A DNA stretch of 51,742 nucleotides from a virus. Each line of letters starts with the position of its first letter. Positions within the stretch are counted from its first letter, which is position 1. The notes below the pieces were generated by a model. That model had not been told where the DNA came from and made no database searches. It was given only the letters and a program-made list of their open reading frames with translations. Shown piece after piece: positions 1 through 51,742 of this stretch. The DNA is taken from positions 1 to 51,742 of the IMG/VR virus record IMGVR_UViG_3300032288_000749. One strand, 5' to 3'. The translations under genes and the position numbers were made by a program.

Positions 1-34
1 GAGGCAAACGCTCTACCAACTGAGCTATTCCGAC
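1..34 (-). tRNA. partial tRNA (5' half), anticodon cut by window edge
   Basis: The minus strand shows a 7-nt acceptor 5' arm GTCGGAA, TA, a D-arm GCTC..GAGC and a 5' anticodon stem TTTGC. The window ends at the first anticodon base (C34). The amino acid cannot be named because bases 35 and 36 lie outside. Confidence 0.85.
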
Positions 35-39
35 GAAAC

Positions 40-116
40 TGGTGCCCTATGTAAGATTCGAACTTACAACCTTCGGTTTCTAAGACCGACACCTCTACCA
101 GTTGGGCTAATAGGGC
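40..116 (-). tRNA. tRNA-Leu(UAG), short variable region
   Basis: Cloverleaf on the minus strand with acceptor GCCCTAT/ATAGGGC, anticodon stem TCGGT/ACCGA, loop CTTAGAA (anticodon UAG) and T-loop TTCGAAT; CCA is encoded. The anticodon reads CUA (Leu), but the variable region is only 5 nt instead of the long arm of normal bacterial tRNA-Leu. The D-stem (GCCC..GAGG) pairs imperfectly. It shares this form with the Leu(UAA) gene at 6499-6575. Confidence 0.85.
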
Positions 117-120
117 ATAT

Positions 121-195
121 TGGAGCGGAGAATGGGATTCGAACCCACGACAACTTGCTTGGCAAGCAAGGACTCTACCACTGAGCTACCTCCGC
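121..195 (-). tRNA. tRNA-Gly(GCC)
   Basis: Minus-strand cloverleaf: acceptor GCGGAGG, anticodon stem CTTGC/GCAAG with loop TTGCCAA (anticodon GCC), T-loop TTCGAAT, encoded CCA. The 77-nt spacer to the next tRNA (196-272) has no ORF but can fold, for example GTGCC at 241-245 against GGCAC at 266-270. Confidence 0.95.
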
Positions 196-272
196 GAAAC
201 TTGACTGTTTTTCTCCCTGCAGGATTACAGTAAACCTGCTGTGCCCTAGGACCAACTAGGAAGGAGGCACTC

Positions 273-349
273 TGGAGGTCAGAGAAGGACTCAAACCCTC
301 AACCTTCGCGTTCGTAGCGCGATGCTCTATTCAGTTGAGCTATCTGACC
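273..349 (-). tRNA. tRNA-Arg(ACG)
   Basis: Minus-strand cloverleaf: acceptor GGTCAGA, anticodon stem TCGCG/CGCGA, loop CTACGAA (anticodon ACG), encoded CCA. A34 would normally need deamination to inosine by host TadA to read CGU/CGC/CGA. The 3' end of the small ORF at 327-494 overlaps its 5' part. Confidence 0.93.
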
Positions 350-494
350 AATTTTTCATTTCTTTTTGATGTTCTTTCTTTAACTCTTTATCACGGAAAT
401 CAATACACCAGCAGCAGTTACACCGCATTACCTTGTATTTCTTCCCCTTCATGTTCACATTACCAGCACCATAAGCAACTGGACTCTTAGGCAT
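327..494 (-). CDS. small Cys-rich protein (55 aa)
   Basis: Short ORF starting at an ATG preceded by AGGATG. It has a compact metal-binding-like cluster (MRCNCCWC) near residues 23-30, a Lys/Glu-rich C-terminal half and a stop inside the adjoining tRNA-Arg gene. Small proteins with such Cys clusters are common between phage tRNAs and often have no assigned role. The family is not recognised. Overlap with a tRNA means the last residues may be lost after tRNA processing, or that the reading frame is partly fortuitous. Confidence 0.5.
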   Translation of the reverse strand: MPKSPVAYGAGNVNMKGKKYKVMRCNCCWCIDFRDKELKKEHQKEMKNWSDSSTE

Positions 495-509
495 TGTGCA
501 TCCTATGTT

Positions 510-585
510 TGGAGGTGCATCCCAGAATTGAACTGGGTTCTCAAGGTTTTGCAGACCTGCGCAGTACCATCTTGCCCATGCACCT
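510..585 (-). tRNA. tRNA-Cys(GCA)
   Basis: Minus strand: acceptor AGGTGCA, anticodon stem CAGGT/ACCTT, loop CTGCAAA (anticodon GCA), T-loop TTCAATT, encoded CCA. Confidence 0.95.
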
Positions 586-593
586 AATTGTAT

Positions 594-667
594 TGGCTGG
601 GGATCAAGGATTCGAACCTCGGATAACGGAGTCAGAGTCCGCTGTTATACCACTTAACTAATCCCCA
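594..667 (-). tRNA. tRNA-Gln(CUG)
   Basis: Minus strand: acceptor TGGGGAT/ATCCCCA, anticodon stem GCGGA/TCCGT, loop CTCTGAC (anticodon CUG), T-loop TTCGAAT, encoded CCA. It reads only CAG. Confidence 0.93.
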
Positions 668-668
668 A

Positions 669-745
669 TGGCGACCTCGACCGGGCTCGAACCGGCGACC
701 TCTAGCGTGACAGGCTAGCGTTCTGACCAACTGAACTACGAGGCC
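669..745 (-). tRNA. tRNA-Asp(GUC)
   Basis: Minus strand: acceptor GGCCTCG, anticodon stem CTAGC/GCTAG, loop CTGTCAC (anticodon GUC), T-loop TTCGAGC, encoded CCA. Confidence 0.95.
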
Positions 746-918
746 TTGAAACTTATATGCTGGTTACTGCCATCCAGCGTCACCTTTTCGCGTGACAGAT
801 TGATTCGGGATAAGACGGCTGCTCATCTAGACTTCAGTGGCTAGTCACTATACCCAATCGTGGCCGCAGCGAGCAATTAACACGATCAGCGATATCGCAA
901 GATCCCAACCTTGCGAAT
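746..918. other. 173-nt inter-tRNA spacer with hairpins, no gene
   Basis: No start codon with a ribosome site is seen here. The minus strand can form CGCAAG..CTTGCG, GTCAC..GTGAC and CTGG..CCAG hairpins. It may be processed spacer RNA of the tRNA transcript. I see no known RNA family. Confidence 0.4.
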
Positions 919-993
919 TGGTTGCGGGGGTAGGAATCGCACCTACGACCTCTTGGTTATGAGCCAAGCGAGCTACTACTGCTCCACCCCGAC
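919..993 (-). tRNA. tRNA-Met(CAU), initiator-like 3' end and D-arm
   Basis: Minus strand: 5' arm GTCGGGG, D-arm GAGC..GCTC with a short 7-nt loop, anticodon stem CTTGG/CCAAG, loop CTCATAA (anticodon CAU), 3' arm CCCCGCA then A and CCA. The 3' half and D-arm match bacterial initiator tRNA. Positions 1-72 (G-A) and 2-71 (U-C) do not pair, as expected for an initiator. However, the anticodon stem has only two of the three G-C pairs that mark fMet tRNAs. Initiator, elongator or lysidine-modified Ile tRNA are all possible. Confidence 0.85.
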
Positions 994-999
994 ATAAAC

Positions 1000-1075
<76 letters not shown>

Positions 1076-1180
1076 AAAAAGATGAGGAGCTAACCGTGAC
1101 TCCTCGCGGATCTATTTAACGCGATCAACCGTGAGGGTTTTTGTAAGGCTAGTCGACGAATCGACACCCACAACCTTTCT

Positions 1181-1256
1181 TGGTGGAGGTAGACGGGATC
1201 GAACCGCCGACATTTTGCTTGCAAAGCAAACGCTCTCCCAACTGAGCTATACCCCC
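1181..1256 (-). tRNA. tRNA-Ala(UGC)
   Basis: Minus strand: acceptor GGGGGTA, anticodon stem TTTGC/GCAAA, loop TTTGCAA (anticodon UGC), T-loop TTCGATC, encoded CCA. Confidence 0.95.
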
Positions 1257-1260
1257 GAAC

Positions 1261-1336
1261 TGGCTCCCCGAGTAGGACTCGAACCTACGACCCAGCGATT
1301 AACAGTCGCTTGCTCTACCAGCTGAGCTATCGGGAA
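1261..1336 (-). tRNA. tRNA-Asn(GUU)
   Basis: Minus strand: acceptor TTCCCGA/TCGGGGA, anticodon stem AGCGA/TCGCT, loop CTGTTAA (anticodon GUU), T-loop TTCGAGT, encoded CCA. Confidence 0.95.
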
Positions 1337-1337
1337 A

Positions 1338-1589
1338 TTATCTTACAAGTCTACAGATACGTTCAGGCTTTTTGCCTGGATAATAAAGTGTATGACAGTG
1401 CACCACGGGATCATATATTGAACGAATATAGCCTTTGTTATCAATATGAGTTCTGTCAGTATTGACATTCATACCACGTTCGTAATTTACTGCTCTCGCA
1501 TCTTGACGAGGAGCATCTGGACTATACATTGCATTAGTTGAACAACCAGCAACGAATAGTAGTGAAGAAAGAATAAGAATGTGTTTCAT
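1338..1589 (-). CDS. small lipoprotein (83 aa)
   Basis: The N-terminus has a short basic segment, a hydrophobic core and a lipobox ending VAGC (Cys at about residue 16), so it should be exported and acylated. The mature part of about 67 residues is polar (NAMYSPDAPRQ...) with no motif I can place. It lies between tRNA-Asn and tRNA-Lys, its stop 1 nt from the tRNA. Phage lipoproteins of this size can act in superinfection exclusion or as outer-membrane spanin parts. No i-spanin partner lies next to it, so the function is open. Confidence 0.75.
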   Translation of the reverse strand: MKHILILSSLLFVAGCSTNAMYSPDAPRQDARAVNYERGMNVNTDRTHIDNKGYIRSIYDPVVHCHTLYYPGKKPERICRLVR

Positions 1590-1606
1590 AGTTGTATATA
1601 GTCAAA

Positions 1607-1682
1607 TGGTAGACCGTGCAGGGATCGAACCTGCGACAAACTGATTAAGAGTCAGCTGCTCTACCGACTGAGCTAACGGTCC
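1607..1682 (-). tRNA. tRNA-Lys(CUU)
   Basis: Minus strand: acceptor GGACCGT, anticodon stem GCTGA/TCAGT, loop CTCTTAA (anticodon CUU), T-loop TTCGATC, encoded CCA. A second Lys tRNA (UUU) is at 2482-2558. Confidence 0.95.
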
Positions 1683-1840
1683 ATGTATTCAGTGAGAAGT
1701 TTTCAGCCCGTATTGGTTAGACTGAAGGTCTCTCTGACCTCTAATGGGCTTTCTACGGCGCCAATCTGAATAGGTTACATACTAACCAAGAATTAGCCCG
1801 AATTGCATTTAGCAAATCGTGTCCGGTATGTAACCTAAAG
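1683..1840. other. inter-tRNA spacer with a foldable element, no gene
   Basis: At 1704-1751 the minus strand contains AGCCC..GGGCT enclosing AGGTC..GACCT, a stacked hairpin. I see no ORF with a ribosome site. It may be a degenerate tRNA or a processing structure. Confidence 0.35.
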
Positions 1841-1916
1841 TGGTGCGGGATGAGAGGGTCGAACTCCCGACATTCTGCGTGTAAAGCAGACGCTACTACC
1901 ACTGAGCTAATCCCGC
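1841..1916 (-). tRNA. tRNA-Val(UAC)
   Basis: Minus strand: acceptor GCGGGAT, anticodon stem TCTGC/GCAGA, loop TTTACAC (anticodon UAC), T-loop TTCGACC, encoded CCA. The D-arm (GCTC..TAGC) has one mismatch and a slightly long loop. Confidence 0.92.
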
Positions 1917-1921
1917 ATATA

Positions 1922-2011
1922 TGGAGGAAGGAGTGGGATTCGAACCCACGGTGGACTTTCACCCACGCTAGTTTTCAAGACTAGAACCTTAAACCGCTCG
2001 GTCACCCTTCC
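1922..2011 (-). tRNA. tRNA-Ser(UGA)
   Basis: 90-nt class II tRNA on the minus strand with a long variable arm, anticodon stem CTAGT/ACTAG, loop CTTGAAA (anticodon UGA), acceptor GGAAGGG and encoded CCA. It shows that this array can encode a proper class II tRNA, unlike the two Leu genes. Confidence 0.95.
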
Positions 2012-2015
2012 AAAT

Positions 2016-2092
2016 TGGTCGGAGATAGAGGATTCGAACCTCTGACCCTCTGCTCCCAAAGCAGATGCGCTACCAGACTGCGCTAATCTCCG
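2016..2092 (-). tRNA. tRNA-Pro(UGG)
   Basis: Minus strand: acceptor CGGAGAT, anticodon stem TCTGC/GCAGA, loop TTTGGGA (anticodon UGG), T-loop TTCGAAT, encoded CCA. It is the first tRNA downstream of the structured RNA element. Confidence 0.95.
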
Positions 2093-2097
2093 TATGT

Positions 2098-2260
2098 GTT
2101 ATAAAATGGCTAACATTAGCAAATGCTCATAGTCATTTTATAACGTTGTTTCTACAAAGACACGCCAAACCATAGTGCGAACCACACGGATCAAGGTGCA
2201 GGTGGGACTCTCACCCACTGGCGTGCCTATGAAGAAACAACTTTCGTTGTTCCTACCAGA
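2098..2260 (-). ncRNA. candidate structured RNA, unknown family
   Basis: In minus-strand order there are three elements. (a) GGAACAAC-GAAA-GTTGTTTC, an 8-bp hairpin with a GNRA loop (2234-2253). (b) A 9-bp stem GTTGTTTCT/AGAAACAAC (2233-2241 with 2145-2153) that encloses an 8-bp stem GGCACGCC/GGCGTGTC (2220-2227 with 2159-2166) and an inner GTGGG/CCCAC hairpin, forming a multi-branch fold. (c) An immediately abutting 11-bp stem GTTATAAAATG/CATTTTATAAC (2098-2108 with 2134-2144). Elements (a) and (b) compete for the same strand. There is no ORF. A sigma70 promoter (2295-2323) lies just upstream and tRNA-Pro just downstream. The family is not recognised. Confidence 0.6.
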
Positions 2261-2286
2261 TTAAATTGTCAAACAGCAAGTTTCCA

Positions 2287-2293
2287 TATTTAG
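2287..2293 (-). promoter_or_regulatory. CTAAATA late-type box
   Basis: CTAAATA on the minus strand, directly downstream of the -10 hexamer of the sigma70 promoter. It matches the T4-like late promoter theme seen elsewhere in the window, so the structured RNA could be transcribed both early and late. Confidence 0.35.
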
Positions 2294-2294
2294 T

Positions 2295-2323
2295 ATCATA
2301 CCACAATGGCTCCCCATTGTCAA
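2295..2323 (-). promoter_or_regulatory. sigma70-type promoter for structured RNA/tRNA array
   Basis: TTGACA (2318-2323), 17-nt spacer, TATGAT (2295-2300). The predicted start is about 2288. It abuts the 3' end of tRNA-Glu and points into the structured RNA and the tRNA array below it. Confidence 0.8.
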
Positions 2324-2324
2324 G

Positions 2325-2399
2325 TGGTAGAGCGTACGGGAATCGAACCCGTCTTTCCAGCTTGAAAGGCTAGCGACCTAACCGATAGTCGAACGCTCC
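2325..2399 (-). tRNA. tRNA-Glu(UUC)
   Basis: Minus strand: acceptor GGAGCGT, D-arm GACT..GGTC, anticodon stem CTAGC/GCTGG, loop CTTTCAA (anticodon UUC), T-loop TTCGATT, encoded CCA. Confidence 0.93.
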
Positions 2400-2403
2400 A
2401 TAT

Positions 2404-2477
2404 TGGTCCTCCGACAAGGTAACGATCCTTGGTCGCACGATTATCAGTCGTGTGCTCTACCTTTGAGCTATCGGAGG
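2404..2477 (-). tRNA. tRNA-Ile(GAU)
   Basis: Minus strand: acceptor CCTCCGA/TCGGAGG, anticodon stem CACGA/TCGTG, loop CTGATAA (anticodon GAU), encoded CCA. The T-loop reads ATCGTTA rather than the usual TTCGANN, so U54 is lost; this is unusual for an active tRNA. Confidence 0.85.
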
Positions 2478-2481
2478 AAAT

Positions 2482-2558
2482 TGGTAGACTCTTCGGGACT
2501 CGAACCCGAGACCTTCGGTTTAAAAGACCGCTGCTCTAACCTACTGAGCTAAGAGTCC
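2482..2558 (-). tRNA. tRNA-Lys(UUU)
   Basis: Minus strand: acceptor GGACTCT, anticodon stem GCGGT/ACCGA (outer pair open), loop CTTTTAA (anticodon UUU), T-loop TTCGAGT, encoded CCA. Confidence 0.93.
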
Positions 2559-2801
2559 TCAGTGGCAGACTCGACGTTCTCGCAATCCGTATGGAGTACG
2601 ATCCCAAGTCGTAAAGCAACGAGGACGTGGCTGTACGAACACAGGTCGCGGTGCCGCATAGTACGGACGAGCAACGGGATACGGTGCTGGAGTGTACACA
2701 TCGACCACAGGGCGAGGACGATAATATCCACCATCATACACAGTCGCGTTGCAGCCTGCGAGACCAAGCGCAAGAACTGAGACTGCCATAATTCGTTTCA
2801 T
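2559..2801 (-). CDS. Pro/Arg/Tyr-rich lipoprotein (80 aa)
   Basis: Signal peptide with lipobox LAGC (Cys near residue 17), then a low-complexity mature region rich in Pro, Tyr and Arg (YYRPRPVV, APRPVFVQPRPR). I place the start at MKRIMAV because GGAG lies 6 nt ahead and the ATG overlaps the upstream stop (ATGA), implying translational coupling. Its stop touches the tRNA-Lys gene. Pro-rich lipoproteins are typical of o-spanins (Rz1), but no i-spanin is adjacent here. Function not assigned. Confidence 0.7.
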   Translation of the reverse strand: MKRIMAVSVLALGLAGCNATVYDGGYYRPRPVVDVYTPAPYPVARPYYAAPRPVFVQPRPRCFTTWDRTPYGLRERRVCH

Positions 2802-3094
2802 GCTACACTCCATTCATAGTCGTCGATTGTACAGACGGATTCATTTCCGTCGTATTCGTCGATGCGATATTTAGTCCCCGCAGGGAGCTCTGTGATACGC
2901 AAATCAGAAAATCTTGTGTTTGCTTCGTCACCAAGTTCTTCTACGACTTGCACAAGAGCGGGATCAGCGCGATTGATATCTGAGCGGCTAGTTGCCTGAC
3001 CGCCAAGTTCGCGATATCGTTCCCATGCAGCTTCCGAAAGACCGAAGCCACCGAAGCAAGCGTTATATACTATCTTAGTCACTTTCATCTCCAT
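2798..3094 (-). CDS. conserved-looking hypothetical protein (96-98 aa)
   Basis: It starts at ATG 3094, or at ATG 3088 (MKVTKIVYNACFGGFGLS). The long open frame extends upstream through tRNA-Arg, but that part cannot be coding. The N-terminal segment with its Gly/Phe-rich turn resembles small proteins seen in many tailed-phage early regions; the function is unknown. GGAG sits between the two ATGs, so initiation is ambiguous. A TTGACA followed 17 nt later by TAAGAT overlaps the start and could be an internal promoter. It ends coupled (ATGA) to the lipoprotein gene at 2559-2801. Confidence 0.65.
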   Translation of the reverse strand: MEMKVTKIVYNACFGGFGLSEAAWERYRELGGQATSRSDINRADPALVQVVEELGDEANTRFSDLRITELPAGTKYRIDEYDGNESVCTIDDYEWSVA

Positions 3095-3101
3095 TGTCAA
3101 G

Positions 3102-3178
3102 TGGTGATCGCGGATGGACTCGAACCATCGGCCCACAGCTTAGAAGGCTGTTGCTCTATCCGACTGAGCTACGCGACC
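3102..3178 (-). tRNA. tRNA-Arg(UCU)
   Basis: Minus strand: acceptor GGTCGCG, anticodon stem ACAGC/GCTGT, loop CTTCTAA (anticodon UCU), T-loop TTCGAGT, encoded CCA. Reads AGA/AGG. Confidence 0.95.
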
Positions 3179-3298
3179 TTTTCTCGTATAACGTTTACGT
3201 GACTGCTTGATCCGCGCACGGTATTTAGCAGTTGCCAAGTCCTTAGCAATAGGATTACGTTTTAATCCTTTGCAGCTTTCCGACGAGTTCCCAGTCAT
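3140..3298 (-). CDS. small basic protein (52 aa), NP-AKDL type
   Basis: ORF with ATG 9-10 nt after AAAGG. It is strongly basic (KRNPIAKDLATAKYRARIK, SRKRYTRKGR). Short basic proteins built on an 'NPxAKDL...KYRxR..KKxYxRK' pattern recur in many phage genomes, so I regard it as real although it overlaps the end of the gene at 3255-3443 and runs into tRNA-Arg. A nucleic-acid-binding role is only a guess from charge. Confidence 0.55.
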   Translation of the reverse strand: MTGNSSESCKGLKRNPIAKDLATAKYRARIKQSRKRYTRKGRVAQSDRATAF

Positions 3299-3443
3299 AC
3301 GTTTTTACCTTTGTCTTTTTGTTTTTGACGAAGTCCATCTTGTAGCCAGTAAAATCCTCTAGGTACTTTACCGCTTCCTCGATGTTATCGAATTCCTTGA
3401 TGCCAACATTCTTATTCAGATATGGCTTTGCTCTGTACTTCAT
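3255..3443 (-). CDS. hypothetical protein (62 aa)
   Basis: It starts at MKYRAKPYLN; the frame is open further upstream but overlaps the GP88-like gene. It is charged and Lys-rich, with a likely helix-strand mix (NIEEAVKYLEDFTGYKMDF). It overlaps the stop of the upstream gene by 4 nt, which fits coupled translation. No family recognised. Confidence 0.65.
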   Translation of the reverse strand: MKYRAKPYLNKNVGIKEFDNIEEAVKYLEDFTGYKMDFVKNKKTKVKTYDWELVGKLQRIKT

Positions 3444-4081
3444 GCTGCAAGTTCCTTTACCAGCTTGCCCATACGACGACCGTGGGCAGGATAAGCAACG
3501 ACTGCAACATCTTTCGACCAGCAAGCGCGGCAATCACCGCACTTACCAGAACGCTCGTAAGCATCGCAAACCTTGGTTGCAGTTGTTTCGCTGTCGGCAA
3601 ACGGGATAACCGTCGAACCGTGATCAGCGTCATACTCGCCAGTCATTGAGTCCGACGAGAAACGAACTGCAGCGTTAGGAAGCTGCTTCATGCGTTCAAG
3701 GATTGCACGAATACGCGGAACCTTGTAGGACTTAGTTGGCAGCCAGTGACGAACATGAGGAGTCTTTTGCATGACAAGAAAAATCTTGAAAGCCAAAGCA
3801 GGATGATATACGTCGCCAGAGTCGAACCAGCGAAAATACTTTTGACGCTTCAGCTCGGCAACCATATCGTCGACCCACTCAGCACGCTTCCAATCCTCGC
3901 GGTTGTGCTCACGGACTTTAATCGCGTCAGGCATCATATAGAAACCCTCGGCAGCATAGCATCCGGCACAAACATCGACAGGCTGCTTCGTATTCGGATC
4001 AATAGATCCGGGGCAGGTTTTGCGTGCTTGGAGTGACCAAGACTTAGCAGGCATCTTGGAGGCTTTCGACAACTTAATCAT
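3440..4081 (-). CDS. GP88-family phage protein (213 aa)
   Basis: The N-terminus (LSKASKMPAKSWSLQARKTCPG followed by CAGCYAAEG) matches the phage GP88 family first named in mycobacteriophages. That family has conserved Cys residues (TCPG, CAGCYA and a C-terminal CGDCRACW) suggestive of a metal or Fe-S site; its biochemical role is unknown. The start at MIKLSK is chosen because GGAG lies 8 nt before it, whereas the earlier ATG (4102) has no ribosome site. It is driven by a sigma70-like promoter at 4116-4145. Confidence 0.8.
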   Translation of the reverse strand: MIKLSKASKMPAKSWSLQARKTCPGSIDPNTKQPVDVCAGCYAAEGFYMMPDAIKVREHNREDWKRAEWVDDMVAELKRQKYFRWFDSGDVYHPALAFKIFLVMQKTPHVRHWLPTKSYKVPRIRAILERMKQLPNAAVRFSSDSMTGEYDADHGSTVIPFADSETTATKVCDAYERSGKCGDCRACWSKDVAVVAYPAHGRRMGKLVKELAA

Positions 4082-4115
4082 TACCAAATCTCCGTTGTTC
4101 ATTTATCTTAGCTTT

Positions 4116-4145
4116 ATGATACCACGGGCTGACTGGTATTGTCAA
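4116..4145 (-). promoter_or_regulatory. sigma70-like early promoter
   Basis: TTGACA (4140-4145), 18-nt spacer ending CCCGTGG, TATCAT (4116-4121). It sits about 35 nt upstream of the GP88-like gene and belongs to the recurring GTGGTATNAT promoter family. Confidence 0.75.
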
Positions 4146-4170
4146 GTGCCCGTGGTACTTAAAACCAAGA

Positions 4171-4734
4171 TTACTCGGAATATGTTTCGCGCTTCAGGTA
4201 TTCCTGAACGCTAGCACGAGCTGCAGCCTTTTCTTCTGCTGCAATTTCAGCTTCAGAAGCATAGAACGACTCGCGGATCGCACGCTGTTCGGGAGTCAAA
4301 CGATCCTCGATGCGCTGTAACTTCTGCTTGGCAGAGACAGCGCGCATCGTCTTGAGGTTCGCAGCCTTGACAGCTTCGTCTGACTTCTTGGAAGGTGACT
4401 TGTTACGAGCAACGATAGCATCGACCTCTGAGCTGATCTGCTTAGCGGTTACAGTCTTGGTACGAGCCTTGGAAGCCTTCGGCTTAGCAGCAGCCTTGGG
4501 AGCAGCAGCAAGCGCGGTAGGGGTCGAGGTAGTACGATAAGAAACAACAGCCTTACCACCGTCGCGAACGGCCTCTAGCTTGATGCCAGCCATACGAGCG
4601 TGCGACAAAGCGGAACGAGCACGACGCTCGTTACCAGTAACCTTGAGCAGCTGATCGGGAGTAAAGGTGTTACCGTTTGCCTTGAGCAGGTCGATAACGA
4701 AGTTAGCTTTGGTAGGGTTCAACTTGATAGCCAT
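4171..4734 (-). CDS. Ala/Lys-rich DNA-binding-like protein (187 aa)
   Basis: Residues 1-65 look like a winged-helix unit (FVIDLLKANGNTFTPDQLLKVTG..RRARSALSHARMAG). They are followed by an Ala/Lys/Pro-rich linker (about 75-105) and a charged helical tail. The same arrangement of a helix-turn-helix start with 'LL..NG..LT..QL' is seen in the 87-aa protein at 47502-47765, so the two may be distant paralogues. A role in binding phage or host DNA early in infection is inferred from its own promoter and charge, not shown. Confidence 0.7.
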   Translation of the reverse strand: MAIKLNPTKANFVIDLLKANGNTFTPDQLLKVTGNERRARSALSHARMAGIKLEAVRDGGKAVVSYRTTSTPTALAAAPKAAAKPKASKARTKTVTAKQISSEVDAIVARNKSPSKKSDEAVKAANLKTMRAVSAKQKLQRIEDRLTPEQRAIRESFYASEAEIAAEEKAAARASVQEYLKRETYSE

Positions 4735-4767
4735 AATGTACAGGTCCTTTGTTGGTGACTATGATAT

Positions 4768-4797
4768 AACATACCACGGGATTGTGGTTATTGTCAA
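4768..4797 (-). promoter_or_regulatory. sigma70-like early promoter
   Basis: TTGACA (4792-4797), 18-nt spacer ending CCCGTGG, TATGTT (4768-4773). It drives the gene at 4171-4734, which has AAGGA before its ATG. The -35 overlaps the stop codon of the 33-aa ORF upstream. Confidence 0.7.
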
Positions 4798-4895
4798 GGG
4801 CGGGAGATAAGAAAACCGTAGGTGAATACCGCAAGCATGACAGCGACGAGCGACAGGAGGGGGGCTACGACGATGAAGATGTCTGAGGTACTCAT
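4794..4895 (-). CDS. 33-aa single-span membrane peptide
   Basis: MSTSDIF followed by one hydrophobic segment (IVVAPLLSLVAVMLAVFTYGFLI) and a short SRP tail. AAGGA lies 9 nt before the ATG and a dedicated promoter is at 4930-4959. With its own promoter and ribosome site it is probably real. Single-span early phage peptides often target host envelope proteins, but nothing specific can be said. Confidence 0.6.
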   Translation of the reverse strand: MSTSDIFIVVAPLLSLVAVMLAVFTYGFLISRP

Positions 4896-4929
4896 ATACT
4901 GGTTTCCTTCTCTCTTTACCTTATGATAT

Positions 4930-4959
4930 ATCATACCACGGGATTAGCGGTATTGTCAA
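4930..4959 (-). promoter_or_regulatory. sigma70-like early promoter
   Basis: TTGACA (4954-4959), 18-nt spacer ending CCCGTGG, TATGAT (4930-4935). It lies about 35 nt before the 33-aa membrane peptide. Confidence 0.75.
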
Positions 4960-4993
4960 CGGACAAAACCCATTTTTTTGAAACTTTTTTGTT

Positions 4994-5143
4994 TCAATCT
5001 CCGTTACTTTCCCAAGCAGAAATAAGAGCATTGTAATTGATTTCGTAAGGGAGATTGAGAGTTTCAAGTTGCTTCAAGAATGTAATCTTTTCTGCAACAG
5101 TCTCCAATGCTTGAAAGTCTCTATAAATCGACTGCAGATCCAT
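4994..5143 (-). CDS. hypothetical protein (49 aa)
   Basis: ORF MDLQSIYRDF... ending in ESNGD, with AAAGGG 7 nt before the ATG and a promoter at 5222-5250. It is acidic and mostly helical. The leader contains a CTGATTGT/ACAATCAG inverted repeat near 5168-5198. Family not recognised; a real early gene judging by promoter and ribosome site. Confidence 0.6.
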   Translation of the reverse strand: MDLQSIYRDFQALETVAEKITFLKQLETLNLPYEINYNALISAWESNGD

Positions 5144-5221
5144 TTTTTACCCTTTATATTAGAGAAGTCTGATTGTTACTTTATTGTTACAATCAGCTGA
5201 GAGCGGGTGCTCTATACTGCT

Positions 5222-5250
5222 ATCATACCCCAAGGGGGTTATATTGTCAA
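5222..5250 (-). promoter_or_regulatory. sigma70-like early promoter
   Basis: TTGACA (5245-5250), 17-nt spacer, TATGAT (5222-5227). It heads the 49-aa gene with a leader of about 70 nt. Confidence 0.75.
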
Positions 5251-5309
5251 GTGCTCTATGACTCTCGTAACTGATCTGAGAGGGGGTCTATAGGGTAGGG
5301 GTACCTAGC

Positions 5310-5339
5310 AAAAAGGGTGTGACAACAATATCACACCCT
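5310..5339 (-). terminator. rho-independent terminator
   Basis: Minus strand: AGGGTGTGA/TCACACCCT 9-bp stem (5314-5322 with 5331-5339) followed by a five-T run. It ends the PP-loop transcript 45 nt after that gene's stop and insulates the early promoters below. Confidence 0.85.
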
Positions 5340-5383
5340 AATCCTAGTGACAAATATATCACAATCCTAACTAGATAGGTTTT

Positions 5384-6499
5384 TCATTCTATAAAATACA
5401 CTCCTGTCTTTATAGGAGAAAGATATTTCCTTTCTCTATCATCTGGATCGACTGTAGAAAAGTACGACTCAGCAATATCTAAAAAACGATCTTTGTAATT
5501 TAGATTGCTATTTAAGAACCATTCATCGCGCAGAGAGTAAACAAATGAACTAGCTTTACCATTACAGAAAATGCTATTAGACCATTTTGGATATATAATG
5601 GATTTGACTGTATTGTCATTCAAATAAGCATCAAACTTTTTTGAGTAACCGTTGAAACTTCTAATAGTATTAAAATATATTCTATTATCGGATAACTTTA
5701 CAAAATTCAATATTGCATGTGCTTGTTTAACAGGAATTAAAGGATAGTCAGGTGTCCAATAAAAAAACTCGTCGTACCAACCTTTAAAATAGTTTCTTTG
5801 AACATAGGGAGTAACACAGTTATCAACATTATCGCAAAACTCTACATAATGTTTATCGTGCTTTCTGGAGTACCTAATCATAGGCTTTTCTTTACCCCAA
5901 ACAAAGCACAACTTCTTTCCTTGTTCTATTAAGTTTTTATAATCGTCAATCTTTTCGCGGAACAACGATCTGGCTGGATTATTAGGGCTCATGTGGAAAT
6001 TGACATTATATTCAAACTCTGTCTTCCACGTATCAATGATATCAATACAGAACTGAGATATATCAACAATACGAAATTTAAACTCAAACGATTCTTGTAG
6101 CTTTTTTATATCTGGAAGAACAACGTTTGTGATTTCAGCGTTATAGTGATTCTGATAGTCACCTGTTGCTTCATAATTCCAAGTCGTAGCTATTTCATCA
6201 ATCTTGAGACCAGCGTCAATCCATGCAAGAAGTAGATTGTGACTATCAGAACCACCAGAATACCATAATACGACATAATCATACGCATCGCGGATCTGTC
6301 TTGCTCTTTGCTTGTACATTTCCCAGAGATCTGTCTCTGGCTCTTTTGTCCAATCAATCGCATTAAAGACTTCATTATTAAAGTTCCATAAGACTTTATC
6401 GCCATAAATTTTAGACCACTCTACAGCTTCAAACTTGCTATAGGATGTTCTTTCACCAACTTGATAGTAACCGAATTTGTCAGGATTAAATGTAATCAT
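5384..6499 (-). CDS. PP-loop (ATP pyrophosphatase) family enzyme (371 aa)
   Basis: Residues 74-90 (YVVLWYSGGSDSHNLLL) contain the PP-loop SGGSDS that binds ATP in PAPS reductases, QueC, TilS and asparagine synthetases. The rest is Tyr/Trp/Phe-rich and lacks the Fe-S cysteines of classical PAPS reductase. Such enzymes adenylate a carbonyl or sulfate before transfer. In a phage this could serve tRNA or nucleotide modification, but the substrate is unknown. The first base of its ATG is the terminal A of the CCA of tRNA-Leu(UAA), and there is no Shine-Dalgarno. A strong terminator follows. A second PP-loop gene is at 36397-37221. Confidence 0.75.
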   Translation of the reverse strand: MITFNPDKFGYYQVGERTSYSKFEAVEWSKIYGDKVLWNFNNEVFNAIDWTKEPETDLWEMYKQRARQIRDAYDYVVLWYSGGSDSHNLLLAWIDAGLKIDEIATTWNYEATGDYQNHYNAEITNVVLPDIKKLQESFEFKFRIVDISQFCIDIIDTWKTEFEYNVNFHMSPNNPARSLFREKIDDYKNLIEQGKKLCFVWGKEKPMIRYSRKHDKHYVEFCDNVDNCVTPYVQRNYFKGWYDEFFYWTPDYPLIPVKQAHAILNFVKLSDNRIYFNTIRSFNGYSKKFDAYLNDNTVKSIIYPKWSNSIFCNGKASSFVYSLRDEWFLNSNLNYKDRFLDIAESYFSTVDPDDRERKYLSPIKTGVYFIE

Positions 6500-6575
6500 G
6501 GTACCCGCAGTCGGATTCGAACCGACACTGTCAAGATTTTAAGTCTCGTTCCTCTGCCTGTTGGGATATGCGGGC
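6499..6575 (-). tRNA. tRNA-Leu(UAA), short variable region
   Basis: Minus strand: acceptor GCCCGCA, anticodon stem CGAGA/TCTTG, loop CTTAAAA (anticodon UAA), T-loop TTCGAAT, encoded CCA. The variable region is 5 nt, so it is class I in shape despite a Leu anticodon. The D-arm (TCCC..GAGG) resembles that of Leu(UAG) at 40-116. The CCA overlaps the start codon of the next gene. Confidence 0.87.
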
Positions 6576-6576
6576 A

Positions 6577-6696
6577 TTAGAAACACATATTATATAGTGT
6601 CTGTAGATCAAAGAAAATAGCTGGACCGTACGCCTTCCAGAGTAGCAGTCCAGCTATCAGTAACAAAGCAGCAAAAATATATGCTGCCCTAATCAT
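6577..6696 (-). CDS. 39-aa membrane peptide
   Basis: MIRAAYIF then a single hydrophobic span (AALLLIAGLLLW) and a short tail. The ATG shares a base with the TAA stop of the beta-barrel gene (TAATG), so translation is probably coupled. The ORF stops 2 nt before tRNA-Leu(UAA). Family unknown. Confidence 0.55.
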   Translation of the reverse strand: MIRAAYIFAALLLIAGLLLWKAYGPAIFFDLQTLYNMCF

Positions 6697-7223
6697 TAAA
6701 ACTTGAAGTTTACGCCAAGCGTCAGACGATCATCAGGACGTGTACGATCCCAATCTTCGATACGACGATAACGAGTATCAACTTCGATATTACGAGAGAT
6801 GGCATACTTAATACCACCGCCGATATTCCAAGTCTTTTCGTTTGCTACATCAGACCAGCGATATCCAACACCGGCAAGACCGTATGGTGAGAATGAACCA
6901 AACTTCAAAGAAGTGATTACATTACCAGCAACATCTTGTGTATCACCCTGCTTGTAATCATAGGTACCTTCAATTCCAAGACCGAGAGGGCCAAGGCGAA
7001 CAACATTATAACCACCAACTACGCCAATAGTCCATGGTGCATTACGATTAATACCATCTGAAACAGCACCACCAGCATTTACACCAATCCACATCTTTGG
7101 CTCAACAAGTGATCCACCAATAGGTGCAGTTGGATTTGTACGTGATGGAATGCTCGACGTGTCGGAAGCAACAGCAGAAACTGTGCTTACAACCAGGGCG
7201 AGTGCTACGAGTGCCTTCTTCAT
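6696..7223 (-). CDS. outer-membrane beta-barrel protein (175 aa)
   Basis: A signal peptide (MKKALVALALVVSTVSAVA, cleavage near residue 20) is followed by alternating hydrophobic/polar strands with Gly/aromatic turns (WTIGVVGGYNVVRLGPLGLGIEGTYDY, SPYGLAGVGYRW, RLTLGVNFKF). It ends in Phe, as outer-membrane barrels do for BAM recognition. The size fits an eight-stranded OmpA/opacity-type barrel. Known phage-encoded porin-like proteins can alter the host surface or block superinfection; that role is inferred here. The ribosome site is AAGGAG before ATG. Confidence 0.8.
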   Translation of the reverse strand: MKKALVALALVVSTVSAVASDTSSIPSRTNPTAPIGGSLVEPKMWIGVNAGGAVSDGINRNAPWTIGVVGGYNVVRLGPLGLGIEGTYDYKQGDTQDVAGNVITSLKFGSFSPYGLAGVGYRWSDVANEKTWNIGGGIKYAISRNIEVDTRYRRIEDWDRTRPDDRLTLGVNFKF

Positions 7224-7232
7224 ATTTACTCC

Positions 7233-7310
7233 TTAGTTGAAAAACGCATTATACAAAAGCAGGATACTTCCTGCAGCAAGTGCCATCCAATTACAGATGA
7301 CTAACGCCAC
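7233..7310 (-). CDS. possible 25-aa membrane peptide (GTG start)
   Basis: Between tRNA-Gly and the barrel gene a frame ends ...GSILLLYNAFFN. A GTG at 7310, 8 nt after GGGA, is the best start. One hydrophobic span. The open frame continues upstream into tRNA-Gly, so the true start is uncertain and the ORF may be chance. Confidence 0.3.
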   Translation of the reverse strand: MALVICNWMALAAGSILLLYNAFFN

Positions 7311-7336
7311 GGTGGTTTCCCACCAATCGCGAAGTT

Positions 7337-7411
7337 TGGAGCGGGCAACAGGATTCGAACCTGCGACGAACAGCTTGGAAGGCTGACACTCTACCTCTGA
7401 GTTATACCCGC
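7337..7411 (-). tRNA. tRNA-Gly(UCC)
   Basis: Minus strand: acceptor GCGGGTA, D-arm ACTC..GAGT, anticodon stem TCAGC/GCTGT, loop CTTCCAA (anticodon UCC), T-loop TTCGAAT, encoded CCA. It stands alone between coding genes. Confidence 0.95.
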
Positions 7412-7420
7412 AATCTTTTT

Positions 7421-8017
7421 TCATTGATTGTCAAGCCAGTTCATGATGTTTTCTGGAGACGTCTCGCCGTATGGATCGGTCTCGCAGTTGTTGCTATATC
7501 CTGGCTCTTCGAACCAAGCTTCAACGACGCCGTTGTTGACGACCATTGCATAGCGCCAGCTACGATCACCAAAACCAAGATTGCTCTTATCAACGCTCAT
7601 GCGCATCTTAGAAGTGAAGTCATTGTTTCCGTCAGGAATAACCTTTACATTCTTGATGTCCTGTGCTTTAGCCCACGCATTCATCGTGAACGCATCGTTG
7701 ACTGAAATGCAATAGATTTCGTCGATACCATGCTTCTGCTTGAACTCGTCGTACATTGTTTCGAAGCCAGGCAGCTGCATTGTTGAGCAAGTTGGTGTGA
7801 ATGCTCCTGGAAGCGAGAATACAATTACACGCTTGCCACCGAAGTATTCGTAGCTGTTGACATCCTGCCAACGATATGGATTAGGACCACCAACAGACTC
7901 ATCGCGAACACGAGTCTTGAATACCACTGCTGGAACAATAGAACCAATACGCTTCTTGCTTACACGAGCGTGTTGCTTAATTTCCCAGTTGTCATAGTCA
8001 TCATCAATATCAATCAT
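7421..8017 (-). CDS. peroxiredoxin (Prx5/AhpC-TSA type, 198 aa)
   Basis: The motif FSLPGAFTPTCS carries the peroxidatic Cys, and the fold continues with YCISVNDAFTMNAW typical of Prx5-like peroxiredoxins that reduce peroxides with thiol electron donors. A glutaredoxin is encoded at 31230-31484 and could pair with it, though nothing links them directly. The start at MIDIDDD has GAGGG 8 nt ahead; an earlier ATG (8032) overlaps the upstream stop but has no ribosome site. It lies in an operon with the decarboxylase gene. Protection against host oxidative stress is the likely role. Confidence 0.85.
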   Translation of the reverse strand: MIDIDDDYDNWEIKQHARVSKKRIGSIVPAVVFKTRVRDESVGGPNPYRWQDVNSYEYFGGKRVIVFSLPGAFTPTCSTMQLPGFETMYDEFKQKHGIDEIYCISVNDAFTMNAWAKAQDIKNVKVIPDGNNDFTSKMRMSVDKSNLGFGDRSWRYAMVVNNGVVEAWFEEPGYSNNCETDPYGETSPENIMNWLDNQ

Positions 8018-8028
8018 TTCTATAACCC

Positions 8029-8394
8029 TCATGCTTGTCTTGTTAGATAATTTGGTCGAACATACCTCGCACCAAAATATTCCTTGACCAGATTAATAAC
8101 AACCTGATCGTCATATTCTTTACAAGAGAAAACGTCAAGATACATTGCATTACCACCCATGCCATCATCTGGAACAAAGTGTGCGCAGATATTTGACGTT
8201 TCAATCAACTGGACTAGCGTGTATCCAGCCTTGTTACCAGATCCAAAGTTTACGATCTGAGGTTCACCATAGGCAACCATGTCGATATCTTTGACCAGGC
8301 GCTTTGTAAAAGCATAGATAGTATCATAGCTGGTAATTGCTGCGTTGTCAAGTTCAGCGCAGTCAAGAATTAGATGATAACCCCAGTATGCCAT
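8029..8394 (-). CDS. S-adenosylmethionine decarboxylase, SpeH-like (121 aa)
   Basis: The protein has the prokaryotic AdoMetDC layout: GYHLILDC at the N-terminus, then IETSNICAHF and DVFSC. The Ser, His and Cys of the S-x4-H...C pattern match the pyruvoyl Ser, proton-donating His and Cys of this family. The residue before the Ser is Thr rather than the usual Glu, so self-cleavage may differ. The product would supply aminopropyl groups for spermidine synthesis. It overlaps the peroxiredoxin frame by ATGA. Confidence 0.8.
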   Translation of the reverse strand: MAYWGYHLILDCAELDNAAITSYDTIYAFTKRLVKDIDMVAYGEPQIVNFGSGNKAGYTLVQLIETSNICAHFVPDDGMGGNAMYLDVFSCKEYDDQVVINLVKEYFGARYVRPNYLTRQA

Positions 8395-8403
8395 GTTAGT
8401 CTC

Positions 8404-9360
8404 CTAAATTCGTTCGAAAGATTTACTGCTTCTTGTGTCATAGGTCCATTCGTACCATGACTCGAAAAATGCTCGTACAGCTTTCTCGTCGAACTTTGGA
8501 TCCTTGAGGATATCGACGATGTTATCAGTCGTAGCTCTATTACTCACACAATCATACTCACAGCGACCGAAAGTAACAATCGGTGTTTTATGTAGCAAAG
8601 TTTCCATCCCTGTTCCAGAGTTTACAACAATTACAGCTTTGGCGTTGGGAATGAGATCGTGGATGGAAATATCGTTTACCCAAATTACATGGTTAAACTG
8701 ACTTGCTGCCTGATATAGCGAGGCCATACTTCCTGGATTAACAGGATGACCTTTCACGATTAGTGGTATATTTAGTCTTTCAGTAGCCTTGCAGGTAGCA
8801 ACCAGCGCATCTAAAACTGACACATCTGAGTGATATTTGATTGTTTCGTCGTGTGGAATCTGACAAGGAAAGAAGAAATACTCCTTTGGAAGATTTAGTT
8901 TCTGACTTGGTGGCTGTTCAAATTTACTTCCGCCAGCATAAGCACGAGCTTGCATTTGTGAATAAAAGCTACCAGGAGGAACAATACGATCTTTATCAAA
9001 GAGAAATGGATAGCAAGAAGCCCCGCCAGCAAATCCTTTAGAGTCAATATAGAATTGCCATGGAAATACAGATTGCATATAATAACGAACAATCTTGCCG
9101 CGAACAGGAAAAGTGTCAGCTGACTTATGCGGAATATAAACAATATCAGCGTCGAGCGACTCAACAAACTCTGGAGTAAACTGCCAGAGCGGCTTTTCAA
9201 TAAAGCCAACCAAATCACCCTTCATACGATGACGATGAAGGAGACGATCACCCATCAATTTCCAATGTTCGCGGATTGGAGGGATTGTACCACGAGTTTC
9301 GGGAACTGGTCCTTCTTTAAATGTAACATCGAGACGAGGAAATAGAATTGTTACTTTCAA
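8404..9360 (-). CDS. glycosyltransferase-like, capsule synthesis (KpsC/KpsS) type (318 aa)
   Basis: It has a GT-B-like C-terminal half with LIVKGHPVNPG (about residue 205) and NSGTGMETLLHKTPIVTFGRCEYD (about 250-275). These match the KGHP and NS.xGxEALL motifs of capsular polysaccharide Kdo-transferases and related surface-sugar enzymes. It overlaps the next glycosyltransferase by 4 nt, forming a three-gene cluster. A phage could use it to alter host surface glycans or its own components; the acceptor is not evident. Confidence 0.7.
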   Translation of the reverse strand: MKVTILFPRLDVTFKEGPVPETRGTIPPIREHWKLMGDRLLHRHRMKGDLVGFIEKPLWQFTPEFVESLDADIVYIPHKSADTFPVRGKIVRYYMQSVFPWQFYIDSKGFAGGASCYPFLFDKDRIVPPGSFYSQMQARAYAGGSKFEQPPSQKLNLPKEYFFFPCQIPHDETIKYHSDVSVLDALVATCKATERLNIPLIVKGHPVNPGSMASLYQAASQFNHVIWVNDISIHDLIPNAKAVIVVNSGTGMETLLHKTPIVTFGRCEYDCVSNRATTDNIVDILKDPKFDEKAVRAFFESWYEWTYDTRSSKSFERI

Positions 9361-10082
9361 CGCATCATCCTATCAAAGTGTTGCTTCTTCGCAACATAGG
9401 TTGGATTATCATATTTGCGCGGACCTTTACCAGTCCAAATTGTTGTTCCTTCCTTGAACTCCCAATCCATGAAGTTCGCATCGAAATACTGATAGTTGTA
9501 ACGATCCTTCATGTTTTCATAGGTTTCGCTGATAGCAACTTGATCTAAGAACCAAGCGATAGGACCCTGACGAATACGATTCGCAACAGCTTGAGCAAAG
9601 TCGATTGCGCGAGACGAATAGTAAACTGCACCAGCTGCACAACGAGTTCCCTGAGCTTCCCATCCAACAGTTCCTGGCAGTGGATCGCGCAAGAACAAAC
9701 CAACGTCACCATGCAAGCTGCTTTCGCTGATAGGCTTCATTATGAGACAGTCAGTGTCAATAATAAGATACTGATCAGGACGAGCAATCATCTGTGTCAT
9801 AACAGAAAGAAAACGATCCGTCGCATACAGGGTTCGAATAGTATCTTGACGAATGGCGGGATTTTGAATCCACATAGGAGCATTTGAATGAGTAAATTCG
9901 CTCTGTGGCCATCCAGCAATCTTGTGATATCTAGACGAAAGATGATCTAGAAATTGCAGATCTTCATCGTTCGGATCAATAACATGAAGATGAAGTGAGG
10001 TTTCAGCGCAAGCAGCACTCGCGACAAGAGCAGGCGCATGTTCACGAAGATAGACAGAATCACATGAAGCGAAGAGTTTCAT
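9357..10082 (-). CDS. GT-A fold glycosyltransferase-like (241 aa)
   Basis: The motif YLIIDTDCLIMKPI (about residue 105) has the DxD metal/nucleotide-sugar site of GT-A enzymes, GT8-like in setting. A second conserved segment WFLDQVAISETY follows, the 'xDQ' acceptor motif of GT8/GT32 families. It sits head to tail with another DxD protein (10083-10814) and the KpsC-like gene. Sugar donor and acceptor unknown. Confidence 0.7.
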   Translation of the reverse strand: MKLFASCDSVYLREHAPALVASAACAETSLHLHVIDPNDEDLQFLDHLSSRYHKIAGWPQSEFTHSNAPMWIQNPAIRQDTIRTLYATDRFLSVMTQMIARPDQYLIIDTDCLIMKPISESSLHGDVGLFLRDPLPGTVGWEAQGTRCAAGAVYYSSRAIDFAQAVANRIRQGPIAWFLDQVAISETYENMKDRYNYQYFDANFMDWEFKEGTTIWTGKGPRKYDNPTYVAKKQHFDRMMR

Positions 10083-10814
10083 TTAACGTCCAATGATATT
10101 ATATGTGCCGAATGTATCGTTATTGAGTTGGGGAACCCAGCCATTCATAGATGCTTCAGCTCGCATATCTTGCCATAATTTTACTAGATCCTGACGAGGA
10201 TGCTCACGTCCTTCTCCTGTAAACCAAGTTGGTTTCCAAGGTTGAGTTGCCATTTCAGTATAGTGCAGATGCCAGATGTCATCAATAGCACGACCGTCGC
10301 CGTCATGACAGTTCCAACGCGGATCCATGTCAGTAACATAATATTTACTACCTGAAAACATATTGATATAGCGATGATGTGAGTCTGGATTGCCTTTCAT
10401 TCTTGCAACTGGTTGGAGAAGATCCCCAAGTCTTTCGCAATCCATAACGATAACACAGAACTCATGACCTCCAAAGCGAGCACCACGCCGAGCAGCAAGA
10501 GGCTTACCTTGAAGATCAATGCTATACAGCTCAGCAATATCTTTGAGATTGAGTTGGTCCACATCCATGTAAATGGCGCGACCAGTAAATCCACACGCCT
10601 CTGGAATTGCCCAGCGGAATCCGCTAAAAGGCGTCGACCAGCGTTGAGTCTGCCAACCACCCCATATACTAGACTCATCCCGTGACTGACGCATCCAATG
10701 AATATCGAGCGGTATAGAAGAGTTTTTACGAAGTGTATACTCCAATACCATTTCTGCTTCAGAATCTTCATTGTTTGCAGAAGTTCCTACAAAGATGCGG
10801 ATAGGCTCAATCAT
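10083..10814 (-). CDS. GT-A (GT8-like) glycosyltransferase-like (243 aa)
   Basis: It begins MIEPIRIFVGTS. GRAIYMDVDQLNLKDI (about residue 80) carries a DxD site, with downstream WNCHDGDG and IWHLHYTEM segments in keeping with GT8-type enzymes. It directly abuts the upstream gene of the cluster and overlaps the Bax-inhibitor-like gene by 8 nt. Together the three enzymes could build a short glycan or modify DNA, protein or host surface; no acceptor clue is visible. Confidence 0.7.
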   Translation of the reverse strand: MIEPIRIFVGTSANNEDSEAEMVLEYTLRKNSSIPLDIHWMRQSRDESSIWGGWQTQRWSTPFSGFRWAIPEACGFTGRAIYMDVDQLNLKDIAELYSIDLQGKPLAARRGARFGGHEFCVIVMDCERLGDLLQPVARMKGNPDSHHRYINMFSGSKYYVTDMDPRWNCHDGDGRAIDDIWHLHYTEMATQPWKPTWFTGEGREHPRQDLVKLWQDMRAEASMNGWVPQLNNDTFGTYNIIGR

Positions 10815-11529
10815 TCTTTCTATCTCCGAGCAGTTGGAGCAAGCTTACAAAGATATTGATGAAGTCAAGATACAACTGAAGCGCACCAAAGATGCCAGCC
10901 TTTTCACGATCTTCGCCTTCGGTATCCAACCAAGTATTCTTGAGCGTTTGAGTATCATAGGCTGTCAAGCCAGTAAAGATAAGAACGCCAAGACAGCTAA
11001 TGGCAAAAGCAAATATCGAACTCTGAAGAAACAGATTAACGACGCCCGCAATAACCAAACCTAACGCTCCCATTATAAGGAATGAACCGAAACTTGTCAA
11101 GTCCTTTTTTGTAGTATAGCCATAGAGCGAAGCTGTACCGAAGGTGGCTGCACTAATAAAGAACACCTGAGCAATGCTACCCATCTTGAACACAAGGAAA
11201 ATAGATGACAGCGATAAGCCCATAAGAGCAGCGAAAGAAAACAAAGCCATCTGAGCTGTACGGAAGTTCATCTTATCAAAGAAGAACGTAAACGCAAGTG
11301 AAGCCAGCAACGGTGAAAAGATAGCGACCCACTTGAAACTTGTACCCCAGATTGCAGTCATAAGTGCCTGATTGAAATTCAAGCCGAGAGCAACTACACC
11401 GCTAATCGCAAGTGCGATTGTCATGTTGTTATAGACCTGCAACATAAAGTTGCGAAGAGCTTCATCGTATGCAATACGATCAGCTTCTGTCGAAATATTT
11501 TTCCACGGAACATATTGATTCATAGACAT
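10807..11529 (-). CDS. Bax inhibitor-1 (YbhL/YccA) family membrane protein (240 aa)
   Basis: After a short polar N-terminus (MSMNQYVPW) there are about seven hydrophobic segments, ending GLTAYDTQTLKNTW and LQLYLDFINIFVSLLQLLGDR. These are hallmark BI-1 motifs (tAYDtq and aL.LYLDfiNlFl.lLrllG). The N-terminus also resembles alphaproteobacterial YbhL proteins. Bacterial members modulate FtsH or ion leak; the phage role is unknown. The start is taken at MSMNQ, six nt after AGGAG; the first ATG sits too close. It overlaps the glycosyltransferase gene. Confidence 0.85.
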   Translation of the reverse strand: MSMNQYVPWKNISTEADRIAYDEALRNFMLQVYNNMTIALAISGVVALGLNFNQALMTAIWGTSFKWVAIFSPLLASLAFTFFFDKMNFRTAQMALFSFAALMGLSLSSIFLVFKMGSIAQVFFISAATFGTASLYGYTTKKDLTSFGSFLIMGALGLVIAGVVNLFLQSSIFAFAISCLGVLIFTGLTAYDTQTLKNTWLDTEGEDREKAGIFGALQLYLDFINIFVSLLQLLGDRKND

Positions 11530-11531
11530 TA

Positions 11532-12137
11532 TCATCTCCTCTTATAGAACATACCAGTTGTTTGCATGAAGGGCTTTTGCATAGTTGACTTTTGTGTTCG
11601 AATAAGCTGCGTCACATCATTATCATAATCAAAACCATACTTATCAAATACATCACGCCAATATGTTAGCGGCTGACAGTTTACATGATGATGTCCAGGA
11701 TAGCCTGGAGGCGCAGCAGTGCATACAACATACTTGCAGAGAGCGAATGCTTGCATATAGTTGTCTTGATACTTTTCTTCAACGTGCTCAAGAAACTCTA
11801 CTGACCAACCAAGATCAAACTCAGCTTTTGTGGTAAAACAAGGACCAGTTGTAAAATCGTGAATAAGAATAAACGCGTCTTTCTCTTTCGGGACTTCCCA
11901 GTCACCGTCGATACCAAGTGCTTCCAGACCGCGCATCTGAGCGAGCGCGACCATACCGCCAGGACCACAACCAATATCAAGGAACGACTTGATACCAAAT
12001 TCGCTAATCAAAAACGAAAGTGTTCCGCGATCATTGTGAGTCTTGTTGAGATGTCCGCCCAGATGCGAGGGCAGAGAATTTGGATTTGCTTGTGATGTGT
12101 TCTGGTCCACGATGCCACTTCCCATTAATGTTATCAT
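11532..12137 (-). CDS. class I SAM-dependent methyltransferase (about 190-201 aa)
   Basis: FLDIGCGPGGMVALA (about residue 52) is motif I for SAM binding. The adjacent LGIDGDW and AEFDLGWSVEFLEHVEEKY match motifs II-IV of small-molecule or glycan methyltransferases. The start is uncertain: ATGs at 12137 and 12125 overlap the GIY-YIG gene by about 100 nt and lack a ribosome site, while a GTG at 12110 has GGGA nine nt ahead. Its position after glycosyltransferase-like genes suggests methylation of a sugar, but this is inference. Confidence 0.75.
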   Translation of the reverse strand: MITLMGSGIVDQNTSQANPNSLPSHLGGHLNKTHNDRGTLSFLISEFGIKSFLDIGCGPGGMVALAQMRGLEALGIDGDWEVPKEKDAFILIHDFTTGPCFTTKAEFDLGWSVEFLEHVEEKYQDNYMQAFALCKYVVCTAAPPGYPGHHHVNCQPLTYWRDVFDKYGFDYDNDVTQLIRTQKSTMQKPFMQTTGMFYKRR

Positions 12138-12495
12138 TTAGATAGTTGTCATCCTCGAGAACGCCATGAGCAAATTGCTCTCTGACTTCTTCATAGTTTA
12201 CTCTACCTTTTGTCGAATGTAAAGAGATTATTTCTCGCCTGAAGAGGGATTTATCAGAATCCTTGATCTTTGCCTTGAGTATGTCACTGGATCCATAGTA
12301 TGTTTTCCAGTCGGATTCGGATCGCTGGCGGCGACTCTTTCCACGGGCTTTACGGATAGACCAGAAGTATTTTCTTCCGATATACTTCTGGCCTTCCGGT
12401 GTTGTAATAACATACACAAACCCATACGAGGTTCCGATATCTTCACTGTCAAACTCTTTTCCGTTAAATGTCCACGGGTTATCATAGGTAGCCAT
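12031..12495 (-). CDS. GIY-YIG-type nuclease-like protein (154 aa)
   Basis: GFVYVITTPEGQKYIGRKYF (about residues 25-44) fits the GIY-YIG core, followed by basic residues and SDWKTYYGSS, FRREIISLHSTKGRVNYEEVREQF. This is the conserved layout of a phage endonuclease family found in many T4-like genomes. No intron or homing site is visible. The conserved C-terminal part (NDNINGKWHRGPE) shows that the gene really extends into the methyltransferase start region. Confidence 0.75.
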   Translation of the reverse strand: MATYDNPWTFNGKEFDSEDIGTSYGFVYVITTPEGQKYIGRKYFWSIRKARGKSRRQRSESDWKTYYGSSDILKAKIKDSDKSLFRREIISLHSTKGRVNYEEVREQFAHGVLEDDNYLNDNINGKWHRGPEHITSKSKFSALASGRTSQQDSQ

Positions 12496-12498
12496 ACT

Positions 12499-12702
12499 TT
12501 ATATAGTATGACCAGATACCTCTTCTGGATACAAATCTTCAAGCTGCTTCAGAATAGCTTCCAACTTGTTAATTTCATTGGAAGCAGCATTTAGTTCTTC
12601 TGCTGCTAGCAAGTGTAGACTGGCCTTTATATTGTCAATTCTATCTAATAAGCTATTATAACGCTCATTGATACTCATTAACGATTCATTCATCATCCTC
12701 AT
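12499..12702 (-). CDS. small coiled-coil protein (about 64-67 aa)
   Basis: Heptad-rich helical protein (INERYNSLLDRIDNIKASLHLLAAEELNAASNEINKLEAILKQLEDLY). Several in-frame ATGs occur at 12702, 12696 and 12693; the second has GAGGA about 8 nt ahead. The 5' end overlaps the zinc-ribbon gene. No family recognised. Confidence 0.6.
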   Translation of the reverse strand: MRMMNESLMSINERYNSLLDRIDNIKASLHLLAAEELNAASNEINKLEAILKQLEDLYPEEVSGHTI

Positions 12703-12844
12703 CTTCCTCTAGCTCTATACCTTCGGTTGCTCCGTCTGCCCCACAAAAGGGACAGAAAGTTGGTTGTTCTTTTTTGCCACGACCTTCATAAGAAACTAGA
12801 TAATCGTGCTCTCCACAGGGACAGGTAAGATCCTTATCAGGCAT
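12686..12844 (-). CDS. zinc-ribbon protein (52 aa)
   Basis: CPCGEHDYLV and CPFCGADG give two Cys pairs about 20 residues apart, a typical zinc ribbon, with a very acidic tail (EGIELEEDEDDE). It starts 4 nt after the stop of the class II RNR and overlaps the coiled-coil gene. It may simply be a small nucleic-acid-binding factor; a link to RNR is only positional. Confidence 0.65.
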   Translation of the reverse strand: MPDKDLTCPCGEHDYLVSYEGRGKKEQPTFCPFCGADGATEGIELEEDEDDE

Positions 12845-12847
12845 TGA

Positions 12848-14755
12848 TTAAATCTCACATCCACCAGCAACGCAAGCAAGTTCCTGCGCTCCAGTTGTAG
12901 TGTCAGTCTTTTCATAATCCTTGAGCTTGCTCCAGTCGATGTTTTTAGGCATCTTAGCAGCGAACGCTTCGTATTCTTCCTTCGAGCAATCCTGATAAGG
13001 AGCTTGCTTATAGACGTGCTCACTGAATGGGAGGAACGAAACACCTGACATCTTATCGAAGTGATTGTAGACCCACGCACCAACGTCGAGCCATTCATGT
13101 TCCTTAACAGAAATCGTGACAGATGGCTTATGTTCACACCAGTGATCCTGATAAGTAACCCAGAGTTCCAGCTGTTCGATAGCAGACATATCCTGACGGA
13201 ATACAGCATTCTCTGGAGCCTTCATTGGGAACGAGAACACATAGACGTTGTTTGGACGCATCACGCAATCTTCAACTGGAACACCAGCGTCGATCATAAG
13301 AGCTGCTAACGGATCTTTCTTGTCGGCGCGAACAGTTCGAATATAGTATGGATTATGGCGTGCGTGAATACCAGAAGCAGCATCAGTAAGCTGGCTAACA
13401 GTGCCAGAGGGCTTAACGCAAGTAACAGCAGCTGATTGAGGGATACCAATTTCCTTAGCGAACTTCTTGTTGGTTTCGACTGCGATTGCTCTGAGCTGTT
13501 CGAGTCTTTCTGCGAGTCCTGGAATCTTTCCGTTGGTAAGGTCATTGTCCATGATTCCTGTCATTGAAACGCCGAGAAGGCGTTCTTCTTCACAATTTTT
13601 TTTCCATGATGATGAGAGATACTTAAAGTTGGTTAGCGTTGACTGCCATGTTCCAAGAATAGTTGCCCAATAGACCTTTTCCTTCAGAGTTTCCATTGTA
13701 TCAGTTTCACGAATAACAACTTCTGACAGATTACAGAATTCCTTGTCGCGTAGAATAATTTCCGAGCAAGGATTAGTTCCGAAGTCGTAGTTAGGATCGC
13801 GACGCCCGTGCTTTGCTACAGTAGCCTTCGCGCTTGCACGATTGAAGATACCACGCTCACCAGACTTAGATTCATAGAGCGACTTCCACTCTTCCATGAA
13901 AATACCCATATCAGGTTTTTCTTTGTAGATAGCGGAGTTGTTAGCAAGCGCACGTTGTGATTCGTCAAGCCACCACTGACCAGACTTAGCTGTGCGCATA
14001 CGGTCGTCATTCAGATCTGAAAGAGAAATAAGAGCAGAACGACGAACGCCACCCACAACAACAATATCAGCAATTTTACATACAATGTCATGGCATTCCA
14101 ATGTGTTTAGACGACGACCAGAAGCCTTCTTGAATACGTCAACACAAAACTTGAATAGAGCGTCGAGTGGTTCTGGACCAGATGCACGACCACCGAAAGT
14201 CTTGAGCGGTGTTCCTGCTGGGCGAATCTTGGATAGATCCCAACGAGGAATCTGACCAGAGTAGAGAAGATGAATGAGTTCCTTGAGCGCTTTAGCCCAA
14301 CCGAGCTTTGAGTCTGCAACCATAATGGTTGTGTCTGATGGATGGAAATCTTCTGCAATAATTGGGAGCTGTTCTACATCCTTTGACTCGACAGAGAAAC
14401 CAACGCCAGTTCCGTTCATAAGGATATAAAGAATTTCGTCAAATGAACGTGGGCTATTGACAGCAACGTATGAACAGTTATAAGCAGCAACGTTCTCACG
14501 CTTCAGTGCTTCACCAGCAGTCATAACGCAACGCATTGAAGGCATGATCTTCTGTGAAAGAACTGCATCTTCGAGTTCCTTGCGCAGATTCTTGATGTCG
14601 TAGTTGTGCTGTTCTTTTAGATGTGATTCAAAGAAGTCAAAGAAACGTCCGATTGTTTCTTCCCAACTTTCTCTACGACCCTGATCCCACAAAAATCTTG
14701 AATAACGTGAAAGATGAATGAACTGTTGATAAAGGGTCGGTAAAGAATTTGACAT
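12848..14755 (-). CDS. nrdJ: adenosylcobalamin-dependent (class II) ribonucleotide reductase (635 aa)
   Basis: The features match monomeric B12-dependent ribonucleoside-triphosphate reductase: YNCSYVAVNSPRSFDEILYILMNGTGVGFS near residues 93-122, FGTNPCSEIIL with the radical-site Cys near 330, VKPSGTVSQLTDAASGIH in the active-site barrel, and a C-terminal ELACVAGGCEI tail whose Cys pair re-reduces the active site. It makes dNTP precursors for phage replication without oxygen-dependent radical formation but needs host cobalamin. It lies between primase and a zinc-ribbon gene. Hairpins (CACAGAG..CTCTGTG) fill the 58-nt gap upstream. Confidence 0.9.
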   Translation of the reverse strand: MSNSLPTLYQQFIHLSRYSRFLWDQGRRESWEETIGRFFDFFESHLKEQHNYDIKNLRKELEDAVLSQKIMPSMRCVMTAGEALKRENVAAYNCSYVAVNSPRSFDEILYILMNGTGVGFSVESKDVEQLPIIAEDFHPSDTTIMVADSKLGWAKALKELIHLLYSGQIPRWDLSKIRPAGTPLKTFGGRASGPEPLDALFKFCVDVFKKASGRRLNTLECHDIVCKIADIVVVGGVRRSALISLSDLNDDRMRTAKSGQWWLDESQRALANNSAIYKEKPDMGIFMEEWKSLYESKSGERGIFNRASAKATVAKHGRRDPNYDFGTNPCSEIILRDKEFCNLSEVVIRETDTMETLKEKVYWATILGTWQSTLTNFKYLSSSWKKNCEEERLLGVSMTGIMDNDLTNGKIPGLAERLEQLRAIAVETNKKFAKEIGIPQSAAVTCVKPSGTVSQLTDAASGIHARHNPYYIRTVRADKKDPLAALMIDAGVPVEDCVMRPNNVYVFSFPMKAPENAVFRQDMSAIEQLELWVTYQDHWCEHKPSVTISVKEHEWLDVGAWVYNHFDKMSGVSFLPFSEHVYKQAPYQDCSKEEYEAFAAKMPKNIDWSKLKDYEKTDTTTGAQELACVAGGCEI

Positions 14756-14813
14756 GGTTACTCCGTTTCTTCTTGTTCGGACAATATAATATTGTTCACA
14801 GAGTTGCTCTGTG

Positions 14814-15821
14814 TTAGCACTTCTTCCAATCTCGGATTGCCAGTTTAAGGGCGAGGCCCTTAAACGTGGATTTATTTAGTATAAACTCAATCTGTGAATT
14901 ACTAAGTCCAGATAAAACTGCGTCGTTAATATCTTTATATGTCCAACTTGAATTCCAAATAACCATAGAATAGCCTCGTTGAGCAAATGATTCGACACGC
15001 TTTACGACTTGTTTGTTTCGCGGTTGATTATCAAATATCAAGACAACATTCTCACCAGAGACATTATACAAAGCTCTATTAAAGTCTGTACCGCCAGCAG
15101 CTATCGAGTTGTCGAGAAACATACTGTCGATTGGACCTTCTGTGACATATATAGTTTTTCCTCTAGCCACGCGATCAAGGCCATAGATTAGAGGATCATC
15201 AGTAATACGAAGTGTAGCATAACGCAAGGATGAGTTACCCATAGCGCGACCTGTAACGCCAGTAAGTAACCCATCCTCGCGTCGAAACGGAATCACAAGC
15301 CGTTCGTCTGCTACCAGACGCCCCTCGTAGGCTGGATTCAACGTTTCAAGCTCTTTGTAATTTTTTGTGTAGTATAAATCGTTCCAGCGTTCTTTTGGAA
15401 TCTGGCGAGCTTTAACATACTCAACTGCACGATGATGTGCAGGAAGTTTATCAAGACGAGATAGCATCTCGTCAAGAATAATAGAAGGTCGTTCTACTTC
15501 TGTCTTTGGAATAACAAAAGTATCGTCCACAATGTTTGTGGCAATACGATCTTTGTATGATTCTAGTCTGTATGATTTGGCAAGACCAGGATCAACGAGA
15601 TCAATAAGTTTACCAAGATTAGTACCAACATCGCAATTATGACACTTGTAAATGAGTCCACCTGATTTCTCAAACAGATAGCCTCTCGCCTTCAACTTGT
15701 TCTTCTGTGAATCGCCACAGAAAGGACAACGGAAATTATAAACCCTATCAGACTTCCGCTTGAATAGCAGAAGTTTGGTAGAGATTATCTGTGCATACTT
15801 ATGGTCAGTGACAATAGACAT
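14814..15821 (-). CDS. 61: DNA primase, T4 gp61-like (335 aa)
   Basis: An N-terminal zinc finger (CPFCGD...KCHNCDV, about residues 33-63) is followed by a TOPRIM-like core with YVTEGPIDSMF (about 222) and VLIFDNQPRN (about 257). This is the gp61 layout that lays down RNA primers with the gp41 helicase (32081-33502). The start matches the family start, yet there is no Shine-Dalgarno and the -10 hexamer of a promoter (15828-15833) ends 6 nt before the ATG, so the mRNA is predicted to be leaderless. Confidence 0.88.
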   Translation of the reverse strand: MSIVTDHKYAQIISTKLLLFKRKSDRVYNFRCPFCGDSQKNKLKARGYLFEKSGGLIYKCHNCDVGTNLGKLIDLVDPGLAKSYRLESYKDRIATNIVDDTFVIPKTEVERPSIILDEMLSRLDKLPAHHRAVEYVKARQIPKERWNDLYYTKNYKELETLNPAYEGRLVADERLVIPFRREDGLLTGVTGRAMGNSSLRYATLRITDDPLIYGLDRVARGKTIYVTEGPIDSMFLDNSIAAGGTDFNRALYNVSGENVVLIFDNQPRNKQVVKRVESFAQRGYSMVIWNSSWTYKDINDAVLSGLSNSQIEFILNKSTFKGLALKLAIRDWKKC

Positions 15822-15827
15822 AAATTC

Positions 15828-15856
15828 ATTATAATAAGTTCAATGAAGAATGTCAA
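15828..15856 (-). promoter_or_regulatory. consensus sigma70 promoter with start at the primase ATG
   Basis: TTGACA (15851-15856), 17-nt spacer, TATAAT (15828-15833): a perfect consensus. The expected transcription start (6-8 nt beyond -10) falls on the primase ATG at 15821. Confidence 0.85.
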
Positions 15857-15858
15857 GA

Positions 15859-16203
15859 CTATTTCTGCTCCTGCTGCTTATAATAATCTTTATAGGCTGC
15901 AATTACGGCATTTTGTTGTTGGATGTATTTACGCAACTCAGCCACATTTATAGACAAAGCTTGGTAGCCTTGCGCAGTCAAAGCAAAGAGAACAACATCA
16001 CCTTTACCACTAAGTTCCTGTACTTTGGCTGCATAGTTTTCAGGCGTGATGACAATCCATTTCATCTCGCTTTGACTAATTGAATTGATTGGAGGTAGAA
16101 TAAGTTCTGCTCGTTCTACGAGAACTGGCTTATCAAAAACTTTGGTCGTTTCGTCACAACCAGCAAGGAATAGGGCACAAAGCCCAGCAATCACTACTTT
16201 CAT
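15859..16203 (-). CDS. lipoprotein, probable o-spanin (114 aa)
   Basis: Signal peptide with lipobox LAGC (Cys about residue 16), then a periplasmic domain ending in a Gln-rich helix (YIQQQNAVIAAYKDYYKQQEQK). It follows the coiled-coil inner-membrane protein at 16200-16661 with a 4-nt overlap, the usual arrangement of i-spanin and o-spanin genes that fuse the two membranes at lysis. It is longer than many Rz1 proteins, so the spanin call rests mainly on context. Confidence 0.6.
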   Translation of the reverse strand: MKVVIAGLCALFLAGCDETTKVFDKPVLVERAELILPPINSISQSEMKWIVITPENYAAKVQELSGKGDVVLFALTAQGYQALSINVAELRKYIQQQNAVIAAYKDYYKQQEQK

Positions 16204-16661
16204 TGGGCTGACTCCTTCTTGGGCAGCTGAGCCTGAATCAGATCATTACAGATATTGTTTCTAATCTTACCGCTTTTTTCTTCGGCTGTCAATGGTGCAC
16301 CTGTTACCAATTCATTACAACGCAAAGCATCTCTTGTGCCACGATTGACACGATTTTCTGTATCAGATGGCGGATTCTTTGCTATATTATCTAGTCTTGA
16401 GAACTTACGAGTAAGAGCATTGACTTCATTCTGTGCAGCCTGAGCTTTGGCTGCAACTTCTTGATTGATTTCACCCATGCGCTTGAGGTCACGTTGAGTT
16501 TGTTCCATGACCATTTTCTGTTGAGTGATTACGCCTTCCATGCGTTGCTGCACTTCTTTAGCTGCTTCCAGTTTACCTTGTAGAGCTTCGATGTAGAAGT
16601 ATCCACCAGAGATAACTGAGAACAGAATGGCAGCAATCGCTATCTTAATACCGATACCCAT
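16200..16661 (-). CDS. probable i-spanin, membrane-anchored coiled coil (153 aa)
   Basis: An N-terminal transmembrane helix (KIAIAAILFSVISGGYFYI) precedes a long coiled coil (residues about 25-95, QRMEGVITQQKMVMEQTQRDLKRMGEI) and a globular end with Cys residues (RCNELVTGAPLT...NNICNDL). This is the inner-membrane spanin architecture. The start at MGIGIK is chosen over the longer frame because AAAGGA precedes it and the longer frame overlaps the gene upstream. Partner lipoprotein is at 15859-16203. Endolysin and holin lie far away, at 40087-41174. Confidence 0.65.
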   Translation of the reverse strand: MGIGIKIAIAAILFSVISGGYFYIEALQGKLEAAKEVQQRMEGVITQQKMVMEQTQRDLKRMGEINQEVAAKAQAAQNEVNALTRKFSRLDNIAKNPPSDTENRVNRGTRDALRCNELVTGAPLTAEEKSGKIRNNICNDLIQAQLPKKESAQ

Positions 16662-16665
16662 ACGC

Positions 16666-17268
16666 TTATCCTTTGTGTTTGAAATACTGGACTTGGCGTT
16701 CTCGTTTCTCTGCGCCCGCCCTCGAAGGATACGTTCCGAGATTTTTTCCTGACGATTTTGAGACGAGGCGGTACTGACTACCGACTTTGACGATGTGTTC
16801 GCGCTGAACACTTTCGCCTCCGTTACCTCCGCCGCCTCCACCGTTTCCGCCTGATCCATCACTACCACCTCCCATTGCGCTCGTGCGACTTACTGCTTTC
16901 ACGCGCTTTCCGAGTGCTTTATAGAATACTGTTTGTTCTCCAGTCATCTTACGACGCATGACTGCTTTAAACATCATTGGCTGACCATACTTTTTCTTTG
17001 GACCTTTCGGACCCATGTTAGGTTGGCGCTTGCTCCAATGAACGTTTGATGTGCTTGTTTCTGGTCCTGCTACGTTTGCGATACCACCAGTTGTAGGAGA
17101 ACCATCTCCGCCACCCAGATCTTCTTTAACGATGCCAACTTTAGATTTCAGCCATGCTTTCTTTACAGCTTTGCGCAAAGTCTCACGCGCAGCAGGTGAC
17201 TTAGCTGGAGTCGTTAGACGAGCTTTGTTGACTTTTCCTACGAGCTTTGGAGATACTTCGTCGAGCAT
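16666..17268 (-). CDS. basic, Gly-rich hypothetical protein (200 aa)
   Basis: Basic N-terminal region (KARLTTPAKSPAARETLRKAVKKAWLKSK), a glycine-rich linker (GGNGGGGGGNGG, about 145-156) and a compact C-terminal domain VGSQYRLVSKSSGKNLGTYPS..GAEKRERQVQYFKH. That short C-terminal unit occurs in other phage virion or internal proteins. Probably virion-associated by location; function unknown. Confidence 0.65.
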   Translation of the reverse strand: MLDEVSPKLVGKVNKARLTTPAKSPAARETLRKAVKKAWLKSKVGIVKEDLGGGDGSPTTGGIANVAGPETSTSNVHWSKRQPNMGPKGPKKKYGQPMMFKAVMRRKMTGEQTVFYKALGKRVKAVSRTSAMGGGSDGSGGNGGGGGGNGGESVQREHIVKVGSQYRLVSKSSGKNLGTYPSRAGAEKRERQVQYFKHKG

Positions 17269-17657
17269 TAGATTTTCCTTAGAACATCAACAACTCGCAT
17301 ATCCATAACAACTTCGTTTGATCTAATAGTTAAATTATCACTACCAATATTTTCTACAATCTCAGGCCAATAGTTAAGTAGCATAAGAAATGGCTTCAAA
17401 ATATGCAACTGATCATATAGCTTGAATACCAACATCCGCGTTAAAGCTTTATGCTCAAACACATTGTATAGCACCATCAAATGATTTAGTATCAATCTTT
17501 CTTTAAGTTCACCATGTTTTTCATAACGACCAAAAAGTCTGCGAAGATTTTTAATTCTATTTAAATCGTCTATAAACTCTTGTTGATCTACACATGGATT
17601 AGAATAATGATGTGCCGCATAAAGAAAGAAGTTTGAATCGTCCAATTTACCTTTCAT
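17268..17657 (-). CDS. conserved phage protein, DUF7207-like (129 aa)
   Basis: The sequence MKGKLDDSNFFLYAAHHYSNP followed by LKRLFGRYEKHGELKERLILNHLMVLYNVF-type helices matches a protein family conserved across T4-like phages (ELKERLILNHLxxLYNVF core). The exact role is not known. It begins at 17657, sharing ATGA with the membrane protein upstream, although the frame stays open further. Mostly helical, without signal peptide. Confidence 0.75.
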   Translation of the reverse strand: MKGKLDDSNFFLYAAHHYSNPCVDQQEFIDDLNRIKNLRRLFGRYEKHGELKERLILNHLMVLYNVFEHKALTRMLVFKLYDQLHILKPFLMLLNYWPEIVENIGSDNLTIRSNEVVMDMRVVDVLRKI

Positions 17658-17658
17658 C

Positions 17659-17994
17659 TCACTTTTTAATTTCTTGTGCAGCCTCCACGATATCCTTGTT
17701 GGCTGCATCTGCCTTAATAAAAAAGCGTGCTGTCATCGACAACACACCCCACGCTAAAAATCCAATAACTGCTCCGGCTGCTAAAAGATGATCTACACTC
17801 AATCTAGCATCAAACCATTCGCACAAAATAGGAGCAAAAATAATTGCTGTACCAGTACATACACCGCCGCGAATAGTGGCATCTAAAATTGTTTTAGGAC
17901 GCATAAATGCAAACATAGTCAATCCGCCAAGCAATCCGCCTGCTGCTGAGGCAGACTTAGCTGCGACATATGATCCTGCTGCTTCGATAGACAT
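17659..17994 (-). CDS. small membrane protein (111 aa), holin-like topology
   Basis: Three hydrophobic stretches (GGLLGGLTMFAFM, GVCTGTAIIFAPILCEWF, LLAAGAVIGFLAWGVLSMTARFFI) and a short charged C-terminus (ADAANKDIVEAAQEIKK). The topology resembles small holins, but the three-span protein at 40087-40551 next to the endolysin is the better holin. Tight packing with neighbours (1-4 nt overlaps) indicates one operon with the spanin-like genes. Confidence 0.6.
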   Translation of the reverse strand: MSIEAAGSYVAAKSASAAGGLLGGLTMFAFMRPKTILDATIRGGVCTGTAIIFAPILCEWFDARLSVDHLLAAGAVIGFLAWGVLSMTARFFIKADAANKDIVEAAQEIKK

Positions 17995-18437
17995 TAGTAT
18001 GTTCCTAGATAGTTGTTTACGCTTTCGCGAACTGTTTCTGGTAAATCAAGAACAAGAGCAGCAGCCAAATTATGAGGCTCAACTTTCTGCTCTATTAGAT
18101 TCGCACACTCAATAACAACTAAATCGGTTTCTTTGTTTTCAATAAACGATACTATACGTGGATTCTTTCGATTACCAAATTCCCAAGCAAGCTTTTCTGC
18201 TTTTTCACCAATCAAGGCTCGAACTTCGTCACGCCTTGATGGATCAATTGTAACAGTGTGATAAGAATCAGTTCCGTAAATTGAATGACAAAGCCCAGCA
18301 AGAACTAAATCTTTATCGCATTTCCATTCCATTAGTAGCTCGGCCGTACCTAAAAGATGATTTAACAAGTTACGGCCGCTATGAGCATTTTCATCTGCAT
18401 CATTATCTAAAAGAAACTCAATCACTTTATTAATCAT
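17994..18437 (-). CDS. HD-domain protein (147 aa)
   Basis: HSGRNLLNHLLGTAELL near residue 19 and AGLCHSIYGTDSY near 46 give the spaced His residues of a degenerate HD metal-dependent phosphohydrolase of the DUF6817 type. IECANLIEQKV near 110 could supply a further ligand. Such proteins may hydrolyse nucleotides. It is cotranscribed with virion and membrane genes, overlapping by 1 nt. Specific substrate unknown. Confidence 0.65.
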   Translation of the reverse strand: MINKVIEFLLDNDADENAHSGRNLLNHLLGTAELLMEWKCDKDLVLAGLCHSIYGTDSYHTVTIDPSRRDEVRALIGEKAEKLAWEFGNRKNPRIVSFIENKETDLVVIECANLIEQKVEPHNLAAALVLDLPETVRESVNNYLGTY

Positions 18438-18438
18438 A

Positions 18439-18819
18439 TTAGAATGTATCCAGTGCTACTCTCTTAATAGTTGTTGCATTTACTGCAATGTACAAATGAG
18501 TATTTGTGAAACGCATTTCACCTACAGCCATACCTACAGTTGTAGCATTGTTTGACGCAGGTGTGGAACCAAATGTAATCTTGACTGTGTTGGCAGTGAG
18601 CGTCTTTGTGATGTTCACGTTCGACGCAAGCTGAACTCTGTTGCCAGATATAGTTACGTTTGCACTAAATACCGTATTTGACGGAACAGCACCGAAGAAG
18701 TTCTTTACTGTAATCTTCTTCGATACTGGTGTTCCATTTGGATCGTCAACGATCATCAGCAGATCTGGAGCCGCTGTTGTCGTCAACGCTGTAAGTTGTG
18801 TTACCTTCTTGTCAGCCAT
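18439..18819 (-). CDS. virion/tail-fibre-type structural protein (126 aa)
   Basis: It starts MADKKVTQLTALTTTAAPDLLMIVDDPNGTPVSKKITV. This N-terminal pattern (KVTQLT....DLL.IVDD..GTP.SKKIT) recurs at the start of phage tail-fibre and baseplate proteins. The remainder is Thr/Asn/Val-rich beta structure. Likely part of the virion. Confidence 0.7.
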   Translation of the reverse strand: MADKKVTQLTALTTTAAPDLLMIVDDPNGTPVSKKITVKNFFGAVPSNTVFSANVTISGNRVQLASNVNITKTLTANTVKITFGSTPASNNATTVGMAVGEMRFTNTHLYIAVNATTIKRVALDTF

Positions 18820-18837
18820 TTAGCGACCCCGATCCGA

Positions 18838-19578
18838 TTAAATACCCTTAGGTGATACTGTAAAGTTGATAATACGATTACCCCAACCGTTTGACAGGTT
18901 ATTAGCAACAGCACCAGTAATCACAAGGTTAGCAGCATGCTTTGTTGCGTTCGAACCAGCTTCTGGATAGTAAAGCGAGTTACCACCACCTGTTACAGCC
19001 AGAGACTGAGCATTGACATGATATGTTGCCTTAGCAGATCCTGTGCCACCTTGCAGCTTAGGCATTGTGAATACAAGAACGTTGTTAGCTGTATTTGCAC
19101 GACCGCCCATATAACGAGCAACACCGTTGTTACCACCAGCTGTGTTAGCAAGATTGATTGTGATTGTATTACCAGATGCCTTGAATGCAACTGGCATATT
19201 GAACACAACGTAGAGGTTAGCAGATACGTTTGCTGAGATTACGTTATTTGCGTTTGTCTTGACGTAGATTTCTACGATATCTGGATTGCCCAGATAGGTA
19301 TTTGCATTGTAGTTGAATCCTGATCCAGGAGACGCAGCAACAAGGACTTCGTCAAACTGACGAACGTTGCCGTGTGTATCTACGCGATTCTGACGACGAA
19401 CCCAACCCTTATCGGTTGCAATCACGTTGCGCTTATTAGCAACCTGGATGTTGGTTGTACCGTCAGCTTGTGAACCAGAAGCAACTGGAAGAGGGCGATA
19501 ACCCTTTACGATACCGGCTACTGTATTTGCACCAGATGCTACCTGACCTGATTCTCTTGAAAAACCCCAAAGTGCCAT
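18838..19578 (-). CDS. virion structural protein (246 aa)
   Basis: Begins MALWGFSRESGQVASGANTV, a start seen in structural proteins of marine T4-like phages. Rich in Asn, Thr, Val and Gly with repeated 'NANNV' and 'ANT' turns, consistent with beta-sandwich virion proteins. It has AAGGA before its ATG and a CTAAATA late-type box at 19635-19641, about 57 nt upstream. Exact position in the particle unknown. Confidence 0.7.
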   Translation of the reverse strand: MALWGFSRESGQVASGANTVAGIVKGYRPLPVASGSQADGTTNIQVANKRNVIATDKGWVRRQNRVDTHGNVRQFDEVLVAASPGSGFNYNANTYLGNPDIVEIYVKTNANNVISANVSANLYVVFNMPVAFKASGNTITINLANTAGGNNGVARYMGGRANTANNVLVFTMPKLQGGTGSAKATYHVNAQSLAVTGGGNSLYYPEAGSNATKHAANLVITGAVANNLSNGWGNRIINFTVSPKGI

Positions 19579-19634
19579 TTGTCTTTTCCTTTCCGCTTTT
19601 CGTGTTAGCGACTACTCGGCATAATATAGATTAG

Positions 19635-19641
19635 TATTTAG
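19635..19641 (-). promoter_or_regulatory. CTAAATA late-type promoter box
   Basis: CTAAATA on the minus strand, 57 nt before the structural gene at 18838-19578 and in a clear intergenic gap (19579-19658). It matches the T4 late consensus TATAAATA at 6 of 8 positions. Confidence 0.5.
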
Positions 19642-19658
19642 TCTTTTTTATTCATTCT

Positions 19659-20798
19659 TTATTTCATACGTGGTTTTGTATGCTTCAGCAATTTACCAAC
19701 AGCACGATCTTTGACTGGCGCTTTGCCATTATAACTATGTGTTCTAGTTTCATAAGAATCGTGTCCGTCGTCATCAAGATGACGAACAATATGCTGTATC
19801 TTTGATCCATCCGAAGATATATGAATTGAATGCGCAGGTCCATGCTTATCTTCTAAATGTTTCTTAACATGACTTGGAACTCTCCAACTAGCATCACCAC
19901 TTTTTGTTGCCTCATCAACCTGTATATCTTCTCTATGAACAAGGGGATTAGACTTTTTCTTGTCGCCATGAACTAAAGGATTGTCTCTCTTTTTGTCACC
20001 GTAAACAAGAGGATTTGATTTCTTCTTATCTCCAAAGACCAGAGGATTGTTCTTCTTTACTTCTGCACTAACTTCATCGACCTGCTCTGCATCTTCCTTG
20101 ATACCAGCCGATTTCTTAGCTGTTGCCATGCCTACTGCATAAGGAGACTTAACCTTAGCACGATGCTTGATTAGCGACTTAGCAATCTCGTGACCTTTAG
20201 TAACAACCTTCTTAGGTAGTTCACCAGCTTCCTTGAGTGGTGGATTGACAACAATTTGTTCTTTTCCACCCTTTACCATTTGTCTATTGCGTGGACCACC
20301 ATGTACTTCACACTTCATTTTTGATCCGTTATCTTCGCCGCAGCTGCACTTGCCGCCTGCTTCTTTCATTGTACCAGAAATACGTCTATTAGCTTTTGCT
20401 TGTTGATGAGCAGCTTGCTTTTGTGCAATCTTACGCTGTACTTCAGACTTACGAGCATCCATAGCTGCACCAACATTTGGTTGTGGTGCTGGCGGTGGTG
20501 CTGCTTCAACAATTTCTGCGTCTTCTTTCATATTTGCTTTGAAGTTTGCTTTGTTACCGTCAGCAACTTCATTCTTTTGTTTAAGAGCTATTTTCATTGG
20601 CTCTTTTTTGTTACCATCCTTATCGAAATCTAGATAGTCTGGCTTTGCGCTTTCGCCGCGCAACTTCTTGAAGTCTGCTGATGTCAGCTTTCCTTTTGGC
20701 TCAGCAACGTCAAGCTTGTGCTGATCTCCTTTGAGAGCTTCTTTAACAGTTTCTAATAGAGATGGTGTAAGACCAAACTTGTTTGGATCTATTGACAT
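19659..20798 (-). CDS. Lys-rich phage protein with NPLV-GDKK tandem repeats (379 aa)
   Basis: Low-complexity, highly charged protein. Residues about 255-300 hold four tandem copies of a 12-residue unit NPLV(F/Y/H)GDKK(K/R)(S/D). A CSCGEDNGSKMKCEVHGG segment near 152 could bind metal, and the C-terminus (SWRVPSHVKKHLEDKHG...) is a small separate domain. Genes of this style in T4-like phages encode virion-internal or core-associated proteins, which its neighbours support. No enzymatic domain seen. Confidence 0.6.
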   Translation of the reverse strand: MSIDPNKFGLTPSLLETVKEALKGDQHKLDVAEPKGKLTSADFKKLRGESAKPDYLDFDKDGNKKEPMKIALKQKNEVADGNKANFKANMKEDAEIVEAAPPPAPQPNVGAAMDARKSEVQRKIAQKQAAHQQAKANRRISGTMKEAGGKCSCGEDNGSKMKCEVHGGPRNRQMVKGGKEQIVVNPPLKEAGELPKKVVTKGHEIAKSLIKHRAKVKSPYAVGMATAKKSAGIKEDAEQVDEVSAEVKKNNPLVFGDKKKSNPLVYGDKKRDNPLVHGDKKKSNPLVHREDIQVDEATKSGDASWRVPSHVKKHLEDKHGPAHSIHISSDGSKIQHIVRHLDDDGHDSYETRTHSYNGKAPVKDRAVGKLLKHTKPRMK

Positions 20799-20799
20799 T

Positions 20800-21069
20800 T
20801 TAGTTTCCTTTCTGACCCTTCATGTAATCGTAAACTGAGTTAATATAATCTTCAGCTTTGGTGATCTTGCTCTGCACCCATCCCTCAAGCTGTGTGTTAT
20901 CGTCAAGCATAGAAATAAGTTCCTGCGCGCGCGACGCGATCATGCGAAGTTCGCCTTTTGCCATGTTGCCTTCGTCATCAACTTCTTCATGTAGTTTAGC
21001 AACAGGCTGCTGTTCTACCTTAGAGCGAGTAGCATCACGAATAGTGTTTTCTAAGCTACGATACGACAT
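20800..21069 (-). CDS. conserved virion-associated protein (89 aa)
   Basis: The C-terminal half GELRMIASRAQELISMLDDNTQLEGWVQSKITKAEDYINSVYDYM is a compact helical motif common in phage proteins near capsid and internal-protein genes, alone or at the end of longer proteins. The N-terminus (LENTIRDATRSKVE) is helical and charged. It sits 1 nt after the repeat protein gene. The role is unknown; packaging or core association is an inference. Confidence 0.65.
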   Translation of the reverse strand: MSYRSLENTIRDATRSKVEQQPVAKLHEEVDDEGNMAKGELRMIASRAQELISMLDDNTQLEGWVQSKITKAEDYINSVYDYMKGQKGN

Positions 21070-21078
21070 TTGTTTTCC

Positions 21079-22395
21079 TTATCTTGAAATTTCTTCCCAA
21101 TCTACAGAAGCTAATACATCATCTCCAGCATTTACAGATGCTACAACAAGAGACAGCGGAACTGGTGTTCTTGTCAAACCATCTCGTGAAAGTTGAAATC
21201 TAAACAGCGCTTCTTTGAGCGCATCAACTGGTGTAGCTGACTGAGTAGTTGATGCAAAATATCCTGTGGCTCTTACAGCTCCACCTGTTATAGCCGTAGC
21301 TGATGTATCATACTCTACAGCCGAATCAGATCCAGCGGAAACCCACGAAGGACTTGTTAACGTACCACCCACAACAATTTGATATCTAAATCTTCCGTTG
21401 TTACCTATACCAAATAGATTAAGCGCTGTAAGAATGACTATGGCGTCAAGTCTATCTGGTGTTGATTTTAACTGTAATGAAATTACAGGATACGAAGTAT
21501 TTGCAACAGCTAGATCTCTAGGTAAACTTACTGGAAGAGAAATAGACTGTTGTGTTCCTCTAAGCTCGTATCCGCCTTCTGAAATAACTGAAGAACACAC
21601 TTGCTTGAGCGTGCTATTGCTTGCGGTAACAGCAGTATTTTTAATCTCGTAACGCAGCGGCAGCGAAGCCGTCGTCATATACGTTGATGTGATATAGTTC
21701 GCATGATGAAATGAGTGACAGTGAATTAACTGACCGTCGATAACAAATCCACAACGAACTGTACCAAGCCCAAGCCATTCAATATCGGTAAACATAATTT
21801 GAGCTTTAGTCAAATCTAAAGTTTTATGCGATGGACTTGTATTTGCTGCGCCAAGTAGTGTATCTACGTTCCAATTTGCTTGACTTACTCGTGTTTCTTT
21901 TAGTGATCCAGTAGACCAGCTTCTTTCCACAAAGTAAATATCGCTGTTAGATTGTTCAAGATAGATACCGTTATTTGCACCAAAGTATCCGACACGCTGA
22001 CGCAATCCAGTTTTTGGTGAAGCCATTACAAACGTGTTTAGAATCTGTAACGACTTACCTGGCTGATAAGAAAACACTTTCTTAGTTTCGCGAATGATTT
22101 CTTGATTTGCGCTAGTTGTTACATTTAGTTTAACTAAGCCTTCATTTTGATTGAAAGTATAAGTTGTTCCAACTGTATTTGATGTAGCCCATTCACCGTT
22201 ATCACGATATCTATGTGATGAATCGAATAATGTGAGTGGTGTTGTTACACGTGCGCGTCCAAACGCATCAACTGCTACACCTGATGGATTAGCAGGACCA
22301 ATACGATTTCCATAAGGATCAGCAAGCATCACGACCTCAAAGATCGTGTTGCAGTTATTCAGATATCTACTCGTATCGGTTCTAAACTGAGCCAT
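21079..22395 (-). CDS. large virion structural protein (438 aa)
   Basis: N-terminal segment VVMLADPYGNRIGPANPSGVAVDAFGRARVTTPLTLFDSSHRY resembles structural proteins of marine T4-like phages that begin with 'DAFGRLRvs.P.tLfd...'. The remainder is long beta-rich sequence. It overlaps Dps by one base and lies in the structural block. Probably a tail or capsid-surface component. Confidence 0.7.
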   Translation of the reverse strand: MAQFRTDTSRYLNNCNTIFEVVMLADPYGNRIGPANPSGVAVDAFGRARVTTPLTLFDSSHRYRDNGEWATSNTVGTTYTFNQNEGLVKLNVTTSANQEIIRETKKVFSYQPGKSLQILNTFVMASPKTGLRQRVGYFGANNGIYLEQSNSDIYFVERSWSTGSLKETRVSQANWNVDTLLGAANTSPSHKTLDLTKAQIMFTDIEWLGLGTVRCGFVIDGQLIHCHSFHHANYITSTYMTTASLPLRYEIKNTAVTASNSTLKQVCSSVISEGGYELRGTQQSISLPVSLPRDLAVANTSYPVISLQLKSTPDRLDAIVILTALNLFGIGNNGRFRYQIVVGGTLTSPSWVSAGSDSAVEYDTSATAITGGAVRATGYFASTTQSATPVDALKEALFRFQLSRDGLTRTPVPLSLVVASVNAGDDVLASVDWEEISR

Positions 22396-22835
22396 TATTC
22401 GCCTTTAGTAAATGAGCGTAGCATCCAACCATGCTTTTCGTGAATGTCGATACGATCTTCAAGGAAATTTACAATACCGCGCTTACCCATAGCTTCTGCT
22501 GCACGATGAGCAGCCATAAGATCAGAAAGAATACGTTGATTGTCAGCGAGCAACTTAGCCATCATCATACGACCAGTTGGTACACTCATCTCGTCTTCAA
22601 TTGAAGAGAGCTGCTGGAAACGTGTGAACGATCCAGGAGCATAAGCGTCGAGGGTGCGGATGTGTTCTGCAATAAGATCAACCGCACCCCATACTTCAGC
22701 GTAGAGATCACCCAAGAAGGTATGATACTCCGAGAAGCTATGACCTTCTACGTTCCAGTGATAGTTGTGCGCCTTAAGATAGAACGCAAACGTGGAAGCG
22801 AGACATTTCTTGAGCGATTCTACAAGTTCTTCCAT
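22395..22835 (-). CDS. dps: Dps-family ferritin-like protein (146 aa)
   Basis: Residues about 20-50 (KAHNYHWNVEGHSFSEYHTFLGDLYAEV) carry the Dps ferroxidase pattern H..hWN..G..F...H...e..Y.e. Later helices (LADNQRILSDLMAAHRAAEAMG and LEDRIDIHEKHGWMLRS) complete a four-helix bundle. Dps oligomers oxidise Fe(II) and shield DNA. Its site among virion genes suggests either late protection of replicated DNA or virion association. It is cotranscribed with the genes on each side. Confidence 0.85.
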   Translation of the reverse strand: MEELVESLKKCLASTFAFYLKAHNYHWNVEGHSFSEYHTFLGDLYAEVWGAVDLIAEHIRTLDAYAPGSFTRFQQLSSIEDEMSVPTGRMMMAKLLADNQRILSDLMAAHRAAEAMGKRGIVNFLEDRIDIHEKHGWMLRSFTKGE

Positions 22836-23089
22836 TACTTCTTCTTAGCCTTCTTAGCTGGAGCCTTCTTAGCAGCAGGTGTTTTCTTAGCTGGAGCAGC
22901 CTTCTTAGGAGCAGCTGCTTTCTTTGTTGCCTTCTTAGTTGTAGCCACTGGTGCTTCCTTTACTGGTTCTGGAGTTGGCTCAGGCTTTACTGGATCCAAC
23001 TGTGCAGGCTTTTCATCCTTAGGCCATACCAACCATCCAAAAACAATAACAGCAAGAGCAATACCACCCCAAATATACATATCATTCAT
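22835..23089 (-). CDS. membrane-anchored protein with histone-H1-like Lys/Ala/Pro tail (84 aa)
   Basis: One N-terminal transmembrane helix (YIWGGIALAVIVFGWLVW), a Pro/Glu-rich linker, then about 40 residues of KKAA/PAKK repeats identical in style to the C-terminal tail of histone H1 and bacterial H1-like proteins. That combination would tether a DNA- or RNA-binding tail to a membrane. The start MNDMYIW has AGGAG six nt ahead. It directly follows the large fusion gene and precedes Dps, another DNA-protecting protein. Confidence 0.7.
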   Translation of the reverse strand: MNDMYIWGGIALAVIVFGWLVWPKDEKPAQLDPVKPEPTPEPVKEAPVATTKKATKKAAAPKKAAPAKKTPAAKKAPAKKAKKK

Positions 23090-23107
23090 CATTTCATTTC
23101 TCCTATA

Positions 23108-26100
23108 TTAACAATTCCATGCTCTACGCGACCAGTAATTAGCACTGGTCTTTTTGGTTAGATTACCCTGACCGCTTGAGCGAGCACAGTATGATCTCTT
23201 ACGAGCAGGTTGATCTTTTTTAATACTTAGATTTTTATCACCAAAGTTTACCTTCTTTATGTTACCCGTTGACGGATCTCTTACATAGACCTTAGATTTC
23301 TTAACATCGCCTTTCATTGGTTTGTTAAGAGGAACTTGACGTCCCTGATATATAGCTTCATTTACTCCATCTTCTTGCGCATCAAGTTCTTCTTGAACAC
23401 TAGGATGATGTTCAAAAGAAGATTGAACTCTCATTCCATAGTCGCGTGCAAATGGCGCTAGTTCAAATCCAGCAGAGAATGATTCATTTAGATCGTTCGA
23501 TTCGCGAATACCGCCAAGTGCTTTACGAATATCACTTAAATGTTTTTTGCCAGCATTGTCTTTTGATTGATCTACTTCTGTATGTGTTTTCTTTTTCATA
23601 GAAGAAGTATAATCTACTTTTTCTGGTGCAAACTTAGCAACTGCGATTTCACCAGCTGCTGATCCCTGACCAGGCGTTACAGAAGCATAGTTCTGACGAA
23701 TAGCATTAGTTCCTACAAAACGATTTGCTGGATCTGCTCTATTACCTGATACTGGTTCTGAACCAGTATACATTTCTTGTTGTACATTTGTAACTGCACG
23801 TTCTCTACGATAAACAATACGACCATCAGGTAGTTTTGTTTTTACCATTTTTACATCTGCTGTACGTTGAATAGATTCGTCATTATATTTAATTGCTTTT
23901 GGTTCCCAAGCATGAAAACTTTTAACACGCTTTGCTCTTTTGTGTAGAGGTATTGGTTCGTGTGTAGAAAGCTGTTCAGAAAAAGATTCGTTAAAACGAG
24001 CTTTCTTGTCAGCAGGCGATGGCTTTGGATCTGGATCGCGCAGCTCAACACCCTTCTTCTTTACATACTTTGATTTATCTGTTACGAATGATCTTGGCTT
24101 TCCGCCTGGTTTAGTTGCGCCGAGTGAAATCCATCCTTCGTTGGTTGTATGAGTTACAACTCTTTCACCCTTTTCATTATAGTGACCATGAGTTGTAACT
24201 TTCTTACCGTTCTTATATGTGGTAGAACTAAAACCAACCTTTCCGCCGTGCTTCTTTGCAACATCACCAAGCTTTGCACGAGCAGCATCTGATACAGCTT
24301 CCTTATGCAGAGGAACTTTTGGCTTACGATCTGTCATTTTGTTGAACAACTTTGCACCAGCAAGACGCTTCTTGAAAGTCTGTGACTTAGCATCAGCCGA
24401 TCCCTTACCATACATCTGCTTTCCTGCTTTCTGGAGATAGTCCATACGAGCAGTTGTTGTATCAAGAACTTCGTCGACCTGTTCTTCTTTAGGAACGCAG
24501 TTAGGAACCATACGGTCTCCTTTCTTTTTCATACCAACTTGCTTGTGTGTATCCCAACATGCTTCATCAATATCTTCTTCACGCAAATCTTTATCTGCAC
24601 CATGGTATGTTCCCTTGCCTTTTGTAATGTAAGAGTTGACACGAGCCATTCCCCATTGCTGTGGAGTTGTACCTGGACGATGTCCAGAGTTCCAAGCAGC
24701 TACACCACGGCGATATACTTTTCTTAGTGTAGAAAGTGAAACCCCAGACTTCTTAGCTTTTGCTGCCAATCCTGAATCGGAACTTTCGTCCATAACTTCT
24801 TCTCCATACATTCTCTTATACTTTAGTGTATGTTTAGATGGTTTGGTTTTAGCAGTAGCATCACCAGGTGCTGGCTCGTATGCACGAGGATCTCTATCGG
24901 AATATTTACTCATTTTATCCCAATGAGATTTACGAGCAGCGGCTGTTTTATCAGAAAGACCTGCACGATACTTATGAGGTAGATTTACTTTTTCAGAAAG
25001 ATCATTATCCATGTCAGCAGCCTTTCCGCCAGCAATGAATGAGTTAACACGAGCGAATGCTTCGTTGATATCTTCATTAGTATTATATCCGCGAGAGAAT
25101 ACTTCAAAGATAATATCTACATCAACGCCAGACTTTTCAGCTTTATTAAGAAGTGCCATAGCTTCTTTTGTTACTACGTTGTAGCGAACGCGAGAATAAG
25201 TTGCTGGATCCTTGGTTGTAAGATCAATTAGCTTGTCGAGTAGATCAGCCAACTTCATACGCAGTTCTGGACTTTGAAGTGCAAACTTTTTAGACGAACG
25301 CAGTGCACGACGATACTTCTGAAGTTCATCTGAGTCAACAAGACCAAGACGCATCAAAACATCCATCTTTTGTGAAAGTGGACGTGAGCGGTTTGGATCT
25401 TCTGGGCGATCTTCGTCTTTTGCTACTTCAGCAATACGACGAGTTCCTGGTGGTTCATCATTATCGTATGCTGATACAGTGCGCGAACGACCTACACCAA
25501 GATAAAATTCCTTAAATGATTTACCACCGAGCGATATCTTTTTGTCGGCTGGCTTCTTATAACCATGAGAAAGAATATCGCGGAAAGACGACAGCGATTT
25601 ACCTGCTTGAACTGTAAAGTCGTGTTTATCAGCAGGCATACGTAAAGCGTCAAAATGAGCGATCATCTTTTTGGCATCAGCCACAGAGATGTTTGCTTTT
25701 TTGCCATCAGCAAATACTGTCTCATGATCACCACGAGAATTGATAATCTTACGCATTTGATATACAATATTTGTATCGCCTGCATCACGAACATGCATAT
25801 CGCCGGCGGCCTTACGTCCTTCGTCAACAGTCTTAAAGTGTGTTGCCGCACGATTTTTGTGAAGATGTGCAGTCTTAGGATCTGGAGCAACACGGTCGTT
25901 CTTTTGAGGATCGGTATCAAGAATATTAATCTTGAGTGCATCCAAATTTAACGGACTATCTTTAGCCTGATCAGGAATTTGTGTTTTCTTCTTTGGATCA
26001 ACAACCTGTTCTTTCATTTCCTTTGCCTTCTTTACATATTCTTGTGCCTGCTTACGAACGCGAGGCATAAGGCGTGTTGCCAAACGACCAACAAGCGAGT

Positions 26101-27121
26101 TAAGTTTATTACCAAAGCGTTGCACGAGAGCTGTGTCTACTGCGATACGCTGTGAACGCGAAAGTGAATTATAATCTAAATTCTTTTTGCCAGTCGCGCG
26201 TCTACGAAGAAGCATAAGAGCAGCCTTGCGAGCGCGCATCTTTAAACGTTTTTGTGCTGGCATTTGCTTTCGCTTGATTTCACGCAAACGAGCAAGACGC
26301 TTCGACATAGCCTTCATACGCTGTGATAGTTTTTGACGCTGTTGAATACCAAGGACTCTTGCCTCTTCAACTTCTTCTTTTTCTGATTCTTCATCGTCAA
26401 GAATAATATCAAGCATCATTGCATCTGCGTCATCAAGATCAAGATCGTCAGCATCTAAATCATCAAATTGTTTTGCGATTTCACCGTCAGAAGGAAAATC
26501 AGATAGATCATCTTCTTTAGTATCTCCTTCAAAGATAAATTCAAGAAAACGTTCGTTCTGACCATATTCCATTACGTCTTCTCCTAGTAAAGCTTTACGT
26601 ACTGCCATATACATATTCTTTGCTTGTGCAGCTTTAAGTGTATTTGGTGCACCACGAATAAACTCTGCAATCTTTTCATCTTTAGCCAAAGCACGCATCT
26701 TTGACGCTGACATTCCAGATACGTCATCAGCGTCTGGGTCACGTTCGCCAGCCGACTTTACTTCGATGTATTCAAAGTTATATAAGTCGCCGTTGTACTT
26801 TGTAAGAAGTTTGGTAAACTCAGGTACACGATCTGAACCAGCGAACATCGTGACGTGAGTATAGCCTTCTTTTTCAAGTGACTTGAGAATGTCTATAACA
26901 TGACGTGCATTTGACTTTTTTACAAGCGAACCAAATGCCGCTCGTGCAAACGCAATCTTCTTATCGTATTGTAGGGGATCTTTTGGACCGACTGAGTGAG
27001 AAAGATAAACGCGAGGAGCTGCTCCAATCTGACGAGCATAAGCCACCAGCTTATTGACAAGCAACTGGTGTCCAGTCGTGGGCGGATTCATACGCCCAAA
27101 TGTAAAAACGACTTTCTTCAT
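23108..27121 (-). CDS. nucleotidyltransferase-fold fusion protein, probably virion-packaged (1337 aa)
   Basis: Residues 1-185 form a cytidylyltransferase-like domain: VVFTFGRMNPPTTGHQLL (HxGH-type motif) and DVSGMSASKMRAL (variant of the ISSTxxR motif), as in NMN adenylyltransferases. An acidic linker (about 235-290) leads to an Arg/Lys-rich helical domain (about 300-400). Then come long low-complexity regions with repeated short units: ARVNSFIAGGK..DMDNDL, ARVNSYITKGKG..DKDL, and ACWDTHKQVGMKKKGDRMVPNCVPK, a Cys motif widespread in phage internal proteins. The start MKKVVF follows GAGGAG. A TATAAATA box lies 75 nt upstream. An injected multi-domain effector is plausible. Confidence 0.7.
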   Translation of the reverse strand: MKKVVFTFGRMNPPTTGHQLLVNKLVAYARQIGAAPRVYLSHSVGPKDPLQYDKKIAFARAAFGSLVKKSNARHVIDILKSLEKEGYTHVTMFAGSDRVPEFTKLLTKYNGDLYNFEYIEVKSAGERDPDADDVSGMSASKMRALAKDEKIAEFIRGAPNTLKAAQAKNMYMAVRKALLGEDVMEYGQNERFLEFIFEGDTKEDDLSDFPSDGEIAKQFDDLDADDLDLDDADAMMLDIILDDEESEKEEVEEARVLGIQQRQKLSQRMKAMSKRLARLREIKRKQMPAQKRLKMRARKAALMLLRRRATGKKNLDYNSLSRSQRIAVDTALVQRFGNKLNSLVGRLATRLMPRVRKQAQEYVKKAKEMKEQVVDPKKKTQIPDQAKDSPLNLDALKINILDTDPQKNDRVAPDPKTAHLHKNRAATHFKTVDEGRKAAGDMHVRDAGDTNIVYQMRKIINSRGDHETVFADGKKANISVADAKKMIAHFDALRMPADKHDFTVQAGKSLSSFRDILSHGYKKPADKKISLGGKSFKEFYLGVGRSRTVSAYDNDEPPGTRRIAEVAKDEDRPEDPNRSRPLSQKMDVLMRLGLVDSDELQKYRRALRSSKKFALQSPELRMKLADLLDKLIDLTTKDPATYSRVRYNVVTKEAMALLNKAEKSGVDVDIIFEVFSRGYNTNEDINEAFARVNSFIAGGKAADMDNDLSEKVNLPHKYRAGLSDKTAAARKSHWDKMSKYSDRDPRAYEPAPGDATAKTKPSKHTLKYKRMYGEEVMDESSDSGLAAKAKKSGVSLSTLRKVYRRGVAAWNSGHRPGTTPQQWGMARVNSYITKGKGTYHGADKDLREEDIDEACWDTHKQVGMKKKGDRMVPNCVPKEEQVDEVLDTTTARMDYLQKAGKQMYGKGSADAKSQTFKKRLAGAKLFNKMTDRKPKVPLHKEAVSDAARAKLGDVAKKHGGKVGFSSTTYKNGKKVTTHGHYNEKGERVVTHTTNEGWISLGATKPGGKPRSFVTDKSKYVKKKGVELRDPDPKPSPADKKARFNESFSEQLSTHEPIPLHKRAKRVKSFHAWEPKAIKYNDESIQRTADVKMVKTKLPDGRIVYRRERAVTNVQQEMYTGSEPVSGNRADPANRFVGTNAIRQNYASVTPGQGSAAGEIAVAKFAPEKVDYTSSMKKKTHTEVDQSKDNAGKKHLSDIRKALGGIRESNDLNESFSAGFELAPFARDYGMRVQSSFEHHPSVQEELDAQEDGVNEAIYQGRQVPLNKPMKGDVKKSKVYVRDPSTGNIKKVNFGDKNLSIKKDQPARKRSYCARSSGQGNLTKKTSANYWSRRAWNC

Positions 27122-27163
27122 ATTCTCCTCGCGGGATTGCCGTAGCCTGACCGCAAACAAATT

Positions 27164-27194
27164 GAGAGCAGGATTGCCATAGCTTTCTGCTCTC
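27164..27194. other. 8-bp hairpin in the leader of the 1337-aa gene
   Basis: GAGAGCAG/CTGCTCTC with a 15-nt loop. Read on the plus strand it is followed by TTATTTAT and looks like a weak terminator; on the minus strand it would be in the 5' leader upstream of GAGGAG-ATG. The phrase GGATTGCC(G/A)TAGC occurs twice nearby (27134-27146 and 27171-27183). Confidence 0.5.
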
Positions 27195-27195
27195 T

Positions 27196-27203
27196 TATTT
27201 ATA
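27196..27203 (-). promoter_or_regulatory. TATAAATA late-type promoter box
   Basis: Exact T4 late consensus TATAAATA on the minus strand, 75 nt upstream of the 1337-aa gene. A transcript from here would start just before the 27164-27194 hairpin. Confidence 0.6.
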
Positions 27204-27210
27204 AAAAGAC

Positions 27211-27239
27211 TTGACAATCACAATACTATACATTATAAT
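27211..27239 (+). promoter_or_regulatory. perfect consensus sigma70 promoter on the plus strand
   Basis: TTGACA (27211-27216), 17-nt spacer, TATAAT (27234-27239). It points against all surrounding genes and would give antisense RNA over 27246 onward. The -10 is part of the palindrome TATTATAATA, so a weaker minus-strand promoter (CTGACC, 18 nt, TATAAT) may share it. Confidence 0.6.
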
Positions 27240-27262
27240 AGTCTTTGTTGACGCGGGTCAGA

Positions 27263-27367
27263 TTACTTTGAGCGTAGCTTGTCGATCCAACCTTTTATAA
27301 AAGATGGCTGTGGAAGAAAGTTCCAGCCAACGATTAGACCTAATGCGAATCCGATAATGATATCCAT
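27263..27367 (-). CDS. 34-aa membrane peptide
   Basis: MDIIIGFALGLIVGWNFLP followed by a basic tail (FIKGWIDKLRSK), with AAGGAG six nt before the ATG. One hydrophobic span with Lys/Arg on the C-terminal side. It fills the gap between the gene at 27380 and the promoter region. The family is unknown; the strong ribosome site argues that it is translated. Confidence 0.6.
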   Translation of the reverse strand: MDIIIGFALGLIVGWNFLPQPSFIKGWIDKLRSK

Positions 27368-27379
27368 CTTACTTCTCCT

Positions 27380-27643
27380 TTATGCTAGAAAATCATTGCC
27401 TCTATGAGATGTGCTCCAGTCACGATCTTTACAGAACTTTTTCCAACCCTCATAATCTTTGTCTCTTATCTCCTGAACTAGATCATCGTATTTACTGATA
27501 AGTCGCCAAGTTGTCATATTTTTAGAACTATGGTTGGTCCTACGAATTTGGTTTTCCAAAGTCTTTGCCATCTTAGCTAGTTTCTTTATATGTTTTTCGC
27601 GATTGTATGTTTCTTCTGTAATGAACTCTGAGAAGGATTTCAT
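27380..27643 (-). CDS. small protein with capsid-targeting-like N-terminus (87 aa)
   Basis: The first residues MKSFSEFITEE closely resemble the T4 capsid-targeting sequence of internal proteins (MKTYQEFIAE type), which directs proteins into the prohead core and is clipped after a Glu by the prohead protease. The remainder is a basic helical protein (HIKKLAKMAKTLENQIRR...). The start at 27643 overlaps the upstream stop (ATGA). The next gene upstream carries the same N-terminal pattern. Packaging and injection are inferred from this similarity. Confidence 0.65.
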   Translation of the reverse strand: MKSFSEFITEETYNREKHIKKLAKMAKTLENQIRRTNHSSKNMTTWRLISKYDDLVQEIRDKDYEGWKKFCKDRDWSTSHRGNDFLA

Positions 27644-28872
27644 CTCTGCCATCCCTTGATAATATCAGGACTAAAGTTAGCTTGACTAAATCCTAATCTA
27701 TCTACCAGTTTGACTGCTCCACCAGTTAAGTGATCAACAGCGACATAACCTTCTGGTGAAGTGACCTTCATTCCGTTGCTAGTGCGTAGGAATGTACTTA
27801 TAGTACCAGCGGAGTTCATCTTAGATATAATCATCATCTTGGCGTCAACAACCAGATTCATAAAGTCGAAGATCATCTTGAGCTGAACGAGTGGCGTTCT
27901 AACAATAGGACCGAACGACGCCATTTTCTTTTGTTTGACCGCAGCTTTACCAGCTGGAGTTTTTTTCTTATCTTCTTCTTTCTGATAGTAATCGTTCATG
28001 TAATGAATAAAACCAGCAACGTGTGAAGTTGTGTTATTGATCTTTTCACCTGCACGAACCTTAGAGTTATTGTATGTCTTAACACGCATCAGAAGCTCTT
28101 CATCATTTGCAAACGCATTAACTGCATCTGCTGGAAGCTTCTGTAGAATCGTACCAGCCTGTGATAAAATTGAATTGAAACGAGTAGTTTCAGCTGCGGT
28201 AAATGTAGCAGTTCCGCTGACGTCTCTGTAAGTCGCATCGTCCATCCAGATCGTACCAACTTTAGTTAGATGACTAACAATACTTTTACCGAACGAAGCA
28301 CGCATGTTTTCGAAACTATCGCCTTCGTAGGTTGTATGCCAAACGACACCGATACTTGCTTTGGCAATAGTTTTACCGAGAGCAGAGTTCACAGGAACGG
28401 CATATACAATAGTGTTTGGTTGAAATGTATAATACTTTTCACCGTCAATCGTTTCTGACTTGACGTCACCTTTTGTAAACATCAAGTCACCTTGATATAC
28501 ACCAGACTTGATACCGAGCTTCTTAAACTCACGCAATGCAACGATAAACTTAGCAGCTAGATCACCTTCTAGGTCTGCATTGATTTCTGCAGTCGTCTTA
28601 TAGATCTTAGGATTCTTATTGAAGATACCCTTCTTAGCAACGAAGAACTTACCATCGCGAGGATCAACGCCAGCGAAGATAGCGGGAGCTCCGTCCCACT
28701 TGACAGTCGCTGCTACTCTAGCTTTTGTATGACCGGCAAGCATATCACGAGTAGCAGAAAGGAACTTGAAAATTTGCTTCGCACCAGCAACGCCATCATT
28801 GAGGATTAGATCCTCAATGTGTTCCATGTGAAGGTTCTTTTCTTCAGTAATAAATGTGGAGAGCTTTTTCAT
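27640..28872 (-). CDS. DUF6267-like protein with ligase-like KWDGAP motif and targeting-like N-terminus (410 aa)
   Basis: It begins MKKLSTFITEE, like the neighbour and like T4 capsid-targeting peptides. EHIEDLIL (about 17-24) and VAATVKWDGAPAIFAG (about 54-69) follow; KxDG is the nucleotidyl-lysine motif of ATP-dependent DNA/RNA ligases. SGVYQGDLMF and NTIVYAVPVN further on resemble ligase motifs III and IIIa. Conserved phage proteins with this layout are grouped as DUF6267. A packaged nucleotidyltransferase acting on host RNA or DNA is my inference. The gene belongs to the block transcribed towards the 1337-aa fusion. Confidence 0.65.
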   Translation of the reverse strand: MKKLSTFITEEKNLHMEHIEDLILNDGVAGAKQIFKFLSATRDMLAGHTKARVAATVKWDGAPAIFAGVDPRDGKFFVAKKGIFNKNPKIYKTTAEINADLEGDLAAKFIVALREFKKLGIKSGVYQGDLMFTKGDVKSETIDGEKYYTFQPNTIVYAVPVNSALGKTIAKASIGVVWHTTYEGDSFENMRASFGKSIVSHLTKVGTIWMDDATYRDVSGTATFTAAETTRFNSILSQAGTILQKLPADAVNAFANDEELLMRVKTYNNSKVRAGEKINNTTSHVAGFIHYMNDYYQKEEDKKKTPAGKAAVKQKKMASFGPIVRTPLVQLKMIFDFMNLVVDAKMMIISKMNSAGTISTFLRTSNGMKVTSPEGYVAVDHLTGGAVKLVDRLGFSQANFSPDIIKGWQR

Positions 28873-28883
28873 TGTTACCTAAT

Positions 28884-30086
28884 TTACTTAGCGATAATAA
28901 ATCTACCTGATACTTCTGTGCGTGATGTTATATATTGGTAGATAAGCTGTACATAAGCATCAGCTCTTTTTTGATCAGCATTCAACCATTTCATATACAT
29001 TGGAAAGATTTTGTTTGTTACCATCATTGCGCTGTATTCACCGCGAACAGCATCAAACTTTTTCTTATCTTTCTCTTTCAACTTAATCATGTCTTTGTCT
29101 TTCATTCTTTTAGCAAATTCTGCAGAGCCTTCGTTATAGGCCTTTTGAAATTTTGATGCAAAAGAAGGATCAATTACACTCATAAGTGTTGCTATAATTT
29201 GAACAGAGCCAATAGAACCACCACGTGCTAGTGCACCAGTTGTTTGAACTTCAGTCACAAACTTATTACCAGACGCATCGTGGCGTGTTTTGATATGTGT
29301 TGTTTTTGATGTCTTATCAAAAAAGATTTTCAAATCTCTAGTTTGTGGAGCTTCTTTTGTATAGACTTTCCAGTTGCTTGTTCCAATATAGCTATACTTT
29401 TCAATAGCAGCCAGTTCCTGTTTTCTATCAAAGTTAACTTTTAGAATATGAACTTTTGCAGGTTGCTTCTTTAATGATACAGGTAATAGCTGACCATCAT
29501 TGATAAGTTTGTTTAAAGCACTATTCATTTTATTGAATGTTATAGGATTCTTTTTGGCCTGCGTTAAAAGATCAGCAATGGTTGCTTTTGCCACAGGAGA
29601 AGCAAAGTAAATATCAGCAGGTGACCATTTGTTTACGTCTCCAAGAACAATACCACCAGTCTTTTTTTGTACATCATTTGCAATCTTGAATAGCAATTCG
29701 ATATTTTTCATAATATCAGAATCGCCGCGAACATAGTAGATATCTGTCCAATTTGGTGTTTTGATCTTGCTAAACTTTTTACTGATATCATCAATATCAA
29801 GAATTAACTGACGAGCAATAGCGACTGAAGAACCATACCAACCAAGATCATTCTTGAATAGATTTTCAATTTCTGTTAGCGATACACCTGGTGCATTAAC
29901 TTGTTTAGAAAAGATTGAACTGATCTTATTGGTTTTGTTATTGTTATCCCAATAATCTTTGAATATGGTATATGTCGGATGAATATTAGCATCAAATATG
30001 GTTGCAACCTTACTGGCACCAGTATAGTCTGCCATAGCACAGAATAGAGCTTGAGCTGCTTCCTGAATAGATGTTTGATCTGCCAT
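28884..30086 (-). CDS. conserved phage protein of unknown function (400 aa)
   Basis: It starts MADQTSIQEAAQALFCAM, mostly helical, Lys-rich, with GDVNKWSPADIYF (about 150), a phrase I associate with a conserved T4-like phage family near internal-protein genes. No signal peptide or catalytic motif seen. A TATAAATA box (30092-30099) ends 5 nt before the ATG and there is no Shine-Dalgarno, so the late mRNA should be leaderless. A terminator lies just upstream, making this the first gene of a late transcript that continues into the ligase-like gene. Confidence 0.65.
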   Translation of the reverse strand: MADQTSIQEAAQALFCAMADYTGASKVATIFDANIHPTYTIFKDYWDNNNKTNKISSIFSKQVNAPGVSLTEIENLFKNDLGWYGSSVAIARQLILDIDDISKKFSKIKTPNWTDIYYVRGDSDIMKNIELLFKIANDVQKKTGGIVLGDVNKWSPADIYFASPVAKATIADLLTQAKKNPITFNKMNSALNKLINDGQLLPVSLKKQPAKVHILKVNFDRKQELAAIEKYSYIGTSNWKVYTKEAPQTRDLKIFFDKTSKTTHIKTRHDASGNKFVTEVQTTGALARGGSIGSVQIIATLMSVIDPSFASKFQKAYNEGSAEFAKRMKDKDMIKLKEKDKKKFDAVRGEYSAMMVTNKIFPMYMKWLNADQKRADAYVQLIYQYITSRTEVSGRFIIAK

Positions 30087-30091
30087 GTGGC

Positions 30092-30099
30092 TATTTATA
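30092..30099 (-). promoter_or_regulatory. TATAAATA late-type promoter, leaderless start
   Basis: Exact TATAAATA followed by GCCAC and the ATG at 30086. T4 late transcripts begin about 5-7 nt after the box, which here is the ATG itself. It lies between a terminator (30105-30133) and the 400-aa gene. Confidence 0.65.
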
Positions 30100-30104
30100 A
30101 ATGC

Positions 30105-30133
30105 AAAAGGGGGAGCGCACCACACGCTCCCCC
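30105..30133 (-). terminator. rho-independent terminator
   Basis: Minus strand GGGGGAGCG/CGCTCCCCC 9-bp stem (30109-30117 with 30125-30133) followed by TTTT. It ends the transcript of the peptidoglycan-hydrolase gene at 30166-30714. A second inverted repeat (CTAATGAC/GTCATTAG) lies just upstream of it. Confidence 0.85.
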
Positions 30134-30165
30134 GACTAATGACGAAACAAGCACCTCCTTAGTCA

Positions 30166-30714
30166 TTAGCCAATTTTGCGATATCCCAATACATGTTGAG
30201 CGGGATAGTAAGCTACATTGACTGCCTTGCGTTGATTACCTCCTAGCACAAGGATATAACGGACTCCATCAACGACTTCTTCGCCGACATAGAATCCAAC
30301 ATGACCTGCTTCACGACTTCTGCCACGAGTAAAGATCACAACATCACCTTCTTTTGGTGTCTTGGTCGCAGTTCCCCAATTTAGAAAACTACGAGCTTGT
30401 AACGAATCAGTTCCCGTCAAACCTGCTTTCTCTAGTATTGCATTTACAAAACCAGCACACCATGCAACTGTTGCGGGATCAATATCCATCAAACTTTTAA
30501 GTGTCGCTCTATCTTTATAAGCATGCATCCCTTCGTACTTTTTCGCTACTGTAATGGGATCGACACTTTTTCTACTTTCAGTTCTACGAACTGGAACCTC
30601 AGTTTCGAGGTCTATTACATCATATCCAACTCTATTTGTAAACTTAGGAGCTGCTTCGGCAGTCACAGCTAAGAATAAAAATGGAATTGCTACTACTATT
30701 TTTAGAACTTTCAT
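30166..30714 (-). CDS. secreted TIGR02594-like (CHAP/NlpC-type) protein (182 aa)
   Basis: A cleavable signal peptide (about residues 1-21, LAVTAEAAP) is followed by a C-terminal domain with WCAGFVNAILEKAG (catalytic Cys, about 84-97) and AGHVGFYVGEE (His, about 135-145). This is the Cys/His pair of TIGR02594/CHAP-type cell-wall amidases or peptidases. AGGAG precedes the ATG. A strong terminator follows. Export by the host Sec system distinguishes it from the GH19 endolysin. It may help digest the wall or be virion-loaded. Confidence 0.75.
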   Translation of the reverse strand: MKVLKIVVAIPFLFLAVTAEAAPKFTNRVGYDVIDLETEVPVRRTESRKSVDPITVAKKYEGMHAYKDRATLKSLMDIDPATVAWCAGFVNAILEKAGLTGTDSLQARSFLNWGTATKTPKEGDVVIFTRGRSREAGHVGFYVGEEVVDGVRYILVLGGNQRKAVNVAYYPAQHVLGYRKIG

Positions 30715-30765
30715 TCTATCTCCTGTTTTGGCTTTCGCTACGAAAGGAAGATATAATGACGTATT

Positions 30766-31131
30766 TTATCTAGACGTAAGTTGTTCCTCCACACGAACTT
30801 TCGCTCGTCCTTGTAAAATTATTCCCAACTCTTGGGCACCTCCTCTCGAAATGTCTAGATCCACGCCTTTCGTAAAAGGACCACGATCATTTACTCTGAC
30901 AACTATGGATCGCCCGTTATCAGGATTTGTCACTCGCAACATAGTACCGAATGGATACGTTCTATGTGCAGCTGTGGCCCCGTTGGGGTTAAATCGTTCA
31001 CCAGATGCTGTGTATTTACAGCACTGATACCAAGTCGCATTAACATAATATGGATTGGAGTACGCATCATTCAGTGATGAGCAGCCGCCCATCGTAGCGG
31101 ACAATACTATGGCAAAGATAAAATTGCGCAT
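30766..31131 (-). CDS. RlpA-like lipoprotein (121 aa)
   Basis: Lipobox MGGC (Cys about residue 17), then a double-psi beta-barrel: ATWYQCCKYTASGERFNP, TAAHRTYPFGTMLRVTNP, SIVVRVNDRGPF and LDISRGGAQELG are the signature RlpA segments. RlpA proteins are septal lytic transglycosylases acting on naked glycan strands. No Shine-Dalgarno is present; a CTAAATA box ends 4 nt before the ATG, so the mRNA is predicted to be leaderless. tRNA-Met lies just upstream. Confidence 0.8.
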   Translation of the reverse strand: MRNFIFAIVLSATMGGCSSLNDAYSNPYYVNATWYQCCKYTASGERFNPNGATAAHRTYPFGTMLRVTNPDNGRSIVVRVNDRGPFTKGVDLDISRGGAQELGIILQGRAKVRVEEQLTSR

Positions 31132-31135
31132 TTCT

Positions 31136-31142
31136 TATTTAG
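31136..31142 (-). promoter_or_regulatory. CTAAATA late-type box, leaderless start
   Basis: CTAAATA then AGAA then the RlpA-like ATG (31131) on the minus strand. It lies between tRNA-Met and the gene, with no room for a ribosome site. Confidence 0.5.
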
Positions 31143-31146
31143 AAAA

Positions 31147-31222
31147 TGGTGCTCCCAGAGGGACTCGAACCCCCGATCAAGCCGTTATGAGCGGCTGGCT
31201 TTAGCCACTAAGCTATGAGAGC
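31147..31222 (-). tRNA. tRNA with CAU anticodon (Met or Ile)
   Basis: Minus strand: acceptor GCTCTCA, D-arm GCTT..AAGC, anticodon stem AGCCG/CGGCT, loop CTCATAA (anticodon CAU), T-loop TTCGAGT, encoded CCA. It is fully paired at position 1-72, so not an initiator; it is elongator Met or, if lysidine-modified, Ile(AUA). It stands alone between the glutaredoxin and RlpA-like genes. Confidence 0.92.
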
Positions 31223-31229
31223 TGATTGA

Positions 31230-31484
31230 TTAAAGAGATGATACTGGTTTGCTACGAACCGGATTTTCAACAAACGCTTTTAGCTCTTCGTATGTTGTAA
31301 TCTGCGAACCGCTTGATGTAATAAAGAAAGGAACGGAGCGAACATTAGGAAACTGTTCCATAAATTCTTCACGAGTAATGTCACGACCGATTTTGATTTC
31401 TGTATATTCTTCATCTTTCACATTCATCAAATCCTTAGCACGAACACACCAAGGACAGTTATCTTTACTATACATCGTAATCAC
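31230..31484 (-). CDS. glutaredoxin (84 aa)
   Basis: A CPWC active site near residue 10 and SVPFFITSSG (cis-Pro substrate site, about 50) give a classic glutaredoxin fold. Likely donates electrons to thiol enzymes such as RNR or peroxiredoxin, both encoded in this window; T4 uses such a protein (NrdC) for RNR. The start is a GTG at 31484 with GGAG nine nt ahead; the nearest ATG (31475) has no such site. The gene overlaps the metallopeptidase by 17 nt. Confidence 0.85.
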   Translation of the reverse strand: MITMYSKDNCPWCVRAKDLMNVKDEEYTEIKIGRDITREEFMEQFPNVRSVPFFITSSGSQITTYEELKAFVENPVRSKPVSSL

Positions 31485-32004
31485 AATACAATTCTCCAGT
31501 TTTTTGTTTGAAGTGATATCCGTGAACTTGTTTCCATTCCCTAAGAATAATTTCTTGATCTCTTCTAGCTTCTACTTCCCAAGGTAGATCAAAGTAAGAT
31601 CCACGACCTCTACCCTCAGCCTTTACCATTTTGTTTTTCCACTTACAGTAGTCAGCATGAGTTGCTAAATCTTTCAAATCACCTGTCGCATATTGTCTAA
31701 TGTGAACTATTTCGTGAGCAAGGACTCGATACAACATTCTATCTTTAAGATAGTTACACAGATCCATATCAAATTCTCTAGGTCGATGATTAGCATCTTC
31801 CCAAATGACTGAGCCGTAAATACTGGTATTTTTTAAATCTTCTGAAAGGTTGATAGAAAGGCTTATATTGGTAGCAAGACGATTACCTAAAGTATAGCCA
31901 AGCATCCAGCGAGCAGCCTTCTTTACGAAGTTTCGCTTTTTGGCATCTCCCCCGGTAATACTTATTTTAGCCTCGTTATAGTATTCTAAAGCGTCTGGGA
32001 TCAT
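31468..32004 (-). CDS. zinc metallopeptidase-like protein (178 aa)
   Basis: LYRVLAHEIVHIRQYATGDL (HExxH at about residues 97-101) followed by LPWEVEARRDQE, which could give the third ligand, points to a zincin fold close to SprT-like or DUF-type phage peptidases. The start MIPDALEYY follows GGGAGG; the longer frame overlaps the helicase gene and is not needed. A sigma70-type promoter sits 28 nt ahead, giving this gene its own early expression. Substrate unknown. Confidence 0.7.
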   Translation of the reverse strand: MIPDALEYYNEAKISITGGDAKKRNFVKKAARWMLGYTLGNRLATNISLSINLSEDLKNTSIYGSVIWEDANHRPREFDMDLCNYLKDRMLYRVLAHEIVHIRQYATGDLKDLATHADYCKWKNKMVKAEGRGRGSYFDLPWEVEARRDQEIILREWKQVHGYHFKQKTGELYCDYDV

Positions 32005-32031
32005 GGCACCTCCCTTAATGCTTAGTGAACT

Positions 32032-32060
32032 ATCATACTCTATAGGCAAAACAATGTCAA
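32032..32060 (-). promoter_or_regulatory. sigma70-like promoter
   Basis: TTGACA (32055-32060), 17-nt spacer, TATGAT (32032-32037). It sits just before the metallopeptidase ATG (32004), inside the gap after the helicase stop region. A CTAAATA box lies further upstream near 32071. Confidence 0.75.
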
Positions 32061-32080
32061 TATCTTTGCTATTTAGCCAT

Positions 32081-33502
32081 TCAGAATTTGAAGTTATTGA
32101 ACTTAGGCTTGGGTTTATTTCTTTCACGATCTTCCATTCCAAATTTGGTATTATCCATTACGGCATCGGAACGCTTAGTCTTTCCGCCACGATTGTCGTC
32201 AATCAAATCCTCTTGAGCTGATTCCTCAAGGTCATAAAGTCTCATCTTGACACGGTCGACACCAACAAAGAACCTCTTGTTATTGGCTGGATCACTATAT
32301 CGGTTTTTGAGCTGCTTTACACAAATTTGCCCACGCTCATCCATACCTTCGTCTCTTACGAGTGCAATCATAAAGTCGGCTGTAGCAGGTAGACCAAACG
32401 ACTCTGAAGTATCTTCGAGTCCAGGATCGCTATTACTATAACCCGATCGGGTGGTTTGAGTAGCTGAAACAATAGGTAAATTTTTCTCAACTGCAAGACC
32501 GCGAAGTTCTTCAGCAATAGACTTGATATATGTATAGGAGTTTACATTAGCACCAGGTTTAATGCGTGACGAGCAACAGATGTTTAGATAGTCAATGTAA
32601 ATGATATCTGGAACAAAGTTGCGCTTTAGATTTAGTTCGTTGAGTAAGTGACGGAAGTGGCCGGCATGCGCAGAAGCAGTTGGATACTCTTTGATGATTA
32701 ACTTACCTTGTGTCTTTGTCTTTAGACGAGCAATCTTGTTCTCGTACAAATCACGAGGCAGTTGTTGTAGATCCTCCGAAGCAATATTCAATAGATTTGC
32801 GTCAATACGCTCTGCAATCTTTTCTTCTGCCATTTCCATTGTAATATACAGAACATTCTTACCCATCGACAGATTTGCTGCAGCAAAATGACACATAGCC
32901 AATGTCTTACCGACACCAGTACCAGCAAGGATAATGTTTAAAGATTTACGAGAAAGACCACCACGAGTAATCTTGTTAAAATACTCAAGATCGAATGCAA
33001 TCTTTTCTTCAACTCTGTGATAGTAGTCGTAGCGAGATTCAAAGTCCTCGATGAAGTCGTGGCCGATATGACTATCGAAAGATACACCGAGAGCTTCTGA
33101 TAAGATTTCTGGAATGGAGTTCTTTGTGCGGTTCTTATCTTTGCCGTCGAGGATAGCGATACTATCCATAACTGCATTGAACACTGCACGTTCTTGACAG
33201 AATGCTTCTGTTGATTCTAGAAGCCAATCCATCGTAACAGGCTCTGGCTCAACAAGCGCACGAACGAGTTCCATCGAACGCTTATGATCTTCTTCGCTTA
33301 GATTAGTGCTTGACTCAATCTCAATTCCAATCGCTTCACGAGTTGGACGTGAGTTGTACTTATTCATGAACTCAGCGATCCGCTTATAAACAACACGTTC
33401 TGACGAATCGCTGAAATATTCTTCTTTTAGGAATGGTAGAGTCTTGCGGGCAAAATCTTCGTTATGAACTAGATTCTTTAGAATCGTCAGTTCGATCTTC
33501 AT
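32081..33502 (-). CDS. 41: replicative DNA helicase, T4 gp41/DnaB-like (473 aa)
   Basis: Walker A AGTGVGKT (about residue 195), NVLYITMEMAEEKIAERIDANLL (motif H1a region), Walker B DIIYIDYLN and ATQTTRSG (motif H3) define a RecA-fold DnaB-family hexameric helicase. The C-terminal tail is polar and ends in a basic FNNFKF segment that could contact primase or polymerase. The ATG at 33502 has GGA sites before it. It overlaps the gene at 33462-33809 by 41 nt. Works with the gp61-like primase at 14814-15821. Confidence 0.9.
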   Translation of the reverse strand: MKIELTILKNLVHNEDFARKTLPFLKEEYFSDSSERVVYKRIAEFMNKYNSRPTREAIGIEIESSTNLSEEDHKRSMELVRALVEPEPVTMDWLLESTEAFCQERAVFNAVMDSIAILDGKDKNRTKNSIPEILSEALGVSFDSHIGHDFIEDFESRYDYYHRVEEKIAFDLEYFNKITRGGLSRKSLNIILAGTGVGKTLAMCHFAAANLSMGKNVLYITMEMAEEKIAERIDANLLNIASEDLQQLPRDLYENKIARLKTKTQGKLIIKEYPTASAHAGHFRHLLNELNLKRNFVPDIIYIDYLNICCSSRIKPGANVNSYTYIKSIAEELRGLAVEKNLPIVSATQTTRSGYSNSDPGLEDTSESFGLPATADFMIALVRDEGMDERGQICVKQLKNRYSDPANNKRFFVGVDRVKMRLYDLEESAQEDLIDDNRGGKTKRSDAVMDNTKFGMEDRERNKPKPKFNNFKF

Positions 33503-33809
33503 TCCCAATCCTTCCTACTTGTTTCTGTAAAATATCAAAAAGAATAGATGCGATAGTATCTTCAAATCTTGTCTTGATACTATCGGTCATCATTTCTTCG
33601 GCAATAAACGATTCTACAATATGATAATTGAAGTTAAGAAGGGCACCGCCGTCTTCCTCTTCTTCGTCGGCAATCTTCAAATTTTCATAATGGTAGATAA
33701 TACCTTCAAACTCACCTTCTTCAATCTTTAGACAGAAAAAGTTAGGTATATCTTCACGTTCGATATAATTATACTTGGGAGCTACAGGATTGTCAACGAC
33801 GTTTACCAT
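33462..33809 (-). CDS. conserved T4-like phage protein of unknown function (115 aa)
   Basis: IPNFFCLKIEEGEFEGIIYHYENLKIADEEEEDGGALLNFNYHI is a signature of a small acidic family found next to uvsX in marine T4-like phages; no biochemical role is known. Overlaps the helicase start (41 nt) and the small protein upstream (17 nt), so all are cotranscribed from the uvsX promoter. A UvsY-like mediator function could be considered from position only; the sequence does not show it. Confidence 0.7.
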   Translation of the reverse strand: MVNVVDNPVAPKYNYIEREDIPNFFCLKIEEGEFEGIIYHYENLKIADEEEEDGGALLNFNYHIVESFIAEEMMTDSIKTRFEDTIASILFDILQKQVGRIGNEDRTDDSKESSS

Positions 33810-33999
33810 TTTGAATCACCTTGATACCCATCGTATAATTTTCTGCAGCAGCCTCCGCCCAGCTTTGGCTTTTGTCGATGTACTTTTCTGTAGCAACGTT
33901 GATTTCATTTTCATAAAAGATAACGTAGAACGTTCCGTTCGTCTTATGAACTTCTGCTCGTTTAGTTTTATCTTCGCTCCAGTATTCACTGATCAGCAT
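33793..33999 (-). CDS. hypothetical protein (68 aa)
   Basis: Start MLISEYWSEDKTKRAEV chosen because GGAGG precedes it; the longer frame runs inside uvsX. It has a small beta-rich core (RAEVHKTNGTFYVIFYENEINVATEKY) and an alpha tail (WAEAAAENYTMGI). The family is common beside uvsX in related phages, but its function is unknown. Overlaps uvsX by 14 nt. Confidence 0.65.
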   Translation of the reverse strand: MLISEYWSEDKTKRAEVHKTNGTFYVIFYENEINVATEKYIDKSQSWAEAAAENYTMGIKVIQNGKRR

Positions 34000-35035
34000 C
34001 TTCGTCCTCCGATAGGATTGCGCCGTGCGCGATTGAATATCTTTCCTTGATATACTTAGCGAAGTCAGTTTCCTTAAACACAGCTTTCCAGAAGTCTGCG
34101 TTATCAACAATATCACCTGCTCTCATATTAGGAGCAAGGACTTCTCCTGTTTCTTTGTCTACCCTAGCGTACCAACCAACTTTAGGCTTAGCAATATAAC
34201 CACCGTCAATAGCAACATCCAGTAGACCAGACCACCGATTAATACCTCCCTCATAGTTGACTGTAATTGGGATTTTAGACTTTTCTTTGACATAGCGTGA
34301 CTTCTCAACATTAATTACAAAGTGATATCCCTGGATGCCGTCAGAGTCTTTATCTTGCTGACGTCCGAGAATCCAGATGTTATCTGAACCATAGTACGAA
34401 CCAGTACCACCACCAACGATATCTTTCGGGAACATACCGATTTCCTTATAGGTGTGATTGACCACAACCATAGGGATATCCTTCATTGTCAGATATGGTG
34501 TAACCATACGGAACAGCGACTTGAGCTGCTTCGCACGAGACATATCTGCAACAGACTTCTCGTTAAGTGCATCTTCAACTTCTTTCTTGGAAGCCAAATT
34601 ACCAATAGAATCAATAACGATCATAACACGCTCACCACGTTCAATCGCAGTCAGCTGTTTCATAATATCAAACTTCAGCTGCTCTACGTCCATAACTGGT
34701 GTATGAACGACTGCATCAAATGGAATGCCAAATGTATTGAAATACGACTGCGGAGTACCAAACTCTGAATCGTAAAACAAAATCACGCCGTCCGAATACT
34801 TCTTAAGGAACGCAGAAGCCATAAGCAAAGCAAAGCCTGTCTTGAAGTGCTTGGAAGGACCAGCCAGCATAGTAATACCAGGAACAAGTCCACCGTCAAC
34901 TGAACCAGACAATGCCACATTAATCATTGGCACAGTGGTTGGAATCGTATCTTTCTTTGTAAAGATTTTGGAATCTTCGAGTGTAGCTGTAAATGCAATC
35001 GTACTATTCTTAATCAGCTTTTCTTTAAGTGACAT
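33986..35035 (-). CDS. uvsX: UvsX RecA-like recombinase (349 aa)
   Basis: RecA core with a variant Walker A (AGPSKHFKT, about 58-66), VMIVIDSIGNL (Walker B) and VVVNHTYKEIGMF (L2-like region), and an acidic C-terminus (SEDEDADQ) as in T4 UvsX. It catalyses strand exchange for recombination-dependent replication. GGAGG precedes the ATG; a sigma70-type promoter at 35056-35084 heads an operon running into the helicase gene. Confidence 0.9.
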   Translation of the reverse strand: MSLKEKLIKNSTIAFTATLEDSKIFTKKDTIPTTVPMINVALSGSVDGGLVPGITMLAGPSKHFKTGFALLMASAFLKKYSDGVILFYDSEFGTPQSYFNTFGIPFDAVVHTPVMDVEQLKFDIMKQLTAIERGERVMIVIDSIGNLASKKEVEDALNEKSVADMSRAKQLKSLFRMVTPYLTMKDIPMVVVNHTYKEIGMFPKDIVGGGTGSYYGSDNIWILGRQQDKDSDGIQGYHFVINVEKSRYVKEKSKIPITVNYEGGINRWSGLLDVAIDGGYIAKPKVGWYARVDKETGEVLAPNMRAGDIVDNADFWKAVFKETDFAKYIKERYSIAHGAILSEDEDADQ

Positions 35036-35055
35036 TTTTCACCTCCAATACTTGT

Positions 35056-35084
35056 ATCATATAATGTTTCATACCAATTGTCAA
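35056..35084 (-). promoter_or_regulatory. sigma70-like promoter for uvsX operon
   Basis: TTGACA (35079-35084), 17-nt spacer, TATGAT (35056-35061). The -35 overlaps the end of the membrane-protein gene at 35081-35899. Confidence 0.75.
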
Positions 35085-35899
35085 GATTTCTTTTCTAAAG
35101 TTATTGTTTCCCACATATCGCCATCTGTTGTTACGGCCTCTATTCTATCAACTTCTCTACGAAGCTCTTTGCTGGCAGCAATGATGAGTAACACAGCCAA
35201 TGGATCAATGACTAGAACAAGGAGCAGAATCATAACACGGATAGCTGACTCTAAGTCCTTTTCACTATCTGCTCCATAGATAAGTTCTGCAACATAGCGA
35301 ATAGGACCAACTTCTAGCTTGATGGCTCTTGTAGCCTTAAGAAGTGGTGCTTTCTCATCAAGCAATGTATCAATGTTCTTTTGAGCATCTTTCATTTCAG
35401 CAGCAATAGTTTCGCGTTCTTTTCTTTGCTGCTGACGCAACTGAAGCGCAGTCTGGGCGCGATTGTTTCTGTCGATGATGGCGTCGATAGCTTTATCTAA
35501 CTGACCAAGTTGCTGTTCTGCCCTAGTGATACGCACACGCTCGCGCGCGATGTTTTCGTCAATACGTTCTATCTTAGCTGCTACATCACCACTTGGTGCA
35601 ACTTGATCTAAATGAGCTTTAGAAAGAAAACCGAAGATACCCATGCTAGTAATAAGCATAAGAATAAGTAATGCTGATGTAAAATAAGTTTTCATCATCA
35701 GCGGAATATACTTCCAGTTCCTGTAAAGCCAAGAAGCTAGAATAATCTTTCCGAACTCTAGTGTTCCGCCGAGTATAATAATCGCAAGAGATGCACCTGC
35801 GAAGATAGCAACAAGACCTGTTACTGAGTACCACGCAGCGACAACGGAGAGTGCTATCCCCGTTGTCATAATCATCCAGCGATCTAAGTTAAATGTCAT
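35081..35899 (-). CDS. membrane protein with central coiled coil (272 aa)
   Basis: Four hydrophobic spans: ALSVVAAWYSVTGLVAIF, GASLAIIILGG, YFTSALLILMLITSMGIFGFL near the N-terminus, and AIRVMILLLVLVIDPLAVLLIIAAS near residue 230. Between them lies a long coiled coil (about 105-190). This 'YSVTGLxAIFAGA...GIFGFLSKAH' protein is conserved in marine T4-like phages near uvsX; its function is unknown. The topology would place a coiled rod in cytoplasm or periplasm, recalling host-envelope remodelling or DNA-membrane anchoring (speculative). Confidence 0.7.
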   Translation of the reverse strand: MTFNLDRWMIMTTGIALSVVAAWYSVTGLVAIFAGASLAIIILGGTLEFGKIILASWLYRNWKYIPLMMKTYFTSALLILMLITSMGIFGFLSKAHLDQVAPSGDVAAKIERIDENIARERVRITRAEQQLGQLDKAIDAIIDRNNRAQTALQLRQQQRKERETIAAEMKDAQKNIDTLLDEKAPLLKATRAIKLEVGPIRYVAELIYGADSEKDLESAIRVMILLLVLVIDPLAVLLIIAASKELRREVDRIEAVTTDGDMWETITLEKKS

Positions 35900-36107
35900 C
35901 TTTCTTTAAACTTCTTCCGAATGTTGGATTGTGTTGTGCTCTAATTTGCGTATTTTCCCACGTCCAACATTCGCCAGTATCATCTTGAAAACATACCCAT
36001 AACCAGTGATGTTCTGCGCCATAATCAACTAGAAAATGCGCTAGAGCTTTACCCTTTGGTGTATCTAATGGGATTGGTGGATCTAACTGTAACATCTTAT
36101 TGCTCAT
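35889..36107 (-). CDS. conserved phage protein (72 aa)
   Basis: LDPPIPLDTPKGKALAHFLVDYGAEHHWLWVCFQDDTGECWTWENTQIRAQ is a compact Trp-rich beta fold conserved among T4-like phages; function unknown. It overlaps both neighbours slightly (11 nt and 1 nt), so it is part of the pol-to-membrane protein operon. Confidence 0.7.
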   Translation of the reverse strand: MSNKMLQLDPPIPLDTPKGKALAHFLVDYGAEHHWLWVCFQDDTGECWTWENTQIRAQHNPTFGRSLKKDDI

Positions 36108-36397
36108 TATAAACCTCTTGTTGTTTTCAATACCCTATCGAGCATTTCTTGACACTTATCTTTACGATTAGGCCAGTGAATGTAAGCCTTGTCTGATGTT
36201 TTGATCAGATTGTTTAGAAGAGGAACAATAATAGCTTCTAGTGTTTTGATCTTTTGCTGAAGCTCTTGTTCCTTTTCTGTAAGTGCTTGATCCTTTTCAC
36301 TTAGAGCGTCAAGAACATCTTGTTTGATTTCTGACTCGTCAACTCCAGTAAAACCAAAGTCATAGTCTGCATATTCTTGTGGAACTTTGATAGCCAT
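36107..36397 (-). CDS. conserved phage coiled-coil protein (96 aa)
   Basis: MAIKVPQEYADYDFGFTGVDE is followed by a coiled coil (ALTEKEQELQQKIKTLEAIIVPLLNNLIK) and IHWPNRKDKCQEML. The DFGFT.VDE and Y(I)xWPNR elements are shared with a small protein family of marine T4-like phages; no function known. The start is at 36397, sharing a base with the upstream TAA stop (TAATG), with GAGG upstream. Confidence 0.7.
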   Translation of the reverse strand: MAIKVPQEYADYDFGFTGVDESEIKQDVLDALSEKDQALTEKEQELQQKIKTLEAIIVPLLNNLIKTSDKAYIHWPNRKDKCQEMLDRVLKTTRGL

Positions 36398-37221
36398 TAG
36401 AAAAAGTCCTCTAGTGTCGATACTGGATATTCTGACCAATCACGACATATATCCATTACTCTGTTTCTATTGTTAAAGTTTAACTTTTTACTAGTAAACA
36501 AATGTTGCTCAAACAGTTTGTCTATACCAGAACCAAGTTGAAGATTAATATGTTTCTTTACTCCACCAACTTGTTTGAACTCTGGAAATGCTTCAACAAC
36601 ATGATGCTTTTGAAATGGTTCATTCAATTCAAACCAATCCATAGTAAAGAAGTAATCCGAAACCTCTTGTGTTAGATATGGCGTAATAAACTTTTTGCTG
36701 TTTGCATCAGCAATCTTTTTATGCCAGTTATATCCAGCACGGTTTTCATCTTTGAAGTACGATGTACGAAACTCGTCGAACTTACTCTTTGGACTTTTGA
36801 AATGTAAATGGGCACGCTTTGATACACCATAGTATCCATCTGCTGCCCAACCACTCAATACTTCTTTGTTTTCAATTTGTGGATATACAAACAAAAAAGG
36901 ATAACAACACTCAAAGTGTGTTTTCTTTTTACAGTTGTATATATTAGCCAAATCTAAAAACGACGATTCAAATGTCTCATAGTCTGTTGGTACTTCGACA
37001 ACTTTACAATTCCAACCCATATCTTTACAGATTGATACTGCTTTATTAGAATCGTATGTCGGCTGATCCTTTAGATGAAAAGTATAGCCGGTAATCTTTT
37101 TACCTAACCGATGAGCAGCAAATGCAACAGATACACTGTCCACACCGCCAGATAGCAAAACACTAACTTCATTGTCCATTGAAGCACGGTCTAATGCCTC
37201 CATTAGTAACTTATCAATCAC
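36397..37221 (-). CDS. asparagine-synthase-like PP-loop enzyme with TLEDFF tail (274 aa)
   Basis: VSVLLSGGVDSVSVAFAAHRLGKKITGYTF (residues 18-47) is the PP-loop of asparagine-synthetase C-terminal domains. There is no N-terminal glutaminase domain, so ammonia or another nitrogen donor would be used, or the enzyme does something else such as nucleotide/tRNA modification. The last residues (STLEDFF) are the same as those of the adjacent DNA polymerase (NTLEDFFS). The gene overlaps the polymerase end by 4 nt. Confidence 0.75.
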   Translation of the reverse strand: MIDKLLMEALDRASMDNEVSVLLSGGVDSVSVAFAAHRLGKKITGYTFHLKDQPTYDSNKAVSICKDMGWNCKVVEVPTDYETFESSFLDLANIYNCKKKTHFECCYPFLFVYPQIENKEVLSGWAADGYYGVSKRAHLHFKSPKSKFDEFRTSYFKDENRAGYNWHKKIADANSKKFITPYLTQEVSDYFFTMDWFELNEPFQKHHVVEAFPEFKQVGGVKKHINLQLGSGIDKLFEQHLFTSKKLNFNNRNRVMDICRDWSEYPVSTLEDFF

Positions 37222-39734
37222 GAAAAAAAGTCCTCAAGTGTATTCACCTTTTCGGTATTCCAGTTAATTGTTTGTAGAATAGTATTCAAAGGAGAAAGGA
37301 ATGCTTTCTCGAATTGCATTTCATAGTCAATGTAGTTGTCTAGATCAAACTCAGTTGGTAACGAAGAGAACGAACAAATCACATTAGTATGCAATGGATT
37401 TGGAAGTTTCATATAAGAGAAACGAATCTTCTCTCCGTCCTTGATAAGCTCATACTTCTTTTGGAGCTTCATCTTTTTGATGAGATCGTTGTACAGTAGA
37501 GCACCTCGAACATGAATTGGAATACTCTTCTGTTTTTCTTTTTCATATTTAGTTACATCTTGAATCGAACGAGGAAATGCAACTTCTTCAAAACTCATCT
37601 TAGTAAACTTGGCTTTAAAGTCTGCAATAAACTTGTGTAAGTCCTCTTCGCCTTTTGTCATAATAATATTCAATGCGTCAGTAATTGCTTGACGACAGAC
37701 AGCAGGAGTTGATGACTTGACTGCTTCAATTCCCATAATCTTTAGTTTGGGCTTTGTGTAACGAACACCTTCGGAATCATGCACGTTGAGGATGTATCGC
37801 TTCTTCGCAGTCCAGATACCACGATCAGCGATAACCTCACGCTTCATGTTCATTTTTTGCTGGAATGCTTCCATCCGATCAGCAAGATCCTGATAGATGC
37901 GATCAATAACAGGTTCAATCTTCTCGCGAGCCACCTTGTCCAAAAAGTTAACGACCATCTGCTTCGAATCTTCAGAAGAATCGAGTTTCGTTCCTCGTTT
38001 TTCAAAGACCATTTGTACAAGTCTATCAAAGCAGATATAAAGCGAATCCGTATCTGAAGCGATAACATAATCATAATCCTTTGTCTTTAAAAGGTTATTC
38101 AAATACTTATTCATTTCGTTTTCAGCCCAACGAATAGAGAGCTGACCACCGAGGGTAATAGCAGTTGCTTGATTTATGTCAAAGAAACGAAAGTGTGGAT
38201 TACCAATTGCACCGTAAGCTGAGTTTAACTGAACTTTTTTCGCAAGTTGCATATTCTTATAGCGTGAGATATCTTTTGATGCTTGCTTCGACTTAGTTGC
38301 TTCATACTCCTTCTGTGCAGCAATCATCTTTTCTTTATAGACAACACGATCATTGTACATACGTTCCATAATCTCAGGCAAGAAGCCTTGTCGGTCTTTG
38401 CTGAAGAAGCAGCCATTAGCTGCAAGTCCGTATCCTTTAGGAACTTCTGGGAAGATACCTTGAAGCAATTTATCTACGCTTGTTTCTACTTTAAGTGCAT
38501 CGCCTCGATTGTTACGAAGCAATGTCTCTGGTGAAATATTATACTGCATAATTAGATGCGGATATAGAGAGTTCAAGTCAAACGACATAACCCAGTCATA
38601 TCCACCAGGTACTGGTTCCTTAACATGAGCTCCAACGTACTGTTCTTCTTTATGACCACCTCCGTCAAGCGGTACAGCAATCTTTTGTTTGTATAGATGA
38701 TTGTGAATAATAACGTCCCACATACGTACTTGGGTAAATACATCGAGCAATGTTACCTTGGCGTCATACGCGAGCGCGAGAGCCATGTCAATCAGCTTCA
38801 TCTTGTCATCGAGCTTTTCGACAAGTTCAGTATCTCGAATGTTATATTCAATGAATCGCTGGAAGTCATTCATATAGAACTCATGCAGCGTTTCATATTC
38901 GTCATACGATAGCTTGCGCTCACCAAGCTCAACGAAAGCAATATGATCTAGCTTGTAGCTTTCCTGTTGAGTATATGTGAACTTCTGATACATCTCAAGA
39001 TAATCAAGAGTCGCAACACCAGCGATGTTATAGACAGTCTCTTCTTTGAACTTCGTACGAACACGACGTTCCTTGAAGATCTTCCAAGGCGAAAAACGCT
39101 TTGCTTCGCTTTCACCAAGCACAGCGCTCATGCGACGCACAAGATAAGGAATATCGAAGAACGTGACGTTCCAGCCTGTTACGATGTCAGGATATCCATT
39201 GCTCCACTCGCTCAGGAACTTGATAAAGAGTTCCTTCTCGTTGTTGCATTGATAGTATTGAACATCGTTGCGGTTTGTTTTGAAGTCTCCATAACCCCAT
39301 ACATGAAAGACACCATCTTTCTTCAGCGTAATAGCTGTAACAGTATCAGACGCACGTTCTACAGTTGGAAAGCCAAACTCTGAACTAACCTCGATGTCGA
39401 TATAAGCAACATTGATAAGTTCACGATCATAAACGATTTCGTTTTGATACTCGTCGTTAAGATAGGCATATAAAAAGCGTGGCATACCGTAGATAGAGAA
39501 GTTACTTACATCTTCATAACGCTTAATAAAGTCCTTAGCGTCGCGCATGGATTCAAAAGGCATCGGATCAAGCAAAAGCCCACGGATATTCTTCCACTTA
39601 GCGTCGGTACGCTTTGATGGAACAAACATTGTGGGCTTATATGGAATCTTCTCGTTGAATGGTCGTCCGCGGTCGTAACCGCGAACGAGAATATTGTTGC
39701 CGTATTCGATAGCGTTAGTATAAAACTTTGACAT
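37218..39734 (-). CDS. 43: family B DNA polymerase, T4 gp43-like (838 aa)
   Basis: Exonuclease motif VAYIDIEVSSEFG (about 108), ExoII-type NVTFFDIPYL, polymerase motif A MSFDLNSLYPHLIM, motif B KVQLNSAYGAIGN and motif C IASDTDSLYI identify a proofreading replicative polymerase. The C-terminus NTLEDFFS resembles the clamp-binding tail of T4 gp43. Its start MSKFYTN matches the family start, yet there is no ribosome site. The -10 of a sigma70 promoter ends 5 nt before the ATG, so the mRNA should be leaderless. Confidence 0.95.
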   Translation of the reverse strand: MSKFYTNAIEYGNNILVRGYDRGRPFNEKIPYKPTMFVPSKRTDAKWKNIRGLLLDPMPFESMRDAKDFIKRYEDVSNFSIYGMPRFLYAYLNDEYQNEIVYDRELINVAYIDIEVSSEFGFPTVERASDTVTAITLKKDGVFHVWGYGDFKTNRNDVQYYQCNNEKELFIKFLSEWSNGYPDIVTGWNVTFFDIPYLVRRMSAVLGESEAKRFSPWKIFKERRVRTKFKEETVYNIAGVATLDYLEMYQKFTYTQQESYKLDHIAFVELGERKLSYDEYETLHEFYMNDFQRFIEYNIRDTELVEKLDDKMKLIDMALALAYDAKVTLLDVFTQVRMWDVIIHNHLYKQKIAVPLDGGGHKEEQYVGAHVKEPVPGGYDWVMSFDLNSLYPHLIMQYNISPETLLRNNRGDALKVETSVDKLLQGIFPEVPKGYGLAANGCFFSKDRQGFLPEIMERMYNDRVVYKEKMIAAQKEYEATKSKQASKDISRYKNMQLAKKVQLNSAYGAIGNPHFRFFDINQATAITLGGQLSIRWAENEMNKYLNNLLKTKDYDYVIASDTDSLYICFDRLVQMVFEKRGTKLDSSEDSKQMVVNFLDKVAREKIEPVIDRIYQDLADRMEAFQQKMNMKREVIADRGIWTAKKRYILNVHDSEGVRYTKPKLKIMGIEAVKSSTPAVCRQAITDALNIIMTKGEEDLHKFIADFKAKFTKMSFEEVAFPRSIQDVTKYEKEKQKSIPIHVRGALLYNDLIKKMKLQKKYELIKDGEKIRFSYMKLPNPLHTNVICSFSSLPTEFDLDNYIDYEMQFEKAFLSPLNTILQTINWNTEKVNTLEDFFS

Positions 39735-39739
39735 AAGTT

Positions 39740-39768
39740 ATCATACTACATTAAGATGCCGGTGTCAA
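39740..39768 (-). promoter_or_regulatory. sigma70-like promoter with start at the polymerase ATG
   Basis: TTGACA (39763-39768), 17-nt spacer, TATGAT (39740-39745). Five nt separate the -10 from the ATG at 39734, so transcription should begin on or beside the start codon. Confidence 0.8.
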
Positions 39769-40074
39769 GATGCCTTTCTTAGGTAACACTAACATTGATC
39801 CGAAATTCTGCTGATACGCAGATTCAATCTGATCGTCTGGCTCGTAAGTGAAAAGCACATTGCGCGAGTCGAGTAAGATTTCCTTAGTTTTAGCCATAGG
39901 AATAAAATCTACAAGAGCCATCTGCGCTTTACCACCAGGACCTGGCTGCAACATAACAGCAGCAGGCTTTACTACCTTTACCATATTCTGAATTACACTT
40001 ACCTTACCAACAACTTCGTCACCGTTAACAAGACGAAGCATCATAATCGAAGCTACAGGTTGTGCATTATCCAT
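39751..40074 (-). CDS. Sm-like phage protein (107 aa)
   Basis: SIMMLRLVNGDEVVGKVSVIQNMVKVVKPAAVMLQPGPGGKAQMALVDFIPMAK has the bent beta-strand spacing of Sm-like small proteins conserved in T4-like phages near the polymerase gene. An RNA-binding or ring-forming role is a structural inference. The C-terminus includes FTYEPDDQIESAYQQNFGSMLVL. It is the last gene before the polymerase, whose promoter overlaps its 3' end. Confidence 0.6.
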   Translation of the reverse strand: MDNAQPVASIMMLRLVNGDEVVGKVSVIQNMVKVVKPAAVMLQPGPGGKAQMALVDFIPMAKTKEILLDSRNVLFTYEPDDQIESAYQQNFGSMLVLPKKGILTPAS

Positions 40075-40086
40075 ATCAATTCATCC

Positions 40087-40551
40087 TTACTTAGTTACAC
40101 CTTGGATCTTTTCTTGACCACGGGACCATGCGGCAATACCAAGGACGGCACCCATTGCGAGATGGAATAGACCAGCGCCTTGCAGCGTGAGTGGATTCCA
40201 TTGTGTAAGTGGCATCTTGACCATAACCTGTGCGATTGACCACAGGACAGGGAAGATAGCCATATCAAGAACGCAGATGACCATATAGCACCAACCCATT
40301 GCGGGACGCCACTTTTTGACCATCCAGTCTTCATTCTGCTTTGCGTGTTCTGCTTCCCACTGCTTCTTTTCAAGTTCAATCTTAGCAAGCTGAGCTGCTT
40401 CTGACAACTGAGGAGCAGCTGGTGCTGCAGCATAACGTGGACTTGTATCAATATAGTTTGTCGGAATAGAAGCAGCTGCACCCTTTGTAGCAGGTGGAAT
40501 CATATCCATTGCTGGTTTTGGTTCGTCAGTTTCTACTGTAAAACGTGGCAT
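40087..40551 (-). CDS. holin, GTA 3-TM type (154 aa)
   Basis: N-terminal 70 residues are polar and Ala/Pro-rich. Then KKWRPAMGWCYMVICVLDMAIFPVLWSIAQVM and LFHLAMGAVLGIAAWSRG give two or three membrane spans and the WRPxMGW signature of the three-span holin family first described for gene transfer agents. It directly follows the endolysin gene (2-nt gap). It would form the membrane holes that release the endolysin. Confidence 0.8.
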   Translation of the reverse strand: MPRFTVETDEPKPAMDMIPPATKGAAASIPTNYIDTSPRYAAAPAAPQLSEAAQLAKIELEKKQWEAEHAKQNEDWMVKKWRPAMGWCYMVICVLDMAIFPVLWSIAQVMVKMPLTQWNPLTLQGAGLFHLAMGAVLGIAAWSRGQEKIQGVTK

Positions 40552-40553
40552 TA

Positions 40554-41174
40554 TTAACCTCCAAAGATTTCTAAGGCTGCTTCATAATGCTCTTGACGAT
40601 CTTTTAGTCCAATCGTTCCACCGTTGATTTTCTTTGTTACTGTTAGTACATCACCTTTGTCAGCCCACTGATTGAGTTCGCGTGAATCCCAGAACCAGCC
40701 CGCTGACCAAGCTGCACCTTCTGGTTCATCCAACCAAGCAGTTGCTTCTTCAAGACTCATGTTCATGTCTTGTGCGAACGCTTGATAGTTAGACTTGCCT
40801 GTTAATTGGATGAGTCCTCTTCCGCAGTAACGATAGCCGTCACCAGAGGCTTCATCACCATTGCCCATTCTACTAGAATAAACACGATTGGCAATTTTTT
40901 GAGGATTTCTAGCATAAGGTGTTGGATCCACTCCACGGAAATACTTAGGAAAAATGACCTTGAGTCTATCGGCTGAGTAGTTAAGATTTTCTTTAATTGT
41001 TCTCAGTCCACCAGACTCATGACCGACTTGTGCAAGAAACATAGAAATACGTTGTGGCGTATTAATTTCGTAGAACTCCATCACTTCATTCAGGAACTCT
41101 ACATACTTTTCGATAACATCTTCGTTTGTATCTTCGAAGAAGTCATTTAGTTGCTCAAATGTTACTAAAGCCAT
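40554..41174 (-). CDS. endolysin, GH19 chitinase-type (206 aa)
   Basis: FLAQVGHESGGLRTIKENLNYSADRLKVIFPKYF (about 45-78, catalytic Glu in GHESGG) and YRYCGRGLIQLTGKSNYQAF (about 114-133) are the hallmarks of the GH19 fold used by many phage lysozymes. No signal peptide, so it needs the holin. Its ribosome site GGAGG is inside a GAAA-capped hairpin (41179-41194), and a CTAAATA box just upstream would start late mRNA within that hairpin. Confidence 0.9.
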   Translation of the reverse strand: MALVTFEQLNDFFEDTNEDVIEKYVEFLNEVMEFYEINTPQRISMFLAQVGHESGGLRTIKENLNYSADRLKVIFPKYFRGVDPTPYARNPQKIANRVYSSRMGNGDEASGDGYRYCGRGLIQLTGKSNYQAFAQDMNMSLEEATAWLDEPEGAAWSAGWFWDSRELNQWADKGDVLTVTKKINGGTIGLKDRQEHYEAALEIFGG

Positions 41175-41178
41175 AAGC

Positions 41179-41194
41179 GCCTCCTTTCGGAGGC
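41179..41194 (-). promoter_or_regulatory. hairpin masking the endolysin Shine-Dalgarno
   Basis: Minus strand GCCTCC-GAAA-GGAGGC: six perfect pairs and a GNRA loop, with the GGAGG ribosome site forming the 3' arm, four nt before the ATG. Any longer transcript entering from upstream would have the ribosome site closed. Confidence 0.8.
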
Positions 41195-41201
41195 TATTTA
41201 G
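41195..41201 (-). promoter_or_regulatory. CTAAATA late-type box at the endolysin gene
   Basis: CTAAATA immediately precedes the masking hairpin. A start 5-7 nt downstream would remove the GCCTCC arm and leave GAAAGGAGG free. Confidence 0.55.
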
Positions 41202-41258
41202 CCGTAGAAACGATTACCCATCATTGAGCAAAAAAACGTTTTGAAATCGACGAACCAT

Positions 41259-41411
41259 TTAAGCATTTGACTTATACTCCAGATGAGTTTTCCAGGCAAC
41301 GAATACGATCTCTTCGCGTTCTACACCTAGGATATTGAGTTCTTCGTCGGTAAGCTTCATTAGCTCAATAATCGTATTATAGTATCGGAATGTTCGAGTG
41401 ATCCAATCCAT
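41259..41411 (-). CDS. DUF1127-like small protein (50 aa)
   Basis: MDWITRTFRYYNTIIELMKLTDEELNILGVEREEI: the 'L..LtDeeL..iGv.R.eI' pattern matches DUF1127/YjiS-type small proteins that are abundant in alphaproteobacteria, where some bind RNA and affect phosphate or central metabolism. AGGAG lies before the ATG, and a strong terminator (41428-41458) sits upstream. An alphaproteobacterial origin is suggested but the similarity is short. Confidence 0.55.
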   Translation of the reverse strand: MDWITRTFRYYNTIIELMKLTDEELNILGVEREEIVFVAWKTHLEYKSNA

Positions 41412-41427
41412 GTGTTTCTCCTAAAAT

Positions 41428-41458
41428 AAAAACAGCTGGGCGACTGCTGCCGCCCAGC
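41428..41458 (-). terminator. rho-independent terminator after Hsp20 gene
   Basis: Minus strand GCTGGGCG/CGCCCAGC 8-bp stem (41435-41442 with 41451-41458) then TGTTTTTATTTT. Separates the Hsp20/RegA/clamp-loader transcript from the DUF1127-like and lysis genes. Confidence 0.9.
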
Positions 41459-41484
41459 GCATGACCAATAAATCAATAATTTGA

Positions 41485-41943
41485 TTAGTCCTTGATTTCG
41501 ATTTTCTTAGGCTTCTGATGCTCAGGAATAAAGTTTTCGAGCCATACCTTAAGAATACCGTTAACCATTTCTGCGTTCTTGATTTCTACAGAATCAGCGA
41601 GAGTAAAGTGGCGTGTGAATGCGCGCTCTGCGATTCCCTTGTAGAAGTAGTATGATCCAGCATTATCTGTATCGTCGGCTTCTTTGGTCTTCCCTGTGAT
41701 AGTGAGCTTACCACCATCGAGAGTGATTTCAAGATCCGTCTTGGAAAATCCAGCAACTGCCATTTCGATAACATACTTATTATCCTCTACCTTCTTAATA
41801 TTGTACGGTGGATAACCTGGAAGAGCTTTACCAATACCGTCAAGTTGTGACGCAAGAAGTTTGAATGTCTTATCGAAACCGACAGACAATGGATCAAACT
41901 GACCGAAGAGTGAAGGGATTTGTGCGTAGTCGTTCTTAGTCAT
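41485..41943 (-). CDS. Hsp20 small heat-shock protein (152 aa)
   Basis: Alpha-crystallin domain: YNIKKVEDNKYVIEMAVAGFSKTDLEITLDGGKLTITGK (about 47-85), AFTRHFTLADSVEI and NGILKVWLEN (the G-I/V-L motif). An IbpA-like ATP-independent holdase; T4-like phages of cyanobacteria and alphaproteobacteria often carry one, probably assisting capsid assembly. AAGGAGG precedes the ATG. The leader holds a TTCG-capped hairpin (41979-41997) below a CTAAATA box at 42001-42007, and a terminator follows the gene. Confidence 0.88.
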   Translation of the reverse strand: MTKNDYAQIPSLFGQFDPLSVGFDKTFKLLASQLDGIGKALPGYPPYNIKKVEDNKYVIEMAVAGFSKTDLEITLDGGKLTITGKTKEADDTDNAGSYYFYKGIAERAFTRHFTLADSVEIKNAEMVNGILKVWLENFIPEHQKPKKIEIKD

Positions 41944-42000
41944 AGTAGATACCTCCTTAAAGCAAGGTTAACAATTTGTGACCCCGAAGGCGTCACGCTT

Positions 42001-42007
42001 TATTTAG
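42001..42007 (-). promoter_or_regulatory. CTAAATA late-type box for Hsp20
   Basis: CTAAATA on the minus strand in the gap between regA and the Hsp20 gene, 58 nt before the start codon. It is followed by the GTGAC..GTCAC leader hairpin. Confidence 0.45.
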
Positions 42008-42012
42008 CACGA

Positions 42013-42420
42013 TTAGTCGTTGGTTCGCTTCTTACCAATATTATATTTTGCTTCCAACTTCCATTCATGCTTTTCCTTATGCGCCAAAATCTTAATCTGA
42101 TTCAACGGCGCAATAGGATCCTTAGTACGCTCTAAATCTACTACGTCAATCAGCTCCCATTCAGCAAGCAGATTGGCAATAGTATTGCGGCGAGCCTTAT
42201 CTTCATCTGAGAAGTTGGTGGGCTTACCGTCCAGCGCGAACAATTCTTTGAAGTGAACAATATAGTATCGACCCTGCTTATGCAGGATGTGACATGACTG
42301 AAACAGAACTTTATCGCGTCGAGAAGCGACTCCGATACGAGTTAATGTCTCACGAATTTTTAGAAAGTCTTCGGCAGAGCGTAGCTTTACCTCTACCATA
42401 TTTTCAACCGATGCGTTCAT
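42013..42420 (-). CDS. regA: RegA translational repressor (135 aa)
   Basis: FLKIRETLTRIGVASRRDKVLFQSCHILHKQGRYYIVHFKELFALDGKPTNFSDEDKARRNTIANLL is near-diagnostic for RegA, which binds start regions of phage early mRNAs and represses them. Position between gp62 and the next genes follows the T4 order 44-62-regA-43, though here lysis genes separate regA from 43. It overlaps gp62 by 4 nt. Confidence 0.95.
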   Translation of the reverse strand: MNASVENMVEVKLRSAEDFLKIRETLTRIGVASRRDKVLFQSCHILHKQGRYYIVHFKELFALDGKPTNFSDEDKARRNTIANLLAEWELIDVVDLERTKDPIAPLNQIKILAHKEKHEWKLEAKYNIGKKRTND

Positions 42421-42815
42421 ACCCTTCCACCTTTGTCGAGTGCTACCTCGATCATGGCAAGCTGTTCATCGGTCAAAACTCTAAGCGCCTGCTCAGCCTT
42501 TGAACGATCATAGCCATAATACTCCATGACCATCTCAACGGTTGCGTCAGGTTTATCTTTAGCCCACTTGGCATACCTTTTACGCTTCCGCAGGCTATTT
42601 AGTAAATACTCGTATTGCCACTTATTCTCAACAGTAGATGAACGAATATTCATCTCGTTGGCATAAAGAATGGAATCTTGGTGGTAGGACAGCGAACGAT
42701 TTGTCAAGTAGGCATTATATAGCTTTTCGGCAAGCTCGTCGTTCGCTGTCCCTCTCATAAGGTTCTTCTTCGTATAGCTGACACTTTCTGCATAGACAAA
42801 CGGATTATTAGCCAT
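42417..42815 (-). CDS. 62: clamp loader small subunit, gp62-like (132 aa)
   Basis: NPFVYAESVSYTKKNLMRGTANDELAEKLYNAYLTNRSLSYHQDSILYANEMN is the typical N-terminus of gp62 in T4-like phages. The helical middle includes MEYYGYDRSKAEQALRVLTDEQL. With gp44 it loads the gp45 clamp. In T4 the 44 and 62 genes are adjacent; here the DUF262-HNH gene separates them. No Shine-Dalgarno; a CTAAATA box ends 5 nt before the ATG. Confidence 0.88.
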   Translation of the reverse strand: MANNPFVYAESVSYTKKNLMRGTANDELAEKLYNAYLTNRSLSYHQDSILYANEMNIRSSTVENKWQYEYLLNSLRKRKRYAKWAKDKPDATVEMVMEYYGYDRSKAEQALRVLTDEQLAMIEVALDKGGRV

Positions 42816-42820
42816 ACGAA

Positions 42821-42827
42821 TATTTAG
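42821..42827 (-). promoter_or_regulatory. CTAAATA box 5 nt before the gp62 ATG
   Basis: CTAAATA, TTCGT, ATG (42815) on the minus strand, in the 16-nt gap after the HNH gene. It would let gp62 and regA be transcribed without reading through the inserted gene, as a leaderless message. Confidence 0.45.
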
Positions 42828-42831
42828 AACC

Positions 42832-44298
42832 TTATGTTAGCTTGTTTTTCTTGAACTCGACATACTCATTTGCATTTTGCGACCCGCTTTCGGAGTTGTC
42901 CTTTTTATCAAGGACAATCAAATTATCACGTACAGTCTTGCCGCCCTTTGAGTGAGCAACAATATGACCACCAGTAGCTTCATGCATTGTCAGCTCTTTT
43001 CCCGTAATAGGATCTTTGAACATCTGACGAATTAGAGCACTTTCGATTTCTTCTTGGTTGAATACACGCTTCTTGTCCATAACAATAGCGGACTCGTCGG
43101 CAAAAGGATCAAAGTAGTGATTAATCCACTCAATGGTCTGTCGAGCCTTTGTAATCATCTTATGTTCACCAAGATAAGAATTGAAAGCCTCGCAAATCAA
43201 ACGAGCTGAACCATCTTCACCGTTGTTCTTTTTGTCGAGAACAAATGTACCTTGAGCATACTTGCTTGGACTCTTCTTGTCGAATTTATCCATAGCATAC
43301 TTAAACTTCTTAAGGAAGAGGTCAGGATCAACAACTTTCCACTTGCCGTATTGTTCATTATAATGGAAATACAGACGATAGAGAAGAACGATTTCTTTAT
43401 TGGTAATTGGATTCTTTAGATAATATTTGCGAGACTTTGCGATCTGCAAAACAAAATTCAATACTTCTTCAACACGCTTCTGTAGTTGCTTTACAGCTAC
43501 TTCATTGAGCTCCGGATCTTCATACATTTCACGCAATTCGCTCGGAGCTGCCGATGTTAATCCGCCGTTACCATTATATACAATACAGAAGATACGAGCA
43601 ACAAGTTCGTCAATACGAAGACGCAAGTTATCAAAAGCAATGTTACGATATGATAACTTACCAGTTTGCCTATTGACAGAGCACTCAAACAATTCATGCG
43701 GATTATCATTACAACCGCGAACATGACGTGCTAGTGAACGAATGGCGTTTGCAATCGGAATGTTACCATAAGAATTAAGCATCTCTTGATGATTAACTTC
43801 GGTAACAGTATTTGTATCGCGGAAAAGTTGACCCTTCTCAGCAGCAGTCAAGTTCTCGTAAACAGCAACACGAAATGTATATTCAAGGAAAAACTCACGC
43901 TGTTCATTAGTAAGTTCACCATAAAACTTTTGACCAAGAACTGAAGATTTGTGAGTAGGAAAAGATCCGTTTACAAAAGCGATAAGAGCACGCTTGCGAT
44001 TGCCACCGTCGATGGATTCGAAATGAAATTTACCACCATCATGACGAATATCAGCAAGTTTAACTTCGCCAATATCTGAACCTTTGAAGATTGAATTGAT
44101 AATAGCCTGAGCCTTCGAGGGCTTCATATCACCAACAGGATTTTCCTCAACAGGTGGTCGCTGTCCGATAGGATCGGTATCAATAAGGGGTGCAAATTTA
44201 ATAAAATCAGAAACCGACCAGATAACAGAAAGCGGCTTAATTCTTTTAGGCGGAGTCCAATTTGAAACAGCAACAGACTTCTTGATAAACTTAGACAT
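42832..44298 (-). CDS. DUF262-HNH nuclease (GmrSD/type IV-like), 488 aa
   Basis: The N-terminal domain has FHFESIDGGNRKRALIAF (about 92-108), the DGxxR-type motif of DUF262 ParB-like NTPases, followed by FRVAVYENLTAAEKGQLFRDTNT. The C-terminal HNH-type domain has GGHIVAHSKGGKTVRDNLIVLDKKDN (about 443-468). The combination resembles GmrSD and SspE-type modification-sensing restriction nucleases. The start MSKFIKK follows GGAG and the gene has its own promoter (44366-44394). It sits between clamp-loader genes 44 and 62. It could attack competing phages or act as a homing-like element. Confidence 0.8.
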   Translation of the reverse strand: MSKFIKKSVAVSNWTPPKRIKPLSVIWSVSDFIKFAPLIDTDPIGQRPPVEENPVGDMKPSKAQAIINSIFKGSDIGEVKLADIRHDGGKFHFESIDGGNRKRALIAFVNGSFPTHKSSVLGQKFYGELTNEQREFFLEYTFRVAVYENLTAAEKGQLFRDTNTVTEVNHQEMLNSYGNIPIANAIRSLARHVRGCNDNPHELFECSVNRQTGKLSYRNIAFDNLRLRIDELVARIFCIVYNGNGGLTSAAPSELREMYEDPELNEVAVKQLQKRVEEVLNFVLQIAKSRKYYLKNPITNKEIVLLYRLYFHYNEQYGKWKVVDPDLFLKKFKYAMDKFDKKSPSKYAQGTFVLDKKNNGEDGSARLICEAFNSYLGEHKMITKARQTIEWINHYFDPFADESAIVMDKKRVFNQEEIESALIRQMFKDPITGKELTMHEATGGHIVAHSKGGKTVRDNLIVLDKKDNSESGSQNANEYVEFKKNKLT

Positions 44299-44365
44299 AT
44301 TGTTTTCTCCAGATTTTACTGAATTGGTGGCTCTGGCACAATCGCTCTGACCAACCAATAATGAT

Positions 44366-44394
44366 ATCATATTATGATAACTAATAAAAGTCAA
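44366..44394 (-). promoter_or_regulatory. sigma70-like promoter for the DUF262-HNH gene
   Basis: TTGACT (44389-44394), 17-nt spacer, TATGAT (44366-44371), just after the gp44 stop. The leader to the ATG is about 60 nt. Confidence 0.7.
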
Positions 44395-44397
44395 GTG

Positions 44398-45336
44398 CTA
44401 CTTAAACTCACAGTCGATCATGATCTGTGTCATACAAGCTGCCAAATTAATTTCTTGGTCAGCAACAAAAGCAGACTTGTATTGATAGTCTGCCAAAGCA
44501 AGAACAAGCGGAGGAATGGATTCAGGTTTCATAATTGTGCTTGCTGCTTCATACAGCTTGCGGAATAGTACATTGACATCCATAGAAGAGTTGGCACCAA
44601 CCCACTTGCGCATTGCTTCAAACTCTTTACCCTTTAAATATTTTACCAACTCCTTAATTTCTATATTGTCAACCGAAGCTAGAATACCAGAGTCGATTGT
44701 ACCACGAGCTGAGTAGCGCTGTAACTCATTAAGCACTCGACGCCAATCTGGGAAGTGCTTCATAATAACTTCAGCGACAACCTTCTTGTCATAGCCAACA
44801 TTTTCAGTATCAAGAATACCACAAGCACGAGTCAGAAACTGTTTAGCCAGTTCTGCTTTCTCTTTAGTACCAATTTTAAACTCAACTACAGAACAACGAG
44901 AATGAAGAGGTTCGATGATACGATTGACAAAGTTACAGGTAAGAATGAATCCACAGTTGTTGGAAAACTCTTCCATAAAGTTACGAAGAGCTGGCTGAGT
45001 TGAGTTGGCGTTTAGATAGTCTGCTTCGTCGAGGATAACATACTTACGACCGCCAGTAAACGAAACTGTTGCGGCAAAGTTACGAATATCGTTTCTCAAC
45101 GTATCAATATTACCTTTCATTGATCCGTTGATGATAATATAGTCTGCATTGATTTGTTCGAGCATAGCACGTGCAACGGTTGTCTTACCAACACCCGCTG
45201 TACCACTTAGCAATAGATTTGGAATGTTACCGTCGTTAACAAACTGTTGGAATGTTTGTTTTAGATCATCAGGCAGAATACAATCTGTAATTTTACGAGG
45301 ACGATACTTTTCAACCCAAAGAAAATCTTCGCGCAT
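44398..45336 (-). CDS. 44: clamp loader large subunit, gp44-like AAA+ ATPase (312 aa)
   Basis: WVEKYRPRKITDCILP at the start, Walker A SGTAGVGKTTVAR (about 44-56), YVILDEADYLN (Walker B), LTCNFVNRIIEPLHSRC (sensor 1 and SRC arginine finger) are clamp-loader hallmarks. It hydrolyses ATP to open and place gp45 on DNA. The stop is followed within a few bases by the promoter of the inserted HNH gene. Confidence 0.95.
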   Translation of the reverse strand: MREDFLWVEKYRPRKITDCILPDDLKQTFQQFVNDGNIPNLLLSGTAGVGKTTVARAMLEQINADYIIINGSMKGNIDTLRNDIRNFAATVSFTGGRKYVILDEADYLNANSTQPALRNFMEEFSNNCGFILTCNFVNRIIEPLHSRCSVVEFKIGTKEKAELAKQFLTRACGILDTENVGYDKKVVAEVIMKHFPDWRRVLNELQRYSARGTIDSGILASVDNIEIKELVKYLKGKEFEAMRKWVGANSSMDVNVLFRKLYEAASTIMKPESIPPLVLALADYQYKSAFVADQEINLAACMTQIMIDCEFK

Positions 45337-45352
45337 TATGGCTCCATATTAT

Positions 45353-45380
45353 AAAAAGGAAGAGGGACCGAAGTCCCTCT
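45353..45380 (-). terminator. rho-independent terminator between gp45 and gp44
   Basis: GAGGGAC-TTCG-GTCCCTC stem (45362-45378 region) with T-runs on both sides (TTCCTTTTT on the minus strand, CTTTTTATT on the plus), so it could act in both directions. It limits clamp transcripts and could balance clamp against loader. Confidence 0.85.
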
Positions 45381-45382
45381 TT

Positions 45383-46051
45383 TTATTCGCCGTACTTGCT
45401 ACCAGTTTCTGTTGCGATCCAGTATTCGATATCGCCAGATTCAGATTCGAAATGCGCAATGCCTTTCGATGAGATGGTAACATTGTAATTACGACTCAAC
45501 AGGTTTAGGTTATCAACCTTGAAGATCATAATGTACTTATTCGATGCTTCACCAACTTCATACTCAAAGGTATTTGAACCTTGATTGTGCGAGTCGATTG
45601 CTGCAATGTATGACTTGCCATTCTTACCGATAAAGGCAATTTCAGGAACACTCAATACACCAACAGCACGAAGGGCTGATTGAAGAACAGCTGCTTCCAA
45701 CTTAAACTTAATATCCTGTGAAGGAAGATTGATGTCCTTGCTGGGAGGAGACTGAATCAATTCAGCTTTAGCATAACGAATTGATGCCTTAGCACGACCA
45801 TTGGTAATTGTGGCAGAGTCATCACCAAGAGAGATATCAGCATCATCAAACATAGTAACCGTTGAGATGAATTGTGTCAAGTCATAAATCGCAAATTCCT
45901 TGTCGAAAGATTCCTTGATATTAGCACGAGCCAATACGGTTTTCTGTGGCGATACTGTCTTTTGAACTGAGCCGGGATTGAAAACCAACGAAGGATTGAT
46001 CGAGGCAAAGTTCTTAAGGATTTCTGTAGTTTCTTTAGAAAGTTTCATCAT
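45383..46051 (-). CDS. 45: sliding clamp, gp45-like (222 aa)
   Basis: MKLSKETTEILKNFASINPSLVFNPGS, FAIYDLTQFISTVTMFDDADISLGDDSATI, and VLSVPEIAFIGKNG, ISSKGIAHFESESGDIEYWIATE match T4-like clamps, which trimerise around DNA and tether polymerase (and in T4 the late transcription apparatus). It precedes gp44 as in T4, separated by a terminator. Confidence 0.93.
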   Translation of the reverse strand: MMKLSKETTEILKNFASINPSLVFNPGSVQKTVSPQKTVLARANIKESFDKEFAIYDLTQFISTVTMFDDADISLGDDSATITNGRAKASIRYAKAELIQSPPSKDINLPSQDIKFKLEAAVLQSALRAVGVLSVPEIAFIGKNGKSYIAAIDSHNQGSNTFEYEVGEASNKYIMIFKVDNLNLLSRNYNVTISSKGIAHFESESGDIEYWIATETGSKYGE

Positions 46052-46066
46052 ATAGTTTCCCTACTA

Positions 46067-46288
46067 TCAAGAGTTTTGTGCTGCTAATGCAAGGACTTCT
46101 TTTGGAGTTTCCTTGCATGACATAATCTTACCATTCTTGAATACAAGAGCGGTTACATCTGGCTTATCGTCAACAAGTGTAAGAACAGCAGACTTCTTAC
46201 GCATATATCTTTCCATGACTACGATCTCACTTGGATCAAGCCAAAGCTCGTAGCCCTCTTCAGGATGTGTTAATTGAATAAGTGCCAT
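46067..46288 (-). CDS. FlbD-like small protein (73 aa)
   Basis: MALIQLTHPEEGYELWLDPSEIVVME...SAVLTLVDDKPDVTALVFKNGKIMSCKETPKEVLAL has the short beta-rich pattern of FlbD-like proteins (I.LT...g..l.lNp..I......l..g..i.v.Etp.eVl). No catalytic site. Overlaps the glycosyltransferase stop by one base, so it follows that gene in an operon heading into gp45. Function in phages unknown. Confidence 0.65.
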   Translation of the reverse strand: MALIQLTHPEEGYELWLDPSEIVVMERYMRKKSAVLTLVDDKPDVTALVFKNGKIMSCKETPKEVLALAAQNS

Positions 46289-47151
46289 TACTTCTTTCCA
46301 ACTCTATTAGGCATAGACGATTCATCAGCAGTAGCACCGGCACCGATCTGAGCAAGGTCGATAAGTGAACCACCGAATACATAAGAACCCATGTGCTGAA
46401 GTTTCATCCATGGACATAGCCAAGTCTTGATACCGATATCCCAAGACTTTTGACAGAACCAATAATCTTCCGAGAGATAACGCTTAGATACAGGATCAAC
46501 TTCCGCTTGAAAAGCCATAAGGATCTCACGTGTACCATCAAAGTGTTCTGTACGAACATGATCTGGTCGGTACATATATTGAGGATAAGCTTCTTGGAAC
46601 TTCTCAAGTGCAGCTCGCTGGATCATCATAAAACCAGTGCCGCCTTCAAGAACTTCTACTGGTTCATCAAGTGCGATAGAACCAGTACCTTCCTTGGGAT
46701 TGAATACGTAATCACCAACATACTTTTCGAGATTGTTAGGATTCTTATCAGCAAAACCCTTATCGACAGCACGCTTGATTTTTTCCCAAGCAATACACTT
46801 CTTAGGATATGGACCACAAACAATATGCTTGTCTGTACCTTCTTGAGCGATAACCGCAAGAGCAATAACATCGTTCGGATCGAAACCGATATCGGAGTCG
46901 ATGAACATAAGATGCGTACAATCAGAGCGAAGAAACTCATCTACAAGATAGTTCCTTGCTCTGGTAATAAGTGACTCGTTAAAGAGATAGAAGAACCGAA
47001 CGTCCATACCGTACTGTGCTGCCAGAGATGCAAGATCAGCTGTGGACTTAGTATATTGACCTCCGCAGATACCACCATACATTGGTGTTGCTACAAAGAT
47101 TTTCTTTTTGCGCAGTTCTTCAATTGATACCGAAATTTCAATAGCTGCCAT
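46288..47151 (-). CDS. glycosyltransferase-like protein (287 aa)
   Basis: HLMFIDSDIGFDPNDVIALA (about 79-98, DxD) and IFVATPMYGG, VLEGGTGFMMIQRAALEKF, LSEDYWFCQKSWDIGIKTW are the standard elements of a GT-A/GT2-like fold common in T4-like phages infecting alphaproteobacteria and cyanobacteria. Donor and acceptor not evident. A fourth glycosyltransferase-type gene in this window, but far from the other three and near replication genes, which could fit DNA glycosylation. Confidence 0.75.
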   Translation of the reverse strand: MAAIEISVSIEELRKKKIFVATPMYGGICGGQYTKSTADLASLAAQYGMDVRFFYLFNESLITRARNYLVDEFLRSDCTHLMFIDSDIGFDPNDVIALAVIAQEGTDKHIVCGPYPKKCIAWEKIKRAVDKGFADKNPNNLEKYVGDYVFNPKEGTGSIALDEPVEVLEGGTGFMMIQRAALEKFQEAYPQYMYRPDHVRTEHFDGTREILMAFQAEVDPVSKRYLSEDYWFCQKSWDIGIKTWLCPWMKLQHMGSYVFGGSLIDLAQIGAGATADESSMPNRVGKK

Positions 47152-47193
47152 GATTACTCCAAAATGTAATGACGATAATTTATATAGTACAGA

Positions 47194-47433
47194 TCAGAGC
47201 GTTTCAGCAATCTCAGCTTGCTTTTTCTTCCAACGAATTACAGCAGCTTGCTTCTTCATTCGACGCTTGATTGAGGGTTTGGTATAGTGTTCACGTTCAG
47301 CAAGATCACGCAAAAGGTTTTCACGCTGGACTTTCTTCTTTAGAATGCGCAAAGCACCGTTCACATCATTATTGCGAACAGTGACAGAAATACCCTTGAG
47401 GTTTTCCCAAGGTTCACGATTATCAGTAGCCAA
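47194..47433 (-). CDS. ribosomal protein bS21 homologue (79 aa)
   Basis: ISVTVRNNDVNGALRILKKKVQRENLLRDLAEREHYTKPSIKRRMKKQAAVIRWKKKQ follows the full bS21 pattern (V.VrNNdVn.ALR.LKkk.QrE...re...R..Y.KPs.kR). It has an N-terminal extension of about 10 residues. bS21 sits near the anti-Shine-Dalgarno on the 30S platform; phage-encoded copies are known from aquatic phages and can enter host ribosomes. It could bias translation toward phage mRNAs, of which several here lack a Shine-Dalgarno. A strong terminator lies between this gene and the HTH gene upstream. Confidence 0.88.
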   Translation of the reverse strand: MATDNREPWENLKGISVTVRNNDVNGALRILKKKVQRENLLRDLAEREHYTKPSIKRRMKKQAAVIRWKKKQAEIAETL

Positions 47434-47445
47434 TTATTACTCCAT

Positions 47446-47490
47446 AAAAATAAGAGAGGGAGGGTGAAAGGGATAAGTCCCTCCCTCTCT
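47446..47490 (-). terminator. rho-independent terminator
   Basis: Minus strand AGAGAGGGAGGG/CCCTCCCTCTCT, a perfect 12-bp stem (47453-47464 with 47479-47490), then TATTTTTA. It ends the HTH-protein transcript before the bS21 gene. Confidence 0.92.
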
Positions 47491-47501
47491 ATATAGCAAG
47501 A

Positions 47502-47765
47502 TTACGCTGCGTTTGTGAATGCTTCGCTGCCCATGACAGCATAAGCAAGAGCAACCATCTTGCGTGAAGGCGTACCAAGACGATACTTGGTCGTAACTTC
47601 GCCCTTAGAGTTGACACGCTCATTCAGATAGATGGCGTGACCAGCAGCACGAAGATCACAGATGACATTGTGCGGCTTGGCAACACCAAATCGTGACTTG
47701 ATCTGAGATGCCGTAAGTTCCTCACCATTCTTGAGTGCAGTGAGAACCGATTCAGTCTTTGACAT
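47502..47765 (-). CDS. HTH protein (87 aa)
   Basis: SVLTALKNGEELTASQIKSRFGVAKPHNVICDLRAAGHAIYLN gives a winged-helix unit with a recognition helix and a wing (VNSKGEVTTKYRLG). Distantly similar in layout to the 187-aa protein at 4171-4734. Likely a phage transcription regulator or DNA-binding protein; target unknown. A terminator follows immediately. Confidence 0.75.
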   Translation of the reverse strand: MSKTESVLTALKNGEELTASQIKSRFGVAKPHNVICDLRAAGHAIYLNERVNSKGEVTTKYRLGTPSRKMVALAYAVMGSEAFTNAA

Positions 47766-47795
47766 AATATACTCTCCTAGGTGGTTAAGTTAAAC

Positions 47796-48986
47796 TCAGA
47801 AAGAAACTTCCTGAGTGTTCTCCGCTGCGGGTGGAGCAGCTGGAGTCTCGGGGACGGGATTGATCGTAGGATCAACCTTAGCATAAAGATCCAAGAAAGC
47901 TGTCTTGGTCTCTTCGTCAAAACGATTGATGCACAAACGGATAGCCTTCTGACGGTCGCCGATCATGCGATATGTTTGTGCGATATGAACAAGACGACGA
48001 GTTGAAATAAGCTCGTCAATCGCACCTTCGGTAAAAGTCTTACGAATAATTTCTGACCAAACAGTCAGATGTTCAATGAAACCTTTATCATCTTCACTAA
48101 GTGTATCATCACTTAGATAGTTTGTCAAGATTTTTTTCTCGATGGTAGCAGTAGGATATTCCTGCTCAATAGTGATTGGGAAACGCTCAAGCCAAGCATC
48201 GTCGAGCATAGTAGCTGCAACATAGCGACCATCGTCAGAACCACGACCCTTAGTATTTGCAGTTACGATAACATTGAAGCCTTCGGCAGCTTCAACAATC
48301 TCGCCAGTCTTTTTCATATAGTAAGGTTTGCCTTCGAGGATACCTTGCAAGCACATAGCCTTACCAGGATCAGCACGGTCAGCTTCGTCGATGAGAAGCA
48401 AAGCGCCGATCTCCATCGCACGAAGAACTGGACCCTTCATAAACTTAGTCTCGCCGTCGATAAGACGGAAGCCACCGATAAGATCGTCTTCGTCAGTCTC
48501 ACGCGACATCTGAACGCGAATCATCGGACGCTTGACTTTGGCACAAACTTGCTCGACCATAAACGTCTTGCCGTTGCCTGAGTGACCAGAGATGAACACA
48601 GGAAAGAACTTGCCAGAGGCAACGATCTTCTCAATCATCTTGAACTCACCAAACGGAACGTAGTGCTTATCCTTAGCCGGAACCTGTGCATAGTCATGTT
48701 CGGAAACAGCGTTCGGGTCAAACTTCTTGATAGCCATAGGCTTAACATCACGACGGATAGGAACGATATCAGCAGCCATAGCTACCTGAGTATTTGAATC
48801 GACAGCAGGAATCTTATACGAGCCACGACCTGAACGATACTCAGATTGTAAAAGCCAACGGTAGTCACTACGACGAACATCGTTTTCTTCAGCAAACGAA
48901 ATAATATCGTTGCGTTCGATAACAGCACCATTGCCAAACTTAGCGGTAGCCAATTCGAGGAACTTCTTCTGACCAGACTTCAACAT
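47796..48986 (-). CDS. cobS: MoxR/CobS-like AAA+ ATPase (396 aa)
   Basis: Walker A SGHSGNGKTFMVEQ (about 133-146), Walker B ALLLIDEADRADPG (about 195-208), and FNVIVTANTKGRGSDDGRYVAATMLDDAWLERFP (sensor region) identify the CobS/MoxR class of AAA+ chaperones. In cobalamin synthesis CobS works with CobT to drive cobalt insertion; in other systems MoxR ATPases activate VWA proteins. Its neighbour (49237-51522) is a VWA/CobT-like protein, and the phage has a B12-dependent RNR. The ATG follows AAGGTGATGG, under a sigma70-type promoter. Confidence 0.85.
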   Translation of the reverse strand: MLKSGQKKFLELATAKFGNGAVIERNDIISFAEENDVRRSDYRWLLQSEYRSGRGSYKIPAVDSNTQVAMAADIVPIRRDVKPMAIKKFDPNAVSEHDYAQVPAKDKHYVPFGEFKMIEKIVASGKFFPVFISGHSGNGKTFMVEQVCAKVKRPMIRVQMSRETDEDDLIGGFRLIDGETKFMKGPVLRAMEIGALLLIDEADRADPGKAMCLQGILEGKPYYMKKTGEIVEAAEGFNVIVTANTKGRGSDDGRYVAATMLDDAWLERFPITIEQEYPTATIEKKILTNYLSDDTLSEDDKGFIEHLTVWSEIIRKTFTEGAIDELISTRRLVHIAQTYRMIGDRQKAIRLCINRFDEETKTAFLDLYAKVDPTINPVPETPAAPPAAENTQEVSF

Positions 48987-49016
48987 TTGCCATCACCTTT
49001 CTTCATCTTATAGTAT

Positions 49017-49045
49017 ATCATACCACAGAGGCGAACTATTGTCAA
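49017..49045 (-). promoter_or_regulatory. sigma70-like promoter for the CobS-like gene
   Basis: TTGACA (49040-49045), 17-nt spacer ending CTGTGG, TATGAT (49017-49022). Same GTGGTATGAT core as the early promoters at 4116-5250. Confidence 0.8.
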
Positions 49046-49046
49046 G

Positions 49047-49202
49047 TCACATTCTCTCAATGGTAGGTTTGCCAACTAGCTTCCCGCCAAGGAGAAGCAG
49101 CTCACGCATGAACACAAACGCATCTTTTAGGTAACGAAACGTGGCAGACTCATCATGAATCAGCTTGTCATCATCCCTAATAGTATATGTTACCTTAAAC
49201 AT
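49047..49202 (-). CDS. hypothetical protein (51 aa)
   Basis: MFKVTYTIRDDDKLIHDESATFRYLKDAFVFMRELL...GKPTIERM: a short beta-alpha protein with AAGGAG eight nt before the ATG. It lies between the CobT-like and CobS-like genes and is probably cotranscribed with the CobT-like gene. No family recognised. Confidence 0.65.
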   Translation of the reverse strand: MFKVTYTIRDDDKLIHDESATFRYLKDAFVFMRELLLLGGKLVGKPTIERM

Positions 49203-49236
49203 TTGCTTTCTCCTTGGCTTTGTTACAGTATATATC

Positions 49237-51522
49237 TTAGGCAGCGATCTTTTCGATAAACTTGCCAAGAATTGTACGGCTTGCACCGCGTTTATTCTGG
49301 GCAGAAATGAATGCACGAGCCAGTTGACCCTTCTTCATTTCGCTATTGACTTCATCAAACGATGCCTGTTGAGCACGAAGGTTTTTACCACCGTTGATGA
49401 TATAGAACTCATCGAAGCTGATCATATTAGGAATTACAGCATTCTTAGTTTTACGCCATTTTTCTTGAAACTCAAGACCTTCAAGGTAGCTCATATAACG
49501 ATTAGCAACATGGCGAACGTCATAGGAACCACCGACAATATAGAAGCCAACAAAGTTGGCATTCTGTGATTGACGAACAGTACGAGCAAGCATACCAGTT
49601 ACCTCGTGTGAATTGTTAAACTTCATAGAGGTTTGCAGACGAGATTCCTCATCAACAAAAATACCAGTATTTTTACTGTTACCATAAGAGATTGTGGTAT
49701 TTTGATGTGTAGAACCGTATGCATGCTGATAGCAGCTATGATTGCTTTCACCGTCAGTGATACAAACGAAGTTCATAATCTGAATGTTCTTTTCCTTGCG
49801 GAACTTAGCCATCAGATCACGAGATACAAGGATTGCATCGTTGAGCGGTGTACCACCAAGACCAAGATACTGGAAAGGTGATTCCCAAGAATTGTTCGTG
49901 TTTAGTTTTTCCATAATCCAGTGACGAGCATATTTGCCTTCGATCATATCGTCAGGGTCCATCTCAATCAATTTAGACGACATAATCAATGTACCAACCA
50001 TGGTATTGAATTCCTTTAGCGACATACCTTCGTGAAAGAACTCAATTAGATCGAAGCCAAGATCAGGAAATACAAACGACTTACCAGTCATACGTCTTTG
50101 AATAGTTGACAGCTTTTCATACTTTGCTTTGTTACGATCTTTGTTGTCTATACTAAAGCGTTGACCACATTGTGTAAAGCCATACAAGCGATGTGGAATA
50201 CCAACACGACGACAGAACATAGCCAAACAGATTAGCTGATCCATGGCACCACGATAGTTACCTGACATAGAACCAGACATATCGAGGACAGCAACAACAC
50301 CATGGTTCTTGCCAGTTGGCTCGATGTTTAAACGCTTGAAAATATCGTCATTGAACTTATAGCTGTGCAGCTTGTTTGTATCAATAATGCCAGTCTTAGC
50401 CTGCTTGCTACGGATATACGATATAGCAGCTTTCTTACGTTCAAACTCCTTTACCATATAGTTGATGGCAGAGTTATTCTCTGAACGGAACTTGTTGAGT
50501 AGTGTATTACGATAACCATTAATGGCAGCGGAGTCGCCTTTGACAATATCGCTTTCGATAGTCTTGAGCAGAGTTTTGTAGCCAACAGTAAATTCTTCGT
50601 ATGTCACATCCTTGGGGAAGTGAATATATTCAAATTTACGATTTGCCAACTTGGGGTCAAGCAGCTCTTCCATACGTTCAGACATTGACTGATCTGTCGT
50701 TGCCTTTTCGAGAGAATTTCTGCTATTACCACCAAGCTTACCGCCAGCAGATTCGCCAGATGCGTCTTTCCGCTTTTCATTCTGCTCGTCGTCTTGTGAT
50801 TCGTCGCCTTCGGATTCTTCACCATCTTCATCGTATTCGTACTCATACTCATCGGCATCTTCGCCTTCTTCAGCTTTGATGGCAATGGTCAACGTTTCTT
50901 GTTCTTCGTCTTCCAATTCTTTTTTCAGTTTGGCACGAGCCAATAGATCCTCTGCCAACTTGACTGCTTCGTCGAAGGTAAGGATTTGTTCAGCACGATG
51001 AATAAAAGTCTGCTCTTCCTCATCAAATTTGATGCGAATACGTGAGCCAAGTTTAAAATAAAGATTCATACGATCAATGAGCGACAGCTCATCAATCTTA
51101 CGTGACTTAACAGAAAAGAAATCCTGCTCGTTAAGCCAATCGTAACCTTCGATAAAATCACGACGTGAACCGGGAAACTTGTTCTTAATCTTACGTTCAA
51201 TGCGCGCGTCCTCGACAACATTCAAGTAGCCTTGAAATGTCTGAGCGACATCATTGGATTCTTCTTTTTCTCTAATCTTATCAATCGCACCCTTCCAGCC
51301 GTCAGCGGGAGTTTCCAGCGCATGACCGACTTCATGAAGTACGAGCATGTGGTAAAGCGTCTCGGTCATCTGCTTCCACATAGGAAGAGCCAAGACACGG
51401 TTCTTTACATCGAAGTAAGCAGTCTTGATTGGGCGATGCTCAACCAAAATATTTTCGGCAGCAAGAAGTTTTGCCAACTTGTCGAGCGAGCCAGGATCTA
51501 CGAGTTTTGGTTTGTCAGCCAT
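49237..51522 (-). CDS. cobT: CobT-like VWA protein with HExxH motif (761 aa)
   Basis: LVLHEVGHALE (HExxH at 63-67) near the N-terminus, then NVVEDARIERKI, form a possible zincin site. Residues about 205-250 are a strongly acidic linker as in CobT. A C-terminal VWA domain has the MIDAS motif DMSGSMS (D414, S416, S418) and LGLGGTPLND (Thr of MIDAS). VWA/CobT proteins are partners of MoxR/CobS ATPases, encoded next door. In T4-like phages this pair is often annotated as cobalt-chelatase subunits; a substrate-remodelling role on another target is equally possible. GGAG precedes the ATG. Confidence 0.82.
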   Translation of the reverse strand: MADKPKLVDPGSLDKLAKLLAAENILVEHRPIKTAYFDVKNRVLALPMWKQMTETLYHMLVLHEVGHALETPADGWKGAIDKIREKEESNDVAQTFQGYLNVVEDARIERKIKNKFPGSRRDFIEGYDWLNEQDFFSVKSRKIDELSLIDRMNLYFKLGSRIRIKFDEEEQTFIHRAEQILTFDEAVKLAEDLLARAKLKKELEDEEQETLTIAIKAEEGEDADEYEYEYDEDGEESEGDESQDDEQNEKRKDASGESAGGKLGGNSRNSLEKATTDQSMSERMEELLDPKLANRKFEYIHFPKDVTYEEFTVGYKTLLKTIESDIVKGDSAAINGYRNTLLNKFRSENNSAINYMVKEFERKKAAISYIRSKQAKTGIIDTNKLHSYKFNDDIFKRLNIEPTGKNHGVVAVLDMSGSMSGNYRGAMDQLICLAMFCRRVGIPHRLYGFTQCGQRFSIDNKDRNKAKYEKLSTIQRRMTGKSFVFPDLGFDLIEFFHEGMSLKEFNTMVGTLIMSSKLIEMDPDDMIEGKYARHWIMEKLNTNNSWESPFQYLGLGGTPLNDAILVSRDLMAKFRKEKNIQIMNFVCITDGESNHSCYQHAYGSTHQNTTISYGNSKNTGIFVDEESRLQTSMKFNNSHEVTGMLARTVRQSQNANFVGFYIVGGSYDVRHVANRYMSYLEGLEFQEKWRKTKNAVIPNMISFDEFYIINGGKNLRAQQASFDEVNSEMKKGQLARAFISAQNKRGASRTILGKFIEKIAA

Positions 51523-51545
51523 AGTTCTCTCCGTTAGTATGATAT

Positions 51546-51574
51546 ATCATACTTTATTGGCAAAGAAATGTCAA
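51546..51574 (-). promoter_or_regulatory. sigma70-like promoter for the CobT-like gene
   Basis: TTGACA (51569-51574), 17-nt spacer, TATGAT (51546-51551), inside a GTATGATATATCATAC palindrome at 51537-51552. The palindrome could also be an operator site. Confidence 0.75.
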
Positions 51575-51600
51575 GTTAAAATTCAATCTTAATTTCCCAC

Positions 51601-51742
51601 TCAGCAGTCGGGATCGTAATCGTGCCATTCCTGAGCTTCGTCAGGCTGACCGTCATCTTCGTAGCCATTAGGATCACGATAACCCACATTATAAATGTCA
51701 CAGACAGTCTTAACAACTTCTCGACCACGATCAGTAAACAGA
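51601..51742 (-). CDS. partial acidic protein (C-terminal 46 aa)
   Basis: The open frame enters from the window edge and ends ...YRDPNGYEDDGQPDEAQEWHDYDPDC. It is strongly acidic and not recognised. A second open frame here, ending ...TIPTAEWEIKIEF near 51577, could be a small overlapping gene but has no clear ribosome site. Confidence 0.55.
   Translation of the reverse strand, partial: LFTDRGREVVKTVCDIYNVGYRDPNGYEDDGQPDEAQEWHDYDPDC

Follow-up and report, generated by a model that had tools for sequence, protein, structure and literature searches.

A predicted ribosome-site hairpin directly downstream of a late-type promoter box at the endolysin gene of an environmental phage

In the case of T4 gene e, the Shine–Dalgarno sequence (SD) is closed in read-through RNA, whereas the late RNA lacks the 5' strand of the helix, and the effect is approximately 100-fold, according to the excerpted text of PMC3014915. 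The same excerpts describe a similar leader in close T4 relatives, and list Aeh1, 44RR, 25, 31 and FelixO1 as carrying the gene without apparent structure. In T4, the eight-base late box precedes the transcription start by approximately one helical turn, and the sequence immediately after the box is AT-rich (PMC2988020, excerpted text). According to the same excerpts, the Aeh1 late consensus has A/G-C at -13/-12, giving (A/G)CTAAATA.

The window analysed here is the whole of an IMG/VR record of 51,742 bases, and the phage is known from environmental DNA alone. Its T4-like gene content, all on the minus strand, comprises the sliding clamp 45, the clamp loader 44 and 62, RegA, Hsp20, the endolysin, a holin and the DNA polymerase 43. 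The comparison set consists of the window and seven relative contigs (eight contigs), in which 651 SD-bearing genes were called. Gene calls, start choices and energies were obtained with our own scripts. The window also carries 21 tRNA genes (40-7411 and 31147-31222, minus strand), and 18 of them are located within the first 3.2 kb.

The endolysin gene and the fold of its leader

The gene had been called an endolysin from the letters, and the call is right, as the ORF matches the PHROG 181 endolysin with an E value of 1.6e-79. Its PDB matches are chitinase-like proteins and phage endolysins, and T4 lysozyme is absent among the 28 matches with E up to 1. A gene e homologue was therefore rejected. 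The enzyme is presumably of the GH19 kind, and T4 e presumably represents another lysozyme family. The endolysin gene is located between hsp20 and the DNA polymerase gene 43, inside the replication cluster, in all eight contigs, and regA lies upstream in the same cluster.

The minus strand reads 5'-TAC GGC TAA ATA GCCTCC GAAA GGAGGC GCTT ATG-3' at the endolysin start (Table 1). This direct read confirms the layout of hairpin, SD, box and ATG. The sequence-only reading had given 41179-41201 with these letters, and CTAAATA directly upstream of GCCTCC-GAAA-GGAGGC, both of which are correct. It had also placed the SD inside the hairpin, four nucleotides before the ATG. The SD is indeed within the 3' arm and the loop edge, but the four-nucleotide gap is that of the arm end, and the SD itself is five nucleotides off. 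For the 50-residue ORF further upstream, the family name DUF1127 is our assumption.

Table 1. Features at and around the endolysin start (window positions)
Feature	Position	Strand	Basis or remark
Late-type promoter box GCTAAATA	41195..41202	-	sequence, motif counts; Aeh1-type consensus
CTAAATA core of box	41201-41195	-	direct read
5' arm GCCTCC of lock, immediately 3' of box	41189..41194	-	sequence, fold, relatives
GAAA loop	41185..41188	-	sequence, fold
3' arm GGAGGC, contains most of SD	41179..41184	-	sequence, fold
SD AGGAGG	41185-41180	-	five nt before ATG; hairpin 3' arm ends four nt before ATG
Endolysin ATG	41174-41172	-	preceded by GCTT spacer
Predicted late RNA 5' end	41188..41190; canonical 41189	-	inferred, 5-7 nt past box; T4 box ~-13 to -6
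22-aa ORF ending MMGNRFYG*, TAA within box; could couple translation	41198..41266	-	
50-aa ORF	41259..41411	-	DUF1127-like by eye
Endolysin ORF, 206 aa, chitinase-like	40554..41174	-	PHROG 181, PDB matches
Holin-like ORF, directly 3' of endolysin	40087..40551	-	profile match
Terminator-like hairpin after hsp20, tail TGTTTTTATTTT	41435..41458	-	terminator scan
Early-like promoter TTGACT-17-TATGAT, upstream in cluster	44366..44394	-	consensus match only

As in gene e, the SD of the long transcript is predicted to be paired. The claim that the hairpin hides it is borne out by a predicted opening cost of 11.8 kcal/mol, the third highest among the 651 SD-bearing genes of the eight contigs, and by a fold z of -3.69 for the 130-nt region, with 0/200 shuffles folding equally well. 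First place among the 651 goes to a wrongly called start that falls within a terminator-like hairpin. Against shuffled upstream sequence, the opening cost in the window gives z 2.9 and p 0.015. Within each contig, the endolysin ranks 2/50 (the window, where first place is a mis-called start), 1/144, 1/128, 5/121, 1/66, 5/58, 1/44 and 1/40 in SD closure, that is, first in five of the eight contigs, second in the window and fifth in two.

In shuffled versions of the window, the expected number of GCCTCCNNNNGGAGGC copies with no more than one mismatch is 0.01. When both arms were left free, 13 stretches of other metagenome contigs were matched; all but one of them, L131 at another gene, are endolysin leaders (12). 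The hairpin was rejected as an intrinsic terminator, as the stem is followed by GCTTATGG with no U run and the terminator scan matches 41458-41435 alone.

Two other leaders of the window may be structured. The hsp20 leader (41944-42007, minus strand) is a candidate ROSE-like RNA thermometer, with a sub-threshold Rfam ROSE_3 score (21.6 bits against the 43 needed, E 0.094); the hsp20 leader of L012 scores 25 bits (E 0.61). The motif YUYGCY...AGGAG is present in 71 of 76 distinct hsp20 leaders, including that of cyanophage S-RIM2 at 39% identity, and its flanking pair is C-G in 35, U-A in 20 and other in 16. In the excerpts of the literature searched, no paper joined phage, RNA thermometer, ROSE element and Hsp20, and none joined cyanophage and RNA thermometer. 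In the leader of a cytidylyltransferase-like ORF (27201 downward, minus strand), TATAAATA precedes a GAGAGCAG hairpin whose loop looks conserved, and there is another stretch like it. This leader recurs in G006 and G007 and has no Rfam family.

Leaders of relatives

Close relatives of the endolysin were found at 80 loci in viral contigs, and a distant seed gives more. A scan seeded by an alignment yielded mainly loci that were in the set before. Loci short of upstream DNA were excluded, and the 247 endolysin loci, which include contigs counted more than once, gave 103 distinct leaders in 41 leader clusters after filtering. Energy counts omit two clusters without an SD motif, and the percentile comparison (38 clusters) also omits Delftia phage PhiW-14. 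The PhiW-14 endolysin, located among structural genes, has no lock in this one case. The leaders differ widely among relatives despite similar endolysin proteins; the window protein is 76-88% identical to twelve aligned relatives.

With the 90th percentile among 643 other genes as the threshold, the opening cost is higher in 21 of the 38 SD-bearing leader clusters (binomial p 5e-12, Mann–Whitney 2e-6), p values that are too small because the leader clusters are related to each other. At protein identities of at least 75% the count is 15/21, and below 66% it is 2/11. With shuffled upstream sequence, p is below 0.05 in 13/39 clusters, and groups B and E do not reach this level singly.

The group labels A-H are our own. 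In group A, the window's group, the 5' arm is GCCTCC, GCTTCC (which pairs via G.U) or once GGCTCC (one pair broken), the 3' arm is constant, and the nucleotides before the ATG vary. Among its 12 sequences (9 distinct), no double compensatory change was found; one pair is C-G or U.G, and one sequence breaks a pair. L251, whose endolysin is 68% identical, has the GCTTCC version of the arm. In group B, both SD and AUG would be enclosed if UAGCGC at the box paired with GCGCUA, which lies in codons 2-3. In group H, UCCUU-A-CAGCU pairs with AGCUG-A-AAGGA and most of the box is in the loop. In group E, ACUC pairs with GAGU, and in the adjoining helix a G-C pair is replaced once by A-U, a double change.

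In the 20 distinct leaders of group C, the SD is closed by an AU-rich stem, and the 5' arm always includes TATATTATG. Although partly unpaired, TATATTATG is invariant (20/20; for example L241 and L060) in these leaders, which were selected by it. CTATATTATGCCGAGTAGTC is also found after a CTAAATA box before ORF 18838-19578 (window 19640, minus strand) and its orthologues. For group C, CTATATTATG is not supported as a general promoter: of the 26 CTATATTAT sites, just 7 lie in noncoding DNA ahead of a start, five of them being one orthologous leader. Group D, approximately 22 of the 103 distinct leaders as judged by eye, has a GC hairpin, in many cases with a U tail, that closely follows the box and does not include the SD. 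In leaders of this group such as L268, L270, L278 and L281, a start at the sixth nucleotide past the box would land in an arm of the terminator-like stem, because the box closely abuts the arm.

A usable box is present in 36 clusters, and 20 of these are locked when long, the criterion being an opening cost of 5 kcal/mol or more for RNA that begins 20 nt before the end of the box. If RNA begins instead at nucleotide 6 past the box, the cost falls by at least 45% in eight of the 20 (L001, L141, L038, L227, L207, L210, L256 and L201). The other 12 would not be freed by this start, and 10 of them belong to group C. Thus, the predicted unlocking by a late start holds for the window's group and several other leaders, not for all.

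The late-type box and the transcripts that may reach the gene

CTAAATA occurs 14 times in the window against 8.3 expected, a mild enrichment that 2/100 shuffles reach, and 13 of the 14 copies are on the minus strand. Of the TATAAATA copies, 58/87 lie within 100 nt upstream of a start, as do 42/101 of the CTAAATA copies, where 6.4% of positions is the expectation and the reverse motif control gives 32/514. A TAAATA-type box precedes gp18 (3/3), gp19 (3/3), gp22 (5/5), gp13 (3/3), gp48 (3/3) and the endolysin (8/8), a set that includes the genes for sheath, tube and scaffold. In the eight contigs it is absent before gp41 (0/7), gp43 (0/8), gp44 (0/8), gp45 (0/8), gp55 (0/6) and uvsX (0/7), and likewise before gp46, 47, uvsW and uvsY; the exceptions among early-type genes are gp62 (2/7), regA (1/8) and gp32 (2/3). 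According to these counts, TATAAATA or a variant lies upstream of late genes and is rare before early ones, as would be expected of T4-type late promoters. The gene for the late sigma factor gp55 is present in 6/7 relative contigs; the window, a fragment, gave no gp55 match. GCTAAATA agrees with the Aeh1 late consensus as given in the excerpts of PMC2988020. The AT-rich melting region that tends to follow the box in T4 is absent here, as GCCTCC comes directly after it. At a score of at least 16, a hairpin immediately follows 10% of 116 boxes and 5% of 554 control positions, which makes this arrangement only mildly general.

From the box-to-start geometry of T4 and Aeh1, the +1 position is expected at approximately 41189, the sixth nucleotide past the box and the last base of the 5' arm. 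A point against a late start is that the leader would then span just 15 nt and carry the SD 4 nt from its end. For RNA beginning at nucleotides 1, 2, 3, 4, 5 and 6 past the box, the predicted opening cost is 11.8, 8.2, 6.0, 3.4, 2.5 and 1.5 kcal/mol; the last value applies to a start at the position used by T4 late promoters, which falls within the 5' arm. The sequence-only reading had proposed that a late start 5-7 nt past the box frees the SD. The geometry and the predicted fall from 11.8 to 1.5 kcal/mol agree with this in the window, but the GC-rich stretch after the box and the 12 of 20 locked clusters that would not be freed do not.

The leader is probably a stage switch for lysis of the gene e type, which is the best account of these data. 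Early and middle RNA running in from the replication genes would carry the whole hairpin and keep the endolysin SD closed, which would also shut the start of the endolysin–holin pair. At the late stage, the phage late sigma factor would direct RNA polymerase to start at GCTAAATA. The RNA begun at approximately 41189, at the last 5'-arm base or in the loop, would lack the stem and be translated. Groups B, E and H are in line with this account while using different sequences. The hairpin with the enclosed SD, the box, the geometry, the predicted energies, the gene order and the recurrence among relatives come from sequence and computation, and from them we infer the use of the box, the RNA start site, the read-through RNA and the repression by the hairpin.

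That read-through RNA stays shut, as had also been proposed, agrees with the predicted closure, and the position in the replication cluster in 8/8 contigs makes read-through a risk; the upstream terminator-like hairpin and the 22-residue ORF, whose terminating ribosome could open the lock, are complications. A sigma-70-like promoter scan of 41000-42100 found none, and one terminator-like site (41458-41435) lies in this region. Upstream RNA must cross this site, which may already limit read-through, and the lock may be a second barrier. Another early-like promoter consensus is present at 39768, just before gene 43. TTGA-N9-TATG was rejected as a promoter, as its copies are mainly at one orthologous place after hsp20.

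The main rival, which we consider unlikely, is translational coupling: a ribosome on the 22-residue ORF, stopping at the UAA in the box, would cover the 5' arm and open the SD, so that endolysin output depends on how much the small ORF is translated, regardless of which promoter is used. The stop immediately precedes the 5' arm, at a distance of 26 nt from the ATG, and ORFs of 22-26 residues ending in MGNR(F/P)Y(G/S)* or near recur in the leaders of groups A and H, L219 and L251. However, a different ORF ends at the box in groups B and E, and therefore the small ORF is not constant. Stops near boxes are expected from compact gene spacing alone, and coupling would open the lock on the same transcripts that are supposedly silenced.

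A general repressor or sensor role of the hairpin is quite unlikely, in which it would respond to a protein such as RegA or to temperature on all endolysin mRNA, with the box not used as a promoter. The upstream regA gene, the thermometer-like leader of the adjacent hsp20 and the AU-rich group C lock, which would persist in RNA begun at the TAAATA box, are in line with it. On the other hand, a stem of six pairs, five of them GC, with a GAAA loop would make a poor thermometer, the box abuts the arm directly in groups A and B, and the Rfam search matched no RNA family at the endolysin leader. Termination as the main insulation, with the hairpin after hsp20 stopping upstream RNA and the SD hairpin minor or incidental, is very unlikely, as the endolysin ranks in the top five for SD closure in 8/8 contigs and the lock recurs with differing sequences, although a terminator-like hairpin lies between hsp20 and the endolysin in 8/8 contigs and the U-tailed hairpins of group D are not SD locks.

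Returning to the stage switch, a wider reading is tentative: with the endolysin of this clade in a replication operon, selection may have rebuilt an early-silencing leader repeatedly, as SD locks with the 5' arm in or at the late promoter (A, B, E, H), as an AU-rich SD lock (C) and as terminator-like hairpins with the 5' arm starting at the late box (D), so that escape is limited to RNA begun at the box. If this is true, phages would have a general device in which the hairpin blocking every other transcript carries a promoter in its arm.

Comparison with known systems

In the open-access literature, the excerpts searched held nothing closer than PMC3014915 to a lock of this type on a comparable endolysin. 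If the stage switch is real, the gene e switch is not peculiar to the T-even lysozyme, and a non-homologous lysis enzyme in uncultivated phages is controlled in the same way through different sequences. Keeping lysis genes silent early on would then be a selectable trait, traceable across leaders, and the leaders would provide a natural set of locks for reporter tests.

Compared with the Aeh1 variant of the T4-type late promoter, the window shares (A/G)CTAAATA and, in its relatives, the gp55 gene. The sequence just downstream is GC-rich in the window and AT-rich in T4, and the box of the window is a putative promoter (PMC2988020, excerpts). In the locks of T4 soc, 49 and I-TevI and of Aeh1 mobE, a helix likewise closes the SD or the AUG, and in I-TevI the helix is formed by the 5' part next to the late promoter, a likeness to the window; unlike the endolysin, these are not lysis genes (PMC3014915, excerpts).

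The likeness to T4 gene e, claimed from the letters, is partly supported. The window endolysin is not homologous by sequence, its gene is inside the replication cluster, 12 of the 20 locked clusters would not be freed, and the box is GCTAAATA, not TATAAATA, with one box against two in T4 according to the source excerpts. The function of the lock is predicted. The predicted lock, the box and the geometry agree with gene e. As far as the excerpts of PMC3014915 go, gene e has an SD sequestered in read-through RNA, a late promoter directly upstream in the region of the 5' strand and a late RNA without that strand; for the window, likewise at a lysis gene, these three features are predicted. Thus, the lock probably works like that of T4 gene e, on a lysis gene that is not its homologue.
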